From Acidobacteriota bacterium (GTDB lineage Bacteria; Acidobacteriota; UBA6911), in assembly GCA_016934555.1 (NCBI GenBank), contig JAFGSS010000205.1, positions 1 through 38,656 of the forward strand: a DNA stretch of 38,656 bases, written 5' to 3'. A model generated the notes under the pieces. The model was not told where the DNA came from, did no database searches, and was given only the letters and a program-made list of their open reading frames with translations. Position numbers and translations under genes: made by a program. How positions within the stretch are numbered: the stretch's first letter is position 1; each line of letters starts with the position of its first letter. Shown in pieces: positions 1-38,656 of the stretch.

Positions 1-82
1 AGGCCTTGGTTTGCTTATACCCCGACTACTCTTCCCAAGGCAGGCCTTGGTTTGCTTATACCTTGGCTACTCTTCCCAGGGC
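1..82. repeat. 41-bp tandem repeat at the 3' end of metK
   Basis: Positions 1-41 and 42-82 are two near-identical 41-bp units, and a partial third unit (83-95) runs into metK. The inner unit contains the metK stop codon (67-69). The outer unit is a copy of the last codons plus the stop and about 15 bp of downstream DNA. The array may continue beyond the left window edge. It looks like a local duplication of the gene end rather than a mobile element. Confidence 0.8.
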
Positions 83-1191
83 AGGCCCGGTTTGCCGAAA
101 TGACCGTAATTCGTCGTCTTCCGGTAGATCGGGCGCAGCAGCTGGAAGCGTTCGATGATGGCCACCGGCCGGAAATCGAGCGTCTTCACGTACTCGGCCG
201 CGGCGATGTCGTCCCCGGTCCCGAAGGTGTCGACCTTGACCGAGAGGGGGCGCGCCATCCCGATGCCGTAGGAGATCTGGATCTCGGCGCGGCGCGCCAT
301 CCCCTGCCGGATGATCTGCCGGGCGATGTAGCGGCAGAAGTAGGCGCCGCTGCGGTCGACCTTGGAGGGATCCTTCCCGCTGAAGGCGCCGCCGCCGTGC
401 CGTCCCGCGCCGCCGTAGGTGTCCACGATGATCTTGCGCCCGGTCACGCCGGCGTCGGCCGAGGGCCCGCCCAGGATGAAACTCCCCGTGGGGTTCACGT
501 GGAAGCGGATGTCCCTGGAGAACCATTCCCCCAGGATCCGCGGGGCGAGGTCGTCGTTCACGTAGGCGATGATGCCGTCCCTGGAAATGGAGGGGTTGTG
601 CTGCGGGGAGACGATGACGTCGGTGATGGCCACCGGCCTGTCGTTCTCGTAGCGGACCGAAACCTGGGTCTTGCCGTCGGGGCGCAGCCAGGAGCATTTC
701 CCGCTGTGGCGGTCTTCGGCCAGGCCCCGGGCCAGGCGGTGGGCCAAAAGAATCGGCAGGGGCATCAGTTCGGGGGACTCGTCGGCGGCGTACCCGAACA
801 TGATCCCCTGGTCCCCCGCACCCTGGTCCGCTTCCAGGTTGGTGTCGACGTCGACCCCCTGGGAAATCTCCGGGGACTGCCGGGTCACGTACTGCTGGAC
901 CTTGAGGCCGTCGGCATTGAACGGGATCGACGGGTCGAGGTAGCCGATTTCGCGGACCGCCTGCCGGGCGACCGCCTCGTGATCCACCCGGGCGGACGAG
1001 GTGATCTCCCCCGCGACGAGGACGAGGTCTTCCTTGCACAGGACTTCACAGGCGACCCGGCTCTTCGGATCCTTTTCGAGATAGGCGTCCAGGACCGAAT
1101 CGGCGATGTAGTCGCACACCTTGTCCGGATGCCCCTCTGTCACAGACTCAGAGGTAAAAATGTAGGAACCGTTCGTTCGGGTCGTGGCCAT
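67..1191 (-). CDS. metK: S-adenosylmethionine synthetase
   Basis: The protein (374 aa) makes S-adenosylmethionine from ATP and methionine in the cytosol. Its N-terminus has the family signature FTSESVTEGHPDKVCD, in which the histidine binds ATP. GAGDQGIMFGYA and GGPSADAGVTGRKIIVDTYGG follow in the usual order. The length is close to the typical 380-400 aa. The start at 1191 (MATTRTNG) is chosen because AAGGAG lies 5 nt upstream. An in-frame ATG six codons earlier has no better site. The last codons (PWEE, stop) are duplicated just downstream as a 41-bp tandem repeat. No SAM riboswitch was recognised in the 190-bp leader shared with the divergent TPR gene. Confidence 0.97.
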   Translation of the reverse strand: MATTRTNGSYIFTSESVTEGHPDKVCDYIADSVLDAYLEKDPKSRVACEVLCKEDLVLVAGEITSSARVDHEAVARQAVREIGYLDPSIPFNADGLKVQQYVTRQSPEISQGVDVDTNLEADQGAGDQGIMFGYAADESPELMPLPILLAHRLARGLAEDRHSGKCSWLRPDGKTQVSVRYENDRPVAITDVIVSPQHNPSISRDGIIAYVNDDLAPRILGEWFSRDIRFHVNPTGSFILGGPSADAGVTGRKIIVDTYGGAGRHGGGAFSGKDPSKVDRSGAYFCRYIARQIIRQGMARRAEIQISYGIGMARPLSVKVDTFGTGDDIAAAEYVKTLDFRPVAIIERFQLLRPIYRKTTNYGHFGKPGLPWEE

Positions 1192-1381
1192 AAACACTCC
1201 TTTTCGCAAAATAACCCACTTATTTTCTACTTTTCCGGGCGCAAGTCAAGGGTGGACACGAACGCCTCAAAAGGGAACAAGGAATCTTTGTTCATTATCA
1301 AGATCGCAAATTCCGCGAATCGGCCCACCGCCGCGCCGCCGGTTGCGGTAGAATCCACGGGAGCACCGGATTGAGGATTCC

Positions 1382-2584
1382 ATGCGTGTTTTGATATTCC
1401 GCCTTCTCTTTGCGGCCCTCTGGCTGGGGCCGGCTGCCGCGCTGCCGGCCCGCGACCTGCGCGGGGCGCCCTTCGTCGCCAGGGCCGGGGAGGGGTTCAG
1501 CCACATCTTCAACCAGGATTACGCCCCGGCCCGCGACCTTTTCCTCGCCCTCGAGCGGGAATACCCCGCCCACCCGGCGCCGCCGCTCTACCTGGCCTCG
1601 ATCCACTGGATGGAGGAGATGATGCGGCGGCAGGACCTCACCCTCAACCGCTTCGTGTCCGCCTCCCATTTCGCCGCGAAGACCGACCTGGTCATGCCGG
1701 GGGGGGAACGGGAGGCCTTCTTCCGCGAAATCTCCAGGAGCGAAAGCCTCGCCGGGGCCATCCTGGCGCAATCGCCCGGGGACCGGGACGCGCGCTATTT
1801 CATGGCCACCGCGGCCGGGCTGCGCGCCTCCTTCGCCGTCACGATCGACCATTCCCTGCGCGAGGCCTTCCGCAGCGGCCGGAAAGCCTACAGCCTCGCC
1901 AGGGATTTGATCGGCGAAGACCCCGCCTATTACGACGCCTACCTGATCACCGGGGTCTACGAGTACATCGCCGGCAGCGTCCCCTGGTACCTGAAATGGA
2001 TGACGGTCGTCATCGGACTGGGCGGCGACCGGGAACTGGGGATGGAGCAAGTCCGGCTGGCCTCGGAAAAGGGGACGGTCGTCCGCAACGAGGCCTCCCT
2101 GATCCGGATGATCCTCGAAGTCCGCGAAAAGCGCTACGCCGGGGGGCTGGAGCTCGCCCGCGCGCTGCACGCGAAATTCCCCAGGAGCTTTCTCCTGGCG
2201 CTGAGCGTGGCGCAGATCGAGCAGCTGGCGGGGATGAGGGAGGAGGCGGCGCGGACGTTCGTGCAGATCGAGCGGCGGGTGGAGGAGCGCCGGCCCCACT
2301 TCGACCGGATCCCCCTCGCGGAGTTCCGCTTCCACCTCGCCACCCAGCTGATGCACATGGAGCAGCACGACCTGGCCGTGGAGCGGTTCCGGCGCTGCCT
2401 GGCCGACCCGCTGACCGGGGCGGAGGAAAGGGCCCTCTCCCACCTCTCGCTCGGGAAGATCCACCTCTGGCTGCACCGGCCGGCGGCGGCGGAGCGGGAA
2501 CTGAGGATCGTTCTCTCGCTGCCGGAAACGGAAGGCTCCCACGGCCAGGCCCAGAAGCTGCTCAAGCGCCTGGGACGGGATTAG
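1382..2584 (+). CDS. Exported TPR-repeat protein of unknown function
   Basis: This 400-aa protein starts with a hydrophobic segment (about residues 2-21, ending ALPARD) that reads as a signal peptide. The rest is alpha-helical with degenerate tetratricopeptide-type repeats, clearest near residues 45-75 and 250-390 (for example the stretch containing LATQLMHMEQHDLAVERFRRCL). TPR domains bind proteins, so a periplasmic scaffold is likely, but no catalytic motif is visible and the partner is unknown. GAGG sits 5 nt before the ATG. The stop codon is immediately adjacent (no gap) to the stop of the convergent transketolase gene. The gene is divergent from metK, with about 190 bp between the two starts. 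Confidence 0.8.
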   Translation: MRVLIFRLLFAALWLGPAAALPARDLRGAPFVARAGEGFSHIFNQDYAPARDLFLALEREYPAHPAPPLYLASIHWMEEMMRRQDLTLNRFVSASHFAAKTDLVMPGGEREAFFREISRSESLAGAILAQSPGDRDARYFMATAAGLRASFAVTIDHSLREAFRSGRKAYSLARDLIGEDPAYYDAYLITGVYEYIAGSVPWYLKWMTVVIGLGGDRELGMEQVRLASEKGTVVRNEASLIRMILEVREKRYAGGLELARALHAKFPRSFLLALSVAQIEQLAGMREEAARTFVQIERRVEERRPHFDRIPLAEFRFHLATQLMHMEQHDLAVERFRRCLADPLTGAEERALSHLSLGKIHLWLHRPAAAERELRIVLSLPETEGSHGQAQKLLKRLGRD

Positions 2585-4663
<2,079 letters not shown>

Positions 4664-4821
4664 GAACATTCTCCAAAAATTGACGGGGGAAACCGCAAGA
4701 ACCTGCCAAGAGCCAAATGTAGATGGCGCCGCGGCGGATGTCAAACCAAACCACGCCCGCGCCGGGGCCGGAAAATCGCCCTCCGGCCGCAAACGCTCTG
4801 CTATTTCCACGGCCGGGACGC

Positions 4822-4827
4822 TATAAT
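4822..4827 (+). promoter_or_regulatory. Predicted -10 box for rpiB
   Basis: A perfect TATAAT lies 24 bp before the rpiB start. The -35 region at 17-bp spacing is poor, so only the -10 element is supported. Confidence 0.5.
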
Positions 4828-4850
4828 GCGGCTTCGCGAGGAGATCGAAT

Positions 4851-5315
4851 ATGCGAGTTGTGCTCGGAGCAGACCATGCCGGATTTGAGCTGAAACAGAC
4901 CCTCCTGGCCCACGTCCGGTCGATGGGGCACGAGGTGATCGACGTCGGCACCGACAGCGCCGAGGCGGTGGATTACCCCGACATCGCCGAGGCGGTCGGA
5001 ACGGCCGTCGTCGCGGGGAAAGCGGAACGCGGCATCCTGATCTGCGGCAGCGGGGTCGGCGCCGTGGTCGCCGTCAACAAGATCCCGGGGATCCGGGCCG
5101 GAGTCTGCCACGACTGCTACTCCGCGCACCAGGGGGTGGAGCACGACGACATGAACGTCCTGGTGCTGGGGGCCCGCATCATCGCCTCCGCCCTGGCCCA
5201 GGACATCGTCTGGCTCTACCTGGGCGCCGAGTTCAGCCGCGAGGAACGGCACCAGCGCCGGGTCGGGAAGATCCGGGGGCTGGAGAACCGGTTCTCCCGC
5301 ACCCCCCCCGAATAG
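4851..5315 (+). CDS. rpiB: Ribose-5-phosphate isomerase B (RpiB/LacAB family)
   Basis: This 154-aa protein interconverts ribose 5-phosphate and ribulose 5-phosphate in the pentose phosphate pathway. It has the family's N-terminal [10 protein letters not shown] and the active-site stretch [22 protein letters not shown], in which Cys65 corresponds to the catalytic base of RpiB. The segment [15 protein letters not shown] follows, as in characterised family members. AGGAG (4840-4844) lies 6 nt before the start codon. The divergent transketolase works in the same pathway. Some family members act on other sugar phosphates, but the context supports RpiB. Confidence 0.94.
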
Positions 5316-5321
5316 CCGCGC

Positions 5322-5603
5322 TCACCCCTCCTGGGCCAACGGCGTGAACTTCACGTCCCACTCGTGGACTTCCAGGCTGCGCGCTCCCGAGGCCACGTAA
5401 GGGTCGCCCGCGGCGATCTTTTCGGCCTCCCCGAGCGAGGGGGCCACGTAAATCACCAGCCCGCCGCTGTTGTCCAGGAATTTGCCCCGGGCGAAGATCT
5501 CCCCGCTCTTCTCCCTTTCCGCCAGAAAGGCCACATGCTGCTCACGGAAAGTCCGGTTCTTGTCGGGGTCCTTCATCATCAGAAGCGCTGCGAAATATTT
5601 CAT
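5322..5603 (-). CDS. YciI-like protein (YCII-related domain)
   Basis: A 93-aa single-domain protein of the YciI/YCII fold, a small ferredoxin-like alpha/beta fold. It begins MKYFAALLMMKDP and has a conserved central histidine (REQHVAFL), then GKFLDNSGGLVIY and the typical EAEKIAAGDPYVASGARSLEV segment, where the acidic pocket residue (GDP) is seen. Family members are mostly of unknown physiological role; a few act as small hydrolases or decarboxylase-like enzymes. It is convergent with rpiB with only 6 bp between stop codons. Confidence 0.88.
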   Translation of the reverse strand: MKYFAALLMMKDPDKNRTFREQHVAFLAEREKSGEIFARGKFLDNSGGLVIYVAPSLGEAEKIAAGDPYVASGARSLEVHEWDVKFTPLAQEG

Positions 5604-5695
5604 GGCATTCTCTCCAGATTCCCATTATTTATTATATCCGGCATTCCAAGCCGGAACGCCGGAAGATACTATAAGGGAACGCACGCCGGCGGAGA

Positions 5696-7363
5696 ATGCA
5701 AAAATCCTTGGGGGCGAAAAAGACCATGGCGGCAGACACCCGCAGTAAATTCCGAGCGCTGAAGTGGGCGGCCCTGGCCGCGGCGCTCCTGGTCGCCATC
5801 GTAGCGGCGGTTCCGTTTCTCATCGATGCCGACCGGTTCCGGCCCCAGGTCGAATCGAGGCTGTCGGAGGCGCTCGGCCGGCGGGTCCAGATGGGCGCCA
5901 TCCGCCTCTCCCTGCTGTCGGGCACTCTCGCGGTGGAGGACCTCGAAATCGGGGAAGATCCCGCATTCGGCACCTCCCCCTTCTTGACCGCCCGTTCGCT
6001 CAAGGTCGGCGTCCGGATGCGGCCCCTCCTCTTCTCCCGGCAGGTGCGGATCACGGGCATCACCCTCGACAACCCGGAGATCCGCCTCATCGGCCGCCCC
6101 GACGGGAGCTGGAATTTTTCCAGCCTGGGCGCCGGAGTGCCCACAGGGACGGAGGGAACGGGGGAGAGCGCCACGCCGGACGTTTTCATCCGGCGGCTCC
6201 GGATCTCGGACGGCCGGGTCACCGTCATCGAGGGGGAGGAGAAACCGTCGGTCTACGACTCCGTGGACCTCGCCGCCGGCAACCTTTCCTATGCCACCTC
6301 CTTCCCCTTCACCCTGACCGCCGCCCTCCCCGGCGGCGGCGATGTACGCCTGGAGGGGACGGCCGGACCGCTCGGCCGGGAGGACACCCTGCAGACGCCG
6401 TTTGCGGCCGAGCTGACCGCCCGGGATTTCGACCTGGTCGGGTCGGGCTTCGTCCGGGAGGACTCGGGGGTTTCCGGGCTCCTCGATTTCAGCGGGGTCG
6501 CTTCCTCGGACGGCCGCATGATCGAAAGCACCGGCAACGCCACGGCCGAACGGCTCCAGGTGGCCCCCGGAGGGAGGCCGGCCGGCAGCCCGGTCTCGCT
6601 CGATTACCGCCTGAATTACGACCTGGAGGTGCGCCGGGGGGCGATGGAGGAGGTGCGCATCGGCCTCGGCAAGGCGGCCGCCACCCTGGCCGGGAGCTTT
6701 GACGCCAGGGGGAAGACGCCCGATCTGAACCTGAGACTGGACGGAGCCGCCATGCCGGTCGAAGAACTCGGGGAGTTTCTCCCCGCCTTCGGCGTGATGC
6801 TCCCCGAGGGGGCGACCCTCAGCGGGGGCACCCTCGACGCGAACCTGACGGCCGAAGGCCCCCTCGACGCCCCCGTCATCCGGGGAACGGCCGAAATGGC
6901 CCGGACCCGCCTGGAGGGATTCGATCTTTCGGGCCGGCTGGCGGCGGTCGCCCGCCTGGCGGGCCTCCAGCCCGGTCAGCATACCGAGATCGAGAAGCTC
7001 TCCACCGCCTTCGAAATGACGCCCGCGGGGATACGGGTCGAACGGCTGCTGCTGGTGGTGCCGGCGCTCGGAACCCTTTCGGGCGCGGGGAGGATCTCGC
7101 CCGAGCAGGCGCTCGACTTCGCCATGCGGGCCGCGATCGAGCCGGGGGGAGCGCTCGGCGCCGGCCTGGGCCGGCTGGTGAAGGGGGGAAAGCTCGACAT
7201 CCCCTTTTTCGTCCGCGGGAGCGCGTCCGACCCCTCCTTCGTCCCCGACCCCCGCGGGGCGCGCGGTCTCCTGGATGCCGTCCTGGGGGGCGGCGACGGG
7301 GAACCGGCGGGGAGGGACCCGGGGAAGGGCCTGGAGGACACCCTCCGGAACATATTCAAATAG
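5696..7363 (+). CDS. AsmA family protein
   Basis: A 555-aa inner-membrane-anchored protein with a single transmembrane helix near residues 24-44 and a large periplasmic part. The start of the mature part (PFLIDADRFRPQVESRLSEALGRRVQMG) and GITLDNPEIRLIGRPDGSWNFSSL are hallmarks of the AsmA domain, and the C-terminal half has AsmA-C-like LSGAGRISPEQALDF. AsmA-like proteins are related to lipid-transfer bridge proteins and are linked to outer-membrane lipid homeostasis. The C-terminus (VLGGGDGEPAGRDPGKGLEDTLRNIF) matches the tail often seen in the family. The start is ambiguous: ATG at 5696 has GGAG almost abutting it, and ATG at 5726 (MAADTRSK) is an alternative with GGGGG about 11 nt upstream. 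Confidence 0.88.
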   Translation: MQKSLGAKKTMAADTRSKFRALKWAALAAALLVAIVAAVPFLIDADRFRPQVESRLSEALGRRVQMGAIRLSLLSGTLAVEDLEIGEDPAFGTSPFLTARSLKVGVRMRPLLFSRQVRITGITLDNPEIRLIGRPDGSWNFSSLGAGVPTGTEGTGESATPDVFIRRLRISDGRVTVIEGEEKPSVYDSVDLAAGNLSYATSFPFTLTAALPGGGDVRLEGTAGPLGREDTLQTPFAAELTARDFDLVGSGFVREDSGVSGLLDFSGVASSDGRMIESTGNATAERLQVAPGGRPAGSPVSLDYRLNYDLEVRRGAMEEVRIGLGKAAATLAGSFDARGKTPDLNLRLDGAAMPVEELGEFLPAFGVMLPEGATLSGGTLDANLTAEGPLDAPVIRGTAEMARTRLEGFDLSGRLAAVARLAGLQPGQHTEIEKLSTAFEMTPAGIRVERLLLVVPALGTLSGAGRISPEQALDFAMRAAIEPGGALGAGLGRLVKGGKLDIPFFVRGSASDPSFVPDPRGARGLLDAVLGGGDGEPAGRDPGKGLEDTLRNIFK

Positions 7364-7430
7364 AAGGCCTGACAGCGGCAGACAGCGCGAACCCCTTCCC
7401 CGGCACAGCGGCCCGGAAGCGGAGACACCC

Positions 7431-7526
7431 ATGACCGTCACCTTCATCATCCTCGCCTGCACCATCCTTCTCTTCCGCCACAACCGGCCGAGGCTCTTCC
7501 TGGCCCCCGTCTTCCGGCCCTCCTGA
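7431..7526 (+). pseudogene. Short hydrophobic ORF, possible remnant of a membrane transporter
   Basis: This 31-codon ORF encodes one hydrophobic segment (MTVTFIILACTILLF) and then a basic stretch (RHNRPRLFL). The pattern of a first helix ending in an N-R-x-R-x-x-L element resembles the extreme N-terminus of SLC13/ArsB-type permeases. It stops after 31 residues, and no continuation was found in the other frames before the next gene. It may be a decayed transporter start or a small membrane peptide. The rest of 7364-7633 shows nothing else coding. Confidence 0.25.
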
Positions 7527-7633
7527 TGCCGCCGGGGGCCCCGGAAACGGGTTTTTCGCGAAATGACGTCCCGCGGAGGACGTATTGGACATGGAACGGA
7601 AGGAACATACCTGAAACAACGGAGGAATCACGC

Positions 7634-9304
7634 ATGAAGTTGCGCACAGCCATAATCTCAGTTCTGTGCCTAGGTCTCGCCTGCAGCGCCGGCATCCTGG
7701 GCACCCAGGCCTATGGGCAGGGGAAGGGAGCGGTGGAGATGCCCGAGATCACCGTGCTCAGCCCGATGGGCACCCCGCCGCCGATCACCCTGAAGGCCCA
7801 GGCCCCGCGCCTGGACACGCTCGACGGCAAGACCCTCTACCTGGTCAACACCGGTTTCGTCGGCACCGAGCGCCTGATGGAGGTCATGACGGAGTGGTTC
7901 GCGGCCAACCATCCCAAGACCACCATCGTCAACAAACGGAATCCTTCCATGGATGTCCCCAACAAGGCCCTCTGGGACGAGATCCATGAAAAGGCCGACG
8001 CCGTCATCCTCGGCCTGGGTCATTGAAGTGTCTGCGCTCCCGGGGCGGTCCGCCTCAGCATAGACATCGAACACAACTTCAAGAAACCCTCGATCCCCCT
8101 CATCCTGTCCGATTTCCACAAGCAGGAGGTGGAGGTCGCCCTCAACAGCGGCATGCCCAACCTCCGGATCCAGTATTTCCGCGGGCCAGTCTGGGGCAAG
8201 ACCAATGACCAGCTCCGCAAGCAGATCATCGAAGGGAACAACCCGATCACGGGCAAGCCCGTCATGCAGGAAATCATCGGCCACCTCACCCGGCCCCTGA
8301 CGGCGGATGAAAAGAAGACGGGGGAACTCAACCCCGGGCGGGGGCCGGCCGCCTTCACCGGCACCCCGGACGAGCTGCAGCAGCTGTTCCTCGATAAGCG
8401 GATGACCGATTTTCTGCCCATCACCCTGCCGACCGAGGACAAGGTCGAGGAGATGCTCAAGGCCACCAGCCACGAGCCGGACGAGATCCTGGGCAAAATG
8501 AACCCCGGGTCGGAAGCGGGCGACGTCTGGACCTACACCGTCCGCGACGCCGCGGTCAACGCCGTCATGGCGGGCGCGAAGCCGGAGTATTTCCCCGTCA
8601 TCCTGGCGCTCGGATCGACCGGCACCACCCCGGTGAACGTGTCCGACAACGGCTTCATGGCGGGCGCCGTCATCAACGGCGCGATCCGCGAGGAAATCGG
8701 CCTGAACTCCGACATCGGCGCCGTCGGCCCCTATGCCCACGCCAACACGGTGATCGGGAGGGCCTGGAGCCTGCTGGCCATCAACGGCGGCAACTGCGGC
8801 AAGGTGGGGACCACCTACATGGGCACGGTGGGCAACCCCGTGAACCTGACCAACATCATCATGGCCGAAAACGAGGAGAACTCCCCCTTCCAGCCGCTGT
8901 CGGTGAGGCGCGGCTTCAAGAAGGGGGAGAACATCGTCACCCTGTTCATGGGCTGGGGCATTCTCTCGGCCAAGAACTGGAAGGCCAACGTCTGGGGTTC
9001 CACGATGAACTACCCCCAGATCATCAAGGACATCTACGCCCAGCAGGACGCCATGTTCGGCACCATCGCGGTGCTGAGCCCCCCGATCGCCGACTTCGTC
9101 AAGGACGCCGGCTACGACACGGTGGAGACGTTCACCGAGTTCGTGACCGATGCCGGGGCGGCCAAGCCCAAGCCCAAGATCGGCGGATTCGGCATGCGGG
9201 GGGGCAACTTCACGGTTGTCGTCACCGGCGGGTCGAACAACAATTACTTCATGATGGGCGGCATGGTGCCAACCGTGTCGGTCAAGATCGACGACTGGCG
9301 GTAA
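7634..9304 (+). CDS. Predicted exported selenoprotein with UxxC motif (UGSC-like family), TGA codon 131 read as Sec
   Basis: Two open segments, 7634-8023 and 8027-9304, lie in one frame and are separated only by TGA at 8024-8026. Read through, they give a 556-aa protein. Residues 1-28 are a signal peptide (hydrophobic core, then AYGQG). Residues about 50-200 form a UGSC-like redox domain, with LDGKTLYLVNTGFVG, then DAVILGLGH, then Sec131-Ser-Val-Cys134 and APGAVRLSIDIE. A larger C-terminal domain follows, with DAAVNAVMAGAKPEYFPVI, GTTPVNVSDNGFMAG and NGAIREEIGLN; from memory, relatives often have Cys in the AVMAGx position. A hairpin at 8029-8066 fits a bacterial SECIS. GGAGG lies 8 nt before the ATG. 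No sel genes are in this window. The alternative is a Cys codon mutated to TGA in a pseudogene, but both halves are otherwise intact. The substrate is unknown. Confidence 0.85.
8029..8066 (+). promoter_or_regulatory. Predicted bacterial SECIS hairpin
   Basis: Directly after the TGA, UGUCU (8029-8033) pairs with AGACA (8062-8066). Inside, GGGGC (8042-8046) pairs with GCCUC (8052-8056), closing a GGUCC loop, with an optional extra G-C pair at 8047/8051. The loop guanines and U lie 21-23 nt after the UGA. The apical GC-GGUC-(C)-GC arrangement is close to the GC-AGGUCU-GC loop of the E. coli fdhF SECIS, which lies 2 nt nearer its UGA. Such a hairpin binds SelB to direct selenocysteine insertion. 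Confidence 0.7.
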
Positions 9305-9329
9305 GCGCCGTCCGAAGCAAGCCCTGACG

Positions 9330-9372
9330 GCCGGCAGCGGGCCCGGGAGTCCGCTGCCGGCTGTTTTTGTTT
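9330..9372 (+). terminator. Rho-independent terminator after the selenoprotein gene
   Basis: An 11-bp perfect stem (9330-9340 with 9351-9361, GCCGGCAGCGG and its complement) with a 10-nt loop is followed by a T-rich tract (TGTTTTTGTTT). It begins 25 bp after the stop codon. Confidence 0.88.
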
Positions 9373-9394
9373 GGGGACAGTCACGACCGTCTCC
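9373..9394. repeat. Degenerate copy of the REP-like palindrome
   Basis: It begins GGGGACAGTCACGAC and continues as a decayed version of the GGGGACAGT-N4-ACTGTCCCC palindrome found seven more times in the window. The right arm has mutated. It directly follows the terminator T-tract. Confidence 0.5.
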
Positions 9395-9462
9395 ACTCCC
9401 GATTACGGTCCGCGCGCGGCGCAAGGTCGCACGATGCCTCTGGAAGCCGGGGAATTATCCAC

Positions 9463-9468
9463 TATAAT
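9463..9468 (+). promoter_or_regulatory. Predicted -10 box for ettA
   Basis: A perfect TATAAT lies 27 bp upstream of the ettA start codon. The region 17 bp further up (CTGGAA) is a weak -35. Confidence 0.5.
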
Positions 9469-9494
9469 TCAAAGCTCGTTGGGAAGGAGAGAGC

Positions 9495-11169
<1,675 letters not shown>

Positions 11170-11180
<11 letters not shown>

Positions 11181-13680
11181 GGGGGGTGAGCAGCCGGATG
11201 ACCAGCCGGCCGTCCGGCTGCCGGGAGACGTCGATCCCGCCGATGCGGTCTTCCACCGCCTCCCGCCCGACGCTCCGGATCCCGTCCCCCTCCAGCCAGT
11301 AGATGCGGTCGAGGGGGAGCATGGCCACGCGGGGAAGGAGGGCGGCCACCCGCTCCCTCCTTTTCCTGCCGCGGCGCCGCCAGGCGTCCCGCAGCGCCCC
11401 GACGAGCGGCAGCCCGGCGGCCCCGCCGGACCGGATGATCGGGGGGAGGACGTTTTTGTCCCCCTGCGTGTAGCGGACCAGGTCCTCCACGATTCCCGGA
11501 ATCCGCGGCTCCCAGTCCCCGTCGCCGATTTTCTTCCGGTAGGAGCGGACGACTTGCTGGAACCCGAGCAGCTGACGTTTCCCCTTCAACCAGGCGACCT
11601 CCGAAAGGTCGAACAGGAGCAGGCTGAACTCGTCCAGGATCTCGGCCTTCGTACCCTCATCCAGCCCCAGCTCCCCGAGGAAATCGGGGAGCGTCCGCCT
11701 TTCGAACAGGACCAGCCGGACCTCGATGTCGCGCACGGGGTCTTCCACGATTTTTTCAAACGCCCGGCGGCTGGCGCCGACGAACGCTTCCAGCCTGCCG
11801 CGGTCCGCGCCGGGCGCCTCCGTCACCTTTTCGTAAAGGGTCCGCCCGAGGAACTCTTCCAGCCGCCCGAGCAGCCGCTCCCGGTTGTCCCGCCGGCCGG
11901 GGTCGGCCAGGCTGAAGATTTCGAGCAGGCTCTTGTTGAACTCCTCCAGGATCCTCAGCTTGTGATCGCCCGGGAGGCTGCTCGACTCCATGAACATCAC
12001 GAGGGAATTCCAGTTCCGGCAGATCTCCTCGATCCGCCCCTTCGGTTTCCGGCCCATCAGGGTGCGGCGGTTCTGGATCTTGTCGCACGCCTTGGCCAGC
12101 GGGACGATGGTCCGGAGCCACTCGAACGTTTCCATGTCGGGCAGGATACGGTCCCCCGCGGTCAAACACCCGGCGACATAGCGGAGGTAATCGGTCTCCT
12201 CGAGCGGCTGCGGGCGGGAGCCGGCCTCCGCCTCCGGCTTGGTGAGGATTTCGAGCGCCTTGAGGATCCGTCCCCGGACGTCGTCCTTCCGGAACGCGGC
12301 CCGGATATCGTCCATGCTCGTGTCCGTGTCCTCCAGGACATCGTGCAGCAGGAGCGTGACCAGAACGAGCGCGTCGGTGACGCCGAAAACCTCCACCATG
12401 ATGCGCGCCACCCGGATCGGGTGCTCGATGAACTTCCGGCGCACGTCCCCCACGGGCACCGTTTTCAGCTGCCGGCGGGAATCGCCGTCGTGGGAGCGGT
12501 AGGCGACCTTGTAGCCCTTCAGCAGCAGGGCCATGTCCGCCGCCGACAGCGCCTTGCCCGAGGCGCTCTCGACCAGGCGCAGGAGCTGGTTGACCTGGTC
12601 GTTGATGTGGATGTGGTCTTCCTTGATGATGCGGAACTTTTCGAAATACTCCAGGTGCTGTTCGAGCATCCTCCTTTCGTCTTCATCGAGGCGCCCCCCC
12701 TCCGCCTCGATCCGGCCGATCAGCAGGTCGAAGAGCTCCCCGAACGGGGTACCGAACGGTTTTCCCCGGCGGATCCGGCCGAAGATCTCCCGGTAGCGCA
12801 TGAAATCCCGGTAGCGGGAGGGGGAGCTGCGGACCGCCAGGACCAGGTTCATGTAGTCGTAGGCCATCCAGACCCGCATCAGCGTTTCCCGCGGGATGCG
12901 CGCCATGTCCGGCCGGACGGCGTTGGCGTCCGCGATCTGCAGGACCTGGAGCATCTTCAGCAGGTCTTCCTTGCGGATGCCGGTCCCCAGCTCGACCGAT
13001 TCGATATCGGCATAGAAATCCTCGTGCAGGGTCCGGCCGTCCTTGACCCGGCCGTACGTCGCCTTTTCGATGAGGACCGACTGGTTCCGGACCAGGAACT
13101 GCACGATGGCGATGTCGCGGGGCCCCCACCCCAGGCGGGCGAGAAAATCCTTCGCGAGCAGCGCCGAGATTTCGGGATGGATCAGATGGCCGAGATAGTT
13201 TCTCGCCTCGGGCGTATCCAGCCCGAAAAAGGGGTAGGTTTCCTTCAGGATGGAGGCGTTGCGCTCCCGGTTCCTGCTCCATTCGACCGCCAGCCCGTAC
13301 CAGAGCCGGAGGTGCATCCCCCGGATGATGGCCACCTCGCCCAGGTCGTGAAAAAGCAGGGCGGTGTTGATCCAGAGCGTGGAGCCCCGCCGCGCTTCCG
13401 GGTCCCGGTACTCCTCCGCGCCGAAACCCCGGATCCACCCGAACGCGTGCCGGATGGCTTCGAACGTGTGCTCCATCAGGGGCATGGGGCGGTAGATGTT
13501 CGGGTCCTTTTCGGGCAGGTTCTCCTCGAAGGCGGAGAGTTCGGGGATGAGGGTCTCCAGTATGCGGGTGCGGACGGCGCGCTCGAAGGCGCGCGGATCG
13601 GTCATGACCCGGGCGAACGCCTCCCCCGGGGGTCGCTCCCCGCGAAGGCATTCCGCGAGATGGGCTATGGCTTGTCTCAT
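11170..13680 (-). CDS. Double HD-domain protein, CCA-type HD plus SpoT-like HD, no synthetase domain
   Basis: An 836-aa predicted cytosolic protein that I do not recognise as a named family. Residues about 65-240 hold one HD domain: [10 protein letters not shown] (His71), [10 protein letters not shown] (His111-Asp112), then [18 protein letters not shown] and VQFLVRN, resembling the HD domain of tRNA nucleotidyltransferases. Residues about 415-530 hold a second one resembling the ppGpp hydrolase domain of Rel/Spo[11 protein letters not shown] (His420), [13 protein letters not shown] (His446-Asp447, Glu450-Asp451), ILTKP, and [12 protein letters not shown] in place of the usual KLADRLHNMRTL. 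No nucleotidyltransferase, TGS or ACT domain is visible. The C-terminal 300 residues are unassigned and basic near 770-790. Nucleotide phosphohydrolase activity is an inference from the metal-binding motifs. The end overlaps ettA. Confidence 0.75.
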
Positions 13681-13705
13681 CGGTGAAGAGCGTCCCCGCC
13701 GCGGA

Positions 13706-14074
13706 TCACTTTTTTTTGAGCATCCGGTCGAGGCCGGCGAACGGGTTGTAGGTGGAGACGGTCGCCTGGGCGCCGGAGGGGGCCGGCCCCTCGGACCAGT
13801 CGGCCACGGAGTGGCGCGCGTGTTCGTTCTCGTGGCAATAGACGCACAGCAGCTCCCAGTTGCTGCCGTCGGGAGGGTTGTTGTCGTGATCGTGGTCCCT
13901 GTGGTGCACCGTGAGCTCGCGCAGCCGCTTCCCCTCGAACTCCCGCCCGCAGCGCCCGCACACGGGCGGGTACAGCCGGAGCGCCTGCTCGCGGTACCCC
14001 TGCATCCGCAGGTCCCGCTCGCGCCGGAGCCGGGCGATGAATTCCCGATCGTTTATTCCCGTATCGTTGGCCAT
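13706..14074 (-). CDS. yajD: YajD-like HNH nuclease family protein
   Basis: A 122-aa protein matching the YajD family from its helical N-terminus (GYREQALRLYPPVCGRCGREF) to its end (YNPFAGLDRML). It has the treble-clef HNH motif: CGRC, LTVHHRDHDHDNNPPDGSNWELLCVYCHENEH, with two Cys pairs for zinc and the His/Asn core. The function of YajD is not established; HNH proteins usually cut nucleic acid. The start at 14074 (MANDTGIN) is where family similarity begins. The frame stays open upstream, but those codons are made of the repeat palindromes. No Shine-Dalgarno is visible because a long hairpin abuts the start codon. Confidence 0.88.
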   Translation of the reverse strand: MANDTGINDREFIARLRRERDLRMQGYREQALRLYPPVCGRCGREFEGKRLRELTVHHRDHDHDNNPPDGSNWELLCVYCHENEHARHSVADWSEGPAPSGAQATVSTYNPFAGLDRMLKKK

Positions 14075-14113
14075 AATCAAAAGGGGGACAGTCACCACTG
14101 TCCCCTTCTGATT
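14075..14113. repeat. REP-like palindrome, copy 1 with extended arms
   Basis: The core GGGGACAGT-CACC-ACTGTCCCC (14084-14105) is extended by AATCAAAAG on the left and CTTCTGATT on the right, giving a near-perfect stem of about 17 bp with a 4-nt loop. It lies directly against the yajD start codon. Confidence 0.85.
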
Positions 14114-14129
14114 ATACAGGAAATGATGG

Positions 14130-14221
14130 GAAGGGGGACAGTCACCAGTGTCCCCTTCCTGGTTGATCATTTTGCATATACCAGAGCTTCCTTATGGAAG
14201 GGGACACTGGTGACTGTCCCC
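14130..14221. repeat. REPIN-like inverted pair of palindromes, copies 2 and 3
   Basis: Copy 2 (core 14134-14155) and copy 3 (core 14200-14221) are exact reverse complements over at least 26 bp, including the adjoining TTCC/GGAA, and about 38 bp separate them. Each copy is itself an imperfect palindrome (GGGGACAGT-N4-xxTGTCCCC). Inverted REP pairs of this layout are known as REPINs and are mobilised in trans by RAYT transposases; no RAYT gene is in this window. Copy 3 lies in the hom promoter region. Confidence 0.75.
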
Positions 14222-14229
14222 CTCCATGA

Positions 14230-17979
<3,750 letters not shown>

Positions 17980-17983
<4 letters not shown>

Positions 17984-18888
17984 CCCGTCTCCCGTCCCGG
18001 GCTCCCCTGGTTCGGGTGCCGCATCAGTTCGATGAATTTGCGGGCAGCCGGGGTGATCGGCTGCCGGGAGCGGACGATGACGCCCAGGGGGCGGTAAAAA
18101 CTCTTTTCCGTGAACGGGACCTGGACGAGGGAGCCGCCCTGGACCTCCTTCTGGACGCTGAGCAGCGGCACGATCGACACCCCGGCGCCGATCTCCACGC
18201 TGCGCTTGATGGTTTCGATGTTGTCGAATTCCATGACCACGCGCACGTCGATTCCGTGCTCGCGGAAGATCTGGTCCAGCGCCCGCTGGCTCGCCAGCCC
18301 CTTTTCAAACGCGATATAGTTCTGCCCGCCAAGCTTGCGGATGTCGACGTGGGGCCTCCGGGCCAGCGGGTGTTCCGGGGCGCAGATGAGCACCAGCTTG
18401 TCGGCGGGGAGCGGGATGACGCGCAGCCCCTTGCGCGGCTCCGGGTAGGTCACGATCCCCAGGTCGATGACGCCGGCGAGGCAGTCTTCGTACACCCGCG
18501 TCCCCTTGCTGTACTCGACGTGGAGCCGGACCTTGGGATAGAGTTTCAGAAACGTCTTCACCACCACGGAGATTTCGTACAGGCCGACGCTGTAGATCGT
18601 CGCCACCCGCACGCTCCCGGTCATGTCCTGCCCGACCGCCTTCAGTTCCAGCTGCATCTGTTCGAAGCCGTCGAGGATCTGCCTGGAGCGCTCGTAGAAG
18701 ATCCTTCCCGCCGGGGTGGGGGAGACGGTCTTTCCGTCCCGGCTCAGCAGCTGCGTCCCGAACCGTGCCTCGAGGTTCTTGATCTGCTGGCTGACGGCCG
18801 ACTGGGTGATGTCGTTGCGCACGGCGGCGCGGGAAAAACTCCGGCTCTCGACCAGGTCGCAGAAGACCTTGAGCGTCTCGATCTGCAT
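17980..18888 (-). CDS. LysR-family transcriptional regulator
   Basis: A 302-aa DNA-binding regulator. The N-terminal winged helix-turn-helix is typical: LKVFCDLVESRSFSRAA, ITQSAVSQQIKNLEARFGTQLLSR, then PTPAGRIFYE. Residues about 90-295 form the periplasmic-binding-protein-like effector domain (GSVRVATIYSVGLYE, IVTYPEPRKGL, GAGVSIVPLLSV), most like the CysB/CbbR group. It starts one base after the stop of the adenosyltransferase and overlaps the phosphatase by 4 bp, so all three form one operon. The ligand is unknown; it may control this operon. Confidence 0.93.
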
Positions 18889-18889
18889 C

Positions 18890-19441
18890 CTATTCCCCGC
18901 GGGGGCAGACGCCCGGAAAGGTTTCGGGCGCGGACTGGCGCAGGTTGACGCTGCGGGCGAGCACGAAAAGAAGGTCGGACAGGCGGTTCAGGTAGCGAAG
19001 GGAGGCGGGGCCTACGGCGCCGGAGCGGCCGAGCGCCAGGCACTGCCGTTCCGCCCTCCGGGCCACCGCGCGCGCGAGATGGAGCAGGCTTCCCCCCGGC
19101 GTCCCGCCAGGCAGGATGAAATTCCGGAGCGGCGGCAGGAGAGCGTCCAGGGCGTCGATCTCCGCCTCCAGCCCGGAGATTTCGGGCGGGCCGATCCTCC
19201 GCCCCTCCCCCCCGTCCGGTGCGGCCACTTCCGCGCCCAGCAGGAAGAGGTGGCCTTGGACGCGGAGCAGGACTTCACCCACCCCCTCCGGCAGCGCCTG
19301 TGCCAAGGCTACGCCCAGGAGCGCATTCAGTTCGTCGAGGGTTCCGTTGGCTTCTATGCGGGGATCGTCCTTGGGCACGCGCCGGCCGCCTGCGAGGCTC
19401 GTGGTCCCGTCGTCCCCCGTGCGGGTGTATATCGGTGTCAT
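18890..19441 (-). CDS. pduO: Cob(I)alamin adenosyltransferase, PduO type
   Basis: A 183-aa enzyme that adenosylates cob(I)alamin or related corrinoids with ATP. The signature IYTRTGDDGTTSLAGGRRVPKDDPRIEANGTLDELNALLG contains the ATP-binding TRxGDxGxT loop. The C-terminal helix has ARAVARRAERQCLAL and LRYLNRLSDLLFVLAR, the conserved RNRxSDxLF-like element. The length is normal for the single-domain form. It is first in a three-gene operon with a LysR regulator and a CobC-like phosphatase. It starts about 48 bp after the upstream dksA-like gene ends. Confidence 0.93.
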   Translation of the reverse strand: MTPIYTRTGDDGTTSLAGGRRVPKDDPRIEANGTLDELNALLGVALAQALPEGVGEVLLRVQGHLFLLGAEVAAPDGGEGRRIGPPEISGLEAEIDALDALLPPLRNFILPGGTPGGSLLHLARAVARRAERQCLALGRSGAVGPASLRYLNRLSDLLFVLARSVNLRQSAPETFPGVCPRGE

Positions 19442-19489
19442 CGGGATCCTCCCGCGGGCGGCGCAGGGTCAGGACGTTTCACTTCGGGG

Positions 19490-19831
19490 TCAGGCGGACT
19501 TCTTCTCTTTGCACGCGATGCAGACGGAGGTCCAGGGAACCGCCTTGAGCCGGGCTACGCTGATTTCCTCTTCGCAGACGGAACAGATGCCGTAGGTGCC
19601 GTTGTCGATTCTCTCTATCGCCGCCTCGATCGCGCGCAGCAGCTTGGCGTCGATCTGCAGCAGCCGGAGATTGACATGAACTTCGTTGTCGTCGCTTGCC
19701 TGGTCCACGAAATCGCCGTGGCGCGTGTCCTCCATATTTTCCCAATGAGGCTTCTTGCCCGGGGCGTTGACGATGGAATCCCGCTTCTGTTCGAGGGCGG
19801 CCCTGAATTTCTTGAGATCCCTTTTGTTCAT
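19490..19831 (-). CDS. dksA: DksA/TraR family C4 zinc-finger protein
   Basis: A 113-aa protein of the DksA/TraR family, which binds the RNA polymerase secondary channel and modulates initiation, often together with ppGpp. An N-terminal coiled coil (residues about 3-75) contains the acidic tip region ENMEDTRHGDFVDQASDDNEV. The C-terminal zinc finger is CSVC...CIAC, preceded by IDNGTYGICSVCEEEI and RLKAVPWTSVC. It is shorter than E. coli DksA (151 aa), as in many non-proteobacterial homologues, so strict orthology is not certain. GAGGTT upstream of the ATG serves as ribosome-binding site. Confidence 0.88.
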   Translation of the reverse strand: MNKRDLKKFRAALEQKRDSIVNAPGKKPHWENMEDTRHGDFVDQASDDNEVHVNLRLLQIDAKLLRAIEAAIERIDNGTYGICSVCEEEISVARLKAVPWTSVCIACKEKKSA

Positions 19832-19912
19832 AAATCAACCTCGATTGAAAAAGTGAAACTATAGATCAAAATCAGCCGCATGTAAACCTCCAGATTGCCC
19901 CCCCGGCGGCGG

Positions 19913-20830
19913 CTACTGCTTGAAGGTCAGTTCATAGGCGGAAACGATGTCGACCGGGTGGTACGACTTCTTGGCCGCCCTGAGACCGGGATCCCCGAGA
20001 TCCTCCTCGCGATTGATGAACTCGTACCCCTGCGCCGCGATGGTTTTCGCCGTCTCCTGGTTGATGATCTGGTAGAGCCCCTTGTAGCTGCGCAGCGCGC
20101 GCTCGAAATGGATCGCCGCCGTCCGGGGGCCGATGGCTTCGAAGATGGAAAACGCCACGGGCCGGCCGTCCGCCTCGACGAGCACCCCCTGCTGCTCCCA
20201 GGCCTTGAAATGCTTCAGGGTGCTTTCCAGCGCGGTCCTTTCCAGCGCCAGCATCCCCTCCATCCGGGGGCTCTCCTCCCCGGCGATCGCCTCGAGCACC
20301 ACGAAACAGGAATCGGTCTGCTCCCCCGTCAGGGGGGAGGGGGTCCATTCGTACAGTCCGTTCGCCTGGGAGATCAGGTTGCGCTTCTTGGCATACTTGC
20401 GCCCCTTGAGCTCCGCCAGGGAGTCGGCGGCGTAGATGTAGTTGGCCGCCGTCCGGTCTTCCCGGACGTGAAACTCCCGGACCAGGTCGGGGTTCTCCGT
20501 GAGGAACCGCTCGGAGACGCCGATGATTTTCAGCGCGTAGTCGAGTGCGGCGGCGCCCTGCAGAATCTTCCGTCGGCCCGCGGAACTCAACCGGCCCAGC
20601 GGCTGCAGCAGGTGGTGGTGCCCCGTCCTTTCCATGAAGCACGAAATCATGAGCCCCGCGTGGCCGCAGACGGCCCAGCCATATCGGTAAAAGGGGTTCC
20701 AGGCCGCGAGGACCGCGAACGTATACCCTGCCAGGGGATGCGCATATCGCCTCAGCGCCGGGGTCAGGAACCCGCGGTCCCCCAGCCGCAGCGGGGTGAA
20801 CTCGAAATCGAGGAACCGGTAGGCGGTCAT
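19913..20830 (-). CDS. DUF2156 (phosphatidylglycerol lysyltransferase C-terminal-like) protein
   Basis: A 305-aa protein related to the GNAT-like catalytic domain of MprF/phosphatidylglycerol lysyltransferases (DUF2156). Visible family features are YIYAADSLAELKGRKYAKKRNLISQAN, RPVAFSIFEAIGPRTAAIHFERA and the C-terminal YEFINREEDLGDPGLRAAKKSYHPV. It lacks the multi-helix flippase domain of MprF, so it would be soluble or peripheral. Transfer of an aminoacyl group from tRNA is the presumed reaction; the acceptor is unknown. Its start overlaps the stop of the upstream GNAT gene by 4 bp, indicating an operon. Confidence 0.85.
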   Translation of the reverse strand: MTAYRFLDFEFTPLRLGDRGFLTPALRRYAHPLAGYTFAVLAAWNPFYRYGWAVCGHAGLMISCFMERTGHHHLLQPLGRLSSAGRRKILQGAAALDYALKIIGVSERFLTENPDLVREFHVREDRTAANYIYAADSLAELKGRKYAKKRNLISQANGLYEWTPSPLTGEQTDSCFVVLEAIAGEESPRMEGMLALERTALESTLKHFKAWEQQGVLVEADGRPVAFSIFEAIGPRTAAIHFERALRSYKGLYQIINQETAKTIAAQGYEFINREEDLGDPGLRAAKKSYHPVDIVSAYELTFKQ

Positions 20831-21246
20831 GAGCGCTTGCCGTGGAGCATCGGCTGATACCCGACCAGGGGACCGTAACCCAGCCGTTCATAAAGTCCCT
20901 GGGTGCCCGGCTCGGCGACCAGCCCGATCCACGGGATCTTCCTCTCCAGGCAGAACCGGGTGAGGCGCCGCACCAGTTCCCCCCCGATCCCCCGGCCCCG
21001 GAGGGACGGGAGCACCACCACGTCCTGGATGTAGGCGTCGCTCACCCCGTCGGAGATCACGCGCGCCATCCCGACCGTCCGGCCGTCGGGCAGGCGCGCG
21101 ACCATGAAACAGAGGCTTCCGCGGATCATGGAAGGAATGATGGCGCGCGCCTCGGGGCTCTCCTCCCACCAGCCGGCCGACCGGTAGAGCTCCACGATCT
21201 CTTCCACGGGGGCCGACGAAACGATCTCGAACGACACCTCCTGCAT
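20827..21246 (-). CDS. GNAT family N-acetyltransferase
   Basis: A 139-aa acetyltransferase. It shows the acetyl-CoA pyrophosphate-binding motif A (VVLPSLRGRGIGGELVRRL, R-x-x-G-x-G), the preceding beta strand AYIQDVVV, and motif B near the end (GLYERLGYGPLV). The start is set at 21246 (MQEVSFEIV) because AGGGGG lies 5 nt upstream and the domain begins there; the open frame continues much further only as a shadow of the cyclodeaminase gene. It sits between an ornithine-cyclodeaminase-like gene (20-bp gap) and the DUF2156 gene (4-bp overlap). Confidence 0.9.
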   Translation of the reverse strand: MQEVSFEIVSSAPVEEIVELYRSAGWWEESPEARAIIPSMIRGSLCFMVARLPDGRTVGMARVISDGVSDAYIQDVVVLPSLRGRGIGGELVRRLTRFCLERKIPWIGLVAEPGTQGLYERLGYGPLVGYQPMLHGKRS

Positions 21247-21266
21247 GAAAACCCCCTGCGGCGCCG

Positions 21267-22217
21267 CTAGAAAGGGAGCTTCTCGCCGGTTCCCGCCTCG
21301 AGCGCCCGCTTGTAGATTTCGGCCGCCAGCGCGACATCCTCCAGGGCGACCCCCTGCGATTCGAACAGGGTGATCTCGGCCGCGTCCTCCCGGCCCGGGA
21401 ATTCCCCCACGACCACCAGGCCCAGTTCGCGGGCGTCCTCCCAGTAGAACGCCTCCTCCCCGGCGGCCAGGGCCAGGTCCCCGCACTCCATCCTGGCCTG
21501 TTCGAGGGAGTCCACGATCACGCACGCGCTCCTGCGGACCGTCTCCCCGTCGATTTCTCGCCGCGTAAGGAAATTCGAGCCCACGGCGTTGATGTGGGTC
21601 CCTGCGGCGAGCCATTCCCCCTTGAAAACCGGTTCGGCGGAGGTGGTGGCCGTGACCACGATGTCCTGCTCCCGCACCGCCGCCTCCGGGCTGCCGGCCG
21701 GGACGACCCCGATCCCCGTGGCCTTCGCCGTCTCCCGGCAGAAGGCCTTCAGCCTGTCCGCGGTCCGGGCATAGACCGTGACCTCGGTGATGGGGCGGAC
21801 GGCGCGGATCGCCTCGATCTGGGCCCGGGCCTGCCCCCCGGCCCCGAAAACTCCCAGCCTGGAGGCGTCCTCCCGCGCCATGAAGCGGGTGGCCACCGCC
21901 GAGGCGGCCCCCGTCCTCAACTGTCCCAGCCGGTCGGCCTCCATCACGGCGGCCAGCCGGCCGTCCCCTTCGTACAGCAGCACCACGAACCGGTTGGCCC
22001 CGGCGACGCTGGTGTAGGTCTTCAGGCCGGCATGGCCCAGCGGGGGGAGGGAGGCGCTCATCACGTGGAGCATCCCCTTCTCCATGCGGCAGCGGCTCCG
22101 GGGGGCGGTGTGGGCTTTCTCTTCCCCCTGAAGTCTGAAGGCGCGCTCGACCGCCTCGATGGCCATGTCCATCCCGGCCAGCCTGTTGATGTCCGATTCA
22201 GTCAGAAAAATCGCCAT
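21267..22217 (-). CDS. Ornithine cyclodeaminase / mu-crystallin family protein
   Basis: A 316-aa NAD(P)-dependent enzyme of the ornithine cyclodeaminase, alanine dehydrogenase and mu-crystallin family. Key stretches are LTESDINRLAGMDMAIEAVERAF, GHAGLKTYTSV (substrate-binding lysine), DRLGQLRTGAASAVATRFMAR, the dinucleotide loop GVFGAGGQARAQIEAI, GTHINAVGSNF and RREIDGETVRRS. Which reaction it performs (ornithine cyclisation, alanine dehydrogenation or ketimine reduction) cannot be told by eye. The start at 22217 (MAIFLTESD) has GGGGGAGG directly upstream; 22232 is an alternative. It is the first gene of a three-gene operon. Confidence 0.9.
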   Translation of the reverse strand: MAIFLTESDINRLAGMDMAIEAVERAFRLQGEEKAHTAPRSRCRMEKGMLHVMSASLPPLGHAGLKTYTSVAGANRFVVLLYEGDGRLAAVMEADRLGQLRTGAASAVATRFMAREDASRLGVFGAGGQARAQIEAIRAVRPITEVTVYARTADRLKAFCRETAKATGIGVVPAGSPEAAVREQDIVVTATTSAEPVFKGEWLAAGTHINAVGSNFLTRREIDGETVRRSACVIVDSLEQARMECGDLALAAGEEAFYWEDARELGLVVVGEFPGREDAAEITLFESQGVALEDVALAAEIYKRALEAGTGEKLPF

Positions 22218-22264
22218 ATCCTCCCCCTGCAATATCCTTGACGCCGCACAAATACCGGTCTTTC

Positions 22265-22293
22265 ACTATACTGGACCCTCCCGGCGCCGCCAA
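22265..22293 (-). promoter_or_regulatory. Predicted sigma-70-type promoter for the cyclodeaminase operon
   Basis: Read on the minus strand, TTGGCG (22288-22293) and TATAGT (22265-22270) are separated by 17 bp and lie about 48 bp before the start codon. Confidence 0.5.
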
Positions 22294-22355
22294 GGGGAAA
22301 ACAGGGACGGCGCGGGCGGGGGGCAGTTTGCGCTCAGCGCACCGGCACCCGCGGT

Positions 22356-22368
22356 GGTACACTGTACC
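22356..22368. promoter_or_regulatory. 13-bp perfect dyad upstream of the FxLYD gene
   Basis: GGTACA-C-TGTACC is perfectly symmetric and lies 22 bp before the downstream start codon, in the divergent intergenic region. It may be a repressor operator or part of the promoter. The binding factor is unknown. Confidence 0.4.
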
Positions 22369-22390
22369 GATCCGAAGGAGCCGTGGGACG

Positions 22391-22876
22391 ATGATCCGAA
22401 GAACCCTGTTTTTCGCAATTACGCTGATTCTGGTGGCGGTGCTGGCCGGCCTGGTTTTCCGGGGGTGCCAGCGGGAAAAGGAGCGGACGGCCGGGTCGGC
22501 GGAGCTGATGCGCACATCCCCCCCCTCTCCCGTAAGGGTTTTCGCGCCCGACGACCTCGAGGTCGTGCGCTCGGACTTCGCGTTGAAAGCCGTGCCCGGC
22601 GGGGGGACGGCCGCCAGCCACGATGTGGAACTCCGCAACCACGGAACACTCTCCTACCAGGGGTTCCGGCTGGAGTTCTCCTATCTCGATGCCCGGGGGC
22701 GCACCCTGGCTACGGAGAGCTGCACCCAGGAGCGCTCCCTCGCCCCGGGAGCCGCCCTCGCGATCTCCGGCATCGAGCTGGCCCCGGTCCCGGCGTCGGC
22801 CGTCCGGGTGGAGGCCTCGGTCCTCTCGGCCGATCTCGCCCCGTCGTCCCCCCCGGAAGCCGGACGGGCTCCCTGA
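22391..22876 (+). CDS. Membrane-anchored FxLYD-like domain protein
   Basis: A 161-aa protein with an N-terminal transmembrane anchor (about residues 4-23) and a Cys-containing exit (FRGCQREKE). The extracytoplasmic part (residues about 55-150) resembles the FxLYD/immunoglobulin-like fold: SHDVELRNHGTLSYQGFRLEFSYLDARGRTL, then LAPGAALAISGI and AVRVEASVLSAD. Its function is unknown. The start at 22391 is chosen because AAGGAG precedes it and the hydrophobic anchor follows at once. The open frame upstream (from 22238) has no coding character. It may be co-transcribed with the barrel gene 114 bp downstream, although a separate promoter is predicted there. Confidence 0.7.
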   Translation: MIRRTLFFAITLILVAVLAGLVFRGCQREKERTAGSAELMRTSPPSPVRVFAPDDLEVVRSDFALKAVPGGGTAASHDVELRNHGTLSYQGFRLEFSYLDARGRTLATESCTQERSLAPGAALAISGIELAPVPASAVRVEASVLSADLAPSSPPEAGRAP

Positions 22877-22905
22877 ACCGGCAAAGTCCCCGAAAAGGGG
22901 CCGAA

Positions 22906-22933
22906 TTGACACTCCACCGGAATCTGTGATAGC
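22906..22933 (+). promoter_or_regulatory. Predicted sigma-70 promoter for the outer-membrane protein gene
   Basis: A perfect TTGACA (22906-22911) is followed after 16 bp by GATAGC (22928-22933), with a TG just before it as in extended -10 elements. It lies about 58 bp before the start codon. Confidence 0.55.
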
Positions 22934-22990
22934 CTCACCGCATACCGGACCATCATCAGCGATGGTTTCCGGTGAAGGGGGCTCCTGGGC

Positions 22991-24739
22991 ATGAAGTCTC
23001 TCTCTCACACGATGCTGCTTCTGGGGATTCTGGTATGCGCACCCGCCCTGGCGACAGCCGCCGGGGACAAGGGGCGGATCACGGGCAGCGTCACCAGCCT
23101 CGAGGGCCATCCCCTCCGCGACGCCGTCGTCCGGATCGTCCGGGAAGTCGAAGAAGGAGAGCTGTTCACCCTGATCCGGAGCGACAGCCGGGGGTTTTTC
23201 CAATCGGCGCACCTGACCCCCGGCATCTATCATCTCCAGATCTCCCGCCAGGGATACGAACCGGTCGCCACGGCCCGGTTCGCCGTCGACGAAGACCGCT
23301 CCATCGCGCTCGAGATCGCGCTCAGGGAATGGGTCCGGGCGATCTCGCGTGAAGACGATGCCCGCAACTGGAGTCCCGGAACGGTGCTGCGCGGCACCTC
23401 CCAAGGCCGGCTGATCTTCCGCAGCGCCTCCGGCAGCCTCCCTGAAAGCGCCGCAGCCGACGCGGAATCGTTCACCCGGAGCGGGGCCATGAGCATCGCC
23501 TCCGGCGCCCCCGCCGGCAGCCGCGGCTTCCTGCTCCGCCCGCACGCCAGCCAGAGCGGGGTCTCCTCCAATTTCGCCCTCACGGAACCGCTCGGCTCCC
23601 GCAGCCGCATCATCCTTTCCGGCCAGATGGACATCGGGGACGGGTCCTTCTGGCGCATGCGCAACACCTACCAGCACCGGCCCGACGGCGACCACGATTA
23701 CCGCGCCTCGGTCGGCTACGGGCGCATAGCGGGCCATTACCCGTGTTCCGGATCGATTTCGTCCAACGACGTCTCCGCCCCGTCGGGCCTGGAAACGTTC
23801 GATTTCAGCGTCGAGGGGTCCACCAGATTCCTGGACCTGATTGCGGTCAGATACGGCATCGACTACACCCGGCTCTATTCCGGAAAGGACTCGCACTTTT
23901 TACACCCCTCCATCGAGATCCTGCTGACGCCGGCCGAGGGGTGGAGTCTGCGTACCTCGCTGGCCTCCCGGCGCCCGAGCGCCACCAACACCCTCGTCCT
24001 TCCGGAGGGGGAGACGATCGATCTCTCCGAACCGACCCTGATCACGATGGTGGGGGACCGGTTGAGCATGAGCCAGATCCGGCATTCGGAATTCGCCGCG
24101 CGGAAAACGGTGACGGCGGATACGGCCGTCGAGATCGCCCTCTACAACGACTACGTGCGGGGCCCGGGTCTCCCCCTGATGGTCACCGAAATCGTTCCGG
24201 GGGCGGCCGCCCGGAAGCACCTGATCGAAATGAACGAGGAGCACTCCAGCCAGCGCGGCGTGCGGGTGACGCTCGACCACAAGGTCCTGGAATCCCTCCG
24301 CGGCTCGATCGCCTACATCTACGGGGAAGCCCGGGGCATCGCCGACGGCGACACGCCCGAATCGGTCGTTTTCCTGAGCAAAGACCCGGCCGCCTTTCTC
24401 CGCCAGCGGTTCGAGCATTCGCTCACCGGGAGGATCGACGTCACGGTACCCCTCACCCTGACGGGGGTGATGACGACGGTGCGCTGGGACTCCGGCAACC
24501 CGCTGACCGCCCTCGACTGGTTTTCCGACCGGATGGATATCGGCACCCGGTCGGTCAACTTCGAAATCCGGCAGCCGGTCCCCCGTCTGCCCGGCTCCCC
24601 CGGCCGGTGGGAAATCCTGCTCGACTTCCGCAACGTCCTCAACCAGGGGATCAAGGTGCTCCCCACCGAACAGGGGGAACTGGTACTGAACCGCAACCCC
24701 CGCTCCCTCCGCTACGGCCTCAACTACCGTTTCAATTGA
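22991..24739 (+). CDS. Carboxypeptidase-regulatory-like / TonB-dependent-receptor-like outer-membrane protein
   Basis: A 582-aa protein with a signal peptide (residues 1-23, ending ATAAG). Residues about 28-105 form a carboxypeptidase regulatory-like beta-sandwich: GRITGSVTSLEGHPLRDAVVRIV, DSRGFFQSAHLTPGIYHLQISRQGYEP. The remainder is rich in alternating-hydrophobicity strands typical of an outer-membrane barrel. It ends in YGLNYRFN, close to but not exactly the terminal aromatic signature. This architecture is common in Acidobacteriota. No plug domain or TonB box is obvious, so it is not a canonical TonB-dependent receptor. The ligand is unknown. Confidence 0.75.
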   Translation: MKSLSHTMLLLGILVCAPALATAAGDKGRITGSVTSLEGHPLRDAVVRIVREVEEGELFTLIRSDSRGFFQSAHLTPGIYHLQISRQGYEPVATARFAVDEDRSIALEIALREWVRAISREDDARNWSPGTVLRGTSQGRLIFRSASGSLPESAAADAESFTRSGAMSIASGAPAGSRGFLLRPHASQSGVSSNFALTEPLGSRSRIILSGQMDIGDGSFWRMRNTYQHRPDGDHDYRASVGYGRIAGHYPCSGSISSNDVSAPSGLETFDFSVEGSTRFLDLIAVRYGIDYTRLYSGKDSHFLHPSIEILLTPAEGWSLRTSLASRRPSATNTLVLPEGETIDLSEPTLITMVGDRLSMSQIRHSEFAARKTVTADTAVEIALYNDYVRGPGLPLMVTEIVPGAAARKHLIEMNEEHSSQRGVRVTLDHKVLESLRGSIAYIYGEARGIADGDTPESVVFLSKDPAAFLRQRFEHSLTGRIDVTVPLTLTGVMTTVRWDSGNPLTALDWFSDRMDIGTRSVNFEIRQPVPRLPGSPGRWEILLDFRNVLNQGIKVLPTEQGELVLNRNPRSLRYGLNYRFN

Positions 24740-24772
24740 TCCCCGCGCGCCACGCAACCGCGTAAGCCTTTC

Positions 24773-24832
24773 CACTTGAATATTCCCCGGCGCTGATTCA
24801 GAATATTGAATTAGTGCGTTCAAGTTGTTGAA
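24773..24832. promoter_or_regulatory. Inverted repeats, candidate activator-binding sites (UAS)
   Basis: Two dyads lie 115-170 bp upstream of the sigma-54 -12 element. The first pairs CACTTGAATATTC (24773-24785) with GAATATTGAA (24801-24810). The second is TTCAA-GTTG-TTGAA (24819-24832). All share the half-site TTGAA. The position suits an NtrC-type enhancer-binding protein, most simply the regulator encoded at 27777-29165. The rest of 24740-24931 holds no gene. Confidence 0.5.
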
Positions 24833-24931
24833 GCCCTGTTGCCGCGCGCATGCGGTCCGGGGCAGCTCAAGGCTATCTCATTATATTCCTTAAATTATCG
24901 GGAGCCATGACACCCCCTCTCTCCCTTGCCG

Positions 24932-24947
24932 TGGCATATAAATTGCA
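24932..24947 (+). promoter_or_regulatory. Sigma-54 (-24/-12) promoter of the kinase-regulator operon
   Basis: TGGCAT-ATAAA-TTGCA matches the consensus TGGCAC-N5-TTGCW at all but one position, with GG (24933-24934) and GC (24945-24946) correctly spaced. The predicted transcript would start near 24958, about 24 nt before the kinase ATG at 24982. Confidence 0.8.
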
Positions 24948-24981
24948 TCCCCTGCCTGGGTATCTATATGAGAGCGCGTTC

Positions 24982-27780
24982 ATGAACCCTTTTCACGTGC
25001 CATCGAGGATCGCCGCCGCGGTGCTGCTCTCCTGCGCCCTCATGGCCGTCGGCATCCTGAATCTGCGCGACCGCCTCAACTGGACGGACCCTTCCGACGG
25101 GGTCCTCTGGGTGGAATCGGAAGGCGCCCTGCGCTCCGCGGGGCTCAGGCCCGGGGCCGCGCCCGATCCGTCCGGGATCCGCCCGGGCGACCGGCTTCTG
25201 TCGATCGACGGCGCGAAGGTCCCCGACCTGGGACGGTACGCGGAGGCGCTGTACGGGTTCGCCCCCGGTTCGTGGCACACCTACGAGGTGGCGGGGGACG
25301 CGGGGGTGCGCACCGTGCGCCTCCGGCTCGGGGCGCGCTCCCTCTTTTCGGCCCGGGACGGACTGAAGACCCTCCTGGCCTTTCTCCACCTCGGCATCGG
25401 GTTCTACGTGCTGCGGCGCACGCGCGCCTCCGGCGCGGCCGCGCACTTTTTCCTGGTCTGCCTGGCCGCCTTCGTCCTCTGGCTCTACAGCTATACCCCG
25501 CGCCTCGGCCTCCTCGACTGGACGGTCTACGCCCTGTCGGCGAGCGCCTTCCTCCTCCTCCCGGCGCTCTTCCTCCACTTCTGCCATCGCTTTCCCCTCC
25601 CCTCCGGCCGGGGGCGCGCGCTCCTGGCCTACGCCCCGGCCCTCGTGCTCGTCGCGTTTCATTTCCTCTGGATCACAGGACATCTGGCCCCGCTCGGTCT
25701 CGCAAGAACGGCGCGCGGGAGCCTCCTCGTCGACCGGGTGGAGCTGGCCTTTTTCTGCGCCGCTTTCCTGGCCGGGGGGCTGCGCCTCTTCCGGCAGAGG
25801 CACGACAACCGGGACCTCGTCGCCGGCCAGCAGCTGAAATGGATCGGCTACGGCACGCTGGCCGGCATCGTCCCCTTCGGCCTGGCCTACGGGCTTCCGG
25901 TTTCGCTCGGGGCACGCCCGAACCTCGCCATGGAGGCGTCGATTCTTTCGCTCGCGCTGATCCCGCTGGCCATCGGGTACGCCCTCACCCATTTCCGCCT
26001 GATGGACGTGGAGAGGATCGCGCGCGGGGCCGCCGCCCGTCTCGCGGCCGCCGCGCTCCTCGTGGCCCTCTACCTCTTCCTCCTCCTGGTGCCGGGGAAG
26101 GGGCTCGAGCAGGTCGCGCCCCACTCCCTGCTGCCGGCCATGGGCCTGGCGGCGCTGGCGCTCGCCCTCTTCTTCCGGCCGCTGTGCCGGGCGCTCGAGC
26201 GGACTCTCGAGCGCCGTTTCTACCGGGACCGCTACGACGACCGGGCCACCCTCCTCGATTTCGCCCGCACCCTCGGCTCCGAAATCAGCCTGGAGCCCCT
26301 TTCGCGCCGGATCCTGCAGCGGGTCTCGGGCGCCTTCCGCATCGCGTCGGCGGCGCTCCTCGTCGACGACCCGGCGCACCCCGGCCATCTGCGCCCCGCC
26401 GACGCGATCGGCCGGCCCCAGGCTTCTCTGCGGCCCCTTTTCCGCGCAGAGTCGCTGGGCGCGGCCGAGGCCCTTCCCGGCCTGCCGGGCGGACCCGGGC
26501 GCCTCTACCCGGCCGGGGCGGAGCTGGGTGCGGAAGGGTTCGCGTACGTGCAGGACCTCGAGCACCGGGGGCGGCGCGTGGGCGCGATCGCCCTGGGCCC
26601 CCTCCCCGGCGGGAGCCACTTCTCGACCGAAGACCTGGACCTCCTCTCCGCCCTGGCGAAATACGGGGCCATCGCCGTCGACAACGCCCGGCTGCTCGAG
26701 TCGGCCGAAAGCCGGGCGGGCGAACTGGAGCGGATGAAGCGCGCCACCGAGAACATCCTGGAAAGCATCGATGTCGCGGTCCTCGCCCTGGAGGAAAACG
26801 GGAGGATCCGTTTCTGCAACCGCGCCTTCGAAACCCTCTACGCCGTCTCCCGGCGGGACATCGCCGGCACCCCGGTGGACAACCTCTTCTCCCCCGACTT
26901 CATCGCCTCCATCCGCGGGGGAGAAAAGGGAGAGGGGTGGAGGGTCGACTCCCCCATGAACCTCTTCAAGCTCCACCTGGACAACCTGGAGGGGGAGCGG
27001 CGGATAGTGAATCTCGGCCTGATCCCCCTGTGCGACCCCTCCGAGAGGGGGGTCCTCCTCGTCATGGACGACATCACGGAAAAGGTCGCGCTGGAGGACC
27101 AGCTGCTGCAGGCCGAAAAGCTCTCCTCCATCGGGCTGCTGGCCGCCGGCATCGCCCACGAGATCAACACCCCGATCACCGGCATCTCCAGCTATGCCCA
27201 GATGCTGCTCGAGCAGTCAGCGGAAACGGACAGCCGGCGCCCCATCCTGGAAAAGATCGAAAAACAGTCCTTCCGGGCTTCCGAGATCGTCAACAGCCTC
27301 CTCAATTTCTCCCGCCTGAGCGGGAGCGCGTTCAACCCCGTCGACCTCAACCGCCTGATCGCCGACAGCCTCGCGCTGCTCCACCACCAGTTCGAACGCT
27401 CCGGCATCCGGGTGGAATCGAACCTCGAGGATTCCGTCCCCCCCGTTTACGGGAACACGGGGAAGCTGCAGCAGGTGTTCGTCAACCTCTTCCTGAACGC
27501 GCGTGACGCCATGCCCTCGGGAGGGGAGCTGGCCATCCGCACCGGCATGCGCGAATCGATGGTCGTGGTCGAAATCTCCGACACCGGCGAGGGGATCCCG
27601 CGGGAGAACCTGAACCGGATCTTCGACCCCTTCTTCACGACCAAGGCGATGGGGAAAGGGACCGGCCTGGGCCTGGCGGTGAGCTACGGCATCGTCCAGG
27701 AGCACGGGGGGAGGATCCTGGTGGACAGCCCCGGCAGGGGGACCCGTTTCATGCTGAAATTTCCGGCCAGGCTCCAATGA
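24982..27780 (+). CDS. Multi-pass membrane sensor histidine kinase (PDZ-like, GAF, PAS, HisKA, HATPase)
   Basis: A 932-aa inner-membrane kinase. Residues 10-26 are a first helix. Residues about 43-117 form a periplasmic PDZ-like domain ([26 protein letters not shown]). About eight further helices run from 125 to 430. A GAF-like domain (about 440-600) and a PAS domain (about 615-730, [18 protein letters not shown]) follow. The dimerisation domain has the phospho-accepting [12 protein letters not shown] (His726), and the ATPase domain has the N box [12 protein letters not shown] (Asn839), then [18 protein letters not shown] and [13 protein letters not shown]. An open frame upstream begins at 24850, but that lies before the sigma-54 promoter, so 24982 is preferred. 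Its stop overlaps the regulator's start (ATGA). The signal is unknown. Confidence 0.88.
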
Positions 27781-29165
27781 TGCTTTTCAACCGACGCGTG
27801 CTGGTGGTCGACGACGAAGAGATCCTGCGCGACGTCCTGTCGGACCTGCTGGCGACGGCGTCCTATGAAGTCGACCTGGCCGAGGACGGCGCCCGGGCGC
27901 TCGAGCGCCTCCGGGAGACGGATTACGCGGTCGCGCTCGTCGACCTGATGATGCCCGGCATCGACGGGCTCCAGCTGCTCGAAGAGATGAAGAAGCTCGA
28001 GAACGTCCCCGCGGCCATCATCCTCACCGCCTACGGCTCGATCGACAAGGCGGTGCAGGCGACGAAGCTGGGGGCCTTCGACTTCCTGACCAAGCCGTTC
28101 AAGAACGACGAGCTCCTCCTGGCGGTCAAGAACGCGGCGGAACACCGGCACCTCGTCGAGGAGAATTCGCGCCTGCGGCGCACGCTCTTCGAGCGGTACG
28201 GGTTCGGGAACCTGATCGGCAAGAGCCCGGCCATGCAGCAGGTGTTCGACCTCGTCCGGCGGGTCGCGCCGCGCCGGAGCACCGTCCTCGTCCAGGGGGA
28301 GAGCGGCACGGGGAAGGAGCTGGTGGCGAAGGCGATCCACGCCGCCAGCGGCAGGGCGGAGGCCCCGTTCGTCGCCATCAACTGCGGTAACATCCCGTCG
28401 GAACTGCTGGAGAGCGAGCTGTTCGGGCATGTCCGCGGCGCCTTCACCGGCGCCAGCGTCTCCCGCAAAGGGCTGTTCGAAGCCGCGTCGGGCGGCACCC
28501 TCTTCCTCGACGAGGTCGCCACCATCTCGCTCGAGATGCAGGCCAAGCTCCTGCGCGTCATCCAGGAGCGGGAGTTCCGCCGGCTGGGAAGCCTGGAGAG
28601 CGTCCGGGTGGACGTGCGCATCATCGCGGCCACGAACACCGATCTGGAGACCGGCGTCCGGGAGGGGACCTTCCGGGACGACCTCTACTACCGCCTCAAC
28701 GTCATCGCCATCAAGGTCCCCCCGCTGCGCGAGCGGACCGGGGACGTACAGCTCCTGGCGGAGTTCTTCCTCCGCAAGTACGCGGAGGAGAACGCTCGCG
28801 ACCCCCTGACGCTGGAGCCGGACGCTTTGCGGGTGCTCCTGGACTACCCCTGGCCCGGAAATGTCCGGGAGCTGGAAAACGTCATGGAACGGGCCGTGGT
28901 GCTGGCCCCGGGAGACCGCGTCGGCCCCGACCTCTTCCCCGCCGCCCTGACGGCCCCCCTCCCCGCGCTTCCCGCCGGCTTCGTGCCCGAAGGCGTCTCC
29001 CTGAAGGAACGGGTGAACGGCTACGAAAAGTCCCTCATCCTCGCCGCCCTGGAGCGGACCGACTGGAACCAGAAGAAGGCGGCCGAGCTCCTCGCGGTCA
29101 ACACCACCACCCTGAGCGAAAAGCTCAAGCGTTTCAGGATCCGGAGGGACAGGACCCAAAGTTGA
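27777..29165 (+). CDS. Sigma-54-dependent response regulator (NtrC family)
   Basis: A 462-aa enhancer-binding protein. The receiver domain has the acidic VVDDEE, the phospho-acceptor VALVDLMMPG (Asp56), and LTAYGS and LTKPF (Lys106). The AAA+ domain has Walker A GESGTGKE (174-181), the sigma-54-contacting loop GAFTGA (221-226), GGTLFLDEVATI, and FRDDLYYRLNVI. The C-terminal Fis-type helix-turn-helix is DWNQKKAAELLAVNTTTLSEKLKRF. All motifs needed to activate sigma-54 promoters are intact. It is translationally coupled to the kinase (4-bp overlap) and probably activates the sigma-54 promoter at 24932-24947, which would make the operon autoregulated. Confidence 0.95.
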   Translation: MMLFNRRVLVVDDEEILRDVLSDLLATASYEVDLAEDGARALERLRETDYAVALVDLMMPGIDGLQLLEEMKKLENVPAAIILTAYGSIDKAVQATKLGAFDFLTKPFKNDELLLAVKNAAEHRHLVEENSRLRRTLFERYGFGNLIGKSPAMQQVFDLVRRVAPRRSTVLVQGESGTGKELVAKAIHAASGRAEAPFVAINCGNIPSELLESELFGHVRGAFTGASVSRKGLFEAASGGTLFLDEVATISLEMQAKLLRVIQEREFRRLGSLESVRVDVRIIAATNTDLETGVREGTFRDDLYYRLNVIAIKVPPLRERTGDVQLLAEFFLRKYAEENARDPLTLEPDALRVLLDYPWPGNVRELENVMERAVVLAPGDRVGPDLFPAALTAPLPALPAGFVPEGVSLKERVNGYEKSLILAALERTDWNQKKAAELLAVNTTTLSEKLKRFRIRRDRTQS

Positions 29166-29190
29166 CACCCCTCCCGGGGGCGGCTACCCT
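29162..29190 (+). promoter_or_regulatory. Predicted sigma-70 promoter for the TPR gene
   Basis: TTGACA (29162-29167), which includes the regulator's stop codon, is followed by a 17-bp GC-rich spacer and TACCCT (29185-29190). Confidence 0.5.
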
Positions 29191-29217
29191 AATAGAAGAC
29201 GTTTTGACGGGGGCCCG

Positions 29218-30183
29218 ATGAAGATCACTCCATTTTTCCGCTTTCTGACGCTGGCTTGTCTCCTGGCCGCGGTCCCGGCCGCCCGGGCCGACTACAAGCA
29301 GGCGGTCGCCTTCTACAACCAGGGACAGTTCGCCAAGGCGATCCAGGAACTGAAGCCCGACCTGGACCGGTCGCCCGAATGGGAATTCGGCCACCGGCTG
29401 CTGGGGCTCTGCTACCTCAACCTCGGCAACAACGCCCTGGCGGTCTCCTCCTTTGCGCGCGCGGCGGAGCTCCAGTCGACCGCCTTCGCGACCTACTACG
29501 GCCTGGGGCAGGCCCACTTCAACATGCGGAGATACGCCGACAGCGTCACCGCGCTGGGCCGGGCGGAAACCCTGGCGGCGCGGGAGAAGAACCCGGAGGC
29601 GGAGAAGACCAAGGTCTACAAGCTCCGGGGGGCCGCCCACTACCGCCTGAAGCGGTTCGATGCCGCCGCCGCGGACCTCGAACGGGCGCTCCGCAACGGG
29701 AGCGGCGACTGGACCGACCGCTCCATGCTCGGCGTGTCCTACCTCAACACGAACCGGACCGACGAGGCGATCGCGGAGCTCGAGCGGGCGCTCGCGCAGA
29801 AGCCGGGGGAACCGACCGTCCGGGAGGCCATGGGGAAGGCCTATTTCCAGAAAGGGGTCGCCGCGCTCCGGCGCAAGGAGTACGCCGCCGCGGCGCAGGC
29901 GCTCGGGAAGGCCCGGGAGTACGACTCCCGCAACGGCTACCTCCACTACAACCTGGCCGAGGCCTACCTGTTCCAGAACCGCTACGCCGAGGCGGAGCGG
30001 GCGCTCGGCGAGGCCGTCCGCCTCCTCCCCGAAAACCCGGGGGTTCACGCCCGGCTGGGGCTCGTCTACGAGAAGCAGAAGAAGTGGGATCCGGCTCTCG
30101 AGGCCTACCGGAAGGCGGACTCGCTCTCCGGCTCCAAGGAACTCAAGGAAGCGATCGAGCGCGTCACCGAAAACAAGAAGTAG
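29218..30183 (+). CDS. Exported TPR-repeat protein
   Basis: A 321-aa protein with a signal peptide (residues 1-22, ending AARAD) followed by eight or so consecutive tetratricopeptide repeats to the end. Clear examples are YKQAVAFYNQGQFAKAIQEL, HYRLKRFDAAAADLERALRN, LNTNRTDEAIAELERALAQKPGEP, YLFQNRYAEAERALGEAVRL and GLVYEKQKKWDPALEAYRKA. It is probably a periplasmic protein-interaction scaffold. It lies 52 bp after the NtrC-type regulator in the same direction and could belong to the same regulon, though it has its own predicted promoter. It is convergent with the next gene. Confidence 0.88.
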   Translation: MKITPFFRFLTLACLLAAVPAARADYKQAVAFYNQGQFAKAIQELKPDLDRSPEWEFGHRLLGLCYLNLGNNALAVSSFARAAELQSTAFATYYGLGQAHFNMRRYADSVTALGRAETLAAREKNPEAEKTKVYKLRGAAHYRLKRFDAAAADLERALRNGSGDWTDRSMLGVSYLNTNRTDEAIAELERALAQKPGEPTVREAMGKAYFQKGVAALRRKEYAAAAQALGKAREYDSRNGYLHYNLAEAYLFQNRYAEAERALGEAVRLLPENPGVHARLGLVYEKQKKWDPALEAYRKADSLSGSKELKEAIERVTENKK

Positions 30184-30207
30184 CCTGGAAAACAAGGAGA
30201 CTGCAGG

Positions 30208-31266
30208 CTAGCGGACCGGAGTTTCGTTCCAGCTCCGCAGGTTCCCCGCCTCGTCCACGGCCACGATCGTGACCGCTCCCGCGGGGGCGCCGGCCGGGAG
30301 GCTCACGGCAAAGAACGGGACGCCGTTTTCGGTCTCCGCGCGCGCCTGCAGCACGCTGCCGCTCCCCTCGTCCCGCACGAAGACCGTGGAAAGGTCCCGG
30401 TCGGCATCCTCGATGACGAGGCGCAGGACCGCATCCGCCGGGCGGAATTCGACCCTGACGAGGCGCGGGGCCCGGGCCTCATGGATGAGGATTTCCTCCG
30501 GGATCCGGTATTCCCGCACCCGGTCGAGCCACACCCGCTCCAGCTCGTCCCCGGGGGCCTTGAACGCCGTCTCCATGGCTTTCAGCAGGCTGCGCTTTTT
30601 GAGCGACTCGAAAAACTTGACCGGGCGCTCGCGCCCCTGAAGGTCGCGGAAGGTCTTGAAAAAAGTGACCCCCGGCGCGGCGCTCCGGTGATTGCGGACC
30701 CCCCCCGAGAAATCGGACCAGGTGCGCTGCCGGGCCAGCCCGAGCCGGTCCATCTCGAGCAGGAGCTTCGAGATCGCCCAGGCGGACTCCAGGCTCCTGG
30801 AAGAGTGGTCGAACTCGTGGACCAGGATCTCGATCATCCCCTCGAAGAGGAACTCGGTGTCCTCCCGCGCGGCCCCCTCGGAGAGGTTGAGAAGCCCCAG
30901 GCGCGCCATCTCCCGGGCGATGGCGTGAAAGAGCAATTCCTTGTCGCCGGAAGCTTCCGGCCGGCCCATCCCGATGGTGATGTGGCCCGCCCGGCGGTTG
31001 CAGACCGCTTCCGCCCGGGTCCAGTCGAGGGTGACGGCCACCTGGCGCGGGAGCGCGCCGCCGATGGAGCGGTTCATGTAGGCGTAGCAGCGCTCGAGGT
31101 CGCCGATGAGCTGCCGCCCCAGCAGCTCCCTTTCCGCCGGCATCTGGACGATCACATGGTCGGAGCTGACGCGCCCCAGCTGCTGGGCCCGGGGCAGCCC
31201 TGCCCCCAGGATGCCCGCAGCCAGGCACAAGGCGGATAGGAACAGGCGTCGTCGGGATCTGGCCAT
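30208..31266 (-). CDS. Exported peptidase-MA-like protein with an atypical metal site
   Basis: A 352-aa protein with a signal peptide (MARSRRRLFLSALCLAAGILG...RAQQ). The middle part follows the peptidase MA (gluzincin-like) layout: a helix with HAIAREMARLGL where HExxH is expected, then FLFEGMIEIL where the EG(L)xE glutamate helix is expected, and ELERVWLDRVREY near the end. An HEFDH string (a literal HExxH) follows the glutamate helix instead of preceding it. So either the usual site is degenerate or the metal site is rearranged. The C-terminal 90 residues look like a beta-sandwich (VRVEFRPADAVLRLVIEDAD, GAVTIVAVDEAGN). ATG at 31275 is an alternative start. It follows the STAS gene by 14 bp. 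Confidence 0.6.
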   Translation of the reverse strand: MARSRRRLFLSALCLAAGILGAGLPRAQQLGRVSSDHVIVQMPAERELLGRQLIGDLERCYAYMNRSIGGALPRQVAVTLDWTRAEAVCNRRAGHITIGMGRPEASGDKELLFHAIAREMARLGLLNLSEGAAREDTEFLFEGMIEILVHEFDHSSRSLESAWAISKLLLEMDRLGLARQRTWSDFSGGVRNHRSAAPGVTFFKTFRDLQGRERPVKFFESLKKRSLLKAMETAFKAPGDELERVWLDRVREYRIPEEILIHEARAPRLVRVEFRPADAVLRLVIEDADRDLSTVFVRDEGSGSVLQARAETENGVPFFAVSLPAGAPAGAVTIVAVDEAGNLRSWNETPVR

Positions 31267-31280
31267 GGTACCCATCGGGA

Positions 31281-31619
31281 TTACGAGAAGCTCCCGAGCG
31301 CAGTCTCCTCGTCGTCGTAACTGTCGAACACCGTCAGGAGCTTGGTGATGTTCAGCAGGTCGAGAACGCGTGCGTTGGGCGACAGCAGCTTGAAGTGCCC
31401 CCCGCTCTTGCGCAGCGCGGTGAAGCAGCGGATGATCTCCCCCAGCCCGGCGCTGTCCATGTAAGGGACCTTCGCGAGGTTCAGGAGGATCTTCTTCCGC
31501 CCCTGCTTGACCAGCTCGTCCACCGCCTGCTTGATCTCCACGTCCCCCTCGCCGAGGATGATCTTCCCCTCGGCGTCGATCACCACCACATCCCCTTCCA
31601 CCCTGGTCGTAAACTTCAT
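31281..31619 (-). CDS. STAS-domain protein (anti-sigma factor antagonist type)
   Basis: A 112-aa single STAS domain, as in SpoIIAA/RsbV proteins that bind and release anti-sigma factors depending on phosphorylation. It shows TTRVEGDVVVIDAEGKIILGEG, KKILLNLAKVPYMDSAGLGEII, where the serine of MDSAG is the usual phosphorylation site, and GGHFKLLSPNARVLDLLNITKLLTVF. GGGAGG lies 4 nt before the ATG. No anti-sigma kinase or sigma factor gene is nearby, so the partner is elsewhere. It forms an operon with the downstream peptidase-like gene. Confidence 0.93.
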   Translation of the reverse strand: MKFTTRVEGDVVVIDAEGKIILGEGDVEIKQAVDELVKQGRKKILLNLAKVPYMDSAGLGEIIRCFTALRKSGGHFKLLSPNARVLDLLNITKLLTVFDSYDDEETALGSFS

Positions 31620-31643
31620 GCGGCCTCCCGATCTCAATAGGAG

Positions 31644-31673
31644 AAACTAGCACAGCGGGCCGAAGCCTGTCAA
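31644..31673 (-). promoter_or_regulatory. Predicted sigma-70 promoter for the STAS operon
   Basis: On the minus strand, a perfect TTGACA (31668-31673) is followed after 18 bp by TAGTTT (31644-31649), about 25 bp before the STAS start codon. Confidence 0.55.
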
Positions 31674-31700
31674 TTTGACGCGGGCTTTGCCGATCCCGGA

Positions 31701-31728
31701 TTCAAACCGGCCCATCCTTTGATATAAT
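31701..31728 (+). promoter_or_regulatory. Predicted sigma-70 promoter for the DUF433/DUF5615 pair
   Basis: A perfect TATAAT (31723-31728) lies 29 bp before the start codon, with TTCAAA (31701-31706) 16 bp upstream. The TATC dyad around GATATAATGGATATC may be an operator for the antitoxin. Confidence 0.55.
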
Positions 31729-31757
31729 GGATATCAATTTCACGCCAGGAGAACAGT

Positions 31758-31982
31758 ATGCCCCGTCTGATCGACAGAATCACCATTGACCCCGAACAAT
31801 GCGGCGGCCGACCCTGCATTCGTGGCATGCGGATCCGTGTCGTTGATATTCTCGATCTCCTCGCCGCCGGTCTTAACGCAAAACAGGTCCTGGAAGAGCT
31901 TCCCGATCTCGAGATGGAAGATATCAGGGCCGCCCTGAAATATGCCGCCCGCCGCCTGGACCACCCGGTAATGGTCGCATGA
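31758..31982 (+). CDS. DUF433 protein, antitoxin of a type II toxin-antitoxin pair
   Basis: A 74-aa DUF433 protein. The family core is complete: RITIDPEQCGGRPCIRGMRIRVVDILDLLAAGLNAKQVLEELPDLEMEDIRAALKYAARRL. It is a small helix-turn-helix-like protein found next to PIN-like DUF5615 toxins, and it is expected to neutralise the toxin and autorepress. AGGAG lies 6 nt before the start. It overlaps the next gene by 4 bp. Base composition is less GC-rich than the neighbours, which suggests that the pair was acquired. Confidence 0.92.
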   Translation: MPRLIDRITIDPEQCGGRPCIRGMRIRVVDILDLLAAGLNAKQVLEELPDLEMEDIRAALKYAARRLDHPVMVA

Positions 31983-32317
31983 TCATCTGGCTCGACGCGC
32001 ATCTATCCCCCGCGATAGCGTCCTGGATGAGCCTCGAATTTTCAGTTTCGGCAATGGCCGTACGGGACCTTGGCTTGCGCGCTGCCAAAGACCAGGAAAT
32101 CTTCCTCGCGGCCAGACAGGCCAACGCCATCATCATGACCAAGGATGTGGATTTCGTCCACCTGGTCCAAAAATCGGGAATCCCCCCGCAAATCATCCTG
32201 CTTACCTGCGGCAACACCTCAAACGCTCAACTCAAGCGGCTGCTCAAGCGGTCTTTTGCTCGCACCGCCGAATGGCTCCGAAAAGGAGAGGGGGTAGTTG
32301 AGATTACAGGCCCGTAG
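31979..32317 (+). CDS. DUF5615 PIN-like toxin
   Basis: A 112-aa PIN-like protein of the DUF5615 family. It has the N-terminal acidic motif IIWLDAHLSPAIASWM, the central ALRDLGLRAAKDQEIF-like block (here AVRDLGLRAAKDQEIF) and IIMTKDVDFVHLV, where the aspartates would bind the metal of an RNase. It then has the ILLTCGNTSNAQL element. It is translationally coupled to the DUF433 antitoxin. Its last 14 bp overlap the end of the convergent dehydrogenase gene. Confidence 0.9.
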   Translation: MIIWLDAHLSPAIASWMSLEFSVSAMAVRDLGLRAAKDQEIFLAARQANAIIMTKDVDFVHLVQKSGIPPQIILLTCGNTSNAQLKRLLKRSFARTAEWLRKGEGVVEITGP

Positions 32318-33620
32318 CCCTTTTGCCACCTGACCCCTGCCGCGGGATCGCGTCCTGCTCGCGCCGCAGGCGCGTCACCAGGTTGTCCTCGAGCTCCACC
32401 AGATCGGAAGTCAGCGGCTGGTCCGCCGCCGCGTCCACCGTCAGGGTGGCGAATTCGGCCAGGCCCACGGGGAGCAGGCGCGCCTTCCGGGCGGCCTCGG
32501 CCGAGTCGATCAGGCCGTAGGCGTCGAACCCGCCCAGTCCGTCGATCCTTTGCCCCGCCCGCAGGCCGCGCTTGGCCACGGCGCACACCTCGCACTCCCA
32601 GCCGGCCGGCCTGAGGGTCGCCACCCCGAAGCAGGCGGCCTCGACCAGGCTCGAGAGCGCCTCCATGTGGCACAGGTGGTGGTCGCGGAAGAAAAGATAG
32701 TGCGGGCCCGCCCCCTTCTTCAGGTACTGCATGTCCTGGCTGAAGCCGGGGGAGTCGCGCCGGGCGATGACGAACACCCCCGCCCCCTGGTCCACCCCGT
32801 CGATGCCGAGCACGTAATCCACGATCCCGCCCGAGAGGGTGTCGAGCCCGACCAGGCGGTCGAAGGTCGCGACCAGCTCCGGCTTGGTCGTGCGCGGGCC
32901 GTGCATCCCCCGCACCGCCGGCCGCAAGCCGAAGGCGTTGCCGACCACGGCGAGCTCCATCGCCTGCTTGGTGCCGTCGGCGAAGGCGCACACCTTGTTG
33001 AGATCGTGGCCGGGGAGGACAAAAGGCCGTACTCCGACCGGGTCCTGGTGCGGGTCGATGAACCCCTTGCAGTTGCCGGCCACCCGCGGCTCGAAGCCGA
33101 AGGCCACCGCTTCCCTCATCATGCGCGCCAGGCAGCCGGGCTGGTCCCCGTCCGAATTGGTGTAAACCGTCCCCCGCTTTGCCGCCCGCTCCGCCAGGAT
33201 CCGGCCGAGGGTCGAATCGAGCTCCGAATTGACGGTGACAAAGGGCAGCCCCATCTCGGCCGCGAGCACCGCCGCCCGTGCGCCCCCCTCGAGGTCGCCC
33301 GTACATTCATAGATCGCGTCGAGCGTGCGCAGCTCCCCCAGCATGCCGATGTCGTCGAGACACACCCTCCGCCCGCGCGCCTCCGCCGCGGCCGCTCCGC
33401 TCCCGGTGGCGGCCCGCTCGATCTCCCCGGCCGCGCAGCCGGCGGCGAGAAACGATCCGACCGTCCGCTCCGGCAGGATATCGACCGCGGCGACCGGCCG
33501 CACCCCCGCCACGCGCTCCAGTTCCGCGACGAGGCGGCTCCCGAACCAGCCCGTGCCCACCACCGCGACCCGCAGGTCGCTCCCCCGCTCCCGCAACGCT
33601 TTTTCGATCAGGCCGTACAT
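32304..33620 (-). CDS. Homoserine-dehydrogenase-like NAD(P)-dependent oxidoreductase with C-terminal SAF-like domain (COG4091 type)
   Basis: A 438-aa protein. The Rossmann loop RVAVVGTGWFGSRLVAEL is N-terminal. A middle catalytic-like part contains NSELDSTLGRILAERA, NSDGDQPGCLARMM and GNCKGFIDPHQDP. The last 90 residues (AKRGLRAGQRIDGLGGFDAYGLID...LPVGLAEFATL) read as a SAF domain. It resembles the predicted oxidoreductases grouped with homoserine dehydrogenase but is distinct from the true Hom at 14257. A role in making or modifying a sugar is inferred from the adjacent glycosyltransferase; the reaction is unknown. MYGLIEKA at 33620 is taken as start. The end overlaps the DUF5615 gene, so the last few residues may have been altered when that pair inserted. 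Confidence 0.8.
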   Translation of the reverse strand: MYGLIEKALRERGSDLRVAVVGTGWFGSRLVAELERVAGVRPVAAVDILPERTVGSFLAAGCAAGEIERAATGSGAAAAEARGRRVCLDDIGMLGELRTLDAIYECTGDLEGGARAAVLAAEMGLPFVTVNSELDSTLGRILAERAAKRGTVYTNSDGDQPGCLARMMREAVAFGFEPRVAGNCKGFIDPHQDPVGVRPFVLPGHDLNKVCAFADGTKQAMELAVVGNAFGLRPAVRGMHGPRTTKPELVATFDRLVGLDTLSGGIVDYVLGIDGVDQGAGVFVIARRDSPGFSQDMQYLKKGAGPHYLFFRDHHLCHMEALSSLVEAACFGVATLRPAGWECEVCAVAKRGLRAGQRIDGLGGFDAYGLIDSAEAARKARLLPVGLAEFATLTVDAAADQPLTSDLVELEDNLVTRLRREQDAIPRQGSGGKRATGL

Positions 33621-33644
33621 ATCAGAGCCCACACAGAAACAGGT

Positions 33645-34577
33645 TCAGAAAAAAGCCCCCTGGCCGCGCCGCGACCGTCGGCGGTGGCGCACCACGCGGG
33701 GCAACAAGACAAGCGAGCGCGCCCCGGCCAGAAGTCCGATGCGCACCCCGGCCGCGTCCCCCGCGACAAGCGCCCGCGCCGTTTCCTCCACCAGCCGGAG
33801 AAACGTCACCGCGACGTTGCGCGCCAAGGGGTGGTCCATCCGCTTGAGCCGGAAGAGGCTCAGCCACCTCATCCGGTCGAGCCGCTGCGCAAAGGTGAGC
33901 ACCCGCCCCTCCATCCGGTGGTCGATGTAGGAATGGAGCACCACCGCCTTGGGCACCAGCCCCGACCGCCAGCCGTGCCGCTCGGCGCGCAGGTGGTAGT
34001 CGTACTCCACCCCGTAGAGGAAAAAGAGGGGATCATAGCCCCCCACCCCTTCGACCGTCGATTTCCGCACCAGCTTGACCGCCCCGGGGAGGATGCCCGC
34101 GGTATAGACCTCCCGCAGCCGTCCGGCGGCCCGGTCGGCCCGATAGGGACCAAGGCGCGGGTCGCCGAGCGCCGCCTCGAACCCGGGGTCGATCCGGTCC
34201 CCCTCGAAGGTCAGGTTGGTCGGGATCAGGATCCCCATTTCGGGGTGGGCGTCGGCCGCCGCCTCGAGCCGGTCGAGCGCTTCAGGCCGCAACCGCGCGT
34301 CCTGATTGACCAGGAGGAAGTATTCCCCCGGGCGCGCCATCAGCCGCCGCAGCCCGTAATTGCACCCCTGGCCGTAGCCCAGGTTCGCCCCGCTCTCGAG
34401 CACCTCGACCTGGGGGAATTCGCGGCGCACGTACTCGGCCGTGCCGTCGGTAGACGAGTTATCTACAATCATGACAGGAAGATGCGGCCGCCCCGCCAGC
34501 AGGTCCCGCAGGCAGTTCCCAACGAGCTCGCGGCCGTTCCAGGTCACGATCAGGGCGGTGGTCTTGGAGTCGGTCAT
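33645..34577 (-). CDS. Family 2 glycosyltransferase
   Basis: A 310-aa GT-A fold glycosyltransferase, likely acting on surface polysaccharide with a nucleotide-sugar donor. It begins ALIVTWNGRELVGNCLRDLL, followed by VMIVDNSSTDGTAEYV, ESGANLGYGQGCNYGLR, and LLVNQDARLRPEAL, where the NQDA string replaces a strict DxD, as in rhamnosyltransferase-like members. The segment FLYGVEYDYHLRAERHGWR holds the ED/EYD catalytic-base region. The last 80 residues are basic and may associate with the membrane. It lies 24 bp upstream of the COG4091-type gene in the same direction. Confidence 0.92.
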   Translation of the reverse strand: MTDSKTTALIVTWNGRELVGNCLRDLLAGRPHLPVMIVDNSSTDGTAEYVRREFPQVEVLESGANLGYGQGCNYGLRRLMARPGEYFLLVNQDARLRPEALDRLEAAADAHPEMGILIPTNLTFEGDRIDPGFEAALGDPRLGPYRADRAAGRLREVYTAGILPGAVKLVRKSTVEGVGGYDPLFFLYGVEYDYHLRAERHGWRSGLVPKAVVLHSYIDHRMEGRVLTFAQRLDRMRWLSLFRLKRMDHPLARNVAVTFLRLVEETARALVAGDAAGVRIGLLAGARSLVLLPRVVRHRRRSRRGQGAFF

Positions 34578-34763
34578 ACCGGAACAAAACCTCGAGTCTA
34601 AACCTCGCCTGCCACACGTTCACAGCTGCCCAAAAGCCGCGAGATTCTATCCCGGCCCCCGCCAAAAGTCGATGCCCATCCTCATGGGTTGGGACACCGC
34701 ACACCATGGCAATGATGATACCTGACGTCTCCGCCGCTAATTATCATGACAATTAACGACTGA

Positions 34764-34974
34764 GAAAACAGGGACGTCCCACACGTTACCCATTTATCAG
34801 TGCCTCCACGGGGCCGCAGCCCCGCCTTGGCCCTCTATCGCGTTGCCAACTGAACCCTTGTAAAAGGAGACAAGCCCCGGTCTCTTTCCGAATCATCGGC
34901 CGCTTGGGTACGGCCAGGCCTTTCTCCAGGTCGGCTCTCAGATTGGGGACAGTGCTGACTGTCCCTGTCCCTCC
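34764..34974 (-). repeat. Interspersed element, copy A (about 210 bp)
   Basis: The first of four directly repeated elements. The left end has GGGACGTCCC followed by ACACGTTACCCATTTATCA. The right end has the palindrome GGGGACAGT-GCTG-ACTGTCCC (34945-34965). The middle is weakly conserved (CCCTCTATC, GATCATCGG-like and GGGTACGG blocks). No convincing coding frame is present. The higA stop codon is 17 nt beyond the palindrome. The 186 bp between this copy and the glycosyltransferase start hold no gene. Confidence 0.85.
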
Positions 34975-34982
34975 ACGTTCCT

Positions 34983-35291
34983 TCATGCCGCTTCACGGGG
35001 CTTGACCTCCTTTTCGATCTGCCGCATCGACTGCCGGCGGATGACTTCGAGGTCGTGCTGAGCCTGCATGTTCAGCCAGTATTCGGGGCTAAATCCGAAA
35101 TAGCGCGCCAAACGCAGGGACGTGTCCGGCGAGATTCCGCGTTTCCCTCTGATGATCTGGCTTAGCCGGTTGGCCGGCACGTGGAGTTCTCTCGCCAACC
35201 CATTGATGCTCATCCCGAGCGGTTCCAGCAGATCGCTCTTCAGTACCTCCCCCGGATGCACCGGGTCTCGATATCTGGCTGCCTTCTTCAT
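34983..35291 (-). CDS. higA: HigA-family antitoxin (XRE helix-turn-helix)
   Basis: A 102-aa antitoxin of the HigA addiction-module family. It has the conserved start DPVHPGEVLKSDLLEPLGMSINGLARELHVPANRLSQIIRGKRGISPDTSLRLARYFGFSPEYWLNMQAQHDLE, which contains the helix-turn-helix. It would neutralise HigB by binding and repress the operon. It lies 12 bp after higB, in the toxin-first order typical of higBA. The gene ends 17 nt from element copy A. Confidence 0.95.
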   Translation of the reverse strand: MKKAARYRDPVHPGEVLKSDLLEPLGMSINGLARELHVPANRLSQIIRGKRGISPDTSLRLARYFGFSPEYWLNMQAQHDLEVIRRQSMRQIEKEVKPREAA

Positions 35292-35303
35292 GCCGCTTGC
35301 CCC

Positions 35304-35582
35304 CTAACGATAATCAACAATCTCGACCTCGTAAGCATCCCCATCCTTCCAGACGAAGCAGATCCGATACTGATCGTTGATCCGAATGCTGTGTTGTCCC
35401 AGCCGGCTCCCCTTCAATGCTTCGAGCCGGTTTCCCGGGAATATGCCGATATCGGAGAGCGCCCTGGCCGCATGGATTTGCATCCGCTTTCTTTCAATCA
35501 CGGTGACCCATCGATGGAACCGTTTGGAAGAAAGCCCCTGGAAAATCAGTTCAGCATCTCTGGACCGAAATGATCGAATCAC
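35304..35582 (-). CDS. higB: HigB/RelE-family toxin
   Basis: A 92-aa RelE-superfamily mRNA interferase. The pattern is that of HigB: MIRSFRSRDAELIFQG, IHAARALSDIGIFPGNRLEALKGSRLGQHSIRINDQYRICFVWKDGDAYEVEIVDYR, with the RIN-QYRICF strand that carries catalytic basic residues. It starts with GTG. The start is about 40 bp from element copy B. Together with higA it forms a complete type II toxin-antitoxin module. Confidence 0.94.
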   Translation of the reverse strand: MIRSFRSRDAELIFQGLSSKRFHRWVTVIERKRMQIHAARALSDIGIFPGNRLEALKGSRLGQHSIRINDQYRICFVWKDGDAYEVEIVDYR

Positions 35583-35622
35583 TCTCTCAGTGTATTACGT
35601 GGTACGTCAAACGTCCAGCTGT

Positions 35623-35823
35623 GAAAACAGGGACGTCCCACCCGTTACCCATTTACCAAGGCCCACCCGGAGCCCCGGCCTTGCCCTCTATCCTGCTGCC
35701 GGCAGAACCCTTATCAGAGGAGATAAACCGGAATCTCTTTCCCGATCATCGGTCCTTTGCGTACCGATAGGCTTTTCTCCAGGTCGGCGCCGAGATTGGG
35801 GACAGTGGTGACTGTCCCTTTCC
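35623..35823 (-). repeat. Interspersed element, copy B (about 200 bp)
   Basis: Same orientation and layout as copy A: AAAACAGGGACGTCCCACCC at the left, CCCTCTATCCTGCTGCCGGC in the middle, and palindrome GGGGACAGT-GGTG-ACTGTCCC (35798-35818) at the right. It is flanked by higB on one side and the stop codon of the ABC-F gene (15 nt away) on the other. Confidence 0.88.
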
Positions 35824-35833
35824 CGCAGCCTAG

Positions 35834-37492
35834 CTAGGCGATCATGGATCGCGCCTGGCCCGACGGTTCCGATTGGGACAGGTATTGGGAATAGGGTCCC
35901 CTGAAATCTATAATGCGCCCATTCCCGAAGTGCCATATGCGCGTCGCCACCTCGTCGATGACCTCATGGTCATGCGTCACCACGAACAGCGTGCCTGCAT
36001 ATCGCTGCAGGGCGATGTTCAGGGCATTGATCGATTCCAGGTCCAGGTGATTGGTGGGCTCATCCAGCACGAGGATGTTGGGTTTTTGCAGCATGAGACG
36101 GCACAGGATGATGCGGGCCGCTTCGCCCCCGGAAAGGGTGTCGGTGCGTTTCAGGGCATCGTCGCCGCTGAACAGCATCTGTCCGAGCAGCCCGCGCAAC
36201 TCCTGCCGCGAGGCGGTGGGATCGCATTCGCGCAGCCATTCGATCACGCTGACGCCGGGGGGGATGGAGTCCCTGTGGTCCTGCGCAAAGTATCCGACGG
36301 CCGCTTCATGACCCCAGGTTACCGTCCCACCGTCGACGGGGAACTCCCGGTCTGCGGCGTCGATATTGCCGGAGGCGCAGCCAATCAGCGCTTTCAGAAG
36401 CGTGGTCTTTCCCGCGCCGTTGCGCCCGATCAGGGCGATCTTTTCCCCGCGGCTGACCTTGGCGCTGAAGTCGCGGATGACCGGGACCTGCCCGTCTGCG
36501 CCCGCGTACGACTTGGCGAGCCGATCCACCTCGAGCGGATGTTTCCCCGAGGGACGCGCAACGTCGAACCGGATAAACGGGCGCTGGATATTCGATTTTG
36601 CCAGCTCCGAGGTCTGAAGCCGTTCGACCTCCTTCTTCCTGGAGGTCACCTGGGAAGAGCGCGTGCCCGCCGCGAAGCGGGCGATGAATTCGTTCAACTG
36701 CGCGATCTTCTTCTCTCTCTGGGCATTGCCGGCTTCGATGCGCGACCGGACCTGCGTCTTGGCCAGCACCATATCGTCGTAGCCGCCGGTGTAGGTGAGG
36801 ACCGTCTGATAGTCGATGTCCGCCGTATGGGTACAGACCTCGTTGAGAAAATGACGGTCATGCGAAATGACGATGACGCAGCCTGAATACGCGCAGAGAT
36901 ATTCCTGGAGCCAGTGGACCGAATCGAGATCGAGGTTGTTGGTGGGCTCGTCGAGCAGCAGCACCTCCGGGTCGCCGAACAGGGCCTGGGCCAGCAGAAC
37001 CCTTACCTTCTGCCCCCCCTGCAGCTCACCCATCTTGCGTTCGTGCAGGGATTCCGGGATATCCAGGCCCTCGAGCAGGATGGCGGCATCCGTTTCCGCC
37101 GTATAGCCGCCTTCATCGCCCATAATCCCTTCTAGCTCTCCCAGACGCATTCCGTCACGATCCGTAAGGGTATCGGGATCCTTGGCATAAAGCGCCTCGC
37201 GTTCCTGCATGGCGTTCCACAAAGCGGTATTCCCGAGGATCACCGCATCGAGCACGCGGTACGATTCAAAGGCGAACTGATCCTGCCGCAGGACTCCCAT
37301 CTTCCTGGGCCGTGTCACTGAACCCCCTTCGGGCTCCATTTCCCCGGTCAGGATCTTCATGAGCGTCGACTTTCCGGCGCCGTTCGGCCCCGTGATCGCA
37401 TAGCGTCGTCCCGTAATAAAGGTTGTGGAGACGTTTTCAAACAGGATGAGAGCGCCAAACCGCATGGAAATGTTGTTTAGAGACAGCTGCAT
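35834..37492 (-). CDS. ybiT: ABC-F family ATPase, YbiT type
   Basis: A 552-aa soluble protein with two ABC ATPase domains. The N-terminus (LSLNNISMRFGALILFENVSTTFITGRRYAITGPNGAGKST) and the block RKMGVLRQDQFAFESYRVLDAVILG are characteristic of YbiT. Walker B and signature motifs are [19 protein letters not shown] and LQGGQKVRVLLAQ in domain one (the latter with a Q for the usual S), and LSGGEAARIILCRL and [15 protein letters not shown] in domain two. ABC-F proteins act on ribosomes in translation control or antibiotic protection; the role of YbiT is poorly known. The start is set at MQLSLNN; the open frame extends further upstream without family similarity. It sits between element copies B and C and is visibly less GC-rich than the window core. 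Confidence 0.92.
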   Translation of the reverse strand: MQLSLNNISMRFGALILFENVSTTFITGRRYAITGPNGAGKSTLMKILTGEMEPEGGSVTRPRKMGVLRQDQFAFESYRVLDAVILGNTALWNAMQEREALYAKDPDTLTDRDGMRLGELEGIMGDEGGYTAETDAAILLEGLDIPESLHERKMGELQGGQKVRVLLAQALFGDPEVLLLDEPTNNLDLDSVHWLQEYLCAYSGCVIVISHDRHFLNEVCTHTADIDYQTVLTYTGGYDDMVLAKTQVRSRIEAGNAQREKKIAQLNEFIARFAAGTRSSQVTSRKKEVERLQTSELAKSNIQRPFIRFDVARPSGKHPLEVDRLAKSYAGADGQVPVIRDFSAKVSRGEKIALIGRNGAGKTTLLKALIGCASGNIDAADREFPVDGGTVTWGHEAAVGYFAQDHRDSIPPGVSVIEWLRECDPTASRQELRGLLGQMLFSGDDALKRTDTLSGGEAARIILCRLMLQKPNILVLDEPTNHLDLESINALNIALQRYAGTLFVVTHDHEVIDEVATRIWHFGNGRIIDFRGPYSQYLSQSEPSGQARSMIA

Positions 37493-37609
37493 GGGAAAAA
37501 AGGCTCCGGGAGTGAGGGGACACGGCGACCTGACCGCAGAAAACCGCTGGGCCCAGCCGCAGAAAAAACCCGAAGTATACCCGGAAAGGGCAGCTATCGG
37601 CAAATAAAT

Positions 37610-37816
37610 GAAAAACCGGGACGTCCCACCCGTTCCCCATTTATCAAGGCCCACCCGCAGCAGCAGTCCCGGCTTTGCCCTCTATCCTGCTGCCGACAGA
37701 ACCAAAATCTAAAGAGATACACCCAGATCTCTTTCCGGGGCTTCAGCCGTTTGGGCACGGACCGCCTTTTCGCCGGGTCGGCTCGGCGATTGGGGACAGT
37801 GGTGACTGTCCCCTCC
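37610..37816 (-). repeat. Interspersed element, copy C (about 207 bp)
   Basis: The left end AAAACCGGGACGTCCCACCC and right palindrome GGGGACAGT-GGTG-ACTGTCCCC (37792-37813) match copy B closely, as does most of the middle. The antitoxin gene stops 9 nt beyond the palindrome. The 117 bp between this copy and the ABC-F start show nothing else. Confidence 0.88.
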
Positions 37817-37822
37817 TACTCC

Positions 37823-38134
37823 TTATGCAGCGGCTTTCCGTACCCGCAATTCAACTTTGTATCCTGTGGCAGAAAGTACCCGAATCAAAAGATCCGTCGA
37901 CATCCCTTGTGTGTTCCCATTAGCGATAGCCGTCACGCGTGTGCGAGAAGTTCCTGCCTTTTTAGCGATCTCTGCGTGTGTATCTCTTCCATTCTGGATG
38001 ATTTTTGTCAGAGCGCATGTGAGATCGGAACGAAACTCCATTTCTCCCGTTTCCGCCGCAGATAAACCCGTGGCTCTTCCCAAGTCTTCGGCAGTCCTGA
38101 TGCGGATGGGCTTTTCAGGATTTGCTTGCTTCAT
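37823..38134 (-). CDS. Orphan HigA-like XRE antitoxin
   Basis: A 103-aa helix-turn-helix protein like the antitoxins of HigA2/HTH_37 type. It shows AEDLGRATGLSAAETGEMEFRSDLTCALTKII, then HAEIAKKAGTSRTRVTAIANGNTQGMSTDLLIRVLSATGYKVELRV. Partners of this type are usually RelE-like toxins encoded directly upstream. Here the upstream 42 bp lead straight into element copy D, and no toxin gene is present in the window. It may be a surviving antitoxin of a broken module, or it may act on another toxin. Confidence 0.85.
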   Translation of the reverse strand: MKQANPEKPIRIRTAEDLGRATGLSAAETGEMEFRSDLTCALTKIIQNGRDTHAEIAKKAGTSRTRVTAIANGNTQGMSTDLLIRVLSATGYKVELRVRKAAA

Positions 38135-38176
38135 TTAAAACCTCCTGCAATCTCCAACATGCAAGGTTGGGTTGGG

Positions 38177-38373
38177 TAAAACAGGGACGTCCCACCCGTT
38201 ACCCATTTATCAAGGCTTCCGCAGCCTCCGCTTTGCCGTCTATTTTTCTACCGACAGAACCAACATCTAAGGGGACAAACCCAGATCTTTTCCGGGTCGT
38301 CAGCCGTTTGGGTACGGGCAAGCTTTTCGCCAGATCAGCTCTGTGATTGGGGACAGTGGTGACTGTCCCCTCC
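38177..38373 (-). repeat. Interspersed element, copy D (about 197 bp)
   Basis: The left end TAAAACAGGGACGTCCCACC is followed by CGTTACCCATTTATCAAGG. The right palindrome is GGGGACAGT-GGTG-ACTGTCCCC (38349-38370). It has the same orientation as A-C. The 108 bp between this copy and the next stop codon (38483) contain nothing recognised. Confidence 0.88.
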
Positions 38374-38482
38374 ATACCCTCTCCCCTCGTGGTTATTCAG
38401 AGAGATGCGAGATTCAGAGCAGACTCGGCAATTGCGCGCCAGTTTGATTTTCCAATAAGGGATTTCAGCCGTAGGCAACAAT

Positions 38483-38656
38483 CTAAACACCACGGATCAT
38501 AGAATAGATCAATCTCACCGTGGCAGGAAATTGAAGCACAACTCCCACCAAACCAACCACTGACAAATGACGTTGCATCCTTCCGCTGAACCCTCGCACC
38601 AGAACGATTCCCTCGTATAGCGCGCAGACAATGATCGCGATCAGCCAAACGGAAAC
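38483..38656 (-). CDS. C-terminus of a membrane protein, cut by the window edge
   Basis: Reading from the right edge, 57 codons run open to a TAG at 38483-38485. They encode two hydrophobic segments (VSVWLIAIIVCALYEGIVLV and LSVVGLVGVVLQFPATVRLI) separated by a basic loop (RGFSGRMQRH). The hydrophobic pattern favours this frame over a second open frame ending at 38397, whose product has no coherent character. The family is not recognised. It continues the series of minus-strand genes alternating with the elements. Confidence 0.5.
   Translation of the reverse strand, partial: VSVWLIAIIVCALYEGIVLVRGFSGRMQRHLSVVGLVGVVLQFPATVRLIYSMIRGV

Follow-up and report, generated by a model that had tools for sequence, protein, structure and literature searches.

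A UGA-encoded selenocysteine in a probably exported, partner-fused UGSC protein and the expansion of its family in one acidobacterial genus

In this study, we analysed a window (the whole stretch of DNA under consideration, 38,656 nt) from a member of the Acidobacteriota and found that the gene at positions 7634–9304 on the forward strand contains an in-frame UGA, at 8024–8026, which is nearly certain to be decoded as selenocysteine. The product adds a member to an already known selenoprotein family, UGSC, and does not found a new one; within that family it is set apart by being probably exported, fused to a partner domain and part of a genus-wide expansion. This expansion, the placement of the C-terminal domain as a partner protein, the linkage of both to thioredoxin and a remote relation to GrdB/PrdB are the new elements presented here.

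The reading frame comprises 556 codons and its sole interruption is the TGA at codon 131. As the sequence-only reading had it, two in-frame halves are split by this TGA alone, with 130 residues before and 425 residues after it, followed by the stop codon TAA. A ribosome-binding site GGAGGA, assigned from sequence (7621–7626, forward strand, as are all features of this gene), is located 8 bases 5' of the ATG at 7634. The TGA provides the first position of a U-S-V-C motif, with the TGC at 8033–8035 (residue 134) encoding the probable resolving cysteine. The match of the Pfam UGSC profile (PF24696) covers residues 41–197 (7754–8224), TGA included, and scores 64.8 bits (E=1.4e-17, cut-off 25), confirming the earlier guess of a UGSC-like family. 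From comparison with three homologous genes, all carrying TGA at the aligned codon, pN/pS values of 0.33–0.48 were obtained on either side of the TGA, so that both halves are under purifying selection. Since the profile spans the TGA and selection acts on both sides of it, the two halves constitute a single protein, as had been proposed. The gene stands alone, with no operon hinting at a substrate, and its neighbours in the window (by inspection sugar-phosphate isomerase-like, AsmA-like and ABC-F-like) offer no functional hint.

The TGA is kept at the same codon in relatives from two named Acidobacteriota MAGs, L020 (71% identity over the best segment, 76% over the full alignment) and L021 (63–64%), as well as in a paralog from the same genome (L028, 70–71%). 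Conservation in relatives of 63–76% identity rules out a sequencing error at 8024–8026. A survey of homologues at codon 131, which the sequence-only reading had recommended, showed this column to be occupied by Cys or Sec: the Neorhizobium galegae protein (35% identical) displays C-S-T-C, proteins from Variovorax, Arthrobacter and haloarchaea display C-G-S-C, and Acidovorax and Paracoccus carry TGA at the same column. The likewise recommended search for sel genes succeeded for selB (377 bits), selA (563 bits) and selD (369 bits, the gene itself holding one TGA) but not for tRNA-Sec, for which the two best candidates in this 233-contig draft assembly are tRNA-Ser. tRNA-Sec is found in nine of nine other species of the genus (69–75 bits), with anticodon TCA in four of four checked, and its absence here is presumably an assembly gap. 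As a separate observation, a UGSC selenoprotein gene on plasmid pFER4 of Paracoccus ferrooxidans (L143, 5393–5962) has been annotated as a pair of hypothetical proteins divided at the TGA, and selB is located about 4 kb downstream.

Directly after the TGA, a SECIS-like hairpin is predicted (8029–8066; -18 to -20 kcal/mol), whose apical loop, GUC, lies at +25 relative to the TGA. Its stability is only modestly above that of shuffled sequences (z -1.4 to -1.6; -2.0 over a wider stretch), and an Rfam search returned no SECIS family at the site. Among the 13 TGA-containing genes of the family in this genome, nine feature a stable hairpin with an apical loop containing G and U and starting at +18 to +26 (loop sequences in these genes being GGUC, AGUU, CGUGA and GUC), compared to 5.5% of other codon positions in the same genes. 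Overall, 36 of 47 mutually non-independent sequences show such a hairpin. The nominal probability of 3e-9 is optimistic, since the hairpin criterion was set after the sequences had been inspected. If the UGA were a true stop, derived from a recent nonsense mutation or from two overlapping genes, the product would be an exported peptide of 130 residues. UGA does terminate by default, and the modest hairpin (z -1.4 to -2.0) would fit termination, yet this is vanishingly improbable in the face of a TGA shared with relatives of 63–76% identity and, at the same column, with 12 other paralogs of the genome, of cysteine in distant homologues, of the Sec machinery present and of purifying selection downstream. 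Selenocysteine at 8024–8026 is thus supported as well as sequence alone can support it.

As in other members of the UGSC family (PF24696/NF041046), the score exceeds the Pfam cut-off and a strand is followed by a UxxC motif whose first residue is Sec or Cys. The motif USVC and the score against the NCBI equivalog NF041046 (UGSC_fam), which amounts to 36.4 bits and lies far below its cut-off of 125, distinguish the protein; with this low score it is an outlying member that automatic naming would miss. In the AlphaFold2 model (pLDDT 85.5), residue 131 comes shortly after a strand (residues 123–129) and a helix begins at residue 134, in agreement with the earlier placement of U-S-V-C straight after a beta strand. 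The predicted UGSC fold consists of alternating parallel strands and helices (flavodoxin-like or, more broadly, Rossmann-like), with Sec after the core strand, and is not a thioredoxin fold. Foldseek on the full model returned only Rossmann-type matches of low TM, sequence searches found no solved structure for the protein, the paralog profile or GrdB, and the Pfam search gave no thioredoxin match. The model runs contrary to the suggestion that UGSC proteins are likely thioredoxin-like (PMC2398784). With thioredoxin-fold selenoproteins (Trx-like, DsbA-like) the protein shares the UxxC redox motif, DsbA types being periplasmic as well, while it differs from them in predicted fold and in the lack of a family match. 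Residues 1–30 (7634–7723), with an n-region KLR and a mean hydrophobicity of 2.35 over 15 residues, are consistent with the signal peptide previously assigned to the first half. A hydrophobic N-terminus is also found in most copies in this genome, and the protein is likely exported.

Profile comparison by hhalign aligned the UGSC domain with a GRDB profile, built from sequences of the phylum, at a probability of 92% (score 51.9, P 6e-7), with Sec on Sec. Control scores reached a maximum of 19.7 in 60 column shuffles and 19.9 for the reversed profile, and the alignment still scores 39.9 once the U/C columns are masked. This suggests remote homology of the UGSC Sec domain to the Sec domain of GrdB/PrdB, over about 67 columns only. 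The similarity does not amount to membership of the GrdB/PrdB family: no HMMER match to GRDB (PF07355) was found in the genome, nor one to this protein in the Pfam search, and GrdE/PrdA (PF09338) was not found in the genome either. Common to both are the aligned Sec, the UxxC motif, the next helix, an E-x-x-G-I/V-P segment and, for the pair of UGSC and partner, the linkage to thioredoxin, whereas the window protein is probably exported, has no GrdE/PrdA partner or HMMER match and aligns over 67 columns. The Sec of GrdB is held to attack the substrate, and a GrdB relative has been proposed to cleave the C–F bond of monofluoroacetate (PMC10838667). As a side observation, many short GrdB-like proteins of Acidobacteriota (L069–L097) match only the last third of PF07355 and end at a TGA exactly where an in-frame U-x-x-C would continue; they are probably unannotated selenoproteins too.

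The C-terminal domain (residues 224–556, 8303–9301), described in the sequence-only reading as large and uncharacterised, indeed has no family in Pfam or NCBIfam, and Foldseek against the PDB returned nothing significant despite good models (pLDDT 85.5 and 81.1). Its best Foldseek matches, fumarate hydratase and cyclic amide hydrolase, are weak and were not believed, and a relation to GrdE/PrdA was rejected by hhalign profile comparison. The domain can nonetheless be placed, as its profile matches seven stand-alone proteins with E-values of 5e-64 or better. Such a stand-alone partner gene adjoins the UGSC gene in haloarchaea, Arthrobacter and Paracoccus. Of 22 Acidobacteriota loci with short forms, close relatives among them, 12 have the partner motif no more than about 1.5 kb away. 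Fused forms of UGSC and partner are also encoded in Neorhizobium, Variovorax and Acidovorax. The C-terminal domain is thus the fused version of a partner protein which is encoded separately beside UGSC elsewhere. Next to short UGSC selenoprotein genes of other Acidobacteriota, two partner genes (L149, 3464–5068; L150, 5300–6916) encode proteins that begin with a thioredoxin-like domain containing CPTC (Redoxin PF08534, E=3e-15), a third partner (L147, 5987–7666) carries CPTC as well, and in Arthrobacter the gene order is trxB-trxA-partner-UGSC. Thioredoxin domains are absent from the exported long forms, and a periplasmic reductant was not identified.

The genome encodes 14 members of PF24696, of which 13 (the window gene and 12 others read directly) contain a single TGA within the domain. 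Since the TGA type holds for 13 of 14 family members, the TGA of the window gene is not a chance occurrence. The motif, read in each of the 13, is always U-x-x-C (USSC twice, UDGC three times, and UGSC, UHGC, USQC, USLC, UPGC, UDSC, UWGC and USVC once each), and the 14th member, L033, displays M-G-T-S at the site. Each of the ten species of the genus (ten of ten) contains 10 to 28 PF24696 members, nearly all of them long forms of about 560–650 residues. Across the phylum, any match is found in 32 of 297 sampled genomes, and matching genomes from outside the genus have one or two members each, for the most part short forms of some 180 residues. The paralogs without TGA that were read in the genus mostly lack both Sec and Cys (S-G-M-G, K-T-S-G-S); one retains Cys alone (L-D-T-C), and a swap of Sec for Cys was seen in none of them. 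To the earlier statement that such an exported form seems little described, it can be added that the form is not isolated, with 10–28 family members per species of the genus. No record size is claimed for this selenoproteome, since selenoproteomes of 57 and 63 genes have been reported (PMC13188914).

Several further observations were made on this family. Clustered long-form UGSC paralogs without Sec, most of them also without Cys (L126, L127, L129 and L130), constitute a non-selenium branch of the UGSC scaffold, several with a twin-arginine-like signal. A UGSC-family copy common to two congeneric species (L131, G242:C14, about 2252–2773; L132, G113:C289, about 15121–15639) displays two adjacent in-frame TGAs, G-G-U-U-G-C, followed by a hairpin, and may possibly represent a tandem Sec-Sec site. 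Aldehyde ferredoxin oxidoreductase genes (L023, 7119–9164; L024, 5626–7464) neighbour UGSC paralogs at two distinct loci in this genome, an arrangement that is suggestive, not consistent.

We propose, as the reading that we consider probable, that the gene encodes a periplasmic, GrdB-like selenol enzyme of fused UGSC and partner domains that is reduced by a thioredoxin-type reductant. In this model, the UGA would be read as Sec by SelB and tRNA-Sec with the aid of the hairpin just downstream, and the exported protein would consist of the Sec-bearing UGSC domain fused to the partner domain, the latter probably binding the substrate. The selenolate would attack a small organic substrate, probably leading to reductive cleavage of a C–N, C–S or C–halogen bond, after which the product leaves. 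Cys134 would then resolve the oxidised Sec as a Sec–Cys bond, to be reopened by a thioredoxin-like reductant, and the genus would have gained its many copies to handle a range of periplasmic substrates. Reduction by a thioredoxin-type reductant is likely, whereas we only infer the enzyme activity of the window protein, its GrdB-like chemistry and the substrate-binding role of the partner domain. A GrdB-like working is suggested by the remote homology to the Sec domain of GrdB/PrdB together with the repeated linkage of UGSC and partner to thioredoxin. With the partner domain unrelated to GrdE/PrdA and no GrdE match, the helping carbonyl of glycine reductase is unaccounted for.

The UxxC motif, export, the thioredoxin and redoxin linkage of the UGSC/partner pair elsewhere and the likely thioredoxin-like nature ascribed to UGSC proteins (PMC2398784) would also fit a Sec-dependent periplasmic peroxidase or thiol-disulfide oxidoreductase, which would reduce peroxides or protein disulfides with its UxxC as in thioredoxin- or peroxiredoxin-like selenoproteins and use the C-terminal domain for specificity or docking. 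We regard this as unlikely, though deserving consideration, given the Rossmann-like model with Sec after the core strand in place of a thioredoxin fold, the lack of a thioredoxin match in Pfam and the 10–28 diverged copies per genome, which fit substrate diversity better than redox housekeeping. Even less probable is a role in substrate binding or regulation, with Sec binding metal or selenium instead of taking part in catalysis. Some paralogs of the genus without Sec and Cys (S-G-M-G, K-T-S-G-S, M-G-T-S) retain the fold and the partner domain, so that the scaffold also has a function that is not redox; however, U and C occur together in every Sec-bearing gene of this genome that was examined, as would be predicted for a redox pair. 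Extending the selenol enzyme model to the family, we tentatively consider that GrdB-type, thioredoxin-reduced selenol reductases could have a second branch, so far unrecognised, made up of UGSC and its partner, which one acidobacterial genus might have turned into a large exported family (10–28 per genome, mostly with Sec) that reductively cleaves a variety of organic compounds beyond the cytoplasm.

More than a hundred such genes across the ten genomes of the genus are probably cut in two by ordinary gene calling, and the expansion points to periplasmic selenium chemistry of an extent for which the papers found offer no description. Environmental surveys place UGSC proteins among the most frequent selenoproteins, and a fusion of UGSC to an unknown domain (UGSC/Unknown_1, not equated here with the C-terminal domain) has been on record since 2008 (PMC2398784). 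The partner gene, its thioredoxin fusions and the remote relation to GrdB now provide a concrete, testable hypothesis for the entire UGSC family which, if true, would mean that a GrdB-type UGSC family cleaves diverse compounds much like the families of reductive dehalogenases.
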